A DNA stretch of 64,000 nt from Burkholderia pyrrocinia. GTDB taxonomy: Bacteria; Pseudomonadota; Gammaproteobacteria; Burkholderiales; Burkholderiaceae. Position 1 is the stretch's first letter. Every line of letters starts with the position of its first letter. The translations under genes and the position numbers were made by a program. The DNA is taken from positions 558,001 through 622,000 of the forward strand of contig NZ_CP011505.1 of the NCBI RefSeq assembly GCF_001028665.1, written 5' to 3'. Positions 1 to 64,000 of this stretch are shown here, piece by piece. The notes under the pieces were generated by a model, which was not told where the DNA came from, ran no database searches, and saw only the letters and a list, made by a program, of their open reading frames with translations.

Positions 1-3000
1 AGATGTTCGGCGTACCGGGATACACCTTGAGGTTCTCCGCCGGGACCGGTGGTGCGCCCTCGATATAGCCGATCAGCGTTGGCGCCATCTGCGCCTGACC
101 GATGTACTGCACATCGAGATCGCCGACCTTGAAGTTGCCGAACAGCGCCAGCGCCCCATCCGCCGCGACATAGACGTACGCGCGCTGATAGACGGCTACC
201 GAGCTGCCGTACGCGTCGGCTTCGAGCGCACCGTACTGGCGCGCGCCGGGCGCCCCCTTCCCGGACGCGTTGTAGGGCGTAACGAGGCCGCCCAGCGTAT
301 TTCGGATAGCCGGCAACTCGATGCCCACCGGCGCCAGTGCGCCCTGCCATTTCGGCGTGCCGTCGCCGATCCACACACCGTCGGCGCCCCAACCCGTGAC
401 GTCCGGCACCGTCGAGCCCGATCCTTCGCTGAGCGGCCAGTACGCGGCCAGGTCGGGTTCCCCCGCGACAAGTTGCGTGTACATGTTCTCGCGGATTTGC
501 TGTGCAGTGCGCTGACGCCGCCACACGCGCAGCTCGATCAGCTCGCCCGTGAACTGCCGCGCAAAGGCCGACCGGTAAAACTGCGCGCCGATCGTCGCCT
601 GCGCGTCGCCGTACCCGACCTTGTCGAGCGTATAGGCGTCCGACGTTTGCCGCGCGCCGTCGATGTAGATCGTCCAGCCGGCCCTGAACGTCGTGTGAAT
701 CCACATCTTGTCGACCGCTTCGTTGCTCAGCTCGAGGGTGGCGTCGTGTATCACCGCGTTGTTGTCGCTCTTCGCGTCGTAGGCAATGCGCCCGGAGCCG
801 GAATCGAAGCGCCAGTTGCTGATCAGGCCTTGCGCGTTCGCTTCGAGGTTGCGGTCCGCAAAGAACTCGATCTGCCAGTTCATCCGCCCGGCCTTCCACA
901 GCCGGATGTCGCCCACGGCACCTTGCAGATAGTCGCTGTAGTTGCCGGAGCCGAGCATCAGCGCCGCCTGCGTCGGCACGATCGGATCGGTCACGTGCTC
1001 GAACCCTTGCAATCTGCCGTCGATGAAAACCTTGTGCGCGAACTGGCCTTTGTCGACACGCACGAAATTGCCGCCCACCAGCTCGCCGTTGCTCGTGCCT
1101 GCCAGGTCCATCACGGTGGTGCCGAACAGGTCCGCAAACGGCCAGTAGCCGGCCAGGCCGCGATCGCTGGCGCTGGGCGGACGCGAGATCCGCTGCCGAA
1201 TCTCGTCGGCGGTCAAGCCCCTGTTCCAGATCGAAACCTCGTTGATCATGCCCGTGAACGATTGCTGGGTCGCCATGCCGCCGATCGAATAGGCCGCGTC
1301 GATTCCCGTTGCGACGAGCGCGGGCTGTACGAACGTGCCTTCGGCATGCGGTGTCGCGGCGAGCTCGCCGATCGATTGACCGTCGATGTACAGCTCGATG
1401 CCGAGCGTCGCGGAGTAGCGGCCGGCAATGTGGATCCAGTCGTCCGACCGTAGCGTCGCACTCGCCGTGGTCGTCTGCTCCACGCCGCCGACGAACGCCG
1501 TGAACGTCGGCACGCCGTTGTCGAGATAGAGCAGGAACGGCACCGGTTGCTTCGGATCGACGCTCTGAATGAGGATCTGGAGGCCCGCCTTGTACGGCCC
1601 GACGCTCTTGATCCACATCATCGTCGTGACCGCGTCGGTCGGAGCGTTCGTCATTTGCGGCAGCTTCACGTAGCTGCCGTTGTTGAACATGATCGCCGTC
1701 TGCTTCTCGAATTCGACCGTGTAGACGCCCGCGACGTGATGCCATTTGCCGATGTCCAGCGCGCGTGTCGAGGTCACCGTGCGCGCGACCTGACGCGTCT
1801 GGGTGTCCTGATTGACGCGCAGACCGAGCTTGCCGTCCGCCTCGATATACAACGACCAGCCCTGCCCGATCGCGTCGTTCCAGCGCGAGGCGACCGTCTG
1901 GGTCTGCCCGAGACTGTCGAGCCGCACCCACGCTTCGATGGTGAGCGCATCGAGCGTGCTCAACGTGTCGGCATTGCCAGCGTCGAGAAAACGCGAGCCG
2001 CCGAGCTGCAACCCGTAGTCGCTCGCGTAGGACGCCGCCACATGGGTCCACTGCCCGGGCGCGATCGCGCTCTGGCTGATCGACGCAACGGCACCTTTCG
2101 CACTGATCACGCGCCCGGTCGGGTCGAGCGCCAGCATGTAACGCGTGCCGATCTCGGGGTCCGCGCTGCCGTCGGGCTTGTCGAATACGAGCACCGTGGC
2201 GTTTTCCCCGGAACTGAACGCCGCCGGCTTCACCCACGCTTCCAGCGCGGCATCGCCCGGCAGTATCAGCGTGCCTTCGTAGCTGGCGACCTGGTCCGCC
2301 GTGAACACCTGGATGAACTGGCCCGGGTCGGTCATATCGATATCGGCGAGCGGCGGATCGTACAGCCACCATCCATCGATGCCGGCGCGCCGGCTGGACG
2401 GCGATGCCTTGCCGTCGGTGGCCTGCATCAGCGCCGGCATGCCGTTGTCCGGCCAGACGTCGGTCATCACGCTGAAGAGGTTCGAGCCTGCCCCGGAGGC
2501 CGGCTGCGGCCCCTGCTGCGCGCCGGTCGCCTGTACCGCGACCTGTGTGTAGTCATACAACACGACCCCCTGCTGGGCGGCCGTGGGATCGTCGGTCTGC
2601 TGCATCGCTTCGCCGTTGATCACTTGCGCGAACGCGTCCAGCCCGCGCGGCACCTTCGGCCAAGTCTCGACGAGCCCTTGGTTGCTGCGCAGCTCGACGG
2701 TACACAAGCCGGCGTCCGATGCGTCGATCGTGATCGCGATCAGCCGCGGCGTCGTCGACACGGGGTTCACCCATGCACCGGGCGAGCGCGCGATGAACAC
2801 CGCGTCGCCCGTCTGATCGTTGTCCGGTTTGTCCGGATCGGCCGCCAGCCACCGCACGCCGAACGACGCGCGCGCCGTCACCGTGCTGAAATGGGCCGCC
2901 ATCAGGTTGCCGTTGCCGCGTTGCGCGTAATAGAGGTGCAGCATGGAATCGCCGCCGTCGACCAGTTGCGGCGTCGTGTCGGTCGACGCAAAGGCGAGCG

Positions 3001-4669
3001 TCATGCCGCTGACGGACAGGCCGTTGGCATCCCAGGCGATCGGCGTCATCGAGGCACCGACCGGCGCCGCGCTGCGGCTCCACACCGCGCCGTCCAGCAC
3101 GCCGTCCGCGGCCGCGCCGGTCGCGGCCGAGTTGGCGACGGCCGTGAAGCGCGACGCGTCGCCCGGTTCGTCGAGGCGCCAGTAACCGGCCAGGTCGGCC
3201 CATCCGGGCGTTTGCGCAGTGAGCGACGTGCAAAGCGTCGCGAGAATCGCGTCGCGCCCGCGCGCGACGTTCCAGAGGCGCACTTCGTCGAGAATGCCGT
3301 CGACACCGGATGCGCCGCCGATGCGATATCCGCTTGCGGGCGGGTCCACCGGGATCGTGACGCCGTCGGCGGCGAGCGCGTATGGCTGACCGTTCACGAA
3401 CAGCGTGGCGTTCGTGCCGTCGTACGTCGCTGCCAGATGCACCCAGTATTCGGCTTCGACGGCGGCATCGGCCTGCACGATCACGCTCGTCCGGCCCACG
3501 GCGAAAGTCGGCACGCCCTGCGCGAGCCACAGCGCGAACGGCAGCGCCTCGCCGGACGCACTTTGAATGATCAGGCTCGTGTCGGCCGCGACTTCGTGCG
3601 GATAAAGCCACGCTTCAAACGTCATCGCCTTTGCCGGGCCGCCGACGATGGACGCAATCGCCACCTCGGTGCCGTATCGTGGCGTAAAGCTCAGGCCGGT
3701 GCCGATCGCCGGTGCGGCGGTCAATGCGAGCGATGGATCCACTTGCGCGAGCTTGCCGTCCCTGCCGATGCCGAAATCGATCACCGCGACTTGCTTGTCG
3801 TCGCCGACGGCGAGCGCAAGCATCAGGCGCAACGCACGCTTTTGCAGCGACGGGCGGCCGTCTTCGCCGACGAGCCGCTCCTGCCGGTTGTACAGCACGC
3901 ACGCCGGGCCGCTCGCCTGCTTCAGGGGCTGCCCCGACAACGACAGCGCAAAGCATGCGTCGGGCGGCACTTGACCGGACGACAGGTCGAGCGAATCCTG
4001 CAGATCGAACAAGCCGTTCGCCGCGCGCTGGATGGAAAAGCTGTTCAGCGTGTTCGCGCCGCCGTCGTAAGCGAAGATCTGCCAGCGGCTTTGCCCCGGC
4101 AGCTCGGTTGGCAGGATCGATACGGCAAACTGCCCGGCGGTCACGCCGGTGACGAACGTCAGCTCGGTGGTCGGCTCCAGGAAGCGGATGCCCTCCATGT
4201 CGGCGCTGCCGAAGGTATCGCGCCTGTCGAGCGGGATGTCGTATTTGCGGCTGCGCCGAAACCGCGTTTCCCACGCGTTGACGAGCCGGTCGAGCACTTC
4301 GTCGTAGATGAAGCGATCGACGTAAAGCGTCCCGTTCGTCGATTGCCGGAACACGTAGACGTAGGCGTCGTCGGAAATCACCTGGAACGATGCGTCGGCG
4401 GCCGGAATCGGCGCGTCCCTGAAATCGAGCACGATGACGCCGTGCCCGACCGGGCGCAGCTGACGCGGAAAGATCAGGCGCTCGAAGTCCTTCCAGACCG
4501 TATCGTCGTCGGGATTGCTCGACTGGGACGACAACAGCACGTAACCGATTTCGAACGGTTCGCCGTCCGTGCGTTGTCGTGCGCAGAATCCGAACACGCG
4601 CCCGAGATGCATGAGCGTCGTCGCATACTTGAAGCTCGCACGCGCGAGCAAGGTCTCGCGGCTGCGCAT
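1..4669 (-). CDS. Giant LamG-repeat (concanavalin A-like) protein, 3' end outside window
   Basis: Fourth gene of the RiPP operon. The frame stays open from the ATG at 4669-4667 to the window edge, giving at least 1,556 residues; the stop lies outside. The ATG overlaps the methyltransferase TGA (ATGA), which suggests translational coupling. Residues 1-340 form a beta-rich head without a recognisable signal peptide. Several LamG-like jelly-roll units follow, marked by repeated phrases such as FEAWLYPHEV, YWVHLAATYDGT, GYRIGGASG, LAGYWRLDEP, GKWHHVAGVYTVEF, DDWIHIAGRYSA and LAGYWPFADLFGT. Near the window edge it reads LIGYIEGAPPVPAENLK, a phrase I associate with large uncharacterised LamG proteins. 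LamG domains usually bind carbohydrate or protein ligands. The role here is unknown; surface display, peptide carriage or immunity are all guesses. Shorter ORFs on both strands inside it are shadows in other frames. Confidence 0.8.
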   Translation of the reverse strand, partial: MRSRETLLARASFKYATTLMHLGRVFGFCARQRTDGEPFEIGYVLLSSQSSNPDDDTVWKDFERLIFPRQLRPVGHGVIVLDFRDAPIPAADASFQVISDDAYVYVFRQSTNGTLYVDRFIYDEVLDRLVNAWETRFRRSRKYDIPLDRRDTFGSADMEGIRFLEPTTELTFVTGVTAGQFAVSILPTELPGQSRWQIFAYDGGANTLNSFSIQRAANGLFDLQDSLDLSSGQVPPDACFALSLSGQPLKQASGPACVLYNRQERLVGEDGRPSLQKRALRLMLALAVGDDKQVAVIDFGIGRDGKLAQVDPSLALTAAPAIGTGLSFTPRYGTEVAIASIVGGPAKAMTFEAWLYPHEVAADTSLIIQSASGEALPFALWLAQGVPTFAVGRTSVIVQADAAVEAEYWVHLAATYDGTNATLFVNGQPYALAADGVTIPVDPPASGYRIGGASGVDGILDEVRLWNVARGRDAILATLCTSLTAQTPGWADLAGYWRLDEPGDASRFTAVANSAATGAAADGVLDGAVWSRSAAPVGASMTPIAWDANGLSVSGMTLAFASTDTTPQLVDGGDSMLHLYYAQRGNGNLMAAHFSTVTARASFGVRWLAADPDKPDNDQTGDAVFIARSPGAWVNPVSTTPRLIAITIDASDAGLCTVELRSNQGLVETWPKVPRGLDAFAQVINGEAMQQTDDPTAAQQGVVLYDYTQVAVQATGAQQGPQPASGAGSNLFSVMTDVWPDNGMPALMQATDGKASPSSRRAGIDGWWLYDPPLADIDMTDPGQFIQVFTADQVASYEGTLILPGDAALEAWVKPAAFSSGENATVLVFDKPDGSADPEIGTRYMLALDPTGRVISAKGAVASISQSAIAPGQWTHVAASYASDYGLQLGGSRFLDAGNADTLSTLDALTIEAWVRLDSLGQTQTVASRWNDAIGQGWSLYIEADGKLGLRVNQDTQTRQVARTVTSTRALDIGKWHHVAGVYTVEFEKQTAIMFNNGSYVKLPQMTNAPTDAVTTMMWIKSVGPYKAGLQILIQSVDPKQPVPFLLYLDNGVPTFTAFVGGVEQTTTASATLRSDDWIHIAGRYSATLGIELYIDGQSIGELAATPHAEGTFVQPALVATGIDAAYSIGGMATQQSFTGMINEVSIWNRGLTADEIRQRISRPPSASDRGLAGYWPFADLFGTTVMDLAGTSNGELVGGNFVRVDKGQFAHKVFIDGRLQGFEHVTDPIVPTQAALMLGSGNYSDYLQGAVGDIRLWKAGRMNWQIEFFADRNLEANAQGLISNWRFDSGSGRIAYDAKSDNNAVIHDATLELSNEAVDKMWIHTTFRAGWTIYIDGARQTSDAYTLDKVGYGDAQATIGAQFYRSAFARQFTGELIELRVWRRQRTAQQIRENMYTQLVAGEPDLAAYWPLSEGSGSTVPDVTGWGADGVWIGDGTPKWQGALAPVGIELPAIRNTLGGLVTPYNASGKGAPGARQYGALEADAYGSSVAVYQRAYVYVAADGALALFGNFKVGDLDVQYIGQAQMAPTLIGYIEGAPPVPAENLKVYPGTPNI

Positions 4670-5736
4670 CACTGCGCTCCCGTGTTGTGCCGAACGGCAG
4701 CCAGTCGATCCGCTGCGGCATCGCCGGGGTCGGCCTCATCCGTGCCCGCCTTGCGTGCGAATGCGATCCTCGCCGTGCTCCGTGCCAGCGCCTGACGTCG
4801 CCACGCCTCCGCCAGCGTCAGCGACGACGACACGAGATCGTCATCGAGCCGCGCCTCGATCTGCTGCAGGTCGCCATTCGACGCGATCGGCGCAAGTTGC
4901 AGCGGCAAGCCGTCCGTGCCGGTTTCGAGAAACGCGATGGAGCGCGCCCACACGTGCATGCGCGACTGGAACGTCGCATCGCGCTCGCCGCGTTCCGACG
5001 CGGGGACGAACAGCGTGTGCAGCGGCGTCATCACGGGCACCGTTCGATGCAGGTCGGCCAGCTCGAACCAGAATTCGTGCGTCACGTCGCCCGGATGCAT
5101 CGGAAACCTGACCAGCACCATCGCCTGATGCGCCCCGAACGACAACGACAACGTCTCGGCCAGCGCGTCGAAGCGGTCGGCACGGGATTGCGGCCAACCC
5201 ACGTGCCACAACGTGTCGAAGTAACCGGGCTGGATGACGACGGTATCGAGCCCGGCGCTCAGCCTGATGCGCCGGGCCACGAGTTCCTGGGCGAGCACGG
5301 TCTGCAATCCGCTGGACGGATCGATGCCGAACGCGATGCAAAGATGTTCCAGGCTGGAGATGCCGGCGACGATCCGCGTGCGCAGTCCGGCGCCGTGGGC
5401 GGCCTCCAGCACGAAGCGCGTCACGAGGTCCGTCACCATCGCACTGCCCGGCTCGATCAGGACCACGGCGCCCGACTCGCGCGCCGCGCCCACCACCCGG
5501 GACGCCATCGCACGGTACATGTCGGGCCGATACTGGCCGACCTGATAGTGACCGGTATCGATGTCGACGACGTCCGCGTCGCCGGCGAGATCGGCCAGCC
5601 AGCGGGCTACGCCCTCATGACATCCGGCGTGAAACACGACCTTCGCGTGGCGAATCGCACGGCACGCCTCGACGCTCGGATGCATCGAGAAATCGAGCCC
5701 GCCGCCAACGATCGTCACTTCCGCTTCGCTATGCAT
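4669..5736 (-). CDS. Borosin-like peptide backbone N-methyltransferase (tetrapyrrole methylase fold)
   Basis: A 355-aa SAM-dependent methyltransferase with the tetrapyrrole methylase fold. Seen directly: an N-terminal VTIVGGGLDF glycine motif, a LIEPGSAMVTD loop near residues 93-103, GISSLEHLCIAFGIDP at 125-140 followed by LQT, and TPLHTLFVPA near 237-246. Y64, R70 and Y74 (in GHYQVGQYRPDMY) reproduce the spacing of the catalytic Tyr66/Arg72/Tyr76 of the borosin enzyme OphMA, which methylates peptide backbone amides. A roughly 100-residue C-terminal extension follows the fold. The ATG at 5736 overlaps the lanM stop by 8 bases, and its own TGA overlaps the next start. Unlike fungal borosins, no precursor is fused to it, so it resembles split borosin systems. 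Its likely substrate is the LanA peptide encoded upstream. The fold and family are secure; the substrate is inferred. Confidence 0.85.
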   Translation of the reverse strand: MHSEAEVTIVGGGLDFSMHPSVEACRAIRHAKVVFHAGCHEGVARWLADLAGDADVVDIDTGHYQVGQYRPDMYRAMASRVVGAARESGAVVLIEPGSAMVTDLVTRFVLEAAHGAGLRTRIVAGISSLEHLCIAFGIDPSSGLQTVLAQELVARRIRLSAGLDTVVIQPGYFDTLWHVGWPQSRADRFDALAETLSLSFGAHQAMVLVRFPMHPGDVTHEFWFELADLHRTVPVMTPLHTLFVPASERGERDATFQSRMHVWARSIAFLETGTDGLPLQLAPIASNGDLQQIEARLDDDLVSSSLTLAEAWRRQALARSTARIAFARKAGTDEADPGDAAADRLAAVRHNTGAQ

Positions 5737-8700
5737 CTGATGTCTCCTCTTCCCGATCCCGATGGGCGGACGCAATCGGGCGAGGCCCGATCCCCCACAG
5801 CAGTGCACATGGAAACTCGTTCGGATACGCGAGGCGCAGCAATTCGTAGCCGATGCCCGCGAGCCCCTGGAAAAACCCCAGGTTCTCGTTGTCGCTGCCG
5901 AACGGCCAGCTGAAGCCTTCCACCGTGCGATCCAGACGAGCGGCGGCGCGCCGGCGCGCCAACGCGACGAGCGCCGGCCTCCCGAGCGTGACGCCGGCTT
6001 CCAGCAGCAGATCGAGCCGTCCGAAATTGCCGCAGCACAGGCAGTCGAGCGCGCTCATCGGTTCCGCGACCGTGCGGGCGATCGCCCGCTCCACGTCTTC
6101 GAGCACGGCGCGTGCAGACGCGCCGTGCCGAACCATCCCGAGACGCGCCAGCCCGATCCCGGATGCGCCGTGGCACCATCGGCAGATCGCATGATCGGGC
6201 TGCGCTCGTTCGTCGGCCGCGAAGCGCAGGTCCGGCCAGTTGCCGGTTGCTTCGTCGAAGAGCGCGTGCTCGTATGCGACCCATTCCGCGGCGGCGCTCG
6301 AGCACTCGCGTCGCGCCGACGCGGCCGCGAGGCGCTCGAGCGCATAAGCGAACCCCGCCGCGCCATGAGACATGCCCGCGAGCGCACGCGCATGGCCGGC
6401 GGCGCCGCTCGCCTGAGCCGGCCGGCAGTGTGCGAGCAGATGCGCACCGCAGGCGATCGCGCGGTCCAGTCCGATCGGCCTGCCGGCCTCATGCAAGGCC
6501 AGCATGCCGAGCATGGCGCCCGCCGCCCCGCCGATGACGTCGTATGCGGTATCCGCGCCGATCCACGCGTCGCCGATGCATTGCGCGATCTCCTCGGCCC
6601 AGTCGAGCAGCACGTCGGATTCGGCGAGCTGCGCGCCCAGCACCAGAGGGTAGATGCAGGACGCCAGGCCTTCGGCTCCGCCGAGGATCCGGTCCCGGTC
6701 GGAAAAGCCGGCATGCCGTTCGCGGACGAAACGGTCGCGCAGCGTCGCAAATGCGTCGAGGCCGACCTGCCTGAAATCGTCGCGTCCGGTCGCCCGAGCA
6801 AGGGCCAGCAGGAAAACGGCGATGCCCGTCGTCCCGTCATAGAAGTTCTCGCCCAGCACCTGGATGCGCGGCTCGGCATCGATGGCGGTCGTGGGCAGGC
6901 CGATCCACGCCGCACCGCCGCCGCCGACGACGGCCAGCGACTGCAGATGCTCGCCGATCCGGGTAGCACGCTGCACCATCTCGTCCGGACGCCAGGCTCG
7001 ATCGCCGTCCTGCGGCCACGCGTCGTCGGCGAACGCGGTCGCGACGCCGTCGCGCGAGAACGCGAAGCGCATGAGCCGCCGCTGCTGCTCGAGGTGCGCG
7101 TCGTCGAATGCATCGAGCCGTGCCGCCGCGTGCGCGATCGGCGACAGCACATCGCTTTCCGGGTAGGAGAATTCGACCTCCTCGCTGCCGGCCTCATGCA
7201 ATGTCGTCCCGTCGCTTCTCATCCGGAACAGCGGCGTATCGAGGCGCAGCATGGCCGCCTGCTCGCAACGCACCCACGTCATGGTGTTCGCGTCGAGCGG
7301 ATGATGGAATCGCATCAGGAACTCGAACTCGAGACTGGCGCTCAACCCGTCCGCCAGCCGAGTCGGCTGCGCCGCACGCCGGCTCAACATCTCGTAGAAG
7401 CGCGTGTCGCGGAGCACGACCCGCACGCTGGTGTCGCGAAAGACGGCGAGCGCGTCGCGGACCGTCTCGCGATGGGCCAGAACGAAGCGACCCATGGCCA
7501 CGAGCCCCGCATCGATGTCGCCGAGATGGCCGGAAGGATCGACGACGGATTCCGCGAGCCTCGGCAGATGCCGCACGGCTGCGATCACGAGCGGCTTGCG
7601 GCCAAGCGTCATCGCATCGGTATTCGCATGCAGCCAGCCGGTCACCGTGACCTCCTCGGGTGCCGACCAGCTCAGCCCGCCGCCGATCCATCTCGTGCTG
7701 CGAAACGTATTCCAGTACGGGAGGTAGCCCGATTCGAACACCGATGCGCTCACGCGTCGCGCCGCGGCTGAGATGGCCGGATGCACGGATGGGTCGTCGC
7801 CATCGAGCCTGCCGGCGGGGCGCAGCAGCGTTTCGAGGTCCACCGGTATCGGATGGCTCCCGCATGCAATGACGTTCTCCTGATGGAAATCACAACTGCC
7901 AAGGATCTGGAACAGCGCGAGCAGCGCACCTGCACGCGCGTAGAACGCGCGTACTTCGTCGAGCGATGCACACGGCCGGGCGTCGACGAACGACGTCCAG
8001 CCGTAGCCGTCCCGGCACAGTACGTCCGGCGTCCGCAGCTCACCCGGCGCGCCGGCTGCCTGGATGCGTTGCAGGAATGTCGCCCAGGCACCATCGATGC
8101 CCAGGTCCCGAGGCTTGTAAACCAGCTGCTGCCCGCCGTCGAACCGCACGATCGCGACGCCGCGCCCGTCCCGGTGCCGATCCGACATGCCGAAATCCAG
8201 TCCGGCGACCGCACCGGGCGCGCGACCGGCGAAGAGCCGCGTGACAATCGCCTGCCGATCACGCTCGAGACGCTGCGCGAGTTCCGTCACATGCTGTTCC
8301 CACTGCAGGATGGAGATCGCGAAAAAGCGGGCAAGGACCGGCTTTCGGTCGAGCAAGCGGACGAAATGCCCGCTGCGCAGCCACGCCAGGAAATCGGCGT
8401 AAATCCGGTTCGACGCGTCCGCCGCAGGCTGGCCGTGCGATTGCCGGACAGACCGGAATGCGTCGAACCAGACGTAAAGGCTGTCGGCGAACAGGGCGGA
8501 CAGGTGCGTCGTCAGCCCCGCGCTCACGTCGTCTCGAACCGGCGCGGCCCAGAGCGAGCCATCCAGGTGGCGGGCGATGCGATCCCATACGGCGCTGCCC
8601 AACGGACGAAAGAGATCGCCAAACGGGACATTGCCGTCGTCGCGGCCGCCCGTTGCCGCGTCGCCCGCACAAACGAGCGCAATCCACGCCGGCAAGCGAG

Positions 8701-8992
8701 CCGCCCAGTCAGGCAGCGCAGCGTGACCGGCCTGCCGCGCAGGGCCGAGGCGCAGCACCGCCTGGCGCTCGCTCAGCCCGAGCCGTTCGAGATAGGTGTC
8801 GAAGTGGTGCGCGTGATCCTTCGCGGCCAACCGTCGCCAGGACGCGAAAGCGGCAGCCTCCTTGTCGCCCCCGACGCCACCGGCGTCGGGGGTGCAGGTG
8901 AGTCGCTCGCCGAGCCACGCGCTGCGAGCGACCCAATCGCGCAACGTCGATTCCGCGAGTGGAGGAAGAAGCGTGACGGCTTGCGCGTCCAT
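5729..8992 (-). CDS. lanM: Class II lanthionine synthetase LanM (CCG zinc-site type)
   Basis: A bifunctional dehydratase-cyclase of 1,087 aa, the usual LanM length. It dehydrates Ser/Thr of the precursor and adds Cys thiols to form (methyl)lanthionine. The N-terminal two thirds is the kinase-like dehydratase, with QQLVYKPRDLGID, the SCDFHQENVI loop and IPVDLETLLRP. The C-terminal third is a LanC cyclase with zinc-site motifs GMSHGAAG (H876), RWCHGASG (C940) and LCCGNFG (C986-C987). Most LanC domains have Cys-His-Gly at the last site; Cys-Cys-Gly is typical of the ProcM-like clade, known for relaxed substrate choice. The ATG at 8992 is chosen because GGAGAGGT precedes it and the family N-terminus begins there; the upstream Arg-rich extension is antisense-like. 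It starts 13 bases after the precursor stop and overlaps the methyltransferase start. Confidence 0.95.
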   Translation of the reverse strand: MDAQAVTLLPPLAESTLRDWVARSAWLGERLTCTPDAGGVGGDKEAAAFASWRRLAAKDHAHHFDTYLERLGLSERQAVLRLGPARQAGHAALPDWAARLPAWIALVCAGDAATGGRDDGNVPFGDLFRPLGSAVWDRIARHLDGSLWAAPVRDDVSAGLTTHLSALFADSLYVWFDAFRSVRQSHGQPAADASNRIYADFLAWLRSGHFVRLLDRKPVLARFFAISILQWEQHVTELAQRLERDRQAIVTRLFAGRAPGAVAGLDFGMSDRHRDGRGVAIVRFDGGQQLVYKPRDLGIDGAWATFLQRIQAAGAPGELRTPDVLCRDGYGWTSFVDARPCASLDEVRAFYARAGALLALFQILGSCDFHQENVIACGSHPIPVDLETLLRPAGRLDGDDPSVHPAISAAARRVSASVFESGYLPYWNTFRSTRWIGGGLSWSAPEEVTVTGWLHANTDAMTLGRKPLVIAAVRHLPRLAESVVDPSGHLGDIDAGLVAMGRFVLAHRETVRDALAVFRDTSVRVVLRDTRFYEMLSRRAAQPTRLADGLSASLEFEFLMRFHHPLDANTMTWVRCEQAAMLRLDTPLFRMRSDGTTLHEAGSEEVEFSYPESDVLSPIAHAAARLDAFDDAHLEQQRRLMRFAFSRDGVATAFADDAWPQDGDRAWRPDEMVQRATRIGEHLQSLAVVGGGGAAWIGLPTTAIDAEPRIQVLGENFYDGTTGIAVFLLALARATGRDDFRQVGLDAFATLRDRFVRERHAGFSDRDRILGGAEGLASCIYPLVLGAQLAESDVLLDWAEEIAQCIGDAWIGADTAYDVIGGAAGAMLGMLALHEAGRPIGLDRAIACGAHLLAHCRPAQASGAAGHARALAGMSHGAAGFAYALERLAAASARRECSSAAAEWVAYEHALFDEATGNWPDLRFAADERAQPDHAICRWCHGASGIGLARLGMVRHGASARAVLEDVERAIARTVAEPMSALDCLCCGNFGRLDLLLEAGVTLGRPALVALARRRAAARLDRTVEGFSWPFGSDNENLGFFQGLAGIGYELLRLAYPNEFPCALLWGIGPRPIASAHRDREEETSDA

Positions 8993-9005
8993 TGCGACCT
9001 CTCCG

Positions 9006-9365
9006 TCAGCCCCGACACCCGCCGCAGGTTTTCTGGCACCGTTCGGTGGCGGTCTTCGTCGTACAGCCGGATTGCGTTTTCGGGCAGCCGGTCTGGGTTT
9101 TCGGGCAGCCGGTCTGGGTCTTCGGGCAGCCGGTTTGCGTTTTCGGCGGCGCGTCGGAAGCAGCGGCGCCGATTGCTTGCAGGTCGTCGGTCTCCAGATC
9201 GTCGTCCGACGCCAGCGACGGGTCATTCACGGCCGGTGCGTTGTCCGTCGCTTCGACGAGCATGGCTTCAAGCATTTCCGGATCGATCGCATACATGCCC
9301 GCCTGGGCGCCGTTCGGCCGCTCACCGCGCAATGACGGATTGCTGCTTGACGAATGGTCATTCAT
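9006..9365 (-). CDS. lanA: Lanthipeptide precursor with tandem PKTQTGC core repeats
   Basis: A 119-aa precursor peptide. Residues 1 to about 72 are an acidic leader, including GMYAIDPEMLEAMLVEA and a DDLETDDLQAIGAAASDA segment. Its Gly-Ala/Ala-Ala stretch could be the leader-core cleavage area. Residues 74-101 are four 7-residue repeats: PKTQTGC three times, then PKTQSGC. Residues 102-119 form a different tail (TTKTATERCQKTCGGCRG). The core therefore holds seven Cys and many Thr plus one Ser, enough for up to seven (methyl)lanthionine rings. The start at 9365 is preferred over an upstream ATG at 9416 because GAGGAGA lies just upstream. lanM follows after 13 bases, so the two are co-transcribed. 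No C39 peptidase transporter is visible nearby, so maturation and export must use genes elsewhere. Confidence 0.92.
   Translation of the reverse strand: MNDHSSSSNPSLRGERPNGAQAGMYAIDPEMLEAMLVEATDNAPAVNDPSLASDDDLETDDLQAIGAAASDAPPKTQTGCPKTQTGCPKTQTGCPKTQSGCTTKTATERCQKTCGGCRG
9063..9146 (-). repeat. Four 21-bp tandem repeats encoding the lanthipeptide core
   Basis: Four consecutive 21-base units (9126-9146, 9105-9125, 9084-9104 and 9063-9083 in coding order) each encode PKTQ(T/S)GC. They differ at only a few third positions plus one Thr-to-Ser change, which suggests recent in-frame duplication. Copy number may vary between strains. Confidence 0.93.
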
Positions 9366-9580
9366 ATCAGGTCTCCTCGAAACAATATCCAACAGGCTGA
9401 CGACGTTCACGCCCATATCGGCGATACGGACACTTATTTCCCTGAGGTTTCAATTTCTTGAACAATGAAATCGATCGATATCGTTAAGTTATTCTTTATT
9501 CCCGGAAACCCTTCATGAGAGGACGAGCCGATCCGTACTGCATGAAAATTGTTTCAATGCAATATTTTATGAAACGCTCC
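9366..9580 (-). promoter_or_regulatory. Probable promoter and operator region of the lanthipeptide operon
   Basis: The bases upstream of lanA become AT-rich, unlike the flanking genes. TGAAAC-type half-sites recur: TGAAAATTGTTTCA at 9543-9556 and a GTTTCA/TGAAAC pair at 9551-9575. These could be an operator. I could not fix -35/-10 boxes with confidence. Confidence 0.35.
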
Positions 9581-9583
9581 GGA

Positions 9584-9608
9584 CACGCCCTTCAAATCGA
9601 AGGGCGTG
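9584..9608. terminator. Perfect 10-bp hairpin upstream of the lanthipeptide operon
   Basis: CACGCCCTTC at 9584-9593 pairs perfectly with GAAGGGCGTG at 9599-9608 across a 5-base loop. No long T-run follows on either strand, so it may be a weak terminator or a protein-binding site rather than a classical terminator. Confidence 0.4.
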
Positions 9609-11250
9609 CCCTCGCCCACGCATTCGCGTGCGACGACCGTGCGGATCGCTTGATGTGTGTCTGGTGATTCCCCGAAATGCGCATCCCCGGCTTCTGCCAA
9701 AATTGGCGCAGGCGAATTTTATTTCGCTTTCTGCCTCTCCACCGAGTGCTGGCCACGAATAACGTCTGTATTACCTTAGTACAAAAAATCGGGAACGGGC
9801 CTGTTAATTTTTACAATTTATCCGGCTCATTCAGTGGATTATTTTTTGCGTCCGGCGGAGCGCGCTCGGGCAGGACACCTCTCGCGGCCGCGATCGGCGT
9901 ACCGGGCAGTCTGCGCGGCCGCGCACGCGTTCAGGGCAGCTTGATGCTCGCCAGCCCGCGCGTCGCGTAGCGCACGCAGATCAGCCGGTTCGACATCGTG
10001 CGCTCGCGGTCGCACACAGCGCCTGGGTTTCCTGCCGGAGCATTTCGACGCACGGCTCGGTATCGGTGAGGGTCGTTCGGTGGCGACGACGCTGGCATCC
10101 AGCGCTCGGCCGTACGGCATCAATTTACTTGGGGGGCGGATCGCAAGTCCTTGTCGCAGTGGGATCGGCTTGCCCCGGCAAACCGTGTCGAAATCGAGCC
10201 CCTCGTTTCTTCGGCCCACCTACGGGAGCCGGCTGTCAGACTTCGCGACCGAAACCGCCGCTTCGTGACGAGCCTCGTCATGCCCTGCTTCAACTTGCGT
10301 GAGACGCACTGACAACCCGGATTTCCGCGTACGTTCCCCCCCAAGCAACACGGAGCCATTCTCCCGGATGTGCGGCCCACCGGACGGGCTACCCGCAAGT
10401 TCCGCCGGCCGGGACCGGGCCCGCCGAACCGCACAAATCAAGGTATTGGAATGCGGATTTGCTCAATATTTGAACCGTGCCAGGTCGCATAAAAATCATA
10501 TCCGCGCCTTTTCTCGGGTAATGCATTCTCTGAAACCGCAGAGCATCGATCGGACTCGTTTCCGATAAATGGGGAATTTGGGGTGAAAAGCACAAATTGC
10601 GACCTGCCTTCATGAATTTTTCTTCCTGAGAAAATAGCGCCGCGGATCGCTCGATTCCTGGCGATGGCGCGAGTGATCGAATTGGCGCCCCTGTCAAAGA
10701 ATACAGGTGACGATTAACGCTCAATGGACTACTGTCAGGATCACCAACGAATGCCAGAAGGAAACAGGAAGGGAAATGCCGGTATGCGCGCTACCTGAAC
10801 CGCACTGCCAGACGAGACGGTTCGCGCCGCGCGCTTCTCTCGGTTCTGTAGCGTTCGCAACGTTCCGAGCCAGGTCGTCAAGAATCAGATGGACGGTGTG
10901 TCATTCGTGATGCCGGTTCATAGATTTTTCGCCGGCGGCGTCGAAACCGAGACCCTATATCTGCCCCTTGCCTCCATACGGCAAGCGGACAAGGAAACTG
11001 AAATGGTCGTTCAATCGCCGCGCGACGCCGGACGGCTGCCACATGGAGTTCTACACGCCGAAGGGCGATCCGCTGGTGCCGACGCACGCGTCGCATCGGG
11101 CAGGCTTGTCGTGAGCCTCGGCCGGAACATGTATGCCCTCAACGACGAGTTGATCCACGGCGCAGACAGGAGGCAGGCGCCGTCGATCAGCCACTGGATG
11201 CCGCCGGCACCGCTGGCGTAATTGCAGCACGGGAGTCGAATGTTCAATCC
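9609..11250. other. Gene-poor stretch between the RiPP operon and the lipase gene
   Basis: About 1.6 kb without a convincing gene. It alternates AT-rich spacers with short GC-rich blocks. On the minus strand, 9945-10070 reads like the degenerate end of a gene (SNRLICVRYATRGLASIKLP then stop) and needs a one-base frameshift to extend upstream. On the plus strand, 11041-11110 holds a short phrase, HMEFYTPKGDPLVPTHASH, ending in a stop. Both look like decayed remnants; I cannot name their families. Confidence 0.4.
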
Positions 11251-11268
11251 ATCTGGAGAAGATCAATC

Positions 11269-12276
11269 ATGTCGAACACCGGTACCGAGCAAGCGCAGAT
11301 CAATCTCACGTTAGCCTACGTCGTCAACAATTCAGCTACCGACTTTTTTACGGGAAAGGCAATTAAAGATCCGACCGTGGAGCAGGTCAGTCAGGCCATC
11401 AGCAATGGCCTGAACCTTTCCAAGATGACCAAGAACAACCAGTTCAGTATCGCTTGGGGCCCCGCCGTACTTCGGGACCCCGATTCGGATCAATATGCGG
11501 CCCACATCACCGTGGTGCTGCAATCGGTAGCCACAGGCGAATATTCGGTGGTGACCAGCGGCACCGATTTCGCTTCCCCGGTCGACCTTCTGGAGGACAA
11601 TCTGTACAAAACCCTCGTGTCGTTCCGGAAGTACGTACCGTCGTGCTCGGACCTGGCGGGCATATCGGCCGGAACGGATATAGGACTGTCGTCCGTTATC
11701 CTGACCACTGACTCGAACGGCGCGACGCTCGTCGATTTTCTCAAGACGGTGCGACCCTCGAGCACGATCAACGTGATCGGGCACAGCCTGGGTGGGGCCC
11801 TGGCATCCGCCCTTGTCCTGTATCTGAAGAATGCGCGCGACTTGCAGGCGTCGAACCTGAAATTCACCTGCGAAACCTTTGCCGCACCGACGGCGGGCAA
11901 TGATATCTTTGCCAGTTACTTTGACGAACAAATGGGAGCCAACGCGACACGGGTATGGAACACGTGCGACATCGTGCCGATGGCGTGGAATGCAAAAACT
12001 ATCCAGAGCGTGAAAACGATCTATAGTTCCTCTCCGCCCTCCGACGCCATCAAGCTGCTTATCGATGCGATAAGTATCAATTCGCTACCGCTTAATTACA
12101 ACCAATGGGGAAATGACGGCTCCCAGCAAAAGACACTTGACGGACAGCCTGATAATACGATTACGGATTTCTTTCTGCAGGCCGGGTATCAGCATATCCC
12201 CCAATATATGTTGCTTCTGGGGCTGAATCTGACCGATATCCCTTTGCCCCCGCCGCCTCCCACTCAGGGACAGTGA
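11269..12276 (+). CDS. Class 3 (alpha/beta-hydrolase) lipase family protein
   Basis: A 335-aa predicted esterase/lipase. The nucleophile elbow is INVIGHSLGGALAS with Ser173, typical of Lipase_3 proteins. NTCDIVPMAW supplies a plausible catalytic Asp and GYQHIPQY a plausible His. The ETFAAPTAGNDIF phrase matches the family strand after the elbow. No signal peptide or lipobox is visible, so it is either cytoplasmic or exported by a non-Sec route. The C-terminus ends in a proline run (PLPPPPPTQG). The ATG follows GGAGAAG at good spacing. It stands alone, with a gene-poor region upstream and IS debris downstream. The substrate is unknown. Confidence 0.85.
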   Translation: MSNTGTEQAQINLTLAYVVNNSATDFFTGKAIKDPTVEQVSQAISNGLNLSKMTKNNQFSIAWGPAVLRDPDSDQYAAHITVVLQSVATGEYSVVTSGTDFASPVDLLEDNLYKTLVSFRKYVPSCSDLAGISAGTDIGLSSVILTTDSNGATLVDFLKTVRPSSTINVIGHSLGGALASALVLYLKNARDLQASNLKFTCETFAAPTAGNDIFASYFDEQMGANATRVWNTCDIVPMAWNAKTIQSVKTIYSSSPPSDAIKLLIDAISINSLPLNYNQWGNDGSQQKTLDGQPDNTITDFFLQAGYQHIPQYMLLLGLNLTDIPLPPPPPTQGQ

Positions 12277-12434
12277 GCGCGGTTCCCGAGCTACGCGGCT
12301 ATCCTCCACGCCCTGGGGAATGGCGCGTGGCCGGGTGTTATTGATTTCACCTCATCACTGACGGATGACGCGACGCATGATGTGGCTGGTGCGCAATCCA
12401 TTGGAATAGACCAGAGTAAAGTTTCTCTCATCGG

Positions 12435-12566
12435 TCACTCAAAGTGCTGGAACGGTTGCAATGGCGGCGGCGCAAAGCATGCCGCAAGTGTTTCCGGCAG
12501 CGCCATCAACTCGGTCGCGAGATCCTCGCCCAGGATCTCGCGCAACACCGCCATGGTGTTTGTCAT
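12435..12566 (-). CDS. Small uncharacterised ORF beside an IS remnant
   Basis: A 43-codon frame (start MTNTMAVLREILGEDL, end PLQPFQHFE) with a coherent helical look. It lies 70 bases downstream of an IS3-type integrase remnant on the same strand. A GGAGGA sits upstream, although 13 bases from the ATG. It could be a fragment carried with the insertion element rather than a functional gene. I do not recognise the family. Confidence 0.3.
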   Translation of the reverse strand: MTNTMAVLREILGEDLATELMALPETLAACFAPPPLQPFQHFE

Positions 12567-12635
12567 GTCGAGTCAGTCCTCCATCGCGAAACACCAGCCT
12601 TGATCGGGTGACCTGCCCGATTCCTTCGGGGCATT

Positions 12636-12779
12636 TCAGTCTTTGGGAACGGCCTCGGTTGATCCAGGCGAACAGCACTGCGGCCTGAACTCGTCGGACG
12701 TCAGGCATCACAGACTCGAATGCGGCCGGATGGCATCGTAGTGGCGTCGCCACTGCTCGATCACAACCTTCGCTTCCAT
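12636..12779 (-). pseudogene. Remnant of an IS3-family transposase (integrase C-terminus)
   Basis: The minus strand reads EAKVVIEQWRRHYDAIRPHS, then SL, a TGA, and CLTSDEFRPQ. This is the conserved end of IS3-family OrfB integrases (usually RPHSSLGYLTPxEF). The stop falls where Gly is normally found. Only about 47 codons survive and the rest of the transposase is absent, so this is a decayed copy. It helps explain the gap between the lipase and protease genes. Confidence 0.75.
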
Positions 12780-13198
12780 AAGTGCTAAACGCGGCACCAT
12801 GAATCAATTGCATTACCCCGCAAACGCCATCAACAATCAAGGCAACTATTTAATAAAGTAAATTACGGCTGACGTTGTTGCTCCGCTTCAAATCGCCGGT
12901 TCCGTTCGAGCGGTGTCCCTCCGCCTCACCCCTAGTTTCTCGACGCTCACCAAGTGTTCCCTTCCGCGCGAAGTTGCCGATACCGCCAACGCGGCCGACT
13001 AGATCATTTCACGTTTCTCACCAAATCCTGACTTGATTAACATCGGCATGATTAAAAATTAATTTATTAGAAAATATCTTGTAATTATAAAAACGACCTT
13101 CTAGCATGCCCCTGCGGTTCGCGACATGTCTCACATCAACGTTTTTACTTGATGCATTCCTCGAAAATCACGCATTTATCCATAATCTGGGGGATTAC

Positions 13199-14896
13199 AT
13201 GAAGAAACTGTCTCGTCTGCTGTCCATCACCGCGATTACCCTCGCGAGTCTCAGCGCATTTGCCCAAGCCGGCGACCAGCCGGCCGCGGTCGACAAGGCG
13301 CTGCAACTGATCCAGCAGAACCCGTCCGCTTTCAGCCTGGCTACCGGCAGCGCCGCACGCACGTTGAAGTTCGCGGCGCCGCAGGCGAGCGCGCCGACGG
13401 ACGGCGACCAGTTCCAGGTACGCGACGTGATCGTCGATCCCGACGGCACCGAGCACGTGCGCTTCGACCGCTTCTACGCGGGTCTGCCCGTGATCGGCGG
13501 CGACGTCGTCGTCCATTCGAACCAGGGGCAACTGAAGCAAGCGAGCCTGACCCAGCCCGCGCCGATCGATCTCGCCGGCAAGATCGGCAAGGTCGGCGAC
13601 CGCTTCGTGGTACGCAACGCGCCCGACGTGGGCGCGGCCAGGGTCAAGCGCATCGCGGCCGCGCGTTTCGCATCGGACGTGCGCCGCGTCGATGACGCGG
13701 AACTCGTCGTGTTCGCGCGCGACGTCACGCCGACGCTGGCCTACGCAGTGCGCGTATACGGCAAGGGGACCGACGCGCACGGCGATGCCGTGCTGTACTA
13801 CGTCGACGCGCGCACGGGCACCGTGCTCGACGCGCAGGACCTGATCAAGACCGCCGCCGCGACCGGCACCGGCCGCTCGCTGTACTACGGCAACCTGACG
13901 CTGACCACCGACCAGACCGGCACGAACGCTTACCGGATGCTCGATCCGACCCGCGGCAGCGGCTCCGTCTACGACGGCCGCGGGCTGATCGCGGAGGACG
14001 TCGAGCAAGCGACCGACCTGCCGATCTTCACGAGCAGCACGAACGTGTGGGGCAACAGCTCGACCACCGACCGGCAGACCGTCGCCGCCGACATCGACTA
14101 CGGCCTCGCGTTGACTTGGGACTACTACAAGACTGCGCACAACCGTAACGGCATCTTCAACGACGGGCGCGGCGTGAGGAGTTTCGCGCACGTGGTGTTC
14201 GACACCGGCAGCGGCACGACCGGCGCGAACGCGGCATGGATGCCGTCGCACATCATGGTGTACGGCGACGGCCAGTCGGGTACGAGCCTGCCGAAGCCCG
14301 TCGTGTCGGTCGACGTGGCCGGGCACGAGATGAGCCACGGCGTGACCGAGGCCACCGCCAACCTGAACTATTCGGGCGACGCGGGCGGCCTGAACGAGTC
14401 GACGTCCGACATCTTCGGCACGCTCGTGAAGTTCTACGCGAACAACGCGAACGATCCCGGCAACTACGTGATCGGCGCGCGCGTGGTGAGCGGCGGCCTG
14501 CGCAAGATGTACAAGCAGGATCTCGATGGCCGGTCGTTCAGCTGCTATCCGTCCGGCGGCTTCTCGTGGTCGAATCCGCGCCACGATCCGCACTTCACGT
14601 CGGGCGTCGGCAACCGCTTCTTCTACCTGCTGTCGGAAGGCCCGGCGGTGCCGTCGACCGACACCGGCCTGTCGAGGACGCAGCTGGTCTGCAACGGCGA
14701 CACGACCTTCAGCGGCCTCGGTCGCGACAAGGCCGGCAAGATCTGGTACCGGACGCTGACCGTGTACCTGAACGCCAACTCGAGCTACACGAGCGCGCGG
14801 CGCGCATCGATCCAGGCGGCGAACGACCTGTATGGCGCGAACTCGGCCGAGAGCGCAACGGTCGCGCGCGCGTGGAGTGCGGTCGGGGTGAATTGA
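13199..14896 (+). CDS. M4 (thermolysin-like) secreted zinc metalloprotease, ZmpA/ZmpB type
   Basis: A 565-aa preproenzyme. A signal peptide (MKKLSRLLSITAITLASLSAFAQA) is followed by an FTP/PepSY propeptide to about residue 220 and then the catalytic domain. Zinc ligands are visible: H376-E377-M-S-H380 (HEMSH) and E400 in GGLNESTSD. The 24-residue spacing from the first His to the Glu equals that of thermolysin. The length and organisation match the Burkholderia virulence proteases ZmpA and ZmpB (about 62-63 kDa precursors, type II secreted, self-cleaving). I cannot tell which of the two from sequence memory. The ATG at 13199 is preferred over upstream starts because the signal peptide begins there. 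Expression is probably quorum-regulated by analogy, but I did not identify a lux-type box. Confidence 0.92.
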   Translation: MKKLSRLLSITAITLASLSAFAQAGDQPAAVDKALQLIQQNPSAFSLATGSAARTLKFAAPQASAPTDGDQFQVRDVIVDPDGTEHVRFDRFYAGLPVIGGDVVVHSNQGQLKQASLTQPAPIDLAGKIGKVGDRFVVRNAPDVGAARVKRIAAARFASDVRRVDDAELVVFARDVTPTLAYAVRVYGKGTDAHGDAVLYYVDARTGTVLDAQDLIKTAAATGTGRSLYYGNLTLTTDQTGTNAYRMLDPTRGSGSVYDGRGLIAEDVEQATDLPIFTSSTNVWGNSSTTDRQTVAADIDYGLALTWDYYKTAHNRNGIFNDGRGVRSFAHVVFDTGSGTTGANAAWMPSHIMVYGDGQSGTSLPKPVVSVDVAGHEMSHGVTEATANLNYSGDAGGLNESTSDIFGTLVKFYANNANDPGNYVIGARVVSGGLRKMYKQDLDGRSFSCYPSGGFSWSNPRHDPHFTSGVGNRFFYLLSEGPAVPSTDTGLSRTQLVCNGDTTFSGLGRDKAGKIWYRTLTVYLNANSSYTSARRASIQAANDLYGANSAESATVARAWSAVGVN

Positions 14897-15660
14897 TCGC
14901 GCTTGTGTGGGCGTGTTGAACACCGGAAGGTCGCGTGGCGGTACTTCGGTTCGGGGAAAAGCGAGCCGATCGAGGTCACGCGACGCTCGGGCGTGACAAA
15001 GGCAGGTGTCGATCGGCCGCCTGCGATGGCAGGCGGCTGATCGGCGGACAATTCATCCGTGCAGCGGGACTGCGGGTTCGCGAAAGCGACGCCGGCGGGA
15101 TGTCGACGCGCCGGACCCGAACCCAAGCTCATCGGCTCCCCTCGCCCATCCCCTGACGTTTCAATGCGATTTCCAGCCGCGCGATCCACGCCGCGTCGTC
15201 GACGCCTGGCTCTCAGGATGTTTTCAATCCGCCCGGTTCGACGCGACACTGCGCGGCAGCCGCAGGATCTCCTGACCGCGCTGCGACAGCGCGCCGTACC
15301 ATGCCGCCGTGCCGGATCTTGTTCGGCCGCTCGACATCGACGTTGCGGTTGACGAGATTCGGCGCGGAAGCCGAAAAGGTGCGTCGTCGAAGGCAACGCC
15401 CCAAAAACGGGAAGTCATATAACAAAAAGCTTTCCACGACACCCGTATGCACGGATTCGAACAGGTTCAGTCCAAATTTGCATGCTGTTTGTGAGCGGAA
15501 TTAAGGCTGAATACTTTCGTGTCTGACCGTGCCCCTCGCCGTTGCCGGCGAGCCGCGACCAGGATGCCCGGCGTGTCTCTACGCGTCGTGGTCGCAGGTG
15601 CCGGTGGGTCCTGATCGTCACGCGATCAGGATGAATGCGATCACGCAAATGCGAGAGGGT
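14897..15660. other. Intergenic region between protease and permease
   Basis: About 760 bases with only weak, Arg-rich ORFs that look like shadows. I see no recognisable protein. The segment 15410-15520 is AT-richer and probably carries the permease promoter. Confidence 0.4.
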
Positions 15661-15666
15661 GCAGCC

Positions 15667-17157
15667 ATGGCATCGATTCCTGAACCGTCGCCGACCGGCG
15701 AAACCAACAAACGCAGCTGGCTCGAATCCCACGAGGCCGGCTATCACAAGACGCTCGGCAATCGACAGGTACAGATGATCGCGATCGGCGGTGCGATCGG
15801 CACGGGGCTTTTCCTCGGGGCCGGCGCGCGCCTTCAGGCTGCGGGGCCGGCGCTCGCTATCGTCTACCTGGTGTGCGGCGTGTTTTCGTTCCTGATCCTG
15901 CGTGCGCTCGGCGAGCTGGTGATGCACCGGCCGAGCAGCGGCAGTTTCGTGTCGTACGCGCGCGAATTCCTCGGCGAGAAAGCGTCTTTCGTGGCGGGCT
16001 GGATGTATTTCCTGAACTGGGCCATGACCGGCATCGTCGACATTACCGCGGTCGCGCTCTACATGCATTACTGGACGCCGTTCGCCGGTGTGCCGCAATG
16101 GATCTTCGCGTTGATTGCGCTCTGCATCGTCGCCACGATGAATCTGATCGGCGTGAAGTGGTTCGCCGAAATGGAGTTCTGGTTTGCGTTGATCAAGGTC
16201 GCCGCGATCGTGCTGTTTCTCGGCATCGGCTCCGTGATCCTGGGCACGGGCGGGCACGTCGCGGGCCACGACACGGGCATGCACCTGATCACCGACAACG
16301 GCGGTTTTTTCCCGCACGGACTGATGCCGGCACTCGTGCTGGTTCAGGGCGTGGTGTTCGCGTTCGCGGGCGTCGAACTGGTCGGCACGGCCGCCGGCGA
16401 ATGCAAGGATGCACGCAAGGTGCTGCCGCGCGCGATCAACAGCGTGATCTGGCGCATTGCGATCTTCTACGTCGCGTCGGTCGTGCTGCTCGTCTGCCTG
16501 CTGCCGTGGAGCGCGTACAAGGCAGGGCAAAGCCCGTTCGTCACGTTCTTCGGCGCGCTCGGCGTTCCCGGTATCGGCTCGGTGATGAACCTGGTGGTAT
16601 TGACGGCGGCGCTGTCGAGTCTCAACTCGGGGCTGTATTCGACCGGGCGCGTGCTGCGTTCGCTGTCGATGGGTGGCTCGGCCCCCGCGTTCCTCGGGCG
16701 GATGAGCACGCAATCCGTGCCGTACGCGGGCATTCTCGTGACGGTCGCGATCTACGTGATCGGCGTGCTGCTCAACTATCTCGTGCCGTCGAGCGTGTTC
16801 GAGATCGTGCTGAACATCGCGTCGCTCGGCATCATCAGCACGTGGGGGTTCATCATCGTCTGCCAGATGAAATTCCGGGCGGCCGTCAAACGCGGCGAAG
16901 TGGACGACGTGTCGTTCAGGATGCCCGGCGCGCCGGTGACATCGTGGCTCACGCTGCTGTTCCTGCTCGGCGTGCTGGTCCTGATGGCATTCGACTACCC
17001 GAACGGCACGTGGACGATCGCGTCGATTCCGCTGGTCGCACTGTTGCTCGTCGCCGGCTGGAAGTGGCTAAGCGGCCGCGCGCGCCGCGCGTTGCTCAAG
17101 CCGACGATTCCGTCGGTCACGCTCACGCAGAACGTCCTCGAAAAAGGCGACAACTAG
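15667..17157 (+). CDS. ansP: L-asparagine permease (APC family)
   Basis: A 496-aa inner-membrane amino acid/proton symporter with about 12 hydrophobic segments. The N-terminal block GNRQVQMIAIGGAIGTGLFL, the phrase ALGELVMHRPSSGSFVSYAR, the internal GTAAGECKDARKVLPRAINS and the MAFDYPNGTWTIAS near the end closely match what I remember of E. coli AnsP (499 aa). The start at 15667 is chosen because GAGAGGG precedes it and the length fits; an in-frame ATG at 15631 would add 12 residues. It stands alone, followed by the NIT-ANTAR regulator 255 bases downstream, and fits the nitrogen-acquisition theme of this part of the window. Confidence 0.88.
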   Translation: MASIPEPSPTGETNKRSWLESHEAGYHKTLGNRQVQMIAIGGAIGTGLFLGAGARLQAAGPALAIVYLVCGVFSFLILRALGELVMHRPSSGSFVSYAREFLGEKASFVAGWMYFLNWAMTGIVDITAVALYMHYWTPFAGVPQWIFALIALCIVATMNLIGVKWFAEMEFWFALIKVAAIVLFLGIGSVILGTGGHVAGHDTGMHLITDNGGFFPHGLMPALVLVQGVVFAFAGVELVGTAAGECKDARKVLPRAINSVIWRIAIFYVASVVLLVCLLPWSAYKAGQSPFVTFFGALGVPGIGSVMNLVVLTAALSSLNSGLYSTGRVLRSLSMGGSAPAFLGRMSTQSVPYAGILVTVAIYVIGVLLNYLVPSSVFEIVLNIASLGIISTWGFIIVCQMKFRAAVKRGEVDDVSFRMPGAPVTSWLTLLFLLGVLVLMAFDYPNGTWTIASIPLVALLLVAGWKWLSGRARRALLKPTIPSVTLTQNVLEKGDN

Positions 17158-17411
17158 GCGACGCCCGACAGCGGATGGCGACCGACCCGAGGACGAGGGC
17201 CGCCCTGCGCGGTTCCGGGAAATCACATGACACCGTTTGACGAAATGCTGGCGGGCGGGCAGGTTCGGCCGCCCTGCTCGCCAGACCAGGATTTCCGCTC
17301 GGCAGAGCGCCGCATCGACGAGCCGGCCGGCTCTCCAGGCGTTGCCCGCGACAACGACATTTATTGTCCGCACTACACTGCAATTAGCCCCTGCCGCCGT
17401 TCAACGTCACC

Positions 17412-18764
17412 ATGTCCGCCACCGCCCTGCAATTCGCGCTGCTCGCCAAGCAGCAGGAAATCGCGTCGCTGCGCCGTGTGGCCGAACAGATCGAGCTGAT
17501 CGACCTGCTCGGCCGCCTGATCCACGCGCTGCAGCGCGAGCGCGGCGCGACCAGCATCTATCTGGCGTCGCTCGGCCGGCGTTTCATCGCGGAACGCGCG
17601 GCGGCACGCGACGAATCCGCACCGCTCGTCGCGCAACTGCGCGAACGCCTGGACCTGGAACTGGCGCCCGCGCACGGCTCGACGTCGCGCCTGCTGTCGC
17701 TGATCGCATGGGTGCTGCTCGACCTGGAATCGCTGGATGTGCTGCGGGAACGGATCGACCGAATCGCGCTATCCGCGCCGGATTCGGTCCAGGCGTTCAG
17801 CACCGTGATCGGCGGCCTGGTCGAGCTGATTTTCCAGCTCGCCGACAGCGCGGCGGATCCGGCGGTGTCGCGCATGCTGATCGCGCTCGTCCATGTCGTC
17901 GAAGGCAAGGAGGAAGCGGGGCAGGAACGCGCCGTCGGCGCGCACATGTTCGCGGCGGGCGCGTTTTCGGCGGACCAGCAGCAGCGCCTGCTGTATCTGG
18001 TCGCGGCGCAGGAGCGCAGTCTCGAAGTCTTTGCGAATTTCGCGAGTGCCGGGCAAAACGCATGGCGGGAAACGCGCATGACGGGGCCGCACATGGCGGC
18101 GCTCGAGAAGCTGCGACGCATATTGTGCACGGCGCACGCGGGCGACACGCTCGATGCCGGCCTGAGCGAGGCATGGTTCGACGCCGCGAGCGAGCGCATC
18201 GACGATCTCTGACACCTTCAGATTGCGCTGACGCTGCAGGTGCAGGAAACGTGCGACGCCCGGATCGACGACGCACATCGGACGCTGCGCGACTCCGAGC
18301 GCCTGATGGCGCAGTTGCGGAACAATCCGCCGCCGCATATCCAGGCGCTCGCCCATTTCTTCGCCGGCGATCCGCTGTCGGCGCGCGCGGCGGTTCACGA
18401 ACTGCCGGAGCGTCTCTCCGGCGCCGATCCGTCGACGCTCGCCAGCCTCAAATCCCTGTTGGAATCGCAATCGGCGCGACTGGCCGGCGCGGAGGTCGAA
18501 CTCGACGCGGCACGTCGCGCACTCTACGAACGCAAGCTCGTGCAGCGCGCGAAAAACACGCTGATGACGCGCTTCAACCTGCGGGAGGACGAGGCGTACC
18601 GGATGCTGCAGAAAGCGTCGATGGACGGCAATCGGCCGCTTGCCGATATCGCGGAAGACGCGCTGACGTCGCCCGAGCGATTCGTCGACGAGCACGCGCA
18701 GCCTGCCGCGCGACGACGTACGCAACGACGCACGCCGACGCCGCGTGGCGACGGCACGACCTGA
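17412..18764 (+). pseudogene. NIT-ANTAR nitrate/nitrite-responsive antiterminator, interrupted by an in-frame TGA
   Basis: Two open stretches lie in the same frame, 17412-18209 and 18213-18764, separated only by TGA at 18210-18212. Together they give a 450-codon protein of NasR architecture. An N-terminal all-helical nitrate/nitrite-sensing (NIT) domain includes the conserved LIHALQRERGATSIYLA. A C-terminal ANTAR RNA-binding domain is marked by NTLMTRFNLREDEAYRMLQK. ANTAR proteins bind nascent RNA hairpins and prevent termination. The sequence across the stop (ERIDDL-stop-HLQIALTLQVQ) continues the expected helix, so a single CGA-to-TGA change is the simplest explanation. It may be a recent pseudogene, a readthrough site or a sequencing error. 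It converges on the ABC transporter operon. Confidence 0.85.
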
Positions 18765-18917
18765 CCGGGACGCGCCGCGCACCGCGATAGCGCGTGCGGC
18801 GTGTGCAGGAAGCGCGAACTGCACCGCCCGTGTGCGACATGCCGCGATCGGCTCGCGGCCGCCGCCCCCCGGCATGTCGCGCCCCGCCGCCTTCGTCGCG
18901 CAGCGGGGCGGCGCACG

Positions 18918-19832
18918 TCACTCGACGTTGTCCGTCACGTCCGTCATTCGGATCATGTGCGGGCGCACCGCGTCTTCATCCGGCGCTTCGCCCGCCGGCT
19001 CCGGATGGATCAGCGCTTCGAGCCGCGCCTTCGTCGCGATGAATTCCGGCGTGTTGAACTGCGAGTAACTGCGCGGGCGCGGCACCGGCACCTCGATCAG
19101 TTCCTGCACTGCGCCCGGGTTGGCCTTCAGCACGAGAATCCGGTCCGCGAGCAGGATCGCCTCGTCGAGATCGTGCGTGATGAACAGGACCGTCACGTCG
19201 ATGTTGCGCCAGATGTCGAGCAGGTGCGCCTGCATCTTCGCGCGGGTCTGTGCATCGAGCGCGCCGAACGGTTCGTCCATCAGCAGGATGCGCGGCCGGT
19301 TCGCGAGCGCGCGCGCGATCGCGACGCGCTGCTTCATCCCGCCCGACAACTGGTGCGGATACACGTCCGCGAAGCGCGTGAGCCCGACGAGGTCGAGCCA
19401 CTGCAGCGCTTCGCGCTCCGCCTCGCCGCTGCTGCTGCCGTTGCGCCTCAGGCCGAACATCACGTTCTTCTTCACGGTCAGCCACGGAAACAGCGTGTAG
19501 CCCTGGAACACCATCCCGCGATCGGCGCCGGGGCCCTGCACGGGCTTGCCGTCGAGCAGCACGTCGCCGCTCGTCTGCGACTCGAGCCCGGCCAGGATGC
19601 GGATCAGCGTCGACTTGCCGCAACCGGACGGCCCGATCACGCAGACGAACTCGCGCCGGTGGGTGCGGAAGCTGATGTCGTCGAGCGCGACCACTTCGCC
19701 CTGCGGCGACCGGAAGCGTTTGCCGAGATGGCGCACGTCGAGGATCACGTCACGTTCCTTCAGGCGTGCGAAGCGTTCGCGGACGGCGTCGGACTGGAGC
19801 AGGTAGTCGGGAAGGCTATGCGGATTCTGCAT
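18918..19832 (-). CDS. ABC transporter ATP-binding protein (nitrate/sulfonate/taurine family), last gene of the guanidine operon
   Basis: A 304-aa ATPase energising import through the adjacent permease. Visible motifs are Walker [11 protein letters not shown]-loop [11 protein letters not shown], signature [15 protein letters not shown], Walker [15 protein letters not shown] and the switch His in [10 protein letters not shown]. It belongs to the SsuB/TauB/NrtD-like group. The start at 19832 is preferred because GGAAGAG lies 9 bases upstream; an ATG at 19865 in the same frame would add 11 residues and leave 12 bases after the permease stop. It is the distal gene of an operon that begins with a guanidine-I riboswitch, so guanidine or a related compound is the inferred substrate. 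Confidence 0.9.
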
Positions 19833-19877
19833 GATCGTCTCTTCCGAAAGGATGCGGTAGGTCATCGTGTTCAGCCG

Positions 19878-20852
19878 TCACGCCTTCAGCGTGCGGTCCC
19901 ATGGAAACAGCCGGCGGCCGAGCAGCGCGAGCACGATGTCGGTGCCGAGGCCGATGATCCCGATCATCAGGATTGCGGCATACACGTTGTCGAAATGCTG
20001 GTAGCGCGCCTGCTGGCTGATGTACCACGTGATGCCCGAGCTGGTGCCGACCAGTTCGGCGACGATCAGGTAGGTCCACGCCCAGCCGAGCAGGATCCGC
20101 TGGTCGCGATACAGGTCGGGCAGGATGCCCGGCACGACGACGTGCGCGATCAGCCCCGGCTTCTTCGTGCCGAGCGTCAGCGCCGCCTCGAACAGCCCGT
20201 ACTCGAGCTTGCGCGTGGTGTTCGCGACGATCAGCACCTGCTGGAAGAACGTGCCGATCACGATGATCGCGATCTTCGGCGCGTCGTAGATGCCGAGGAT
20301 CGCCACCATCAGCGCGCCGAACGCCGGCGCGGGCAGATAGCGGAAGAACTCGAAGAACGGCTCCTGCAGCCGCGCGAGCGCGCTGAAGGTGCCGCACACG
20401 ATGCCGATCGGCACGCCGATCGCCGACGAAATCACGAAGCCCCAGAAGATGATGCGGATGCTGTGCCACAGGCTTTCGTGCAGCCACACGCCGTCGCGCG
20501 ATGCCGGCGGCGTCGTGAACGCCGTGTAGAACGCGCGCAGCACCTGATGCGGCGCGGGCAGGTACACGGGGTTCGCGCGCAGGCCTTCGGGCACGGCCGC
20601 ATGCGTCGCACGCGCATGCGCGAGCTCGTCGTCGAACACATCGCGGTCGACCTGCATGCCGGGCTGGAAATAATCGACGCTGCCGGGGTTCGTGATGTGC
20701 ACCTGCGGATGCCAGACGAACGGCACGTAGCTGAGCACGCACCAGACGGCGAGCGGCAGCAGGAAGGATGCGACGCCGAGCGTCCACTTGCCGCGGGTCG
20801 ACAGCTCGCGGCGCACCGCGAGCCAGTCGGTCGTATTGCGGGTCACTGACAT
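19878..20852 (-). CDS. ABC transporter permease (SsuC/TauC-like), putative guanidine uptake
   Basis: A 324-aa inner-membrane permease. A hydrophobic segment near residues 22-40 is followed by a periplasmic stretch of about 90 residues. The BPD_transp_1 core follows, with SLWHSIRIIFWGFVISSAIG and the coupling-loop phrase AALTLGTKKPGLIAHVVVPGILPDLY. GGAG precedes the ATG at 20852; an upstream in-frame start at 20900 lacks support. Its gene sits between allophanate hydrolase (48 bases upstream) and the ATPase (12-45 bases downstream). The matching binding protein is encoded divergently at 28853. Substrate assignment rests on the riboswitch context. Confidence 0.88.
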   Translation of the reverse strand: MSVTRNTTDWLAVRRELSTRGKWTLGVASFLLPLAVWCVLSYVPFVWHPQVHITNPGSVDYFQPGMQVDRDVFDDELAHARATHAAVPEGLRANPVYLPAPHQVLRAFYTAFTTPPASRDGVWLHESLWHSIRIIFWGFVISSAIGVPIGIVCGTFSALARLQEPFFEFFRYLPAPAFGALMVAILGIYDAPKIAIIVIGTFFQQVLIVANTTRKLEYGLFEAALTLGTKKPGLIAHVVVPGILPDLYRDQRILLGWAWTYLIVAELVGTSSGITWYISQQARYQHFDNVYAAILMIGIIGLGTDIVLALLGRRLFPWDRTLKA

Positions 20853-20900
20853 GGTGAATCTCCGTATCGTGTTGCTTGCCGGTCGCGGGCGACCGGGCAT

Positions 20901-22853
20901 TCAGCGCGGCGCGCCGTTCGCGCGGTAAGCACGCCAGCCGCCGAAGCGCGTGATGTCGACGGCGCCGTCGAGCGCGGCGGGTTCGCATAAAAAGCCCTGC
21001 ACCTGCGCGCCTTCCGCGAGCGTCAGCGTGCCGATGCCGAGCGGCGCGCCGATGCCGGCGACGAAGCTGCCGTACGCAGCGACCGGCATCTCCCAGATCT
21101 CGACAGCAATCGCCGCGCCGTCTTCCGGCACGCGCACGAGGCCGGGCTTCGCGACGCCGCCCGACACGGCCGCGCTCAATGCGTAGAGGCGGTAGGCGGG
21201 CGCGGTGGTCGTCGCGGCGACGAAGCGCGCGCCGCGCTGCGTGAGTTGCCCGTTCAGCGGCTCGCCGCGCAGGTGCGCGCCGACGACGGCCACGCGCACG
21301 ACACCCGCCGGCGCGGCGAGCGGGAGCGTGATCGCACCGGAACGCTTGTCGCGCGCGGCGGCATGACGTTCGTTCGCGCCTACGTTTGCATGATCGTCGG
21401 CATCGATATCGGCATTGACGTTACAAGCGCCCTCGCCCGCCACGGCGTCGCCCGCCTGCACATCGGCCCACGCGCCGGCCAGATCGAGCAGCATCGCATC
21501 GTCGTGCGCGCGGCCGACGAACGTGATGCCGAACGGCAAACCCGCGTGCGGGCCGGTTTCGCAGGCGCCGGCCGGCACCGCGATCGCGGACAGGTCGAGC
21601 AGGTTGACGAAGTTCGTGTAATAACCGAAGCGCGCGTTGACGCCGATCGGATCGGCTTCCAGTTCGTCGACGGTCGAAGTCGTCGCCGACGTCGGCATCA
21701 CGATCGCATCGATGCCGTCCCATGCGCGGGCGGCGTCGACACGCAATGCGGCGAGCCGGTCGAACGCCGCGAACGCGTTGGCGGCACTGAAACGCGCCGC
21801 GCCGCCGACGATCTCGCGAATCACCGGATGCAGCGCGTCGGGCCGTTCCGCGAAGAACCCGCCGATCGCGGCCAGCCGCTCGGCGACCCACGGCCCTTCG
21901 TACAGCAGCCGCGCGGTCGCGAGGAACGCGCCGAAATCGATCTCGACGACTTGCGCGCCGGTCGCACGCAGGCGTTCGACGGCCGCTTGCCACGCGGCCC
22001 GATACGATGCGTCGCCGAAGAACTCGAGCTGATCGGCGCGCGGCATGCCGAAGCGCATGCTGGCGAGCGGCCGGGCGTGCCGCGCATGACAGCCGTCCTC
22101 GTCGAGCAGCGGCTGCCATGCGCGTCCGTACGGATCGCCGACCGTCACGCCGTGCGCAACGGCGAATACCGCGCGCGCGTCGCCCGGCGAATGCGCGAAC
22201 ACCGACACGCAGTCGAGCGACCGGCACGCCGGCACGACGCCGAGCGTACTCAGCACGCCCTTGGTCGGCTTGAGCCCGACGAGCCCGTGGAACGCGGCCG
22301 GCACCCGGCCCGACCCGGCCGTGTCGGTGCCGAGCGCGAACGCGGCGACGCCGAGCGCGACGGCCACGGCCGATCCCGAACTCGATCCGCCCGACGCATA
22401 ACGCGGATCGAGCGCATTGCGGCACGCGCCGTGCGGCGAGCGCTGCCCGGACAGCCCGGTCGCGAACTGGTCGAGATTGGTCTTGCCGATCGGGATCGCA
22501 CCGGCAGCGATCAATCGCTGGACGACCGGCGCGCTGCGCGACGGCACATACGCGTAAGCGGGACACGCCGCCGTCGTCGGAATGCCGGCCAGGTCGATGT
22601 TGTCCTTGATCGCGAACGGCACGCCATACAGCGGCAGCGTGGCGATGTCGCGTCCGGCCAGCGCATCCGCGTAACGTGTCATTTCGTCGTGCGTCAGCGG
22701 CCGGATCCACGCATGATGCGGATCGCCCGCGTCGAAGTGCGCGGCGATCGCATCGACGAGCGCATGCGGCGTCAGGCTGCCGGCCTCGTACCGCGCGCGC
22801 AGCGCGGCGATCGAGCGCAGATCGGGGAGCGGATGACGATCGAAGGGCTTCAT
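20901..22853 (-). CDS. atzF: Allophanate hydrolase
   Basis: A 650-aa amidase-signature enzyme that splits allophanate into ammonia and carbon dioxide. This is the final step of the guanidine or urea carboxylation route. The amidase core has the catalytic Lys in [16 protein letters not shown], the cis-Ser and nucleophile region [17 protein letters not shown], and [13 protein letters not shown]. The C-terminal domain (from about residue 480, after a variable Asn/Ala-rich linker) is the allophanate hydrolase C-domain, with [17 protein letters not shown] and [16 protein letters not shown]. The ATG at 22853 overlaps the carboxylase stop (ATGA), so the two are translationally coupled. The length is slightly above the usual 600 because of the linker. 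Confidence 0.95.
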
Positions 22854-25800
22854 GCGACCTCCTCGGCCGCGCCGGCCTTCATCACCATCAGCCGCTGGCC
22901 GGCGACGACCGCCGCGCCCGGCGCGCAATCGACCGTCTCGATCACGCCGTCTTCCATCGCCACCACGGACACCTCCATCTTCATCGATTCGAGAATCGCG
23001 ACGACCTGCCCTTCGGTCACGCGCGCGCCGGCTTCGACCAGCACCTTCCAGACGCTGCCCGACACGTCGGCGGTAATGGCGCGTTGCGCGTCGTCGAGCG
23101 TGTCGTCGGCCAGCGCCGCGCCGATGTCGCCCTGCCCGGCCTCGCCGATGTACTCCGCATGACCGGTCGCCCGCCAGCGCTCGCGCTCGTCATCGAACGC
23201 GGCCTGCTGCGACGCCTTGAACGCGGCAATCGATTCGGCTTCGTCGCGCAGGAAGCGGTTGTACGCGCCGAGATCGAACACGGATTCCTCGATCTTCAGC
23301 TCGGCGCGGCCCGCGATGAAATCCGCGCGCAGTTCGGTCAGCTCGACCTCGCTGACCTCGTGGAAACGGATCTCGTCGAAGAACCGCAGCAGCCACGGCT
23401 GGCCGGGCTCGAACGCGCGCGTCGTCCGGTGACGGTTCCACATCTGCACCGTGCGGCCGACGAACTGATAGCCGCCGGGCCCTTCCATCCCGTACACGCA
23501 CAGGTACGCGCCGCCGATGCCGACCGCGTTCTCCGGCGTCCACGTGCGCGCCGGGTTGTACTTGGTCGTCACGAGCCGGTGCCGCGGATCGATCGGCGTC
23601 GCCACAGGCGCGCCGAGATAAACGTCGCCGAGCCCCATCACCAGATAGCGTGCGTCGAACACGATGCGCTTCACGTCGTCGATGCCTTTCAGTCCATTGA
23701 TCCGGCGGATGAACTCGATATTGCTCGGGCACCACGGCGCATCCGGCCGCACCGACTGCATGTAGCGCTCGATCGCGACGCGTGTCGACGGGTCGTCCCA
23801 CGACAGCGGCAGATGCACGATCCGGTTCGGCACGCGCATGTCGGCGACGTCGGGCAATTCGCGCTCGGCCGCCTGCAGATGCGCGAGCAGCGCATCGAGC
23901 GGCAGCGCCCGTGCATCGAAATGCACCTGCAACGAGCGGATCCCGGGCGTGAGGTCGAGCATGCCGGGCAGCCGGTTCGCATCGAGCCAGCACATCAGCG
24001 CGTGCACGCGAAAGCGCAGGTTCAGGTCGAGCGCGAGCGGGCCGTACTCGATCAGCACGTTGCGATCGCCCGAACGCCGGTAGACGACGCCGATGCCGTT
24101 GCCGGCCGCCGGATCGCGGTACAGCACGCAGTCGTCCGGCGCAGCCGCGTTCGACAAGAAAGCCGATGCCGGCGATGCGCGCTCGGGAACCGCGGCCACG
24201 CGCGCGAACTGCACGGTGTCGCCCGGCCGCAACTGCCCGAGCTTCCACAGCTCGTCGCGCACGACCGTCACCGGGCACACGAAGCCGCCGAGGCTCGGCC
24301 CGTCGGGCCCGAGTATCACCGGCATGTCCCCGGTGAAATCGACCGCGCCGATCGCGTACGCGTTGTCGTGGATGTTCGACGGATGCAGTCCCGCTTCGCC
24401 GCCGTCCGCGCGCGCCCATTGCGGCTTCGGGCCGATCAGCCGCACGCCCGTGCGGCTCGAGTTGTAATGGACCGTCCAGCGCGTGTCGTACAGCATCGCG
24501 ATGTCGTCCGCCGTGAAGAAATCCGGCGCGCCGTGCGGGCCGTCGAGCACGCCGAGCGTCCATGCATGCGTGAGCGCCGGCCGGTCGGCTTCGGCGAGCG
24601 TCGCGCCCGCATCGCCGCGCCCCGCGTCCGCATGAAGGTGCAGCACGTCGCCCTTGCGCAGCGCGCGGCCCGCGTGGCCGCCGAACTGGCCGAGCGTGAA
24701 GGTCGCCTTGCTGCCCAGGTAGTCGGGCACCTGCAGCCCGCCCTTCACCGCGAGACACGCGCGCACGCCCGCGCCCGTCACGCCGCCCAGCTTCAGCACC
24801 GCGCCGGGCGCCGCGCGCAGCACCTGCCAGAACGGTGCGGGTGCGCCGTCGAGCGTAGCCGCGAGCGGCGCGCCGCCGAGCACGAACAGCGTGTCGGTAT
24901 TGAAGCGCAGCGTCGCGCCGACCATCGTGAACTCGAGGCCGGCCGCGTCGCGCGGATTGCCGAGCAGCGCATTCGCGAGATCGAACGCGCGGTCGTCCAT
25001 CGGCCCGGACGGCGGCACGCCGACGGCCCAGTAGCCGACGCGGCCCGGCGTTTGCTGCACGGTCGTCTGCACGCCGCCGTCGAGCACGTCGATCGTGTGC
25101 GGCGCGAACGCGAAACGCGACAGGAACGCGGTGGTCTGCGCGCCGCGCGCGAACGTGTCGGAACCGGCGATCGCGCGCAGGTAGTCGAGATTGGTCTCGA
25201 TCCCGTACAGCTCGGTCGCGGCCAGCGCGTCGCGCAACGCCGCGAGCGCATCGCGGCGCGTGTCGCCGCGCACGATCAGCTTGGCGAGCAGCGGATCGTA
25301 ATACGCGCTGACCTCGGTGCCCGAGTCGATCCACGTGTCGACACGCACCGCGTCGGGAAACGCGACATGCGTCAGCACACCCGCGCTCGGCTGGAACTGC
25401 TTGTGCGGGTCTTCCGCATAGAGCCGCACCTGGATGCTCGCGCCGCGCGGCGCGACGGCGAGCGTATCGAGCGGCGGCAGGTCGCCTTCGGCCTGCAGGA
25501 TCATCCATTCGACGAGATCGATGCCCGTCACGGCTTCCGTCACGCAATGCTCGACCTGCAGCCGCGTATTCACCTCGAGAAAATAGAAGCGGCGGTCGCG
25601 CGCATCGAACACGAACTCGACGGTGCCGGCCGACGCATAGGCGACCGCGCGCGCGAGCCGCACCGCGCTCGCGTGCAGCGCGGCGCGCTCGCCGTCGGCG
25701 AGATCCGGCGCGGGCGTTTCCTCGATCACCTTCTGGTTGCGCCGCTGCACCGAGCAGTCGCGCTCGCCGAGCGCGATCACGCCGCCGCGCCCGTCGCCGA

Positions 25801-26440
25801 AGATCTGCACCTCGATGTGCCGCGCGTGCTCGACGAACTTCTCCAGGTAGACGCCCGCATGCGCGAAGTTCGCGCTGCCGAGCCGCACGACGGATTCGAA
25901 CGCCGCGGCGAGCTGCGCGGCGTCGCGGCACAGCGACATGCCGATCCCGCCGCCGCCCGCCGTGCTCTTCAGCATCACCGGATAGCCGATCGCGTCGGCT
26001 TGCGCGAGCGCCGTCGTGACATCGGCGAGCAGCCCGGTGCCCGGCAGCAGCGCGACGTCGTGCGCGTGCGCCAGTTCGCGCGCGGTGTGCTTGAGGCCGA
26101 ATGCGCGCATCTGCGCGCCGCGCGGCCCGATGAAGCGCAGGCCGGCGGCCTCGCATGCGTCGGCGAAGTCGGCGTTCTCCGACAGGAAACCGTAGCCGGG
26201 ATGCACGGCCTGCGCACCGGTCGCGTGCGCCGCAGCGAGGATCGCGGCGACGTTCAGGTAGCTGTCGGCCGCCGGCGCGGCGCCGACGCAAACGGCTTCG
26301 TCGGCGAGCGTCACGTGGCGCGCATCGCGATCGGCTTCCGAGTAGATCGCGACCGACGCGATGCCGAGCCGCTTCAGCGTGCGAATCACGCGGCACGCGA
26401 TTTCGCCGCGGTTCGCGACGAGGACTTTTGCGAATCTCAT
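22850..26440 (-). CDS. Biotin-dependent guanidine (urea-type) carboxylase
   Basis: A 1,196-aa multidomain carboxylase. Biotin carboxylase occupies roughly residues 1-450 ([20 protein letters not shown] start, [13 protein letters not shown]-grasp loop, [18 protein letters not shown]). The KipI/KipA-like carboxyltransferase domains fill about 470-1100. A biotinyl domain with the acceptor K1154 in [10 protein letters not shown] ends it. Enzymes of this type were called urea carboxylases. Those encoded with the two DUF1989 proteins and a ykkC riboswitch are now known to prefer guanidine, making carboxyguanidine. That full context is present here, so guanidine is the better substrate call. It overlaps atzF downstream and lies 79 bases after the deiminase subunit gene. 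Confidence 0.93.
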
Positions 26441-26519
26441 GTTGCCTCCCGCCGGGCCGCCCCGAGGCAGGCAACCGCCCCCTCGGGGGGCAGCGAAAAA
26501 TAGAGAGCGTGCGGGTCGT

Positions 26520-27176
26520 TCATCGCGCCTCCCAGATCGTGAGCCGCACCGGCGTCGGGTTGTAACCGTTGCACGGATTGTTGAGCTGCGGGCAGTTCGA
26601 GATCAGCACCGTGACGTCCATCTCCGCGCGCATCTCGACATACTTGCCGGGCGCGGAAATGCCGTCCTCGAACGTCAGCCCGCCGAGCGGCGTAACCGGC
26701 ACGTTCATGAAGAAATTGACGTTGCCGACGAGGTCGCGCTTGGTCAGCCGCGCGCCGGTGCCGCATGAGCAGTGCGCGATCGCATTGAGGAAACTGTCGC
26801 GGCAGTTGTGCATGTGGCGCTTGTCGAGCGCGTAGCGCACCGTGTTGCTCTCGGCCGCGCACGCGCCGCCGAGCGTGTCGTGGCGGCCGCAGGTATCGGC
26901 GACGATCGTCACCATCGGATTGCCGAGGCTGGACAGCAGCACGCTGCCCGCGCTCAGGTACAGGTTGCGCTGCTCGCGGATCGTGTCCTGCGCGCTGTAG
27001 CGCTCGTCGGGTGCGTCGGTGCGATAGAACAGCGTGTCGACGGCCTGGTTGCCTTCGAGGTCGAGGATGCGCAGCACCTGCCCGCGCTTCACGTCGTGCA
27101 GCCACGGCTCGCCGGCGTTCAGCGTGGTGTCGTAGATCGCGTGCCGCGGGTCGAGGCGGCTTTCGATGATCGGCAT
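26520..27176 (-). CDS. Carboxyguanidine deiminase subunit (DUF1989, urea amidolyase-associated protein), Cys-rich
   Basis: A 218-aa DUF1989 protein, formerly labelled urea carboxylase-associated protein. In guanidine users the two such proteins form a heteromeric carboxyguanidine deiminase that yields allophanate and ammonia. This subunit carries many cysteines in positions expected of metal or active-site residues: [37 protein letters not shown] and [15 protein letters not shown]. Its partner upstream lacks most of them. [15 protein letters not shown] is the family core. Start 27176 gives [16 protein letters not shown], with GGAG upstream. It lies 11 bases after the partner gene, within the riboswitch-led operon. 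Which subunit letter it should carry is not clear from memory. Confidence 0.9.
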
Positions 27177-27187
27177 GTCGGGTCTCC

Positions 27188-27943
27188 TCACGCGAACAGT
27201 CGGTCGGTATTGATGAAGCCGCGCGTGTTCTCCGCGCATGCGGTGCGGCACAGGTCGGCTTCCGGCGCGGCTGCATCGGCCGGGTACGCGCGGTATGCGA
27301 TCAGCTTCACGGGCTTCGGCGCATAGGCCGGCTGAGGATCGAGCGGATGCGGCGCGGTCGAGAACGCGGCGAGCGTGTTCATCTCGAAGCGCAGGTCGAA
27401 CGCACTGCCGGCCGGCGAATGGCCCGGGACGAAGTCGAACGAACCGTCGTCGCGCGGCGCGAGCTTGCTGAAGAAATTGACGTTCGCGACGAGGTCGCGC
27501 GCGGACAGCCCGTATTTCGCGAGTTCGAGCACGAGACTGTCGCGGCCGTTGCGGATCATCGCGTTGCGCTCGGCCTGATACGACGACTCGCCGTACTTGC
27601 GCGCGAACAACCGCGCGTCGCCGATGCCGCCGAGCGGATCGTGCCAGCCGAGCGTATCGGCCGTGATCGATGCGATCACGCGGCCCATGTCCGTATACAG
27701 CGCGTGGCCGCGCGTCAGGTGCGCGGTGTGCTGCGCCTTCAGCGTGTCGGCCATGTTGTAGCGTTCGAGCGGATCTTCGTGGCGATGAAACACGGCGGAC
27801 AGGTTCGCGCAGCCGTCGACGTCGACGATGCGCAGCGCGAGACCGCGGCGCAGGATGCCGGACCAATGGGTTCCGGCGGGAATGACCGTTTCCCACACGA
27901 CGTGCGGCAACGGGGCAAGCGAGGCTTGGGGGCTCGGCGACAT
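27188..27943 (-). CDS. Carboxyguanidine deiminase subunit (DUF1989, urea amidolyase-associated protein), first gene of operon
   Basis: A 251-aa DUF1989 protein and the first structural gene behind the minus-strand guanidine-I riboswitch. Family motifs are [38 protein letters not shown] and [18 protein letters not shown]. The Cys residues conserved in the other subunit are mostly absent, which fits an asymmetric heterocomplex where only one subunit binds metal. The ATG at 27943 is preceded by GAGGAGC. An upstream extension in the same frame runs through the riboswitch and is not coding. It is co-transcribed with the Cys-rich subunit, the carboxylase, atzF and the ABC genes. Confidence 0.9.
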
Positions 27944-28002
27944 GGCGGCTCCTCGGATCGGGTTGGACAAAAGGCGTGAGAGGGCGACCGAACGACATCG
28001 CG

Positions 28003-28131
28003 ACCTCCCGGGCTTTTGTCCCTCCGTGGAGCCTCGCCGGATCCTCGCAACAAGGCAGGCGGCAAGACCGGATTGCTCTCGGACCAGGCATCGCACGGCG
28101 TGTGACGCCGCGCGACCGGAACCCTAGCGAT
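28003..28131 (-). promoter_or_regulatory. ykkC guanidine-I riboswitch controlling the guanidine catabolic operon
   Basis: Read on the minus strand, the element opens with GCTAGGGTTCCGG (around 28128-28116). It has the central CTGGTCCGAGAGCA near 28090-28075 and closes with GGAGGGACAAAAGCCCGGGAGG near 28024-28003, given here only as landmarks. These are the hallmark conserved blocks of the guanidine-I class, which binds guanidinium and turns expression on. It sits 60 bases upstream of the first deiminase subunit. The short distance suggests control at translation initiation or by a compact terminator. Confidence 0.95.
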
Positions 28132-28601
28132 CCTGAAGATGATGCAAATTGCTTCGCACCTCTCGGACGGGAATTAAGCGAGTTGCGTGCCAGCGCCTTC
28201 CGCGGCCGCGCCGAACCCCGTCCGGCGAGGCCGCGGCGACCGGGCTGCGCACGATGCGCGACCCTCGGCTGCCCTCGGGTTGGGCAGCCCGCGCACCAGG
28301 CGAACGCGGCCGGCACCAGCGCGGGGCAGCGATGCGTGCGCGTACCGCGTGCGATCGCAATGGCACGGCCATTGCTGAATACGCCCACCGTCACTCTGTC
28401 GAACGACCGCTCATGAACAAACTCGACCTGCTTCGGCGCGCGCTGGCCGCGCTCTTCTCCGCCCGTTTCATCGAACTTCAGCGCGCCGCGCGCCGTCGCT
28501 GAACGGCGCGTTTCCGGCGCACGTCGGCGGCCGGATCGCACCGCTGGCATGCTTCTCGCTCGTTCCGATCCCGAGAGGTGCGGCGGTGTCGCATCTTAGG
28601 G
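28132..28601. other. Spacer between the two divergent riboswitches
   Basis: This must contain both divergent promoters. It holds only short GC-rich frames. One 29-codon ORF at 28413-28502 (start [11 protein letters not shown]) lacks a ribosome-binding site. I see no further recognisable element. Confidence 0.4.
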
Positions 28602-28718
28602 ATGCTAGGGTTCCGGTTCGTCGAACGTCTGGTCCGAGAGCAGCCCGGTGCCGGTGCGTATGGTCGTCCGACCATGCGCGCATGGCGCTACACGGCGGGA
28701 CAAAAGCCCGGGAGATTG
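28602..28718 (+). promoter_or_regulatory. ykkC guanidine-I riboswitch controlling the binding-protein gene
   Basis: Plus-strand landmarks are GCTAGGGTTCCGG at 28604-28616, CTGGTCCGAGAGCA at 28629-28642 and ACACGGCGGGACAAAAGCCC at 28690-28709, followed by GGGAGA. It matches the conserved guanidine-I core and is about 135 bases upstream of the substrate-binding protein ATG. A GC-rich self-complementary stretch (GCGACGGCCGTCGC, 28725-28738) follows the aptamer and could be part of an expression platform. Confidence 0.95.
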
Positions 28719-28852
28719 GCGATGGCGACGGCCGTCGCGCCTCTCCGTGGCCGGTCGTTCGTCCCGCATCCGCAGGAACCGGTCACGCGGCCGGATCGCG
28801 CCTTGGCGCGACCCGTGCCGACGATCCCGATCCCGGTCTCCTGGAGAAAACG

Positions 28853-29884
28853 ATGACCCGCCTCGCCTCGCCGTTCCGCCGCCTGCTGTCCTCCCGGCAC
28901 CTCCGTTCCGTCCGCCATGCGTTTGCCGCCGTCGCCGTCACGACGTCGCTGTTCGCCGCGCCCGCCGCGCATGCGGCTCCACCGCTGAAAATCGGCTACA
29001 GCGACTGGCCCGGCTGGGTCGCGTTCCAGGTCGCGCTCGACAAGGGCTGGTTCAAGGAAGCCGGCGTCGACGTCGATTTCGAATGGTTCGATTATTCGGC
29101 GTCGCTCGACGCGTTCTCCGCGGGCAAGCTCGACGCGGTCGCGGTGACCAACGGCGATGCGCTCGTCACGGGCGCGTCCGGCGCGAAGAACGTGATGATC
29201 CTGCTCACCGATTATTCCGCCGGCAACGACATGATCATCGCGAAGCCGCCGCTGCGGACCGTCGAAGGCCTGAAGGGCAGGAAGGTCGGTGTCGAGCTCG
29301 GGCTCGTCGATCACCTGCTGCTCGAAACCGCGCTGCAGAAGCACGGGCTGAAGGATAGCGACGTCACGCTCGTCAACGCGAAGACCAACGAACTGCCGCA
29401 GGTGCTCGGCGCATCGTCCGACATCGCGGCGGTCGCGGCGTGGCAACCGAACGCCGGCGAGGCGCTGAAACGTGCACCGGGTGCGCGCGCGATCTTCACG
29501 TCGGCGGATGCGCCGGGGCTGATCTACGACGCGATCACGGTCACGCCGACCAGCCTCGCCGCGCGCCGGGCCGACTGGGCGAAGGTCGTCAAGGTCTGGT
29601 ATCGCTGCGTCGCGTACATCAACGATCCGAAGACGCAGGCCGACGCGGTGAAGATCATGTCCGCCCGCGTGGGCCTCACGCCGGCGCAATATCTGCCGCT
29701 GCTGAAGGGCACGCACCTGCTCGATGCGACGGCCGCGAAGCAGGCGTTCCGCAAGGGCGACGGGCTCGATTCGATCTACGGATCGACCCGCAACGCGAAT
29801 GCGTTCAACGTGCGTAATGCGGTCTACAAGCAGACGCAGGACATCGACGCGTATATCGATCCGCGGTTGGTGACGTCGCCCTGA
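28853..29884 (+). CDS. ABC transporter substrate-binding protein, putative guanidine uptake
   Basis: A 343-aa periplasmic binding protein of the nitrate/sulfonate/taurine (NMT1/SsuA-like) family. A long Arg-containing signal peptide ends in LFAAPAAHAA near residue 41. The mature part opens with PPLKIGYSDWPGWVAFQVAL and continues with the typical KGWFKEAGVDVDFEWF and AGKLDAVAVTNGDALV. The ATG at 28853 follows CTGGAGAAAA. The gene is transcribed away from the catabolic operon but has its own guanidine-I riboswitch. It is the natural partner of the permease and ATPase at the far end of that operon. The ligand is therefore inferred to be guanidine or a guanidino compound. Confidence 0.9.
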   Translation: MTRLASPFRRLLSSRHLRSVRHAFAAVAVTTSLFAAPAAHAAPPLKIGYSDWPGWVAFQVALDKGWFKEAGVDVDFEWFDYSASLDAFSAGKLDAVAVTNGDALVTGASGAKNVMILLTDYSAGNDMIIAKPPLRTVEGLKGRKVGVELGLVDHLLLETALQKHGLKDSDVTLVNAKTNELPQVLGASSDIAAVAAWQPNAGEALKRAPGARAIFTSADAPGLIYDAITVTPTSLAARRADWAKVVKVWYRCVAYINDPKTQADAVKIMSARVGLTPAQYLPLLKGTHLLDATAAKQAFRKGDGLDSIYGSTRNANAFNVRNAVYKQTQDIDAYIDPRLVTSP

Positions 29885-30340
29885 GGGTGGCCGGCCGTCG
29901 AGCGCAGCCGGCACGCGCAACGCATCGAGTGGCGCCGCGTCGGTGTCGGCGCCCGGCGCCCGGCGCGTGCGCCGCTGTAGCGGGGCCTCGACGAGGCTCG
30001 CTTTCATGCGTGCGAGCGCCGCGTCTTGCAGTCGCACGGCAGGTACGCGGCGAATTCGATGAGCATTGACTGTTGCAGGCCGGCGAGGATCCCGGGCCGT
30101 AATCCTCGGCCTGACGCAATCTGTGCGCACATGCAGACTCTGCCCGCGTGACACCCCGTGTAATCAGGTGTAATCGATTCCGGAAAAAAGCGCTCCTATA
30201 TTGGTGACACTCATTCGCAAGCCTCAAGTTTTCAGGTTTTTCGAATAGAGGAGATCAAACGCCAGTCATCTTTCATTTGGCGTCGAAATTGATGCAGGGA
30301 AATTCGACAATCCCGCACATTCCGTTCGAATGAATCAGGA
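29885..30340. other. Intergenic region upstream of an unknown gene
   Basis: The first half is GC-rich with no convincing gene. The second half (30165-30335) turns AT-rich and contains a short inverted motif, CGCCAGTCATCTTTCATTTGGCG, at about 30261-30283, so a promoter or leader for the next gene is likely. Confidence 0.35.
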
Positions 30341-30347
30341 GAAAATC

Positions 30348-31439
30348 ATGCCGGACATCTTCATCTGGAAACCCGATGAAAACCAGACTTATAACTTCCC
30401 GGAGCCGTATGAATCGATCGCTCCCTCCTTTGACAAGGAAGCTGGCAAATCCTTCTCGATGATCCCCCCCGCCGGAACGTTGACGCTGCTTTCCAGGCAG
30501 TCGTCGGTGTGGGGCGGAACTTTCGACGACGGGATCCCGCCTGTCGAAATCGATCTCCGTAGCGGTGCGCTCGTGATGCGCGGGTTGTCCGGCGATTCGA
30601 AGGGTGTCGATTTCACGATGGGGCCGTATCCGCACAAACTCATCGGTCATCCGTTCGTCAACTTGAGGATTCTCGATGCTTCGTTCGAGGTCAGTCGTTT
30701 CGATACGGTGAATGCCGGCGGTCTTGTCCCGCCGTTGCTCGGCATGTCGATCGACCTCCTCCTCGATCTGGAGATGGCTGGCGCCAGCCGTTATCAGGTC
30801 GACTGCCGACTGTACGCCAGCACCAAGAGGTTGCATCTCAAGGATCGTTCCGCGTTGAAGGTCCGGGCCGAAGAGATCGTGCTGACGTTCAGCGAATATT
30901 ACGTTTCGCCGACGCTCCTGCCCCACCTCCCGGGCGGCAATTATTCGCTGGACATGGAATCGACGGGCGGCACGATGGAAATCGCCGAATCGCGGCTCGC
31001 CTTCGGAAAGAGTGCAAATAGCTCGATGAAGAGCAAGAAAATCACGTTGCGCAAAAGGGTGGGAGTCGCGGCCCAGGAGGATGCAAATGTGAAGTTCGTC
31101 ACCGACTCGGTTGATTTTTATGACGGTGCATCGGCGGCAACATTTTCCATCGCTCATGATGCCAATGTGGAATTCGAAACGTATTCCGGCGGAAAACCTT
31201 TCGATTTCCTGAGCGATAAAAAATACCCCGAGGCGCTGTTCAATTTTCAATCCACCCCGCATTCGAAGAGCAAGGGCAAATTCACGCTCTACGGCGCCGG
31301 AAGCGCGTTCGAGAAATCGGCCATGCTGAGCAAGCGGGTTGTCGCCGTCGACGGTGTACCGCAATCGACCGACAAGCTCCTCAACTTCGATTACGTCCCC
31401 GTCGGCAACACGCAGAACATGGTGGTGTCGCTCAAGTGA
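30348..31439 (+). CDS. Uncharacterised 363-aa beta-rich protein
   Basis: I do not recognise this protein. It starts MPDIFIWKPDENQTYNFPEP and appears mostly beta-strand with polar, aromatic turns. It has no signal peptide, membrane segment or obvious catalytic motif. Repeated phrases of the kind RSGALVMRGLSG, SVWGGTFDDG and KFTLYGAGSAFEKS suggest a repetitive beta fold, perhaps a lectin-like or structural protein. Start 30348 is preferred to an ATG at 30330 because CAGGAG is placed 8 bases upstream of the second ATG. GC content is lower than in neighbouring genes, and AT-rich DNA precedes it, hinting at horizontal acquisition. A hairpin follows the stop. Confidence 0.75.
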   Translation: MPDIFIWKPDENQTYNFPEPYESIAPSFDKEAGKSFSMIPPAGTLTLLSRQSSVWGGTFDDGIPPVEIDLRSGALVMRGLSGDSKGVDFTMGPYPHKLIGHPFVNLRILDASFEVSRFDTVNAGGLVPPLLGMSIDLLLDLEMAGASRYQVDCRLYASTKRLHLKDRSALKVRAEEIVLTFSEYYVSPTLLPHLPGGNYSLDMESTGGTMEIAESRLAFGKSANSSMKSKKITLRKRVGVAAQEDANVKFVTDSVDFYDGASAATFSIAHDANVEFETYSGGKPFDFLSDKKYPEALFNFQSTPHSKSKGKFTLYGAGSAFEKSAMLSKRVVAVDGVPQSTDKLLNFDYVPVGNTQNMVVSLK

Positions 31440-31458
31440 GCAGAAGCAATCCGTCTTC

Positions 31459-31500
31459 GGCTGGCGAGTAACGGGTTCCGGCAACGGCCCGGCTTGCCAG
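31459..31500 (+). terminator. Candidate terminator after the unknown gene
   Basis: GGCTGGC near 31459 can pair with GCCAGCC near 31495 about 20 bases after the stop, with a smaller GC-rich hairpin inside the loop. No clear T-run follows, so this is only a probable terminator. Confidence 0.35.
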
Positions 31501-31693
31501 CCGTGACGCAAGCGATTCTGCGGACGCCAGGCGCGATACAGCGTCTGGCGTCGTGGCGCGCCGCGGACCGAACCGGAATCCGTCGACGGCAGATCGAGCG
31601 GATGGCCGCTCCGCCAGTCGGCTCGGAGCCGACACACCTCCGCGTCCGCGCAACGGCTTTCCCCCCTACGCCGACGAGCGATTCAGACTCGCA

Positions 31694-31830
31694 TCAGCGG
31701 CCGTAGAAAACGACCGGCTCGGGTTCCACGCCCCGCTTCATCGCGCCGGTCACCGCGACGGTGATGCGACGGACCGATGCGTTCACGTCGAAGTTGCCGA
31801 ATTCGTTTCCGGGCTGTTTGAAGGGGCCCA
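31694..31830 (-). pseudogene. C-terminal gene fragment of unknown family
   Basis: The minus strand reads GPFKQPGNEFGNFDVNASVR, then RITVAVTGAMKRGVEPEPVVFYGR and a stop. This has a protein-like composition but no start or upstream body. It directly follows the deleted SDR pseudogene on the same strand, so it may be the tail of a second gene lost in the same deletion. I cannot name the family. Confidence 0.4.
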
Positions 31831-31840
31831 AGCGCCGACA

Positions 31841-32186
31841 TCAGGTGCGATTGATCGACACCCCTCCATCAACCAGCAGCGCCCCGCCGGTCATGAATGA
31901 CGAGGCGCTGGAAGGCAGGTAGAGAACCGACTGCGCAAGTTCGTCCGGCGTAGCAATACGTCCGCGCATAAGTCTCATCCCTGACGTCGCCCGCGACGCA
32001 GACCGCCGTTCCTTTATGTGCGGCGATTTCCCTCACAAGGCTTTCCAACTCGGCCTTGCGACGGGCGGCAACAACTACCGCTGCGCCCTCGCGAGCGAAC
32101 AGCAACGCGGTCGCGCGTCCGATTCCGGAACTGGCGCCGGTGATGATGGCAACCTTGTTTGCAAGCACGTTCATTGTCTTTCTCAT
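31841..32186 (-). pseudogene. Short-chain dehydrogenase with a large internal deletion
   Basis: The N-terminal Rossmann part is intact ([19 protein letters not shown], with the TGxxxGIG cofactor motif, then [17 protein letters not shown] and GDVRDE). It then shifts frame near 31970. In another frame it continues with the normal C-terminal block [34 protein letters not shown] and a stop. About 130 central residues, including the YxxxK catalytic motif, are missing. It is a non-functional remnant of a roughly 250-aa SDR. The start is the ATG at 32186, or the one at 32174. Confidence 0.85.
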
Positions 32187-32344
32187 GTTCGGATTGATCA
32201 GTTGTCAGTCTGGTCGCATCCGGCCGTGCAAGCATGCCGTTTCTTGCTATCAAATTCGGGCGGGGTTTTCGATGGTCAACGGCCCGCCAGGACAATAAAA
32301 ATCGTCTCGAGCGATTCTGAACCGGCCTCGCATAGCGGAATCCG

Positions 32345-32368
32345 TCAGGCGATTCTCGAATCGCCTGA
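32345..32368. promoter_or_regulatory. 24-base palindrome upstream of a P-loop kinase gene
   Basis: TCAGGCGATTC is followed by two bases and its exact complement GAATCGCCTGA. It lies between the divergent SDR pseudogene and the kinase gene, about 80 bases before the latter. It may be a dimeric regulator's operator or a hairpin. Confidence 0.4.
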
Positions 32369-32445
32369 AACCGATCGGTGACGATCCGCCGCTTCAACAC
32401 ATGAGGCACAATACGCGGCTTCGAAATTCCACCGCGGTCAAACAC

Positions 32446-32979
32446 ATGCGCTTCGTCGTCGTCGGAACCAGCGGATCGGGGAAATCCACCTTCTCCAGTG
32501 CACTGGCGGCCGCTGCTGGTTGCTCATACATCGAACTCGATCAACTCTACTGGGGCCCCGACTGGAAAGCCGTGCCGCCGGAACAGTTCGAAAACGCCGT
32601 GCTGGCCGCGACGGCCGGCGACCGATGGGTCGCCGACGGGAACTACAGCGCGGTGCGCGACGTGCTCTGGTCGCGAGCCACGCACGTCGTCTGGCTGAAC
32701 TTCGGGCGATGGACGGTGTTCTCCCGGGTACTCTGGCGCACGGTAAGCCGCGGGCTCATGCGCACCGAGCTTTTTCACGGCAACCGGGAGTCGCTGCGGA
32801 TGGCGTTTTTCTCGAAAGACTCGGTGCTGCTGTGGTCAATTACCACGTTCGACAAGAACCGCGTCAAGTTCGCCAACCTGCGCGACGATCCGAAATACGC
32901 GCATCTGCAATGGACGGAGATTACCGAGCCATCGCGCACCCGCGCGTTCATCGACATGCATGCCCGTGCTGGTCGTTGA
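32446..32979 (+). CDS. P-loop kinase-like ATPase (FlaR/adenylate kinase-related)
   Basis: A 177-aa cytoplasmic nucleotide-binding protein. Walker A is GTSGSGKST within the first 15 residues. ELDQLYWGPDWKAV and RWVADGNYSAVRD are typical of small adenylate-kinase-like or topology-modulation (FlaR) proteins common in proteobacteria. The substrate is unknown. An ATG at 32401 would add 15 residues; the start at 32446 is preferred because relatives begin just before the P-loop strand, although neither start has a strong ribosome-binding site. It is monocistronic, followed by a perfect inverted repeat. Confidence 0.8.
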   Translation: MRFVVVGTSGSGKSTFSSALAAAAGCSYIELDQLYWGPDWKAVPPEQFENAVLAATAGDRWVADGNYSAVRDVLWSRATHVVWLNFGRWTVFSRVLWRTVSRGLMRTELFHGNRESLRMAFFSKDSVLLWSITTFDKNRVKFANLRDDPKYAHLQWTEITEPSRTRAFIDMHARAGR

Positions 32980-33027
32980 GCATGCGATATATCAGGACTT
33001 CTGACTGAAAGTCCGGGACGCCGGGCA

Positions 33028-33076
33028 AACCATACGCCGCGTGCACTTGCCGGAACCCATCGCGCGGCGTATGGTT
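33028..33076 (+). terminator. Perfect 14-bp inverted repeat after the kinase gene
   Basis: AACCATACGCCGCG at 33028-33041 is exactly complementary to CGCGGCGTATGGTT at 33063-33076, with AATTTC following. It is a probable terminator for the kinase gene, and its loop also lies in the leader of the MFS gene that starts at 33112. Confidence 0.6.
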
Positions 33077-33111
33077 AATTTCTCTATCGCCCTTTTCCGG
33101 GAGATATCAAA

Positions 33112-34482
33112 ATGGCTGCCATGCAATCCGCGGCCACGCCCCTCTCCGACGAGGAAGCCCGGCGCCAGTTGCGCCGCGCCGTCATAGCCAGCACGATTGG
33201 CACCACGATCGAATGGTATGACTTTTTCCTCTACAGCACGGTCACCGGCCTGGTCTTCGCAAAGCTGTATTTCCCTCAGTCCCACCCTCTCGTCGGCACG
33301 CTGCAGGCGTTCCTGATCTATGCCGTCGGCTTTGTCGCGCGGCCGGTCGGCGCGGCGATCTTCGGCCATTACGGCGACCGCATCGGACGCAAGGCCACGC
33401 TGATCGTGACCCTGTTGCTGATGGGGCTCGCCACGTTCGCCGTGGCCTTCGTTCCGACCTACGCAACGATCGGCATCTGGGGCGCCGTGTTCCTCACGGT
33501 GCTGCGCTTCATCCAGGGCGTCGGCGTCGGCGGCGAATGGGGCGGCTCGGTCCTGATGTCGATGGAGTGGGCGCGCACCAATGCGCATCGCGGCTTCGTC
33601 GCGTCGTGGCCGCAATTCGGCGTGCCGGCGGGATTGTTCCTCGCCAACCTCGCCGTGCTCGCCATGAGCTGGTTTTCCGGCAGCAGTTTCCTCGCGTGGG
33701 GCTGGCGCGTGCCGTTTGTCCTCAGCATCCTGCTGGTCGCGATCGGGCTCTATATCCGCCTGAACATTCTCGAGACGCCGATCTTCGCGAAGCTGCTGGC
33801 CGAGCGCCGGATCGAGAAGACGCCGATGCTCGAAGTGCTGCGCAAGCAGCCGCGGGATATCGTGCTGTCGGCGTTTGCGCGGATGGCCGAACAGGCGCCG
33901 TTCTATATCTTCACGGCATTCGTGTTCACTTACGGGATCACGGCGCTGGGCGTCACGCGTGAACTGCTGCTGACGGCGGTGCTGGTTGCATCCGTGGTCG
34001 AGTTCTTCACCATTCCGCTGTTCGGGCACGTGTCGGATCTGATCGGGCGGCGGCGGATGTACATGATCGGTGCGGCTGTCGTCGGTGTGTTCGGATTCCT
34101 CTACTTTGCGATGGTCGATAGCCGGAATCCGGCATGGATCTTCGCGGCCATCGTGCTGTCGCTGGTCCCGCATTCGATGATGTACGGGCCGCAGGCTGCA
34201 TTGATTGCCGAGTCGTTTACCGGGCGGTTGCGGTACAGCGGCGCGTCGATGGGGTATCAGCTCGCTTCGGTCATTGCAGGCGGCCCGGCGCCGCTGATCG
34301 CGACGGCGCTGTTTGCCTACTACCATTCGGGGTATGCGATCGCGGTGTACGTGCTGATGTGTGCGGTGCTGAGCCTGGTCGCCGCATCGAAGCTCGGGGA
34401 CTACACGAACAAGGATATTTCGCGGGAATACGACGATGCGCGGGGTCTGGAGGATCATGGGCACGCGCCGCCGGTGACCTGA
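33112..34482 (+). CDS. MFS transporter, metabolite:proton symporter (MHS) family
   Basis: A 456-aa inner-membrane symporter with 12 predicted helices. The N-terminal IASTIGTTIEWYDFFLYST and the A-loop GHYGDRIGRKATL are signatures of the MHS subfamily (ShiA, ProP and citrate/alpha-ketoglutarate relatives). The loop LGVTRELLLTAVLVASVVE and the second-half FGHVSDLIGRRRMYMIGA repeat the pattern. The substrate cannot be told from the sequence; most relatives move organic acids or shikimate-like compounds. GGGAG precedes the ATG. The gene is solitary and converges on the UPF0182 gene. Confidence 0.9.
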   Translation: MAAMQSAATPLSDEEARRQLRRAVIASTIGTTIEWYDFFLYSTVTGLVFAKLYFPQSHPLVGTLQAFLIYAVGFVARPVGAAIFGHYGDRIGRKATLIVTLLLMGLATFAVAFVPTYATIGIWGAVFLTVLRFIQGVGVGGEWGGSVLMSMEWARTNAHRGFVASWPQFGVPAGLFLANLAVLAMSWFSGSSFLAWGWRVPFVLSILLVAIGLYIRLNILETPIFAKLLAERRIEKTPMLEVLRKQPRDIVLSAFARMAEQAPFYIFTAFVFTYGITALGVTRELLLTAVLVASVVEFFTIPLFGHVSDLIGRRRMYMIGAAVVGVFGFLYFAMVDSRNPAWIFAAIVLSLVPHSMMYGPQAALIAESFTGRLRYSGASMGYQLASVIAGGPAPLIATALFAYYHSGYAIAVYVLMCAVLSLVAASKLGDYTNKDISREYDDARGLEDHGHAPPVT

Positions 34483-34518
34483 CAGGGTGGCCGGCGATCG
34501 AGCCATCGAGGAGGCCAC

Positions 34519-37278
34519 TTATTTCTTGTTATCCGCGCGAACGGCGCCCAGCGCTTCGAGCAACGGCCGGAGCGCATCGAGTTCCGCGCCGAAGCCGGCC
34601 CAGTCCCCCGCCTTCAGCCGCTCGATCGCGCGGTCGTAATGGGCCAGCGCCTCGCGGGCGCGCGCATCCGCCGCGCCGCCGGCCGGCGCCGCCGCCGGCC
34701 CCGGCCCAGTCTCCTTGAAGAGCGCCGCGAGCGCCTCGCTCAGGTTTTCCTCCATCACGACGCGGTCGCCATAGGCCGCGATCACCCGTTTCAGTTCGGG
34801 CAACTGGCCCGACGCCGCGCGCAGATAAAGCGGCGACACGTAGAGAATCGAGTGCTCGATCGGCACGACCACGAGATGGCCGCGGATCACGCGCGAGCCC
34901 ATCTGGTTCCACAGCGAGATCTGCTGCGAGATTTCCGTGCTCTGCTGGATGCGCGCCTCGATCTGGTACGGCCCGTAGATCAGCTTGTCCTTGGGGAACG
35001 CGTAGACGATCAGCTTGCCGTACCCGGGCGGGTCGCAACGCGCGGCCAGCCACGCAATCATGTTCTCGCGCTGGCTCGGCACCATCGGCAGCATCAGCAC
35101 GAAGCCGGCCTGCGCGTCGCCGGGCAGCCTCATGATCGTGTAGTACGGCGCCATCCGCGTGTTCGCGGTGTCGCCGCCGTCGATATCGCCCAGCGCGCGA
35201 GGAAACTGCCAGAGGTCCTCGCGGTTATAGAACACTTCCGGTGCATCCATGTGATAAGCGCGGTAGAGGTTCGCCTGGATCAGGAACAGGTCCTCGGGGT
35301 AGCGGATATGCCGTTGCAGATCCTGCGGCATCGCGTCGAGCGGCTTGAACATGCCGGGGAAGATGCGCGCGTACGTCCGCACCAGCGGATCGGAAGGATC
35401 GCTGACGTAGAAGTCGACCGTGCCGTTGTACGCGTCGACCACCACCTTGACCGCGTTGCGAATGTAGTTGGCGCCGTCGCCGACACCGGGCGGCGCATAC
35501 GGAAACCAGCGGCTGGTCGTATAGGCGTCCTGCATCCAGAACAGGCGGCCGTTGCTGGCCACGACATACGGGTCGTGGTCGAGCGCGAGAAACGGTGCAA
35601 TCGTGCGGATCCGGTCCCGGATGTTGCGGTGAAACAGGATCCTGCTGTCGTTCGTGATGTAGTGCGTCAGCAGGATGTTGGGATCGTCGAACTGCCACGC
35701 GAAGAGGCTGCGCCGCGCCGCGCCGCCGATCGCGACACCGTCGCGCCCGCTATAGGACGTGTAGACGTTGCTGTCTCCCTTCGGGTAGTCGAATTCGGGC
35801 ACGCTGCCCTTCACGATCACATAACCCTGCCCGCCTTCACCGAAGTAGATGCGCGGTTCGTCGATTACCGGTCCGCCATCCGCGACCGGCGGAATGTCGC
35901 GCAGATAGAGCGACGGCAAGCCTTCCGTGGATTTCTCCGTGACCGGCGACATCACGACGCCGTTTCCGTGAGTGAACAGCAGATGCAGGTTCACCCAGGT
36001 TCGGGCGTTCTCCGGCAGCATCGTCTGCTCCAGTTCGCGCGCCGACAGCATGACCTGCCGGTAGCCGGAGTCGAGCCGGTAGCGATCGATATCGACGGAG
36101 AAGAACTTGTAGTAAGTCCTGATCTCCTGCAACTGTGCATAGGTATCCATCAGCGGCTGCACATCCCACAGGCGGATGTTGTCGACGGTCGCGCGATTGG
36201 CCTGCAGCGCCGCGAGATTCAGGCCCCGCTCGGCCGCAAACGGTTTGACCTCGATCTGCGCGAGACCGTAAGCCTGCCTCGTCAACGCGATGTTGTGCCG
36301 GATATAGGGCGTCTCGAGCTGCAGCTCGCTCGGCTTGACGTAGAAGCGCTGGAACAGCGCGGGATAGACGATGCCGAGCGCAAACGACGTGCCGAACACC
36401 AGCAGCAGCGCAGCGGCCGGCAGCCGATAACCGGGCCGGCGCATGTTGACCAGCATCGCAACGGCCGACGCGGTGGCGAGGCCGACGAGCAGCCACAGCA
36501 CCGGCAGCATCACGTGGATATCCGTATAGCCGGCGCCGACCACGACGCCGTTGTTGTCGTAGAGCAGCAGAAAGCGCTCGAGCCACCACGACCACGCCTT
36601 CAGCACGAAGAAGAGCGCCAGTAGCGCGGAACCGTGAACGGCGGCAGCCGACGAGAGCCCCTTCGGCCGCCGCAGCGTGATGTCGCCGCGCAGCCAGTAG
36701 ACGATGCCTGCGGCGATCGCGCAGCACACGACCACTTGCAGCAGCAGGTTCTTCAGCACGATCCAGGCGGGTAGCGCGAACAGATAGAAACCGATGTCCT
36801 TTCCGAAGATCGGATCGTGCGCGCCGAACGGCACCTGATGCAGATAGCGCAGTGCAACGTCCCAGCTCGACATCGCACCGGCGGCGATCGCAAGCCCGAG
36901 GAAGGCGGCACCGGCGGCAATGACCACGCGCCATGGAATGCGCGACGCGACGTCTCTTGCCAGCGCCAGAAGGACTTCCTCCTCGCGCGTCGACGCAGTG
37001 TCCTCGACCGGCCAGACATCGACGGGCCCTGCATGGCGATGCGCGAGTAACCCCGACGCGCCGATCGCGCCCGCCGCCACGGCGAACACCGTGACGAACA
37101 GCAGCACCCGCGTGGACAGGATCGTCCAGAAAACGGCGGCATAACCGATCGACGAGAACCACAGCCAGTCGACCAGGACCCCGGTGATGCGCCCGATGAC
37201 GATCAGGCAGGCGATGACGACCGCAGCCGCGATCCCATAGCGTTTCAGGCGAGAGACGGACGTTGCTTGCGAGCGCAT
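34519..37278 (-). CDS. UPF0182 family large membrane protein
   Basis: A 919-aa protein of the UPF0182/COG1615 family. The N-terminal 310 residues hold about seven membrane helices (for example AAAVVIACLIVIGRITGVL). A long extracytoplasmic domain follows, with family phrases such as MLPENARTWVNLHLLFTHGN, YVIVKGSVPEFDYPKGDSN and PYTIMRLPGD-like text at APYYTIMRLPGD. A low-complexity Ala/Gly linker precedes a final helical tail (LERLKAGDWAGFGAELDALR-like). The function of the family is unknown. AAGGAG precedes the ATG at 37278. The gene is single and convergent with the MFS transporter. Confidence 0.93.
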   Translation of the reverse strand: MRSQATSVSRLKRYGIAAAVVIACLIVIGRITGVLVDWLWFSSIGYAAVFWTILSTRVLLFVTVFAVAAGAIGASGLLAHRHAGPVDVWPVEDTASTREEEVLLALARDVASRIPWRVVIAAGAAFLGLAIAAGAMSSWDVALRYLHQVPFGAHDPIFGKDIGFYLFALPAWIVLKNLLLQVVVCCAIAAGIVYWLRGDITLRRPKGLSSAAAVHGSALLALFFVLKAWSWWLERFLLLYDNNGVVVGAGYTDIHVMLPVLWLLVGLATASAVAMLVNMRRPGYRLPAAALLLVFGTSFALGIVYPALFQRFYVKPSELQLETPYIRHNIALTRQAYGLAQIEVKPFAAERGLNLAALQANRATVDNIRLWDVQPLMDTYAQLQEIRTYYKFFSVDIDRYRLDSGYRQVMLSARELEQTMLPENARTWVNLHLLFTHGNGVVMSPVTEKSTEGLPSLYLRDIPPVADGGPVIDEPRIYFGEGGQGYVIVKGSVPEFDYPKGDSNVYTSYSGRDGVAIGGAARRSLFAWQFDDPNILLTHYITNDSRILFHRNIRDRIRTIAPFLALDHDPYVVASNGRLFWMQDAYTTSRWFPYAPPGVGDGANYIRNAVKVVVDAYNGTVDFYVSDPSDPLVRTYARIFPGMFKPLDAMPQDLQRHIRYPEDLFLIQANLYRAYHMDAPEVFYNREDLWQFPRALGDIDGGDTANTRMAPYYTIMRLPGDAQAGFVLMLPMVPSQRENMIAWLAARCDPPGYGKLIVYAFPKDKLIYGPYQIEARIQQSTEISQQISLWNQMGSRVIRGHLVVVPIEHSILYVSPLYLRAASGQLPELKRVIAAYGDRVVMEENLSEALAALFKETGPGPAAAPAGGAADARAREALAHYDRAIERLKAGDWAGFGAELDALRPLLEALGAVRADNKK

Positions 37279-37590
37279 CGAGGCTCCTTTGCCGGGCCGT
37301 CATGCGTGGCCGGCTGCGACCCGATCGGGGTGTGCCGCCGATCCGTCGGTCAGGATCGCGGCCGGCCGCATGTCTGAATGCTACGCCCGTTGCCGGTACG
37401 TCGCCATCCGGCGGCAGGCGCGACGTCGCCGGGGACGAGCGATCGCAGCGCAGTGCAGCAAATTCGTTCGATCCCGCTCGCGGGACGCGATGCGAAGCCG
37501 GGTGGGCACACGGTCAACGGGGCGTTTGCACGCCATCCTGGTCACGCTCACAATGAGTGCTCGGGCGGCTTGCCGCGCCGGAACGGACGG
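37279..37590. other. Divergent intergenic region
   Basis: About 310 bases between the UPF0182 and DUF1810 genes, transcribed away from each other. It must contain both promoters. I see no repeat or RNA element. Confidence 0.35.
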
Positions 37591-37598
37591 AGGGCGAA

Positions 37599-38018
37599 AT
37601 GGACGATCCCCATGATCTTCAGCGCTTTGTCGACGCGCAGAATTCGGTGTATGCGCAGGTATGCGACGAGCTGAAGAACGGACACAAGCGAAGCCACTGG
37701 ATGTGGTTCGTGTTTCCGCAGATCGAAGGGCTTGGCGACAGCGCGATGGCGCAACGGTACGCGATCTCGACATTGGCCGAAGCCGTCGCGTATCTTCAGC
37801 ATCCGCTGCTCGGCGAAAGGCTGCGGGAATGCACACGGCTGGTCAATCAGGTCGAAGGCAGTTCGATCCAGACGATTTTCGGGTATCCGGATTACCTGAA
37901 ATTCCGCTCGTCGGTCACATTGTTCGCGCATGCGACTGCCGACAACACGGTGTTCATTGAGGCGCTCGAGAAATACTTCGGCGGCGAGGGCGATCACAAC
38001 ACGCTCGCGCGAATCTAG
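37599..38018 (+). CDS. DUF1810 family protein
   Basis: A 139-aa cytoplasmic protein. The family hallmarks are DLQRFVDAQNSVYAQVCDEL near the start, HWMWFVFPQIEGLG (residues about 33-46) and the FGYPDYLKFRSSVTLFAHA block. These calpastatin-like small proteins occur across bacteria; the biochemical role is not established. The ATG at 37599 follows GGAGGG. An earlier TTG-type start at 37557 lacks support. It is monocistronic and followed by a strong inverted repeat before the convergent adhesin gene. Confidence 0.88.
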   Translation: MDDPHDLQRFVDAQNSVYAQVCDELKNGHKRSHWMWFVFPQIEGLGDSAMAQRYAISTLAEAVAYLQHPLLGERLRECTRLVNQVEGSSIQTIFGYPDYLKFRSSVTLFAHATADNTVFIEALEKYFGGEGDHNTLARI

Positions 38019-38143
38019 GCGGTGCCGGCCCGAATGAACCTCGACGTAGCGACGTGGTCGTTGATCTTCCGCCCATGTATATCCATCGAGGAGATTCGAT
38101 ATTTCCCGATGCGTTGATTTCAGGCAACCCGTCGAACATCGAT

Positions 38144-38173
38144 GGCCCGAGGTCAACACACTGACCTCGGGCC
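38144..38173. terminator. Bidirectional terminator between DUF1810 and adhesin genes
   Basis: GGCCCGAGGTCA at 38144-38155 is perfectly complementary to TGACCTCGGGCC at 38162-38173 with a six-base loop. It lies between two convergent genes, so it can end transcription from both sides, although T-runs are lacking. Confidence 0.65.
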
Positions 38174-38247
38174 ACGAGTCTTCCGCAGGTACCGGGCTTC
38201 ACGAACCTTGCCCGGCACCCCGGCCGTTCGACGCTGTGCGACCTGTA

Positions 38248-41200
38248 TCAGAACTGATAACCCGCGCCGACCACCGCGCCGAAGTCCGAGCGGGTGTTGC
38301 CGGTCACCGACGCCTTGACGACCCAGCGGTTGCTCTCCGTCACGTACGAGTACCCTGCCGCGAAGCCCTGCTGGCCGTGATAGTTCGAGGTCGCCGCCGA
38401 CACCATCGAGCGGCCCGCGCCCGTCGGTTGCGGCAGGCCGGCCACCGCCATCGCCGACGCGACGCCGCCGTACATGTCCTTCTTCAGGTCGTTGAACGAG
38501 TTGTACACCTGCCCGATGCGCTGGTCGGTGTAGTTCTTCGCCTGCGTCGAAGCGGACGTGAGGTTGTCGTTCAGCTGCTGCACGTTCACCGCGTCGGTCG
38601 GCGCCGTCCCGGCCGCGACGTTCGTGATCTGGCGCTCGCTGCCCTTCGCGCCGACCGAGAACGAATTGTCGCGATCGGCGACCGAGCCCTGACCGACCGC
38701 CACCGCGTTCTTGCCGGTTGCCGTCGCCGTCGACCCGATCGCCCCCGCATCGGCGCGCGCGATCCACGTCGTGTTCGCATCGGTTGCCGCCGCGCGAATC
38801 TTGTCGTTGGCCGCCACGTTCTTCAACGCGTTGTTGAACTGGCCGACGTTGACCGCATCGTTGTCGTGCACGCCCGCCGCGACGCCGGTCAGCACGCGGT
38901 CGCCCGCCGTGCCCGAGAAGTTCACGCTGGTTCCGCCCGTGTCCTTCCCGACCGTGACCGCGCCGTTCGGATCCTGCTGCTGCACGAGGCCGGCCTTGCC
39001 GTTCGCGATATTGGTCACGTTCCCCTGCAGGTTCGAGATGTCGGTCGTGTTCTTCGACACCTGCTGGTTGGTCGCGTAGAGCTGCGAGCCGTTCACCGCG
39101 TCCGTGCTGGTTGCGCTGAGCGTGCCGGCCTTCACGTTGGTGATGCGCGTGCCGCCGGCGCCGCCGAGCGTGATCGTGCTCTTCGAGCTGTCGTCGTACT
39201 GCACCGCGAGCGCGCCGAGCTGGTTGAGGTTCGACTGCACGTTCTTCAGCTGCTTCACGTTCACCGCGTCGGTGTCGCTGGTGCCCGCGGCAACGTTCTT
39301 GAGCACGACCGCCGAGTTCGCGTCCCCGCCGACGAGCGACACCGAATTCAACCGGTTGCCGTTCGTGTCGACGTCGTACTTGACGACGTTCTTCACGGCT
39401 TCGCCGGTCTGGTTCGACACCTGCGTGATCTGCTGCTGAAGATCGGACTTCACGCCCGACAACTGGCCGCCGTTCACTGCGTCCGTGCTGCCGGCGGCGA
39501 CGTTGCCGTCGGCCACGTTCGTCAGCTTCGTCGGGGCGCCGCCGCGCGCCGCGCTGTACGCACCGAGTTTCGGGTCGAACTGCAGCGCGTCCTGCTGCAG
39601 CCCGGCGATCGCGGCGGTGTTGCCGGCGATGTTCGTTTCGGCATTGCCGAGGCGCGTTTCGTGATTCTCGAGCGTCGTCGTGTTGCTGCCGACCCGGCCG
39701 TCGAGGTTCGTCAGCGCGTCGCCGACATTGTTGAACGAGCCGCCGCCCACCTTATAGGCCGGCGCGCTGATCGAGCCGTCCGGATTCGCCGTTGCGCCGC
39801 CGCCCAGCGCGGCCGCGGTGCCGTCGGTCGCGCGGCGCAGTTGCGCGCCGTTCACCGCATCCGTGCTGCCGGACGCCACATTGCCTTCCGCGACATTGGT
39901 CACGCGCACCGGGCTCCCGCCGTTGCCCGCGCCGAGCGAAACCTGCCGCTTGCTCGCATCGTCGTACTTCACGGCCAGCGCATCGAGCTGGCTCGTGCCG
40001 TTCTGAACTGCCGCGGTCAACTGGTCGACGTTGACTGCATCCGTACCGTTCTTGCCGGCCGCGACGTTGCTGATCCGTTGCGGGCCGTTGCCGCCGTGGC
40101 TTGCATCGTAGGCGCCGAGGCTCGGGTTCCACTGGAGCGCATCCTGCTGGAGCGCGGCGATGTTGCCCGTATTCGTCGTCACCTGGTTGCCGAGCGTCGT
40201 AATCGACTGGTTGAGCGTGTCGGTCGCCTTGCCGAGCTGGCCCACGTTCACCGCGTCGCCCGCGGCGATGCCGTCCGCGACGTTGTGCAGGCCGACCGGC
40301 GCCTGCGCGCCCTTGCCGCCGAGCGTGACGCCGCCATGCGCGTCGTCGTCGTACTGCACCGCGTTCTTCGTCGCGCTGCCGATCTGGCTGGTGATCGACG
40401 TGCTCAGGTTGCCGAGCGTCGTGCTGAGGTTGTTCGTCACGCTCGTGCTGAGCGATGCGAGGCCGCCGTTCAGTTGGCCGACGTTGACGGCATCGTGCAC
40501 GTCCTTGCCGTCCGCGACGTTGTGCAGCGTGGTGCCGTTGGCGCCGGCGAAGGTCACCGAGTCGAACCCGCTCGCGCCGTCGTACTTCACGTTGCGCGTA
40601 TCGGCCGCCTGCAGGTTGCCGATGTTCGAGGCCGCCGTGCTCAGCGACGTGTTGATGCCGGAGACGCTGTTCTGCAGGTTCGTGATGTTCGAAGCCGCCG
40701 TCGAGATCGACGTTTGCAGCGGCGCGACACTGCCCTTCAACTGGCCGACATTCACCGCGTCGGTATCCGCGACACCGGCCGCGACGCCGCCGATCGTGGT
40801 GCCGTTGTTGCCGTCGAGCGTGATCGCCGCATGCGAATCGTCGGTGTATTTCACGACGTTCTTCGTCGCCGAGACGATGCTCGTGCTGAGGCTGTTGCCC
40901 ACGTTGGTCACACGCTGGTCGACGTTCGTGATCGAAGTCGACAGCGAATTGCCGACCGACGTTACCCGCGCGTCGACGTTGCCGATGCCGGTGCTGAGCG
41001 CGCTGTTCACGTTCTTCAACTGCTGGACGTTGACGGCGTCCGTATCGGCCGCGCCGGCCGCTACGTTCTTGAGCTGGCGTTCGTTGCCGACCGCGCCGAA
41101 CGACACCGCACCGCCGACCGGTGCGGCCGTGCCGCCGAATACCGGCGTGCCGCCGTTGTTCGCGCCGACGCTGCCCGAGCCGATCGCCACCTGGTTGTTG

Positions 41201-41841
41201 TCGTTCGTCTGCGCACCCGCACCGATCGCCACGGATTGCGTGCCGCCGGCGCGCGTCTGCGTCGCCGCGTCGTACGCGGCGCCGTTCGACACACCATCGC
41301 TCGACGTCGGGTTGGCGCCGCCGATCGCGATCGAGCGATCGCCGCTGGCCAGCGCCGAGTGGCCGAGCGCGATCGAGCTCGTGCCGTGCGCATCGGCGAC
41401 GTTGCCGAGCGCCATCGAGAAATCGCCGATTGCGGCCGACTGACGGCCGACCGCGAGCGACGTATTGCCTTGCGCGACCGCCACCGTGCCGATCGCCGTG
41501 GCCGAATTCGCCAGCGCCTGCGAGCCGACGCCGATCGCAATCGCGCCGCCGCTGCTGCTGCCGCCCTTGCTGCTTGCGTTGGACTGGTCGCCGATCGCGA
41601 TACCGCTGGTGCCGGCCTTGGCATTCGTTCCCTGCGTGACGTTCGAGGTGCTCACCGCCACGAAACTCCCGCTCTTCGTTGCCACGCAGAGCGGATTCGT
41701 GCCGTCGATGCACTGGCCGTTCAACGCGTTGTCCGGGTTGCCACGGTCGACGAAATTGTCCGCGTGCGCGACTCCCGCGATCAACACGCCTGCACCCGTG
41801 AACATGGCGGCGACAAGCGCCGAAATCTGGTTCCTCTTCAT
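38248..41841 (-). CDS. Trimeric autotransporter adhesin (YadA-like)
   Basis: A 1,197-aa surface adhesin, type Vc secreted. A signal peptide (MKRNQISALVAAMFTGAGVL, ending near VAHA) is followed by a YadA-like head made of about 14-residue repeats (SSIALGHSALASGDRSIAIG type). A long coiled-coil stalk is broken by 11 neck-like motifs of the form DTDAVNVQQL or STDAVNGSQL. The C-terminal YadA anchor (about the last 70 residues) ends SDFGAVVGAGYQF, with the terminal aromatic expected of outer-membrane beta-barrels. Such proteins bind host matrix or cells and form trimers. The extended signal-peptide motif of some large adhesins is absent. It stands alone with a long AT-rich upstream region, and a 1,210-codon antisense ORF is a compositional shadow. 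Confidence 0.95.
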   Translation of the reverse strand: MKRNQISALVAAMFTGAGVLIAGVAHADNFVDRGNPDNALNGQCIDGTNPLCVATKSGSFVAVSTSNVTQGTNAKAGTSGIAIGDQSNASSKGGSSSGGAIAIGVGSQALANSATAIGTVAVAQGNTSLAVGRQSAAIGDFSMALGNVADAHGTSSIALGHSALASGDRSIAIGGANPTSSDGVSNGAAYDAATQTRAGGTQSVAIGAGAQTNDNNQVAIGSGSVGANNGGTPVFGGTAAPVGGAVSFGAVGNERQLKNVAAGAADTDAVNVQQLKNVNSALSTGIGNVDARVTSVGNSLSTSITNVDQRVTNVGNSLSTSIVSATKNVVKYTDDSHAAITLDGNNGTTIGGVAAGVADTDAVNVGQLKGSVAPLQTSISTAASNITNLQNSVSGINTSLSTAASNIGNLQAADTRNVKYDGASGFDSVTFAGANGTTLHNVADGKDVHDAVNVGQLNGGLASLSTSVTNNLSTTLGNLSTSITSQIGSATKNAVQYDDDAHGGVTLGGKGAQAPVGLHNVADGIAAGDAVNVGQLGKATDTLNQSITTLGNQVTTNTGNIAALQQDALQWNPSLGAYDASHGGNGPQRISNVAAGKNGTDAVNVDQLTAAVQNGTSQLDALAVKYDDASKRQVSLGAGNGGSPVRVTNVAEGNVASGSTDAVNGAQLRRATDGTAAALGGGATANPDGSISAPAYKVGGGSFNNVGDALTNLDGRVGSNTTTLENHETRLGNAETNIAGNTAAIAGLQQDALQFDPKLGAYSAARGGAPTKLTNVADGNVAAGSTDAVNGGQLSGVKSDLQQQITQVSNQTGEAVKNVVKYDVDTNGNRLNSVSLVGGDANSAVVLKNVAAGTSDTDAVNVKQLKNVQSNLNQLGALAVQYDDSSKSTITLGGAGGTRITNVKAGTLSATSTDAVNGSQLYATNQQVSKNTTDISNLQGNVTNIANGKAGLVQQQDPNGAVTVGKDTGGTSVNFSGTAGDRVLTGVAAGVHDNDAVNVGQFNNALKNVAANDKIRAAATDANTTWIARADAGAIGSTATATGKNAVAVGQGSVADRDNSFSVGAKGSERQITNVAAGTAPTDAVNVQQLNDNLTSASTQAKNYTDQRIGQVYNSFNDLKKDMYGGVASAMAVAGLPQPTGAGRSMVSAATSNYHGQQGFAAGYSYVTESNRWVVKASVTGNTRSDFGAVVGAGYQF

Positions 41842-42980
41842 GCTGTTCTGCTCCGTTTTGTATCGTAATGTTTGAATACGGACTACTTACTTTTATTGAC
41901 AGATTCGACTTCGATTGCGATTACGACTTCAGTGCGGAACCCGTTCACGATGCCCGGCCCGGCCGTGTCGAACGCGACACGCACCGACCGCCCAAATCGA
42001 CAAGGCGTTCGAGAGCCCGGGCACGCCGTCTCTTGACGGCCCGTTCCGTTAATTCGTTACATGCATTAGGAATACGTATTGTTATTTGTGGACGAGTTGC
42101 CCCCGACCGAATCCGGAGATTCAACCCGTCGTTATAACTACCCAGAATCTGACGTCGTGCCGACTGCGACCAACCCCGTTTCTTTTATTTCATCTCCGGC
42201 AACCGGATTTCCGTTTCCATGCGCAGGACGTTCGTTCAGGCATGCATCAACCGATGCTTCGGATTCGAATCGCGCAACGTCCGTCGCGGTTCGCGGTGCC
42301 TTCCGTTGTCCTGCGCTATCCGTCGCTCAAAGTTCGGACGAATTATGAGACACGATCGATTATTATTAAAGGCGGCATTGTTTATAGATTGCAAAATTCA
42401 ATATATTCAACGAGTTACAAAAAACATGATCGCCTCGCAAACGATTGCGGATAATATCGATTAATAGGAATCTTTTTAGGAGAGTATAAATACTTTGCCG
42501 AAGCGGATTTGAATTAAATGGAAGCCAACAAGTCGCGACCGGAGAGTCGGCGTGACTGCGCGATTGCGTGCCGGACACACGTCGAATCCATGTTTTTTGA
42601 CGAACATCAACGCGGCAACACGGCAGACACAAACCGCGGCACATTCCGCGGCTGCATAAAACGACATGGCGCGAATATCGACAACCCATCTGGCGGGATT
42701 CGAAATATGCTCCTACAATTCCGCTCGCATCGATACCGGCAGCCGCGACCATTCACGACGCGACCACGGCAATCGTCCGCGTCTTTACCGGCTCAGCGAT
42801 CAAAACAACGAACGCCGTGTGATGCGCCAACCGGTTGCCTGCCGCGCAGTCCGGCCCAATCCGAATACCGATGCGAGCGTGCGATGCGTTTGCGCGTCGT
42901 CATAGAGCGGCTTCCGACGATTCCCCGAACCGGGCAGGCCACCCGCGGGATCTCAGCCAGTCGCCTTTCCAGAACAGGTG
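41842..42980. other. Long AT-rich intergenic region upstream of the adhesin
   Basis: Over 1.1 kb without a convincing gene. The segment 42340-42520 is distinctly AT-rich (for example ATTATTAAAGGCGGC, and CAATATATTCAACG near 42400) compared with the flanking genes. It is divergent, serving both the adhesin (minus) and the response regulator (plus). An AT-rich block like this is a typical target for H-NS-type silencing, but no specific operator could be identified. Confidence 0.45.
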
Positions 42981-42984
42981 CACG

Positions 42985-43791
42985 ATGTCCCCATCGATCT
43001 CCGCATTGAGCGACGCCCATCTCCTGATCGTCGACGATCAGCCCGACCAGCTCCGTTTGCTGATCGACATCCTGCGCGGCACGGGCTGCCGGATCAGCAT
43101 CGCATCCGACGGGGCGCAGGCGTGCGAGCGCGCGCAGGCGCAGATGCCCGACCTGATCCTGATGGATGTCCGCATGCCGCGCATGGACGGTTTCACCGCG
43201 TGCCGGCTGCTGGCTGCCGACCCGCAGACGAGCGCGATTCCGGTCATCTTCCTGACCGTTGCAAGCGAATTGCACGAACGCCTCGAAGGGCTCGAAATCG
43301 GCGGCGTCGACTACGTGGTGAAGCCGTTCGAGCCGGCCGAAGTGCTCGCGCGGATTCGCGTGCAGCTGGCACGGACCCTGCGCGAGCGGCCTGTCGATAC
43401 GGAGAATCCGTTCGCGGCCGGCAAGGACGACGACATCATCGTGCGCGCGGCCATTCGCCACCTGTCGCGGACGCTGAACGATCCGCCGACGGTCGAGCAA
43501 CTGGCGCGTGCGGTCGGCACGCATGAAAAGCGGCTGTCGCGCGCGTTTCGCGACAATCTCGGCCAGACGGTGTTCGAGTACCTGCGGCAAGAGCGGCTGC
43601 GGATCGCGCAGGACCTGCTGGATTCGACGTCGCTCAGCATCGCCAGCATCGCGAAGGAAATCGGCTTTTCCACGCCGGCGAATTTCGCGACCGCGTTCCG
43701 CGAACGTTTCGGCATCACGCCGACCGAGTGGCGGCGCCAGCGCCACGCGGGCCGGCGCGCTGCGAACCGCGAACCGCAACGCGGCGCATAG
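42985..43791 (+). CDS. Response regulator with AraC-type DNA-binding output
   Basis: A 268-aa two-domain regulator. The receiver (residues about 10-125) has the acidic pair in LLIVDDQPD, the phospho-acceptor D61 in LILMDVRMPRMDGF and the switch Lys in YVVKPFEP. An AraC helix-turn-helix pair (about 155-255) carries LARAVGTHEKRLSRAFRDNLG and SIASIAKEIGFSTPANFATA. No histidine kinase gene is adjacent, so it is an orphan. It converges on the TonB receptor gene with only 30 bases between the stops. AGGTG precedes the ATG at 42985. Confidence 0.9.
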   Translation: MSPSISALSDAHLLIVDDQPDQLRLLIDILRGTGCRISIASDGAQACERAQAQMPDLILMDVRMPRMDGFTACRLLAADPQTSAIPVIFLTVASELHERLEGLEIGGVDYVVKPFEPAEVLARIRVQLARTLRERPVDTENPFAAGKDDDIIVRAAIRHLSRTLNDPPTVEQLARAVGTHEKRLSRAFRDNLGQTVFEYLRQERLRIAQDLLDSTSLSIASIAKEIGFSTPANFATAFRERFGITPTEWRRQRHAGRRAANREPQRGA

Positions 43792-43821
43792 CCCCGCGTT
43801 CGGCGTGCACGCGACGACCCG

Positions 43822-46014
43822 CTACCAGTTGTATTTCGCGCTGGCCAGCACGGTCCGCTCGTTGCCGAACACGCACACGGCGTACGACGAGCAGCCGCTG
43901 ACGTAGCGGCGGTCGAACAGGTTCGCGACGTTCAACGCGAACCGCCAGTGCCGCATCTCGTAGTGCATCGCCAGGTCGTACAGCGTCGTGCTCGGCACCG
44001 TCAGCGAATTGTCGGGCGCGCCGGCCAACGCGCTCTGGTAGCGCACGCCGGCGCCGATCCCGAGGCCCGACAGCGCGCCCGTATGCCAGGTCCAGTCGGC
44101 CCACATCGACGCCATCTGCCGCGGCAGCGGCACGGCCACCGGCCAGTGGTTCAGCGACGCGTCGTTCGCCTGCACGTTCTTGACGTCCTGATACACATAC
44201 GACGCGACGATCGACAGCTCGCGGGTCACCTTGCCGACCGCGCTCAGCTCGATGCCGCGCGAGCGCACCTTGCCGGTCTGCACGGACGTCGTGCCGGTGG
44301 GATCGAGACTCACCGGCGTCGGCGTCACGACGTTGGTCTGGTCGATCTGGTAGACAGCCGCGTTCAGCATCAGATTCTTGCCGGGCGGTTGCCAGCGCAG
44401 CCCGGCTTCCGTCTGCGTGCCGCGCGTCGGCTTCGGCAGGCCGCCGCCAACCATCCGCACGCCGATCACCGGATCGAACGACGTCGAATAGCTCACGTAC
44501 GGCGACAACCCCGCATCGCCCTGATAGGTGAACCCGACCCGCCCGGAGAACGCACTGACGTCCTGCTGCGTCTGCTTGCCGGCCGCCCGGTCGTCGAACC
44601 GCGCATTTACCCAGTCCTCGCGGCCGCCGAGCGTCAGCGTCCAGCGCTGCCAGCGGATCTGGTCCTGCGCGTACGCACCGAATCCGTTCATCGCCGTGTA
44701 CTGATCGACGTGGCCGAGCGACGTCGGGCCGGAGAAAATCGCGGCCGTGACGGGCCGATAGACGGGGTGGTACAGGTTGAGCGACGGCGCCAGCGCGAGC
44801 CACACGCTGTTGGTGGTCGTCTGCCGGTCGAACTGCGCGCCGAGCAGCAGCGTATGTTCGAGCGGCCCCGTGCCGAAGCGCGCCTGCGCGTGGTTGTCGA
44901 TGTCGAGCCGGCTGTAGTTGAGCTGGAACAGCCCCGCGAAACGCATCATGTTGGTCGTGCTGCGGGGCACCAGGCCGTTGCCGAACACCGTCGCGTCGTC
45001 GAGCGACAGGTGCGACCAGCGCACGTCCTGGTGCAGCGTCCATATCGCATTCACGCGGTGCTCCAGCGCGAAACCGAGCGACCATTGCTTCTTCCGGTAG
45101 TCGTTGAACGCCGGGTCGCCCATGTAGATGTCCTGCGACAGGCGACCGTTCGGGTTCGGCAGCACCGTGCCCGACGCCGGCAGGAAGTTCGACGAGATGT
45201 CGCCGTGGTCCTGCAGGAACGACGCGGAGAACGTCAGCGACGTGTCGGCGTTCGGCCGCCACCGGAACGACGGCGCGAGCGCAACGCGACGGTCGCCGTT
45301 CGGGCCGGTCACCGCATTGCCGTCGCGCGCCACGCCGACGAAGCGATACGCATACCGGCCGTCCGGATCGAGCCGGTCGCCGACGTCGAGCATGAATTGC
45401 TTGCGCGCGTCGTTGCCGATCTGCATGCCCGCTTCGCGCACGCGCTCGCCGTCGGCGAGTTTCGTGTGTGCGTCGACGATCGCGCCGGGCTCGCCCGCGC
45501 CGTACAGCACCGACGTCGGCCCGCGAAGCACCGCGATCGAGTCGATCGTGTACGGGTCGACACGCCAGTTCGCGATGACGGCCGTATTCGGCGCGGGCAC
45601 GCCGTCGACGTACAGCGTCGGCGTGAAGCCGCGCAGCGCCGCATACCAGTCGGTCCGGCTGTCGGCGCCGAACGTCGAGAAACCCGGCACGTAGCGCAGC
45701 GCCTGGTTCAGGTCGGCCGCGCCGGTCATCTCGATCTGTTGCGCGGTGACGATGTTGATCGTCTGCGGGATCTCGGCCACCGGCGTGTCGGTCTTCGTGC
45801 CGGCGGTGGTACGCAGCCCGACGAGCCCCGCGGACGATCCGCCGGCCTTTCCCGTCACGTCGATTGGCGGCAGCACGGCCGTCGCCGTGCCGGCCAGCGG
45901 CGCCGCCGCCGAGTTCGACGCCTGCGCGCGCGCGCCGCCCGCTGCGGCCACGCACAACGCTCCCCCGGCAGCGATCGCCCATGCGCGTCGCGCTGCCCCT
46001 GTCTCCGTCCACAT
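43822..46014 (-). CDS. TonB-dependent siderophore receptor
   Basis: A 730-aa outer-membrane receptor of the FhuA/ferrichrome-coprogen type. A signal peptide ends near GGARAQA. The plug domain (about 70-190) has IPQTINIVTAQQIEMTGAAD and LRGPTSVLYGAGEPGAIVD. The 22-strand barrel ends NERTVLASAKYNW, with the C-terminal aromatic. FSGRVGFTYQGDAGLSPYVSYSTSFDP is typical of siderophore receptors. There is no N-terminal STN signalling domain, so it is not an ECF-linked transducer. The ATG at 46014 gives the signal peptide and is preceded by GGAG. I did not find a clear Fur box upstream. The siderophore is unknown. Confidence 0.92.
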   Translation of the reverse strand: MWTETGAARRAWAIAAGGALCVAAAGGARAQASNSAAAPLAGTATAVLPPIDVTGKAGGSSAGLVGLRTTAGTKTDTPVAEIPQTINIVTAQQIEMTGAADLNQALRYVPGFSTFGADSRTDWYAALRGFTPTLYVDGVPAPNTAVIANWRVDPYTIDSIAVLRGPTSVLYGAGEPGAIVDAHTKLADGERVREAGMQIGNDARKQFMLDVGDRLDPDGRYAYRFVGVARDGNAVTGPNGDRRVALAPSFRWRPNADTSLTFSASFLQDHGDISSNFLPASGTVLPNPNGRLSQDIYMGDPAFNDYRKKQWSLGFALEHRVNAIWTLHQDVRWSHLSLDDATVFGNGLVPRSTTNMMRFAGLFQLNYSRLDIDNHAQARFGTGPLEHTLLLGAQFDRQTTTNSVWLALAPSLNLYHPVYRPVTAAIFSGPTSLGHVDQYTAMNGFGAYAQDQIRWQRWTLTLGGREDWVNARFDDRAAGKQTQQDVSAFSGRVGFTYQGDAGLSPYVSYSTSFDPVIGVRMVGGGLPKPTRGTQTEAGLRWQPPGKNLMLNAAVYQIDQTNVVTPTPVSLDPTGTTSVQTGKVRSRGIELSAVGKVTRELSIVASYVYQDVKNVQANDASLNHWPVAVPLPRQMASMWADWTWHTGALSGLGIGAGVRYQSALAGAPDNSLTVPSTTLYDLAMHYEMRHWRFALNVANLFDRRYVSGCSSYAVCVFGNERTVLASAKYNW

Positions 46015-46467
46015 CGTTTCAATACTCCGTCGTGCTGTCTCGGCCCGTTCGGCCCCGTCGACGAGCGATGTGCCGTCGGCGGCCGTCCTGTGCTGTCTTG
46101 ATTGTCGTGCTGGTGATGTCGGTCGCGCGCGAGTCGGCATGCACTGGCCAACGGCGCCGTTCGCGAGCGCAGCGATCATACCGGTCGAACGTGGCGCGGT
46201 CTTTAAAAAAAATGCGCGGGCGGGCGAATCCCGGGTTCGACGCGTTGGAGGGCAGGTCAGGAAACGCCGACGCGTGACGGATCGTCCGCCGTTCGGCAAC
46301 GGGCCGACGCAACGGATACCGGCTTCGGTCGTGCAGGCTTCGCTGAAGCCTTGAAGGGAGAAGGTTCGGGCCCGGGCGGCCCCGCTGCATCGCGTTCTGG
46401 CGGTCGTGCCGGGAGCGACTCGTCGGCGGGCCGCACGGCGCGTTCGCGCCAGCGCATCACGACGGGT
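46015..46467. other. Intergenic region upstream of the siderophore receptor
   Basis: About 450 bases containing the receptor promoter. A poly-A run (around 46203-46210) is the only notable feature. No Fur box or other operator could be recognised. Confidence 0.35.
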
Positions 46468-47493
46468 TCAATTCCGCCCCCGCCGCATCCTCAGCGTCGC
46501 CGACGGCGACTCCCCGAACGCCCGCTTGTACTCGATCGCGAAGCGCCCGAGGTGCGCGAAGCCCCATTTCAGCGCGACGTCGGTGACCGACGCGAGCCCC
46601 GGCGTGTCGTCGGCCAGCAGCTCCTCGCGCACATGTTGCAGCCGCAACTGCCGCACGAAGCCCATCGGCGTGATTCCGTGGCGATTGCGGAAGCCGGCGA
46701 ACAGCGTGCTCGGGCTGACACCGGCGAGCTCGGCGAGCCGTTCGATCGTCAGCGGCTCGTCGAGATGCGCACGGATGTATTCCTCGACACGCCGCACGTA
46801 GAACGGCGCGAGCGCCATCGGCAGGTGCCGCGTGCCGTTGCGCGCGCTGTTCGGCTGGCCGTGCAGCAGCAGGTTGAGCAACGTCGATTCGAGCTGCTCG
46901 AACGCGAGCGGGTGACGCAGCGGATGCGTATCCGTCGCGATCGCGCCGGCGAGGATCGGCAGCATCTGGGCCAGACAGGTCCCCTGCGACGACGACAGGC
47001 TGAACGCCGGTTCGAATTCGACCGGCGCGCGCCGGTCGTCGCCGAAATGCCGCTGCGCGTGACGCTCCATCACCTCGCGCTCGATGCGCAGGATGACTTG
47101 CGGGCATGCATCGCCCCATCGCATCTTGAGCGACAGCGTCGGCGAGATCAGCGACGCGGTGCCCGGCGACGACACGAAGCGCGTCGCGCCGCACTCGATC
47201 TCGGCGTCGCCGCGCAGCGGGATCTGCAACAGGAAGAAGTGCTCGAGCGGCCCCGGCTCGATGCTGACGCCGCCGCCGTAATCGAGCAGGTTCAGCGACA
47301 GGTTGCCCCAGCGCGCATGATGCATGCAGCTGTGCAGCGCGCGCGACTGGCCGGTCGGCGTGAGCCGGTGCGGCTTGAACACGTCGGCGACGCGTGCGCG
47401 CACCTCGTCGACATCGTCCGACTGCAGCATCAGGTTGCCGTGATTGAAACAGGCGGCGTCGGCAAGCCAGCCGGTTTCGGAAATTTGAGTCAT
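46468..47493 (-). CDS. AraC family transcriptional activator, probable regulator of the adjacent catabolic operon
   Basis: A 341-aa regulator. The N-terminal AraC-binding-like domain (about 1-210) should sense an aromatic ligand. The C-terminal HTH pair carries LTIERLAELAGVSPSTLFAGF and ASVTDVALKWGFAHLGRFAIEYKRAFG, which matches activators of aromatic catabolism. It is divergent from the DLH/SDR/monooxygenase operon at 47847, across a 353-base shared control region. GGGAGAA precedes the ATG at 47493. By comparison with indole-degradation regulators (IndR/IifR-like) it probably responds to indole or a related aromatic, but this is inference. Confidence 0.88.
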   Translation of the reverse strand: MTQISETGWLADAACFNHGNLMLQSDDVDEVRARVADVFKPHRLTPTGQSRALHSCMHHARWGNLSLNLLDYGGGVSIEPGPLEHFFLLQIPLRGDAEIECGATRFVSSPGTASLISPTLSLKMRWGDACPQVILRIEREVMERHAQRHFGDDRRAPVEFEPAFSLSSSQGTCLAQMLPILAGAIATDTHPLRHPLAFEQLESTLLNLLLHGQPNSARNGTRHLPMALAPFYVRRVEEYIRAHLDEPLTIERLAELAGVSPSTLFAGFRNRHGITPMGFVRQLRLQHVREELLADDTPGLASVTDVALKWGFAHLGRFAIEYKRAFGESPSATLRMRRGRN

Positions 47494-47569
47494 CGAAGTT
47501 CTCCCGTCATGCTCGATCGCACTCGCGCCGTGCATGCGTTCCCGGTATTGGGGAATCCCGTTGCACGAT

Positions 47570-47593
47570 CCGGATAGCGCCCGGAGTATCCGG
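47570..47593. promoter_or_regulatory. Candidate operator in the divergent AraC/operon control region
   Basis: CCGGATA at 47570-47576 and its complement TATCCGG at 47587-47593 flank a 10-base spacer, giving half-site spacing of one helical turn plus. GCGGATA-like half-sites recur nearer the operon (around 47757 and 47778). This suits a dimeric activator. Confidence 0.35.
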
Positions 47594-47846
47594 ACAGTCC
47601 GGCCATCGGAACACGCAAGTCCCGCGCAAGCGATGCAAGAATCGGACCGTTCGCGCATCGTAGAAAACTGTGCGGGGCTGCCGTATCCGCACATACCCGC
47701 AGTCGGCCGCGCGCCCGCCCACGCGCGGCGGCCGGATCGTCAGGTTTCCGGAATTCGCGGATACCGGCCGAAGAAAGCGGATAGAAGCGCACGTTTCGTC
47801 CGCCAATACTGGGCCCGTCACTGAAACGAACAGCATGGAGGGACAG

Positions 47847-49094
47847 ATGAAAGGACGTCACATCGAGATTCCGTCGGCAGACGGCGGAACGTTTCGCGGC
47901 TACCTGAGCACGCCGGCCGGCGGCAGCGGGCCGGGCATCGTGCTGTGTCACGAGATCTTCGGCGCGAACGCGACCATGCGGGAAACGGCCGACTACTACG
48001 CGGAGGAAGGCTACACGGTGCTGGTGCCCGACCTGTTCTGGCGCCAGTCTCCGGGGATCGAACTCGGCTACGCCGCGGCCGATGCCGAGCGCGCGATGGC
48101 GCTGTATCGCGAATTCGACGAGGACAAGGGCGTCGAGGATATCGGCGCCGCGCTGCGCGTGCTCACGCAACGGCCGGAATGCACGCGCGAAGCCGGCGTG
48201 CTCGGCTACTGCCTCGGCGGCAAGCTCGCGTATCTCGCCGCGTGCCGGCTGTCGGGCGTGGCCGCCGCGGTCAGCTATTACGGCGTCGGCATCGAGCATG
48301 CGCTGGACGAGGCCGCGCACCTGCGCGGGCGGCTCGTGCTGCAGATCGCCGGGCAGGACCGCTTCTGCCCGCCCGACGCGCAGCAGCGTATCGCCGAAGC
48401 GCTGTCCGGGCGCGACGGCGTCGAAGTGTATGTCTATCCGGGCGTCGATCACGCGTTCGCGCGCATCGGCGGCGATCATTTCGACAAGGCCGCCGCGATC
48501 ATGGCGCATCAGCGATCGATCGCCGCGTTCCGCGCCGCGCTCGGCCCGCACTACGACCTCTCCGCGCTGTGGGAGACCCATCTCCAGCACGAATTCGACA
48601 CGCGCAACGTCGACGCGACGATGGCCACGATGGTCGCCGAACCGTACGTCAACCATATTCCGACGCTGACGGGCGGCGTCGGCCACGACGAGCTCAAGCG
48701 CTTCTACACGCATCACTTCGTGCATGCGAATCCGCCCGACACCACGATCACGCCGATCTCGCGCACGGTCGGCGCGAGCCAGATCGTCGACGAGCTGCTG
48801 TTCTGCTTCACGCACACCACCGAGATCGACTGGATGCTGCCGGGCGTCGCGCCGACCGGCAAGCGCGTCGAGATCCCGCTCATCGCGATCGTGCAGTTTC
48901 GCGGCGACAAGCTCTATCACGAACACATCTACTGGGATCAGGCGAGCGTGCTCGTGCAGGTCGGCCTGCTCGATCCGGCCGGCCTGCCGGTCGCGGGCGT
49001 CGAAACGGCCCGCAAGCTGCTCGACGAGACCGTGCCGTCGAACGGCCTGATGCGCCGCTGGCAGGACAGCGAGCCGTCGACGGGCGCGCGTTGA
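47847..49094 (+). CDS. Dienelactone hydrolase fused to a SnoaL-like domain
   Basis: A 415-aa fusion. Residues 1-245 form a dienelactone-hydrolase alpha/beta domain, with GIVLCHEIFGANATMRETAD, the nucleophile elbow GVLGYCLGGKLAY (Cys nucleophile) and VYPGVDHAFARIGG for the catalytic His. Residues about 250-400 form a SnoaL/NTF2-like cone domain: NVDATMATMVAEPYVNHIPT, then VGHDELKRFYTHHFV. Stand-alone SnoaL proteins act in indole and indole-acetate degradation, where they open or isomerise oxidised rings, so a fused hydrolase-isomerase for a lactone or lactam intermediate is plausible. GGAGGG precedes the ATG at 47847. It is first in the operon, with the SDR gene 44 bases downstream. Confidence 0.88.
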   Translation: MKGRHIEIPSADGGTFRGYLSTPAGGSGPGIVLCHEIFGANATMRETADYYAEEGYTVLVPDLFWRQSPGIELGYAAADAERAMALYREFDEDKGVEDIGAALRVLTQRPECTREAGVLGYCLGGKLAYLAACRLSGVAAAVSYYGVGIEHALDEAAHLRGRLVLQIAGQDRFCPPDAQQRIAEALSGRDGVEVYVYPGVDHAFARIGGDHFDKAAAIMAHQRSIAAFRAALGPHYDLSALWETHLQHEFDTRNVDATMATMVAEPYVNHIPTLTGGVGHDELKRFYTHHFVHANPPDTTITPISRTVGASQIVDELLFCFTHTTEIDWMLPGVAPTGKRVEIPLIAIVQFRGDKLYHEHIYWDQASVLVQVGLLDPAGLPVAGVETARKLLDETVPSNGLMRRWQDSEPSTGAR

Positions 49095-49138
49095 CGCGGC
49101 CCTTCCCTCACCTGACGATAGATACCGGGAGATACCCC

Positions 49139-49927
49139 ATGACTGCCCTTGCTGGCAAAGTCGCGATCGTCACCGGCGGCGCCACGCTGATCGGCGCCGC
49201 GGTCGCGCAGGACCTGGCCCGCGCCGGCGCGTGCGTCGCGATCCTCGATCTCGATACGGAGAACGGCGCGCGCGTCGCCGATTCGCTCGGCGAACGCGCG
49301 ATGTTCGTCGCGATCGACATCACCGACGACCGCGCGATCGAGCGTGCGGTATCGGCCATCGCCGAGCGGTTCGGCGCGATCGACGTGCTCGTCAACCTTG
49401 CATGCAGCTACGTCGACAACGGCATCCACGCGACCCGCAACGACTGGCTCGCCGCGATGGACGTGAACGTCGTGTCGGCGGCGATGCTGGCGAAGGCCGT
49501 TCACCCGCACATGGCGCGGCGCGGCGGCGGAGCGATCGTGAACTTCAGTTCGATCTCGGCCCAGTGCGCGCAAACCGGCCGCTGGCTGTATCCGACGTCC
49601 AAGGCGGCGATCCGCCAGCTCACGCGCAGCATGGCGATGGATCTCGCGCCCGATCGCATTCGCGTCAACTCGGTGTCGCCGGGATGGACGTGGTCGCGCG
49701 TGATGGACGAGATGACGCGCGGCGACCGCGCGAAAACCGATCGCGTCGCCGCGCCGTTTCATCTGCTCGGCCGGGTCGGCGATCCGTCGGAGGTCGCGCA
49801 GGTCGTGACGTTCCTGTGCAGCGACGCGGCGAGCTTCGTGACCGGCGCCGACTACGCGGTGGACGGCGGCTATTCCGCGATGGGCCCCGAACAGGCGGTG
49901 CCGGCCATTCCGCGCCTGGCGGAATGA
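49139..49927 (+). CDS. Short-chain dehydrogenase/reductase
   Basis: A 262-aa classical SDR. The NAD(P) motif is VTGGATLIGAAVA (TGxxxxIG form). The catalytic residues are Ser in IVNFSSISAQ and the Tyr-x3-Lys in LYPTSKAAI. The ending SFVTGADYAVDGGYSAMGP is standard. An Asp-rich LDLDTENG after the second strand suggests NAD preference. It resembles the dehydrogenases that act after the flavin monooxygenase in indole/styrene pathways. The second gene of the operon, it lies 61 bases before the monooxygenase gene. Confidence 0.9.
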   Translation: MTALAGKVAIVTGGATLIGAAVAQDLARAGACVAILDLDTENGARVADSLGERAMFVAIDITDDRAIERAVSAIAERFGAIDVLVNLACSYVDNGIHATRNDWLAAMDVNVVSAAMLAKAVHPHMARRGGGAIVNFSSISAQCAQTGRWLYPTSKAAIRQLTRSMAMDLAPDRIRVNSVSPGWTWSRVMDEMTRGDRAKTDRVAAPFHLLGRVGDPSEVAQVVTFLCSDAASFVTGADYAVDGGYSAMGPEQAVPAIPRLAE

Positions 49928-49988
49928 CCGCCCGCCGCCGCTTCCCGCAACCATTCCGGCCGGATTCCGGCCACCCGAGGACACTCTC

Positions 49989-51227
49989 ATGAGACGCATC
50001 GCTATCGTCGGCGCCGGCCAGTCCGGCCTGCAACTCGCCTTCGCCCTGCTCGACCAGGGCTACCACGTCACGCTCGCGACCAACCGCGACGCGGAGCAGA
50101 TCCGCGCCGGCAAGGTCATGTCGAGCCAGTGCATGTTCCATACCTCGCTGCAGATCGAGCGCGATCTCGGCCTGAACACCTGGGAGGAAGCGTGCCCGTC
50201 CGTCGAAGGCATCGGCATCGCGGTGCCGCACCCGGACGGCAACGGCCGCAAGGCGATCGACTGGTCGTCGCGGCTGACCCGCTATGCGCAGTCCGTCGAC
50301 CAGCGCGTGAAGATGGCCGACTGGCTCGACGGCGTTCGGCGCCGCGGCGCGGACGTACGCATCTGCGACGTCGGCGTGCCCGAACTCGAGGAACTGGCGC
50401 GCAGCCACGATCTCGTGCTGCTCGCGGCCGGCAAGGGCGAAATCGTCAACCTGCTCGGCCGCGACGACGCGCGCAGCGCGTTCGACCGCCCGCAACGCGC
50501 GCTGGCCCTCACCTACGTGAAAGGGATGACGCCGAGCCAGCCGTATTCGCGCGTGCGCTTCAACCTGCTGCCCGGCATCGGCGAGTACTTCGTGTTCCCC
50601 GCGCTGACCACGACGGGCCCATGCGAAATCATGGTGTTCGAAGGCATTCCGGGCGGCCCGCTCGACTGCTGGGCCGACGTGAAGACGCCCGAGCAGCACC
50701 TCGACAGGAGCCTGTCGTTCCTGCAGCAGTATCTGCCGTGGGAATTCGAGCGCTGCCGCGACGTCGAGCTCACCGACCCGAACGGCACGCTGTCCGGGCG
50801 CTTTGCGCCGACGGTGCGCAAGCCGTTCTTCCGGCTGCCGTCGGGCCGCACGATCTTCGGGATGGCCGATGCGGTGGTGGTCAACGATCCGATCACCGGA
50901 CAGGGCTCGAACAACGCCGCGAAATGCGCGAAGGCGTATTTCGACGCAATCGTCGCACGCGATGCCGCGCCGTTTGGCGAGGACTGGATGCAGCAGACGT
51001 TCGAAGGCTATTGGGCCTACGCGCAGCATGTCGTGCGCTGGACCAACTCGCTGCTCACGCCGCCGCCGCCGCACATTCTCGAACTGCTCGGCGCGGCCGG
51101 TCAGCTGCCGTCGCTCGCCGCCGCGCTCGTCGACGGCTTCGACGATCCGCGCCGGTTCTCGCCGTGGTGGTTCGAGCCGTCGGCGTGCGCGGCGCTGATC
51201 CGCGAACACAGTACCCGTTCGGAGTAA
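49989..51227 (+). CDS. Styrene/indole-type FAD-dependent monooxygenase (StyA-like)
   Basis: A 412-aa oxygenase of the two-component styrene monooxygenase family. The FAD-binding MRRIAIVGAGQSGLQLAFAL starts at the first residue. SSQCMFHTSLQIERDLGLN, ADWLDGVRRRGADV and DPITGQGSNNAAKCAKAY match StyA and indole-epoxidising homologues. It should epoxidise an aromatic double bond, using reduced FAD supplied by the flavin reductase encoded 5 bases downstream. With the SDR, SnoaL-type and AraC neighbours, indole rather than styrene is the more likely natural substrate. No styrene oxide isomerase gene is present, which also argues against a classical sty operon. Confidence 0.92.
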   Translation: MRRIAIVGAGQSGLQLAFALLDQGYHVTLATNRDAEQIRAGKVMSSQCMFHTSLQIERDLGLNTWEEACPSVEGIGIAVPHPDGNGRKAIDWSSRLTRYAQSVDQRVKMADWLDGVRRRGADVRICDVGVPELEELARSHDLVLLAAGKGEIVNLLGRDDARSAFDRPQRALALTYVKGMTPSQPYSRVRFNLLPGIGEYFVFPALTTTGPCEIMVFEGIPGGPLDCWADVKTPEQHLDRSLSFLQQYLPWEFERCRDVELTDPNGTLSGRFAPTVRKPFFRLPSGRTIFGMADAVVVNDPITGQGSNNAAKCAKAYFDAIVARDAAPFGEDWMQQTFEGYWAYAQHVVRWTNSLLTPPPPHILELLGAAGQLPSLAAALVDGFDDPRRFSPWWFEPSACAALIREHSTRSE

Positions 51228-51232
51228 CCGAC

Positions 51233-51760
51233 ATGGAAACGACCGTTACCTGCAGCCCGACCATCGACCCGAAGCAGTTGCGTGCCGCGTTCGGGCAGTT
51301 CCCGACCGGCGTCACCGTGATCACCACGTGCGCGGCGGACGGACGCAAGGTGGGCCTCACCGCCAACTCGTTCTCGTCGCTGTCGCTGGATCCGCCGCTC
51401 GTGCTGTGGAGCCTGCGCAAGGTGGCGCCGAGCCGGCCGGATTTCGTCGCGGCCACCCATTTCGCGATCAATATCCTCGCGCACGACCAGATCGACCTGT
51501 CGCGCCGCTTCGCGACGCCCAGCGTCGACAAGTTCGACGGCGTGCTTCACGTGGATTCGGACAGCGGCGGCGTGCCCTGCCTCGACGGCGCGAGCGCGCG
51601 TTTCGTGTGCCGCAACGTCGGTCATTACGAAGGCGGCGATCACCTGCTCTTCATCGGCGAGATCGAGCAGTTCGACGCGTTCGGCAAGGCGCCGCTCGTG
51701 TTTCATGCCGGCCAGTATCGTGCGATCGCCGATCACCCCGATCTTTCACGCGCCATTTGA
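51233..51760 (+). CDS. NADH:flavin reductase component (StyB/HpaC-like)
   Basis: A 175-aa flavin reductase. FGQFPTGVTVITTCAADG and GLTANSFSSLSLDPPLVLWSL are the family's flavin-binding motifs, and FVCRNVGHYEGGDHLLFIGEI the C-terminal half. It supplies reduced FAD to the monooxygenase whose stop lies 5 bases upstream, forming a two-component system. Confidence 0.93.
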   Translation: METTVTCSPTIDPKQLRAAFGQFPTGVTVITTCAADGRKVGLTANSFSSLSLDPPLVLWSLRKVAPSRPDFVAATHFAINILAHDQIDLSRRFATPSVDKFDGVLHVDSDSGGVPCLDGASARFVCRNVGHYEGGDHLLFIGEIEQFDAFGKAPLVFHAGQYRAIADHPDLSRAI

Positions 51761-51796
51761 TTAGTTATACAAATAAATATCCAGGAGGTGGTGAAC

Positions 51797-52753
51797 ATGA
51801 AATTCGGCTCTCGCCTGCTCGTCGTCGCAGGCCTCGCGATCGCCGGCATGGCCGGTCACGCGCCGGCCCACGCGGCCGACCTGCCGCCGGTCAACCTCGG
51901 CATGACCAGTTTCCTCGACGGGATGCCGCCGGCCGGCTCCGGCTGGTACGGCACGCAGTACCTGCAGTACTACACGGCCGGCCGCATCAACGACAATGCC
52001 GGCAACAAGGTCGGCCTGCCGAAGCAGGACATCGACCTGTTCGCGGGCTTGAGCCAGCTCGTCTATCAGTCGCCGCTGACGTTCGCCGGCATGCATCCGG
52101 GCCTCGACGTGATCCTGCCGTGGATCGCGTCCGCGCGCACCGACGACGGCATCGGCAACGTCGCGCTGAATGCGCGTGCCGGTTTCGGCGATCTGCTGAT
52201 CGGCCCGTTCATCCAGTTCGACCCGGTGATGGGCGCGCAGGGCCCGCGCTTCGCGCAGCGCGTGGAATTCCAGTTCATCGCGCCGACCGGCGCGTACGAT
52301 CCGGCGCGCGCGATCAACCCGGGCAGTCATTTCTGGTCGTTCGACCCATACTGGGCGGCGACGCTGTGGCTGACGCCGAAATGGACCGTGTCGTGGCGCC
52401 TGCACTATCTGTGGAACGCGACCAACCATCAGCCGGCCACGTCGCTCGGCCCCGACGTGACGTCGACGCAGGCTGGCCAGGCGATCCATGCGAACTTCGC
52501 GACCGAGTATGAAGTGCGCCCGGGCCTGCGGCTGGGGCTCAACGGCTACTGGCTGCGCCAGACCACCGACATGAAGGAAAACGGGCAGGACGTGCCCGGC
52601 ACGCGCGAGGCCGTGCTGGCGATCGGCCCGGGCGCAATGTATAGCTTCTCGCCGCACGATCACCTGCTGTTCAACACGTACTTCGAGGTCCATGCGCGCA
52701 ACCGGCCGCAGGGGACGCGGATGGTGCTGCGTTATGTGCATCACTTCCAGTGA
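51797..52753 (+). CDS. Outer-membrane channel of the phenol meta-pathway (SphA/COG4313) family
   Basis: A 318-aa protein with a signal peptide ending near HAPAHAA. The mature sequence is a beta-barrel-like run with aromatic girdle residues, PPVNLGMTSFLDGMPPAGSG at its start and VLRYVHHFQ at the end. This family is found in catabolic operons for phenol, styrene and similar aromatics and is thought to help hydrophobic substrates cross the outer membrane. Start 51797 is chosen because GGAGG lies 8 bases upstream; a GTG at 51788 is in frame but overlaps the ribosome-binding site. It is the last gene of the operon, after a 36-base gap. Confidence 0.85.
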   Translation: MKFGSRLLVVAGLAIAGMAGHAPAHAADLPPVNLGMTSFLDGMPPAGSGWYGTQYLQYYTAGRINDNAGNKVGLPKQDIDLFAGLSQLVYQSPLTFAGMHPGLDVILPWIASARTDDGIGNVALNARAGFGDLLIGPFIQFDPVMGAQGPRFAQRVEFQFIAPTGAYDPARAINPGSHFWSFDPYWAATLWLTPKWTVSWRLHYLWNATNHQPATSLGPDVTSTQAGQAIHANFATEYEVRPGLRLGLNGYWLRQTTDMKENGQDVPGTREAVLAIGPGAMYSFSPHDHLLFNTYFEVHARNRPQGTRMVLRYVHHFQ

Positions 52754-52890
52754 TGCCCGCGACCGGATGAACGGGCCGAATCGCTATCATCAGACGAAAG
52801 CAATGCGGGCTGCCGGCATGGACGCGCCTGTCCTATAGTTTTTGGACAAGGCAAGGAAAGAAATCCGTCACGAACACGGAGGGACGCGCG

Positions 52891-54153
52891 ATGGTTACTT
52901 CACCACTCTCCCGGTTCGTGTCGAGCGCGGCGAAACGGCTGGTGCACGGCATGGTTGCCTTCGCACCGGCCGCGATCATCGGCATCGCGCTGTCCTCGTG
53001 CGGCGGCGACAGTTCGCCGACGTCCGGCGGGCCCGCGTTCGCCAACGCGGCGCGCCCGCAGATCAACGCATTGCTCGCGGACACGATGACGTCCGGCGCG
53101 GTCGTCTATGTGCAATCGCCGCAGGGCAACTGGCTCGAATCGTTTGGAACGGCCGTGCGAGGCACGAACACGCCGATACCGACGAACGCGCACTTTCGCG
53201 TCGGCAGCGTGACGAAGACGTGGACCGGCACCGTGATCCTGCAACTCGTACAGGAAGGCAGGCTGAGCCTGGACGACACCGTCGGCAAGTACGTCGCCAA
53301 CGTGCCCAACGGCAATACGATCACGATCGGGCAGTTGCTGACGATGCGCAGCGGCCTCTATAACTACTCGACCAATCTCGCGTTCAACCAGACGCTCGAT
53401 TCGCAGCCGGACAAGGTGTGGAGCACGGCGGAACTGCTGAATATCGCCGAAGGCCAGCCGGTCTATTTCGCGCCGGGCGCCGATTTTCGCTACTCGAACA
53501 CGAACACGGTGCTGCTCGGGCTCATCATCGAGCAACTCACCGGCATGCCCGCGGCCGATGCAATGAACGCGCGTCTTTTCGTGCCGCTCGGCCTGGCCCA
53601 TACGTTCCTGCCGCCGCAGCAGAATACGGCGTTGCCGGCGCCCGCGCCGCAGGGCTATCAATGGGGCACCAATGCGGAGACGACCAACAGCGACGCGCTG
53701 TCGCCCGAACGCCAGGCGGCCGCGAAAAACGGCACGCTGCAACCGACGAACGTGACGAACGTCAATACGTCGTGGGCGTGGACGGCCGGCTCCGGCATTT
53801 CAACCGTGACGGAACTGGCCGCCTACGTGCAGTGGATGGTCGGCGGCGGCTACCTGAACGCCGACCTGCAGGCGCAACGGCTCGCCAGCTGCACGCCGCT
53901 CGATCCGTCCGACCCGAGGTCGGCCAGCTACTGCATGGGCCTGGCCAAATTCGGCACGTTCTACGGGCACACGGGCGAGATACCGGGCTTCAATACCTTC
54001 ATGGGCTACGACCCGGCAACGAAAACGACGATCGTCGCGTGGGCGACCACGGCTGCCGCGCCCGACGGGCGCGCGCCGGCCAACGTGATCGCGCAGATCG
54101 TCATGGGCGAGCTCAGCAAGGCAGCGGAAGTGCCGAGCGAGGGACGGCCATGA
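52891..54153 (+). CDS. Serine beta-lactamase/carboxypeptidase-like lipoprotein
   Basis: A 420-aa protein of the beta-lactamase (class C/DD-peptidase/esterase EstB) superfamily. A signal with lipobox-like IIGIALSSC predicts lipid attachment. The catalytic S106-V-T-K109 lies in HFRVGSVTKTW. The second motif is the Tyr of FRYSNTN, and the third is the HTG in YGHTGEIPGF. The phrase ISTVTELAAYVQWMV is typical of the family. It may act as a D,D-carboxypeptidase, esterase or peptide hydrolase; the sequence does not distinguish. GGAGG-like GGAGGGACGCGCG precedes the ATG. The gene is separate from the operon before it (137-base gap). Confidence 0.88.
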   Translation: MVTSPLSRFVSSAAKRLVHGMVAFAPAAIIGIALSSCGGDSSPTSGGPAFANAARPQINALLADTMTSGAVVYVQSPQGNWLESFGTAVRGTNTPIPTNAHFRVGSVTKTWTGTVILQLVQEGRLSLDDTVGKYVANVPNGNTITIGQLLTMRSGLYNYSTNLAFNQTLDSQPDKVWSTAELLNIAEGQPVYFAPGADFRYSNTNTVLLGLIIEQLTGMPAADAMNARLFVPLGLAHTFLPPQQNTALPAPAPQGYQWGTNAETTNSDALSPERQAAAKNGTLQPTNVTNVNTSWAWTAGSGISTVTELAAYVQWMVGGGYLNADLQAQRLASCTPLDPSDPRSASYCMGLAKFGTFYGHTGEIPGFNTFMGYDPATKTTIVAWATTAAAPDGRAPANVIAQIVMGELSKAAEVPSEGRP

Positions 54154-54581
54154 CGCGGTAAGGCGGACCCGGCCTGCTTCGCCGCCGGCTTGCCGCTGCT
54201 TGCTTGTTCATGTTTCCCCCGGCCTTGATCATGCGTGACTGGCCTGTTTTCAGTATTGTCGGGCAGTCAGTCGCTTGAACTGGATTAATTCAGCGGCAGG
54301 CGTTCATCGTATTTCCGTCGCTGTTGGCCGCGCCGGCGCAATGCCGGCAACGGCCTTCAGGGATAGCAGTAGGGGGCAGCCGATAAAGGCGGTGGACTAC
54401 GGCTTGTTCCATGGCCAACCATGGGTCCAGGATGCATTGACGCCGCTATGGTCAACCTGTCTCGCGGCGCCGCCTGGGGAGGGAGCCTCCATGAAGCCTG
54501 TTGCCGTGCCGGCCGACGCGTATGTCAGGGCCGGCACGCAAGAACCTTGTCGACGCATGCGAATCGGCGCGCGTCCGCCGC
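54154..54581. other. Convergent intergenic region
   Basis: About 430 bases between the beta-lactamase-like gene and tadC, which converge. Short frames are present but none looks real. No tadD gene is found here, although many Tad operons have one after tadC. Confidence 0.45.
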
Positions 54582-55562
54582 TCACGGCGCGATGCTGACG
54601 AACGTCGGCAACAGCACGCGATAGACGTGAATCATCGCCGGCCCGAGCAGCACCATCATCAGCGCCGGAAAGATGCAGAAGATCAGCGGGAACAGCAGCT
54701 TCAGCGCGATCTTCGCGGCACGCTCCTCCGCGCGCATCCGCCGCCGCGTGCGCAGCATGTCCGACAGCACGCGCAGCGATTCGCTGATGCTCGTGCCGAA
54801 GCGGTCGGCCTGGATCAGCATCGCGCAGAACGACTCGATGTCCTCGACGCCGGTGCGCAGCGCGAGATTGCGCAGCGCCGTCTCCTTCGTGAAGCCGGAA
54901 CGCATCTCGAGCAGCAGCAGGTCGAGTTCGCTCGCGACCACCACGCTGCTGAACCGCAGCTCCTCGCTCACCTTCATCAGCGCCGCATCGAGCCCGAGCC
55001 CCGCTTCGACGCACACCGTCAGCAGGTCGAGCGCGTCCGGAAAATCCTCGAAGATCTTCTGCTGGCGCACCTTGACCCGCTGCGACAGCACGATGTTCGG
55101 GATGTAGTAGCCGATCCCGGCGAGCACCACGAGGATGACCGACAACAGCGCGCGCTCGTCGCCGAGCTCGGTCGTGATCAGCGCCAGCAGCGCCACGCAC
55201 GGCAACGCGAGCGCGAGCATCGTCTTCGCGGTGAAATACAGCGCGGCCGCGCTCGGGCTGCGCCATCCGGCATTCATGAGCCGGATCCGCAGCGGCGAAT
55301 TCTCCCAGCCGTCCTTCGGCACCGACAGCTTCGAGATCGGGGTGGACAGATCGACCAGCTTCGCGACCCAGCGCGACGCCACGTCGTCGCCGTCGCCCGG
55401 GCCCGCAACTGCACCCGTGCCCCCACCGGCCCCGCCGGCCTGCTGGAGCCGGCGCTGGATACTGCGCGGCGCGAACAGCAGCATCGCGACGAGCACGCCG
55501 CCGGCCACGAAGATGAACAAGCCGCCCAGCATCACGGCCTGGACCACGCTCAGGTTTTGCAT
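54582..55562 (-). CDS. tadC: Tad pilus inner-membrane platform protein TadC
   Basis: A 326-aa GspF-type membrane protein. The cytoplasmic domain has FEDFPDALDLLTVCVEAGLG and the C-terminal helices PLIFCIFPALMMVLLGPAMI. With TadB it forms the platform that assembles Flp pilin using TadA energy. A Gly/Ala-rich linker near residues 40-56 is unusual but harmless. The ATG lies 36 bases after the tadB stop. This is the distal gene of the operon in the window. Confidence 0.92.
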   Translation of the reverse strand: MQNLSVVQAVMLGGLFIFVAGGVLVAMLLFAPRSIQRRLQQAGGAGGGTGAVAGPGDGDDVASRWVAKLVDLSTPISKLSVPKDGWENSPLRIRLMNAGWRSPSAAALYFTAKTMLALALPCVALLALITTELGDERALLSVILVVLAGIGYYIPNIVLSQRVKVRQQKIFEDFPDALDLLTVCVEAGLGLDAALMKVSEELRFSSVVVASELDLLLLEMRSGFTKETALRNLALRTGVEDIESFCAMLIQADRFGTSISESLRVLSDMLRTRRRMRAEERAAKIALKLLFPLIFCIFPALMMVLLGPAMIHVYRVLLPTFVSIAP

Positions 55563-55598
55563 GACAGCCTCGCAACGGTTCGTTATACGATTTGCGCG

Positions 55599-56576
55599 TC
55601 AAACGCGAATCCGGACAATGCGGCGGATCCAGAACAGGCCGAACAGCATCGACACCAGCATCGTGCCGACCATCCTGATCCCCGCCGGATCCTCCCAGAG
55701 CACGGACAGGAACTCGCGATTCACCAGCGCCATCACCGCGGCGGTGCCGAACGGCAGCAGCCCGAGAATCCACGCCGACAGCCGCCCTTCCGCCGACAGC
55801 ACGCGCACCTTGTCGAACAGCTTGAAGCGCTCGCGGATCAGCCCTGCGATGCTGTCGAGCAGCTCGGCCAGGTTGCCGCCGGTCTCGCGCTGGATCAGCA
55901 CCGCGATCACGAAGTAGCGCAGGTCCTGCACCGGCACGCGCGTCGCGAGGTTCATCAGCGCGTCGTGCAGCGACACGCCGTAGTTGACTTCGTCGAACGT
56001 GATCCGGAACTCGCCGCCCATCGGATCGGGAAACTCTTCGCCGACCATCCCGAGCGTGCCCGTGAACGAATGACCGGAACGCAGCGCGCGCGCGATCATG
56101 TCGCAGATGTCCGGCAATTGCCGCTCGAGCCTGAGCATCCGGCGCGCACGGCGGCGCATCACGTACATTGTCGGCACGCACGCGGCAAACAGCGCGACCG
56201 GCAACGCGGCGAGCTGCGGCAACGTGGCGAAGCTCATCACGAGCCACGCGAATGCCCCGAATACCGCGCTGAGCACGATCAGCTTCGGGAGCGTCCAGTC
56301 GAGGCCCGATTGCTGGAGCACGAGATCGAGCGAGTGCACGCGCGGCATGCGCAGCAGCAGCCGGTCGAACGGCTTCGATTCGTCGAGCATCCGTTTCTTC
56401 AGGATCGACAGCCGCTCCTGCTGCACGTTGCCGCCGGCCGACATCGCGCGAATGCGCGATTCGATCCGGCGCGCGGCGGTGCCGTGCCGCGCGTTCCACC
56501 ATTGATAGACGCCTTCGATCGCGAGCACGACCGCGACGAAGGTGAGAATCACAAAACCGTAAAAGATCGTGTTCAT
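55599..56576 (-). CDS. tadB: Tad pilus inner-membrane platform protein TadB
   Basis: A 325-aa GspF-type protein paired with TadC. It has an N-terminal membrane anchor, then RLERQLPDICDMIARALRSG, ETGGNLAELLDSIAGLIRERF and C-terminal helices. GGGGAGG precedes the ATG at 56576. It lies 33 bases after tadA in the operon. Confidence 0.92.
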   Translation of the reverse strand: MNTIFYGFVILTFVAVVLAIEGVYQWWNARHGTAARRIESRIRAMSAGGNVQQERLSILKKRMLDESKPFDRLLLRMPRVHSLDLVLQQSGLDWTLPKLIVLSAVFGAFAWLVMSFATLPQLAALPVALFAACVPTMYVMRRRARRMLRLERQLPDICDMIARALRSGHSFTGTLGMVGEEFPDPMGGEFRITFDEVNYGVSLHDALMNLATRVPVQDLRYFVIAVLIQRETGGNLAELLDSIAGLIRERFKLFDKVRVLSAEGRLSAWILGLLPFGTAAVMALVNREFLSVLWEDPAGIRMVGTMLVSMLFGLFWIRRIVRIRV

Positions 56577-56609
56577 GTAGCCTCCCCGGCAGCAAACGGC
56601 GCCATGTCG

Positions 56610-57977
56610 TCAGTTGGACTCGTAGCGCTGGGACGGGTCGTACAGCGAATCCGGCAGGTTGATGCCGAATGCCTGCAGCCGCTCGACGAACTTCGGCCGT
56701 ACGCCGGTCGCGCAGAAATGGCCGCGCACCGTGCCGTCGCGCTCCACGCCCGTGCGCTTGAACGTGAAGATCTCCTGCATGTTGATGATGTCGCCTTCCA
56801 TCCCGGTCAGTTCCTGGATGCTGACGATCTTGCGCTTGCCGTCCGTCAGCCGCGCCGCCTGCACGACCACCGAGATCGCCGACGCGATCTGCTGGCGCAT
56901 CGTCTTCGGCGGCAGCGACAGGCCGGCGACGCTGATCATGTTCTCGAGCCGCGTCAGCGCATCGCGCGGCGTGTTCGCGTGGATCGTCGCGAGCGAACCT
57001 TCGTGGCCGGTGTTCATCGCGTTGAGCATGTCGAGCGCTTCGGCGCCGCGCACTTCGCCGAGGATGATCCGGTCCGGCCGCATCCGCAGCGCGTTGCGCA
57101 CGAGCGTGCGCTGCGTGATCTCGCCCTTGCCCTCGATGTTCGGCGGGCGCGTTTCGAGGCGCAGCACGTGCGGCTGCTGGAGCTGCAGCTCGGCGGCGTC
57201 CTCGATCGTCACGATCCGCTCGTTGCGCGGAATGAAGCAGGACAGGATGTTGAGCAGCGTCGTCTTGCCGCTGCCCGTGCCGCCCGACACGAGCACGTTC
57301 ACCTTGGCGCGCGACAGCGCGTCGAGCAGCTCGGCCATCGGCGGCGTCAGGCTCTGGAAGCGCACCAGGTCGTCCATCTTCAGCGGGTTGACCGCGAAGC
57401 GCCGGATCGACATCAGCGGCCCGTCGATCGCCGACGGCGGGATGATCGCGTTCACGCGCGAGCCGTCCGGCAGCCGCGCGTCGACCATCGGGCTCGATTC
57501 GTCGATGCGGCGCCCGACGCGCGACACGATCTTCTCGATCACCTTCATCAGGTGCGCATCGTCGTAGAACGTCACGTCGGTCAGCTCGAGCTGGCCGCAG
57601 CGCTCGACATAGACCTGCCGGTACGTATTCACCAGGATGTCGGAGATGCTCGGGTCACGCAGCAGCGCTTCGAGCGGGCCGAAGCCGAACATCTCGTCGT
57701 ACACGTCGATCGCGAGCTGCCGCCGCTCGATGTCGTTCGCGGGCATCCGCTCGTCGTCGAGGATGCGCGAAATCAGCGAGGAGATTTCATGGCGGACCTG
57801 CTCCTGCGGCAGCCGCGACAGGCGCTCCAGCTCGACGCGTTCGAGCACGGCCTGGTGAATCTGGCGGCGCAGCTTCTGGTATACGTCGCGTACCGACGAA
57901 TGCGCCGGGCCGGCCGGTTCGCTGCCCGCCGCAAGCGGCTGGGCCCGGTGCAACGACATCTGTTCGCGCAATGACAT
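56610..57977 (-). CDS. tadA: Tad pilus assembly ATPase TadA (CpaF)
   Basis: A 455-aa secretion ATPase. Walker A is [19 protein letters not shown], the Asp box area is [20 protein letters not shown], and Walker B is [19 protein letters not shown], followed by the His box [16 protein letters not shown]. It hydrolyses ATP to drive Flp pilin polymerisation or retraction at the TadB/TadC platform. The length matches CpaF. It lies 18 bases after tadZ. Confidence 0.95.
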
Positions 57978-57995
57978 GATGGTTCCCCGAGAGAT

Positions 57996-59204
57996 TTACA
58001 TGGACTTGAGCTTCGGCGTGGCCTTGCGGCCGAACAGCCGGGACATCAACGGTTCGCTGCGCGTCGCGCCGTGTCCCGCGCGCACTTCGCCTTCGACGAG
58101 TTGTTTCGCGCAACCCTGCAACGCACGCGCGACCGCGGTGCTGCGCGCCAGCCGCGACACCGGATGCCCCTGGTTGATCGCTTCGAGCACGGTGTCGGCG
58201 TCGTCGGGAATCGTGCATGCGGCATGCAGGCCGAGCACCTCCTCGAGCGCGGTGCGGGTCCGGTCGCTCGCGCGCGTGGCGCGGTTCACGATCAGACGGA
58301 GCTGGTCGGTCGAGTAGCCGAGCGACACGAGGATCTCCAGCAGCCGGCGGCCGGCGCGCACGTGCGGCATCGCGGGCTGCAGCACGATCTGGATCTGGTC
58401 GCTGCGATCCAGCGCGACCATCGACAGCGGATTGATGCCGACGCCGACGTCGAAGATCACGAAGTCGTAGCGCGGCGCGGCGACGCCGAGGATCCATTCG
58501 AGCGCGTCCTCGCGCATCTCGGCGGCCTTGACCGGGTCGCCGGCGCCCGCGAGCACGTGGAAGTTCTCGGTCACGTGCGCGACGCTCGCGTCGAGAAACG
58601 CGCTGTCGAGCCGCTCGATCTGCGCGCAAAGCTGCGGCAGCGTCGACGGCGGGGTTTCGTCGCTGACGAGGAACGCGGCGTCGGCGAACTGCTGGTTCAG
58701 GTCGATCAGCAGCACGCGGCGCTTGAAGCCTTCGGCGATCTCGAACGCGACGTTGCTCGCCACGAAGCTCGTACCGGCGCCGCCCTTGCACGACATGAAC
58801 GACACGATCCGCGTATCGTCGGTGTCGCTGCGCGTGCTTTGCGCGGCGGCGCGCTCGAGCGCGTTGCCGAGCGCCTGCGGATCGAGCGGCCACTGCAGCA
58901 CGTCGCGCGCGCCCGCGCGCATCGCGTCCAGCAGCACGTGCGGCGACGCATCCGCCGTCACGAGGATGCAGGTCAGGCCCGCGTGAGCGCGGCAGATCCG
59001 CTCGATCGCCGACAGCTCCGACGGGTCGATCGACGTGCCGTCGACCAGCAGGATGTCGAACGCGTCGAGCCCGTCGGTGCGATGCTCGATCTGCGACGGG
59101 CGGCCGGTCGCGCGGGTCGCGCGATAGCGTCCGCAGTCGGCCACGAGGCGCGCGATCTGCGTGAGCCGCGCGGTATCGTCGGAAGCTACGAGGATGTTGA
59201 TCAT
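57996..59204 (-). CDS. tadZ: Tad pilus localisation ATPase TadZ (CpaE)
   Basis: A 402-aa protein. An N-terminal receiver-like domain (about 1-125, with ILLVDGTSIDPSEL) is followed by a ParA/MinD-type ATPase with the deviant Walker A SCKGGAGTSFVASNVAFEIA and RYDFVIFDVGVGINPLSMVA. In Tad systems it marks the pole or site of pilus assembly. The ATG at 59204 is followed by INILVASDD, as expected for the receiver strand. Confidence 0.9.
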   Translation of the reverse strand: MINILVASDDTARLTQIARLVADCGRYRATRATGRPSQIEHRTDGLDAFDILLVDGTSIDPSELSAIERICRAHAGLTCILVTADASPHVLLDAMRAGARDVLQWPLDPQALGNALERAAAQSTRSDTDDTRIVSFMSCKGGAGTSFVASNVAFEIAEGFKRRVLLIDLNQQFADAAFLVSDETPPSTLPQLCAQIERLDSAFLDASVAHVTENFHVLAGAGDPVKAAEMREDALEWILGVAAPRYDFVIFDVGVGINPLSMVALDRSDQIQIVLQPAMPHVRAGRRLLEILVSLGYSTDQLRLIVNRATRASDRTRTALEEVLGLHAACTIPDDADTVLEAINQGHPVSRLARSTAVARALQGCAKQLVEGEVRAGHGATRSEPLMSRLFGRKATPKLKSM

Positions 59205-59226
59205 GTCGTGTGCCTCGTCTGTTCGA

Positions 59227-59670
59227 TTAGTTGCAGGCAGCGCCGCCGGTCGCGGAGGTGAGGCTTTCGCGCGGCAGCGTCGTCGTGAACGACGGCATCT
59301 TGACCGTGACGTTCACGAACGGAATCATCGTCTTGACCGTGACGTTCGTGACGCTCACCGTCACGAACGAGCAGGTGTTCACGGTGCAGCTCGCCGGCGT
59401 ATAGCTGACCGACACGTTCGCGTCCGACAGCAGCGGCAGCAAGGACTTCACGCGCTTCACGACACCGGCCGCGTTCACGTCGCAGACCACCGCCGTGCGC
59501 GCGCCGAGCCGCACGGCCTCGCTCGCGGTGTTCCAGTAGAACAGCACGCGACCGAATTCGAAGATGCCGATCAGCAGCATGATCAGCACCGACGCGATGA
59601 GCGCGAACTCGACGATCGTCGCGCCGCGTTGGCTGCGCCGGCGCGACAACGGAAAGTGGCGCGCGTTCAT
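59227..59670 (-). CDS. TadE-like minor pseudopilin (second copy, TadF position)
   Basis: A 147-aa TadE-family protein with a short basic N-terminus and one long hydrophobic helix (RGATIVEFALIASVLIMLLI), including the conserved Glu. A Cys-containing beta-rich periplasmic tail follows (VSYTPASCTVNTCSF). The ATG at 59670 overlaps the stop of the other tadE-like gene (ATGA). It is a candidate minor pilin or pilus assembly factor. Confidence 0.88.
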   Translation of the reverse strand: MNARHFPLSRRRSQRGATIVEFALIASVLIMLLIGIFEFGRVLFYWNTASEAVRLGARTAVVCDVNAAGVVKRVKSLLPLLSDANVSVSYTPASCTVNTCSFVTVSVTNVTVKTMIPFVNVTVKMPSFTTTLPRESLTSATGGAACN

Positions 59671-60200
59671 GACACTTGCCTCATCACGGTGATGATGTTG
59701 CCGAACGTGATCGACGGCAGCCCCGGATACGCGGGGATCGGCTGGTACTTGTAGCCCTTGACCTTCACTTCGACGACGTTGATGCTGCCCGTCGCCGTGC
59801 CGCTCGCCGCGTTGTTGTTCGCGTCGTAGGTCGGCAGGCTCGCGAACTGCGCCGGGTCGGACGCATCGCTGCAACCGGTCGTATGCTGAGCGTCGCAGAT
59901 GGTCACCATCGACGTGGTGAGCCCCGGTACCAGCTCGGTGCCGGCCGAGCCGCAGGTCGTGCTGCCGTACACGACGAGGCACTGCGCCGCCGACACCGGA
60001 TACGCGCTGTCGGTCGGCAGCCAGATCGACAGGTAGCGCGCCGCGTCGCGCGTCGCCTTGGTCAGCGTCTCGTACTGGTAGATCGCGCGGCCGAACTCGG
60101 CCACGCCGGTTGCGAGCAGGATCATCGGCATCAGCACGAGCGCGAACTCGACGGCGGCGGCGCCACGGGTGCGCGAACGGCGAAACAGGGGCCTTTTCAT
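59667..60200 (-). CDS. tadE: TadE-like minor pseudopilin
   Basis: A 177-aa protein with the TadE signature GAAAVEFALVLMPMILLATG and the following AEFGRAIYQYETLTKATRDA. A periplasmic domain with several Cys and Tyr residues follows. It lies 12 bases after tadG and overlaps the next gene. Confidence 0.9.
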   Translation of the reverse strand: MKRPLFRRSRTRGAAAVEFALVLMPMILLATGVAEFGRAIYQYETLTKATRDAARYLSIWLPTDSAYPVSAAQCLVVYGSTTCGSAGTELVPGLTTSMVTICDAQHTTGCSDASDPAQFASLPTYDANNNAASGTATGSINVVEVKVKGYKYQPIPAYPGLPSITFGNIITVMRQVS

Positions 60201-60212
60201 GATCGCCTCTCC

Positions 60213-61478
60213 CTATTGAACGAGCATCGGCACCTGGACCCCGGACGCACTGCCGTCGCCGGGCAAGCCGTGCGTCGCGCACGGATTGTTGCCGGAGACG
60301 GACGAGCCGAGGTATTCGAGGTGGGCTATGACAGGGCCGCTGCCGGGGCTGAACGGCAACGGATCGAGCATCAGCACGCAATCCCATTGCGTGACGTGCA
60401 CCTTGCCGCTGGCGCCCTTCAGCGTCGAGCAGTCGCCTTCCGGCGCGAGCGCGACACGGCGGTCGCCGCCATAGGTCTGGTAGTTGCTCGCCGTCGCGGT
60501 GCCGTTGGTAGAGACACCGCTGCCCGACGGCGGCGCACCGTCGCCCTGGTAGGTCTTGAAGGTCGTGCGGTCGGTCACGAACTGCGTGTACGCATCGCCC
60601 TTGATGCCCGCCGTTCCGGGCGGCCCGTAGTTCGGGCCGACATACGCGTAGCCGGTGAAGTCGGGCTGGCCGCTCGAGCCGTTCGCGCCGTTCGTATAGA
60701 TGCCGAAGCGCGTATTCCAGGCGCGGAACGCCGCCGTCTTCAGGCCGGTGGTGCCGAGGTCGGGCGGGCTCGTGATATTGCAGGTGTTGCCCGACAGCTC
60801 GCTCGCGAGGGTCGGTTCGTTCGTCGAGCCGTCGAGCGCCGCCCAGCCGAAGTTGCCGGGCCCGTAGGACGAACCGGACGGCGACGTAAGCCAATCGCCG
60901 ACGTTGTAGGAAGGCGCGCCCGTCGCGCGGCACACGAACACCGGGATCGCGCACGCTGTCTGCCCGCCGCCGACCGTCGCGATCGCTTTCGCCGACACTT
61001 CGGCCGCGTTTGCGAGCTTGGTGCCCGGCAGCACGTTCAGCACCTCGATGAACCAGTGCGCGATGTTGCTCAACGTCGCGGTGCACTGCACGTACTTGAT
61101 GTTCGCCGGCGTTGTGACCGAGTTCTTCGTCAGGAACGGATTGGACAGCGAGTCGCTGAACGTAACGTTCGAATTCGTCGCCATCTGCACCGACTTGTTC
61201 TGGAAGAACACGAAGTTCAGGTGGCCGGCGGCGATGCCGTCCGCCTCGGCGACCGACAGGCTGATGGCCGAAGTCAGGTCGCGCGCAGCCGACAGCGCGC
61301 ACGCATCGGCGCTGTTCTGCAGTTCGCTGCGCGTGACGTACAGCTTGCCGAGGTCCAGCGCGAGGCCGACGAACCCGATCATCACCGCCAGTGCGAGACC
61401 GACGATGATCGCGACGGCGCCGCGCTGGCGATGGAGGCCGCGACGCGTGACTTTCGGATAGCGAGCTGCGCTGGACAT
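60213..61478 (-). CDS. tadG: TadG-like pilus assembly protein
   Basis: A 421-aa protein with an N-terminal TadE/TadG helix (RGAVAIIVGLALAVMIGFVG, then LALDLGKLYVTRSELQNSADACALSA) and a long periplasmic domain rich in Gly, Ser, Thr and Tyr. The domain differs from the von Willebrand type of larger TadG proteins. Start 61478 is preferred; an upstream in-frame start at 61652 adds a Ser/Arg-rich segment that is probably not translated. Confidence 0.88.
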   Translation of the reverse strand: MSSAARYPKVTRRGLHRQRGAVAIIVGLALAVMIGFVGLALDLGKLYVTRSELQNSADACALSAARDLTSAISLSVAEADGIAAGHLNFVFFQNKSVQMATNSNVTFSDSLSNPFLTKNSVTTPANIKYVQCTATLSNIAHWFIEVLNVLPGTKLANAAEVSAKAIATVGGGQTACAIPVFVCRATGAPSYNVGDWLTSPSGSSYGPGNFGWAALDGSTNEPTLASELSGNTCNITSPPDLGTTGLKTAAFRAWNTRFGIYTNGANGSSGQPDFTGYAYVGPNYGPPGTAGIKGDAYTQFVTDRTTFKTYQGDGAPPSGSGVSTNGTATASNYQTYGGDRRVALAPEGDCSTLKGASGKVHVTQWDCVLMLDPLPFSPGSGPVIAHLEYLGSSVSGNNPCATHGLPGDGSASGVQVPMLVQ

Positions 61479-61503
61479 GGCGTTCTCCCTGAGCGTGCTG
61501 TCG

Positions 61504-61806
61504 TTACTGGCTGGCCTTGCCGATGCCGATGACGAACGCATTGGCAGGCGGCTGGAGCTGCTTGAACGACTTGTCGTAGTTGTCGAGCGCGGCCGCGGCG
61601 GCACTACCGTCGACGCCGGGCGCCGACGCCGATGCCGTGTGTTCGGCGGCATGCGGGTCGATGATCTGGGCCTGCATCACGGTGCGGACCGAGTCGCCGA
61701 AGCGGCTGTCCCACACCGGGCTCGACGACATGCAGCCGGCAAGCGCGAACGCGAGCGGTGCGGCGAGCGCCGCGCGGCGCACGAATACGAGGTAGGCGGA
61801 TTTCAT
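61504..61806 (-). CDS. Small Tad-locus lipoprotein
   Basis: A 100-aa lipoprotein. The signal LAAPLAFALAGC ends in a lipobox Cys, followed by SSSPVWDSRFGDSVRTVMQ and an Ala-rich tail. It lies between rcpA and tadG, so it may be a secretin pilotin or a RcpB/CpaD-like outer-membrane partner, though it is shorter than those. Start 61806 begins MKSAYLVFVRRAAL; the upstream M at 61830 lies within rcpA and is not preferred. Confidence 0.82.
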   Translation of the reverse strand: MKSAYLVFVRRAALAAPLAFALAGCMSSSPVWDSRFGDSVRTVMQAQIIDPHAAEHTASASAPGVDGSAAAAALDNYDKSFKQLQPPANAFVIGIGKASQ

Positions 61807-61826
61807 GAGCGTCCCCTTGGATGGCT

Positions 61827-63767
61827 TCAACGATCGGTGGATTGGGGTTCCGAGCGCGCGACCTGCGCGCGGGCAACCGCGGGCACCCGGTGCTTCGGTT
61901 GCGCCGCCGGCGTGGCAGGCGTGGTCGACTCGTCGGGGCCGGCCGCCGCCAGGCGCGCGGCCGCGGCTTCGATACGCGCGATGCGGGCCGCGTTTGCCGC
62001 GTCGGGCTGCGGCGCGATTGCCGCTTCCGGTGCGGGCGTCTTCTGCGGCTCGGCCGGCACCGGCGGCTGTGCGTCCGTGCCTTGCGGCGCGCGCGGCGCG
62101 GGCAGCGCGGCGGATGCGGCCGGCGCGTCCGGTTGCGGTGCCGGAGCCGGCCCCTGCGCCGGTGCCTGGGCCGGTGCCTGCGGTGCAGCTGCCGCGCCAC
62201 TGTCGGGTTGTGCGCCCGGCTTGCGGACCCCGCGGCGGCCTTCCATGTTGCCCGTTGCGTACACGTCGACTTCGTTCGGCTTCGAGAAGCTGTCGGTCGG
62301 CAGCGGCACGTCCGCGGTCTGCATCTGCAGCGGCTTCACGAGGTGCGGCGTGATCAGGAAGATCAGCTCGGTGCGGTCCTGCTGGAACGACGTGCTGCGG
62401 AACAGCGCGCCGAGCACCGGCACTTCGCCGACGCCCGGGATCGCCTTCAGCGCGCCGGTCGCGTTGTCCTTGATCAGCCCGCCGATCGCGAACGATTCGC
62501 CGTCGCTCATCTGGACCGTCGTCGACGCACGCCGCGTCGTGATCAGCGGCAGGATCGACGTGCCGCCGATGTTGGACGCGCTCAGCGTGACGCCCGTCTG
62601 CGACAGCTCCGACACTTCCGGTGCGACCTTCAGGCTGATCCGGCCGTTCGCCAGCACCGTCGGCGTGAACTTCAGCGCGACGCCGAACTCCTCTTCCTGC
62701 AGCGTGATCGACGAGATGCCGTTGCCGCTGCTTTGCGGGATCGGGATGAAGATCTTCCCGCCGGCGAGGAACGTCGCTTCCTGGCCGCTGATCGTCACGA
62801 GATTCGGCTCCGCGAGGATCTTGACGAGGTTGTCGGTGTTCTGCGCGTCGGCCGCGATGCTGAACGGCCGGTTATTCGCCTTGCTGAAGGCGACCGCGCT
62901 CGACACGCCCGCCAGCAGGCTGCTGACCAGCGCACCGCTCCACGAGCCGAAGCCGCCCTGGATGTTGAGCGCGCTGCCCATCTGGTTGATCAGCGTCTTC
63001 GACACCTCGGCGACCTTCACCTCCAGCATCACCTGCTGCGGCGACGTGACGCTCAGCATGTTCAGCACGCCGCCGCCCGGCTTGCCGCCCCCGGCGGGGT
63101 CGCCCGCACTGTCGCCGTACGCGTGCGCGATCTGCACGGCCTGCTGCGCGGCCTGCGAGCTCGACACGCTGCCCGCCAGCACGATCGTGCCGGCGGCGGT
63201 CGACACATGGATGTCGCGCTCGCCCGGCATCAGCTGCTGCAGCGATGCCTGCAGGCCGCCGGCGTCCGCGCCGACCGCAACGTCGATCACGCGGCAGGCG
63301 CCGCTCTTGCCCTGCACGATCATGTTGGTCGTGCCGACCGACAGCCCGAGGATGTACAGCGTCTGCGGCGACACCATCGTCGCCTGCGCGACGGCCGGAT
63401 TGCCGATCGTCCGATTGCGGACCGGCTCCGGCATCGGCACCAGCAGCGACTTGCCGAGCGGCACGCTGACGCTGGTCGACTCGCGCACGGCGCCGATGCA
63501 GTTCGGCCCGCGCAGCGGCCCAGCCGTTGCGGCGGCCGCAGCGACCGGCGCCGGCGCCATGCTGATGGTCATCTGCACGGGCCCCTTGCCGACCGCAGCC
63601 GGCGCGCTGGCGCCGCCCTTCGTCAGCACGCCCGCCTCGATGCCTTCCTGGGCCAGTGCGCCGTAGACGGTCAGCCATCCTGAACAGAGGATCGCGGCCA
63701 TCATCGTGCCCCGTGCGACGCGCGTCCGCAGTGGGCCGCTACCTGTACATTGCGGTTTGATCTTCAT
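61827..63767 (-). CDS. rcpA: Tad pilus outer-membrane secretin RcpA (CpaC)
   Basis: A 646-aa secretin. A signal peptide ends near VYGALAQ. The N-domains carry ESTSVSVPLGKSLLVPMPEP and a BON-like VSTAAGTIVLAGSVSSSQAA. The secretin core carries VMLEVKVAEVSKTLINQMGS, EPNLVTISGQEATFLAGG and VPVLGALFRSTSFQQDRTEL. The C-terminal 130 residues are a Pro/Ala-rich tail, longer than usual and presumably disordered. GGGGGATC precedes the ATG at 63767. It forms the outer-membrane pore for the Flp pilus. Confidence 0.95.
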   Translation of the reverse strand: MKIKPQCTGSGPLRTRVARGTMMAAILCSGWLTVYGALAQEGIEAGVLTKGGASAPAAVGKGPVQMTISMAPAPVAAAAATAGPLRGPNCIGAVRESTSVSVPLGKSLLVPMPEPVRNRTIGNPAVAQATMVSPQTLYILGLSVGTTNMIVQGKSGACRVIDVAVGADAGGLQASLQQLMPGERDIHVSTAAGTIVLAGSVSSSQAAQQAVQIAHAYGDSAGDPAGGGKPGGGVLNMLSVTSPQQVMLEVKVAEVSKTLINQMGSALNIQGGFGSWSGALVSSLLAGVSSAVAFSKANNRPFSIAADAQNTDNLVKILAEPNLVTISGQEATFLAGGKIFIPIPQSSGNGISSITLQEEEFGVALKFTPTVLANGRISLKVAPEVSELSQTGVTLSASNIGGTSILPLITTRRASTTVQMSDGESFAIGGLIKDNATGALKAIPGVGEVPVLGALFRSTSFQQDRTELIFLITPHLVKPLQMQTADVPLPTDSFSKPNEVDVYATGNMEGRRGVRKPGAQPDSGAAAAPQAPAQAPAQGPAPAPQPDAPAASAALPAPRAPQGTDAQPPVPAEPQKTPAPEAAIAPQPDAANAARIARIEAAAARLAAAGPDESTTPATPAAQPKHRVPAVARAQVARSEPQSTDR

Positions 63768-63870
63768 TTTCTTTGATCCCCCGAGAGACCGGCGCCGTGC
63801 CGGTTGTCGACTTCCAACGCCGCCGTGCCCTGCTGGCGGCCGATCTGTTTATCTGGCTGTGTTGATCTGC

Positions 63871-64000
63871 TTCAGAAACATTCGACGCTGCCCTTCACGC
63901 CCGACAGCACGCCGACGCAGTCGCGCCGCGCTTGCGGCGCAGCGTGCGACGCGACGTGCACCGTCCGCACGCGTGTGGCAACGGGAAGCGGCGGCAGGTC
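63871..64000 (-). CDS. C-terminal end of a CpaB/RcpC-like pilus protein, partial
   Basis: The last 43 codons before a TGA at 63873-63871 read LPPLPVATRVRTVHVASHAA, then PQARRDCVGVLSGVKGSVECF. The rest lies beyond the window. The position directly upstream of rcpA, 103 bases before its start, is where cpaB/rcpC is found in Tad operons. The family is assigned from position more than from motifs. Confidence 0.7.

Follow-up and report, generated by a model that had tools for sequence, protein, structure and literature searches.

A putative hybrid RiPP operon joining a class II lanthionine synthetase and a borosin-like methyltransferase in Burkholderia pyrrocinia

The window analysed here, a stretch of 64,000 nucleotides from Burkholderia pyrrocinia (genome of 7.96 Mb in 4 contigs, the one with the operon measuring 1,049,005 bases), carries on its minus strand, from 9365 to 4669, a RiPP precursor gene followed by lanM and a gene for a methyltransferase (MT), with a LamG gene downstream (Table 1). 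Direct reading of the junctions shows that the end of lanM and the start of the MT gene have ATGCATAG in common, an overlap of 8 nt, and that the MT stop and the LamG start have GTGA in common, an overlap of 4 nt with a GTG start, which an adjacent ATG would reduce to 1 nt. The tight packing of precursor, LanM, MT and LamG genes described in the initial annotation is thus confirmed. The G+C content of the precursor, lanM and MT genes is 0.64-0.69, that of the surroundings 0.66. The LamG gene leaves the window and ends at L002:16364 (G000:C3:556364); a domain search of the part inside the window found five Laminin_G_3 stretches. No sigma-70-like promoter was found in 4500-11300 and no Rfam family in 9366-11400. 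Upstream of the precursor lie nearly 2 kb (9366-11268) with a G+C content of 0.57 and no obvious gene, and beyond them, on the opposite strand, genes for a lipase (class 3) and a thermolysin-type M4 peptidase (11269-14896, +).

Table 1. Genes and sequence features of the operon, with positions in the window.
Feature	Position	Strand	Evidence or remark
RiPP precursor gene, 119 aa	9006..9365	-	ORF with gaggag upstream; 7 further clusters match; alignment
Likely core, residues 70-119	9009..9158	-	7 Cys, 14 Ser/Thr; boundary inferred
Variable repeats, KTQTGCP x3 + KTQSGC	9063..9143	-	Repeat count differs among relatives
Conserved C-terminal end, TTKTATERCQKTCGGCRG	9009..9062	-	T, T, E and TCGGCRG invariant in 8/8 rows
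Class II lanthionine synthetase LanM, 1087 aa	5729..8992	-	TIGR03897, PF13575, PF05147; WCHG and CCG motifs
Borosin-like SAM MT, 355 aa	4669..5736	-	PF00590; PDB sequence, profile and fold matches; trees
MT motif Y64-x5-R70-x3-Y74	5515..5547	-	Invariant in 17/17 subfamily rows; aligned with OphA Y66/R72/Y76
LamG-repeat protein, N-terminal 1557 codons in window	1..4672	-	Domain matches; start overlaps MT stop

The identity of LanM as a class II lanthionine synthetase is secure. It scores 656.5 bits against TIGR03897 (cut-off 304), and PF13575 and PF05147, the dehydratase and cyclase domains, are each matched over almost their entire length. A WCHG motif at residue 940 and a CCG motif at residue 986 presumably provide the zinc ligands. 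A LanM above the cut-off occurs in three of the 65 genomes of the genus, namely this one, G052 and G025, and tblastn with the window MT gave no match in the stretches L022 of G052, L023 of G025 (which lies at the edge of a contig) and L024 of G016. The LanM gene of G052 is situated between an NRPS gene and an asparagine-synthase-like gene (L022:2814-15179); the NRPS has three condensation stretches and one adenylation domain, a possible NRPS-lanthipeptide neighbourhood. The B. pyrrocinia genome has two Peptidase_C39 matches, neither of them in the operon. The nearer one (C3:537501) was considered as a dedicated transporter-protease and rejected, being part of a type I secretion exporter in which the catalytic Cys is absent by eye. 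The stretch from L025:12432-15100 into L002:1-2502 (+), ~14-18 kb beyond the end of the LamG gene and after very large ORFs, encodes an ABC exporter that has a C39-like domain; the genes next in line are, by eye, HlyD-like and TolC-like.

The precursor belongs to a family of eight proteins at E<=0.01, the window's own included. In the alignment the leader is conserved, and the C-terminal end reads T-x-T-E-x-x-x-x-T-C-G-G-C-R-G in all eight; P0021 has Ser in place of the first Cys of this end that is present in the others. The window precursor has four KTQ(T/S)GC repeats, and even two TQ(T/S)GC units appeared in none of 100,000 residue shuffles. The number of TQ(T/S)GC units differs within the family: the window precursor has 4, P0018 has 6 and P0022 has 1, and the remaining five have none. 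A Cys/Thr-rich repeated precursor, as initially annotated, is therefore present, but its repeats are the variable part and the C-terminal end is the conserved one. The leader ends in L-E-T-D-D-L-Q-A-I-G-A-A, which we take to resemble a double-glycine leader with Ala-Ala, and the core boundary after IGAAA was our choice. The core so defined contains no V, I, L, M, F, W or Y; among the relatives whose core could be cut by script, these residues are absent from P0018 and P0022 and number 2 or 3 in P0019, P0020, P0021 and P0023. With its position beside lanM and with Ser/Thr and Cys in its core, the protein conforms to a class II lanthipeptide precursor. It is encoded separately from the MT, which is not fused to it. 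A search for a SonA-like borosin-binding domain in the precursor gave no sequence match at E<=10, and the predicted structure, with a helix at 29-41, is too poor (pLDDT 54.5, pTM 0.24) to exclude such a domain.

The MT scores 46.5 bits against PF00590 (cut-off 27.8), a fold also found in corrin and diphthine enzymes, and its nearest solved relatives by all comparisons are borosin alpha-N-methyltransferases. Borosin enzymes make up 25 of the 26 PDB sequences matched by phmmer and 25 of the 27 matched by the MT profile, with diphthine and uroporphyrin enzymes ranking after all 25. With the predicted fold, they account for all 50 rows among the Foldseek matches listed and for the first 32 of 50 rows among the VIA-align matches listed. 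Assignment as a corrin, siroheme or diphthine MT was rejected: the NCBIfam scores lay far below their cut-offs (39.1 of 525, 16.3 of 163.25 and 15.5 of 354 bits), the first of these being the best name (YabN), and the MT does not cluster with corrin or diphthine enzymes in a phylogeny, an outcome in favour of the initial proposal. A first tree, to which the genome's nine other PF00590 genes had been added, united the MT subfamily with seven borosin rows only weakly (49/42); in a second tree without L011 (wrong frame) and the long-branched L031, L032, L033 and L035, they grouped at 97/94. In the second tree, the seven borosin rows occupy their own side of a 99/99 branch of 2.46 changes per column, which the window subfamily adjoins; the unity of the latter is at 79/70 and not starred. 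Because this subfamily lies beside the borosin branch and outside it, the MT is best described as borosin-like, not as a borosin.

The borosin catalytic signature proposed initially is retained only in part. The motif Y-x5-R-x3-Y is present in 17/17 rows of the MT subfamily and in 7/7 borosin rows, and in none of nine cut pieces of the genome's other PF00590 genes. By alignment, Y64, R70, Y74 and Q169 of the MT correspond to Y66, R72, Y76 and Q172 of OphA (in our mapping, printed chain position plus one), and all four are invariant in 17/17 subfamily rows. The OphA Y63 and Y98 columns, on the other hand, have no Tyr in the MT, and the Y98 column has Pro. For OphA, purified R72A, R72K, Y76F, Y98A and Y98F variants are reported to be without detectable methylation, Y98 being essential, and methylation is reported to be reduced in Y63F, Y66F and Q172A (PMC6108569). 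In SonM, the reported losses in kcat/KM are ~98-fold for Y71F and R67K, 14-fold for Y58F and 1.6-fold for Y93F; Y93 is the equivalent of OphA Y98, and its replacement by Phe thus costs only ~2-fold (PMC8429565). The most critical pair, R72/Y76, is therefore kept together with Y66 and Q172, and Y63 and Y98 are replaced.

These residues bear on where a methyl group would be placed. The MT may methylate the lanthipeptide elsewhere than on the backbone, either on a side chain or at a terminus (the N-terminal amine, or the carboxylate with which the CRG end closes), with a borosin-like site that has been re-purposed. Such a role would fit the Pro in the Y98 column and the loss of Y63, the invariance of the C-terminal TCGGCRG in 8/8 precursors, the service of the PF00590 fold in corrin and diphthine enzymes, and the reported targets of lanthipeptide methyltransferases, which are termini or Asp (PMC11285071, PMC7268733). 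We nevertheless regard it as rather unlikely: the equivalents of R72, Y76, Y66 and Q172, reported to hold the peptide backbone in OphA (PMC6108569), are invariant throughout the subfamily, and the nearest relatives of the MT by every measure are backbone N-methyltransferases. Bacterial borosin MTs are reported to methylate primarily hydrophobic residues (PMC11285071). A core without such residues is still a possible substrate, because the reported targets of OphA include Gly, Thr and Ala in addition to larger residues (PMC6108569).

Co-occurrence of LanM and MT was assessed by exact equality in the size of the longest contig of each protein cluster, a proxy for co-location that says nothing of distance, after protein searches that each scored the 8000 candidates sharing most words. 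Four of 16 MT clusters match a LanM cluster in this way, namely on contigs of sizes 32425 (MT 87% and LanM 85% identical to those of the window), 9746 (69% and 60%), 42858 (50% and 44%, both in 2 contigs) and 14625 (46% and 38%). When the LanM sizes were jittered by up to 10%, matches by chance had a mean of 0.03 and a maximum of 3 in 20,000 trials. The four paired LanMs are all among the best 8 of 98 LanM matches, and none is among the other 90. In a quick LanM tree (LG+G4, 39 of the 98 matches, the partial P0029 left out), they form one clade of seven (SH-aLRT 100) with the LanMs of the window, of P. youngii and of a 4345-base contig. In both the MT and the LanM tree, the proteins of 32425 and 9746 nest with those of the window and the proteins of 42858 and 14625 lie outside, the MT tree leaving the order of the latter two unresolved. 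The precursor clusters share the sizes 46117 and 32425 with MT clusters, so that 32425 is common to LanM, MT and precursor homologues, and a LanM of P. youngii and a precursor both have 1060462. Since by this proxy four further contigs carry both enzymes and their LanMs belong to one supported clade, the pairing seems to be of long standing and maintained by selection rather than accidental to this locus.

The same data bear on the proposal that the MT has only the operon in common with LanM and acts on a different substrate, such as a small molecule or the product of the LamG gene. The MT gene overlaps the LamG gene as well, and the sequence search and the poor structural model revealed no MT-binding domain in the precursor. 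Furthermore, neither a LanM nor a precursor of the same longest-contig size was found for the close MT homologues P0005, P0006 and P0007, nor a LanM of equal size for the six remoter MTs P0011-P0016, one of which is on a 1.4-Mb contig. As for the remaining clusters, P0001 has its size in common with a precursor and no listed LanM, and P0004 and P0010 lie on contigs of 1992 and 3220 bases, respectively, on which LanM and MT genes would not both fit. Against a separate substrate stand the four further contigs, on which the pair persists down to 38% (LanM) and 46% (MT) identity and one of which (32425) also has the precursor, and the single clade formed by their LanMs; we consider it unlikely.

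The MT query matched six of the 65 genomes of the genus at E<=0.001, this one included; the other five matches are weak (22-31% identity), four of them in or near borosin-type frames and the fifth, L011 (G030), in no recognisable MT frame. The MT profile found only its own genome among 398 genomes of the phylum at 1e-25, and its own and G044 (76.6 bits) among 299 relatives at 1e-20. The precursor profile matched one of the 65 genomes of the genus, its own, and neither MT nor precursor had a match in plasmids or in PHROGs. Two Paraburkholderia records have MT remnants (L003:171-607 and L004:10001-10239), both without about residues 176-255; ORFs neighbouring the one in L004 are transposase-like by eye.

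The single precursor match in the genus, the shortened remnants, the P. youngii precursors without repeats and the Ser in P0021 might indicate that the operon is decaying and has ceased to yield a product. All three genes of the window are, however, open and full length, and P0018 has six repeats. Moreover, a contig of 1,136,308 bases, larger than the window's own of 1,049,005, is represented in the 90% clusters to which its precursor and LanM belong; another assembly therefore has near-identical genes. Decay thus seems highly improbable.

We favour, with a probability of roughly 0.5, a hybrid RiPP operon in which lanthionine rings and the activity of a backbone-directed, borosin-like MT meet on one precursor. 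The leader would present the Thr/Ser/Cys-rich core to LanM, which would dehydrate Thr and Ser and close (methyl)lanthionine rings both within the repeats and at the conserved C-terminal end. The MT would methylate the same precursor, most likely at backbone amides, before or after ring closure. A candidate for leader removal is an HEXXH-bearing protein encoded downstream of the LamG gene (L002:14816-16243, -), which matches PT-HINT weakly (17.3 bits against a cut-off of 27.7) and has, by eye, an HEVGH motif; judged by this zinc-protease-like motif, it is possibly a leader protease or a self-processing protein. A small Cys-bearing protein is also encoded downstream of LamG. That MT and LanM work on the same peptide, deduced initially from gene coupling, gains from the four further contigs and appears quite likely. 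If the MT does act there, the backbone nitrogen is on balance the favoured site of methylation; this part of the initial proposal stays conditional in view of the replaced Y63 and Y98, the binding domain not found in the precursor and the core devoid of V, I, L, M, F, W and Y.

The operon resembles several known systems in part. With borosins, i.e., the split SonM/SonA of Shewanella and the fused OphMA, dbOphMA and MroMA, it shares an MT of the tetrapyrrole-methylase fold with equivalents of OphA Y66, R72, Y76 and Q172, and, with the split systems, separate MT and precursor genes. It differs in that the MT, with Y63 and Y98 replaced, belongs to a separate, deep branch adjacent to the borosins, in that no SonA-like binding domain was found, and in the presence of LanM. 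Class II lanthipeptide systems are alike in a LanM with both domains over the cut-off and in a Cys/Ser/Thr-rich core after a conserved leader, whereas in the window a borosin-like MT overlaps lanM and the operon has no C39 transporter-protease gene. Methylated lanthipeptides likewise have an MT in their clusters. In contrast to the backbone methylation proposed here, LanSA-type enzymes are described as acting on Asp and LahSB on the C-terminus, and the N-terminal amine is given as the target of both DivMT and the cacaoidin enzyme; LahSB is, in addition, described as a class I MT, unlike the tetrapyrrole-methylase fold of the window MT. EreM of pythonamide is comparable in that backbone N-methylation is reported inside another RiPP family, the proteusins, but it is FkbM-like and thus outside the borosin fold family.

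In 2021, backbone alpha-N-methylation was described as confined to borosins among RiPP pathways (PMC8429565), and the FkbM-type backbone N-methylation by EreM came later (PMC9259500, PMC11285071). PF00590 or tetrapyrrole methylases receive no mention in the main text of a survey of lanthipeptide clusters (PMC7268733). Our literature search found no report that combines a LanM and a borosin-type MT, which does not establish absence from print. What would be new is two known enzyme kinds in a pairing not found described, with altered catalytic residues, and the recurrence of this pairing may point to a natural peptide family with both modifications. A new RiPP class, in which dedicated clades of LanM and borosin-like MT diversified together and gave peptides with both thioether rings and backbone N-methyls, by means of an active site without two borosin tyrosines and without a borosin-binding domain, is a more speculative proposal that we advance tentatively.

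If both enzymes act on one peptide, thioether rings and, subject to confirmation, N-methylated amides, both drug-like constraints, would be combined on a ribosomal peptide, and the MT may need no large binding domain. The three genes are co-expressible, which makes the hybrid question testable, and the paired LanM/MT lineages provide a search handle for more such clusters. Among the sequences collected, the frame at L007:2436-3680 (-) in G032, beside a borosin-type MT frame, encodes a protein with an extended stretch in which Asp alternates with Val or Ile (IDIDVDVD), which recalls the alternating acidic cores reported for type III borosins (PMC11395268). A remoter-subfamily MT in a Gemmatimonas MAG (L005:5937-7266), seemingly frame-broken, is followed by a frame that is Asp/Asn-hydroxylase-like by eye. 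In G005, a TEVT-repeat protein (L009:2860-3759, +) directly follows an OphA-like MT (1462-2814; E 1e-87 to OphA) and is likely to be a borosin precursor.
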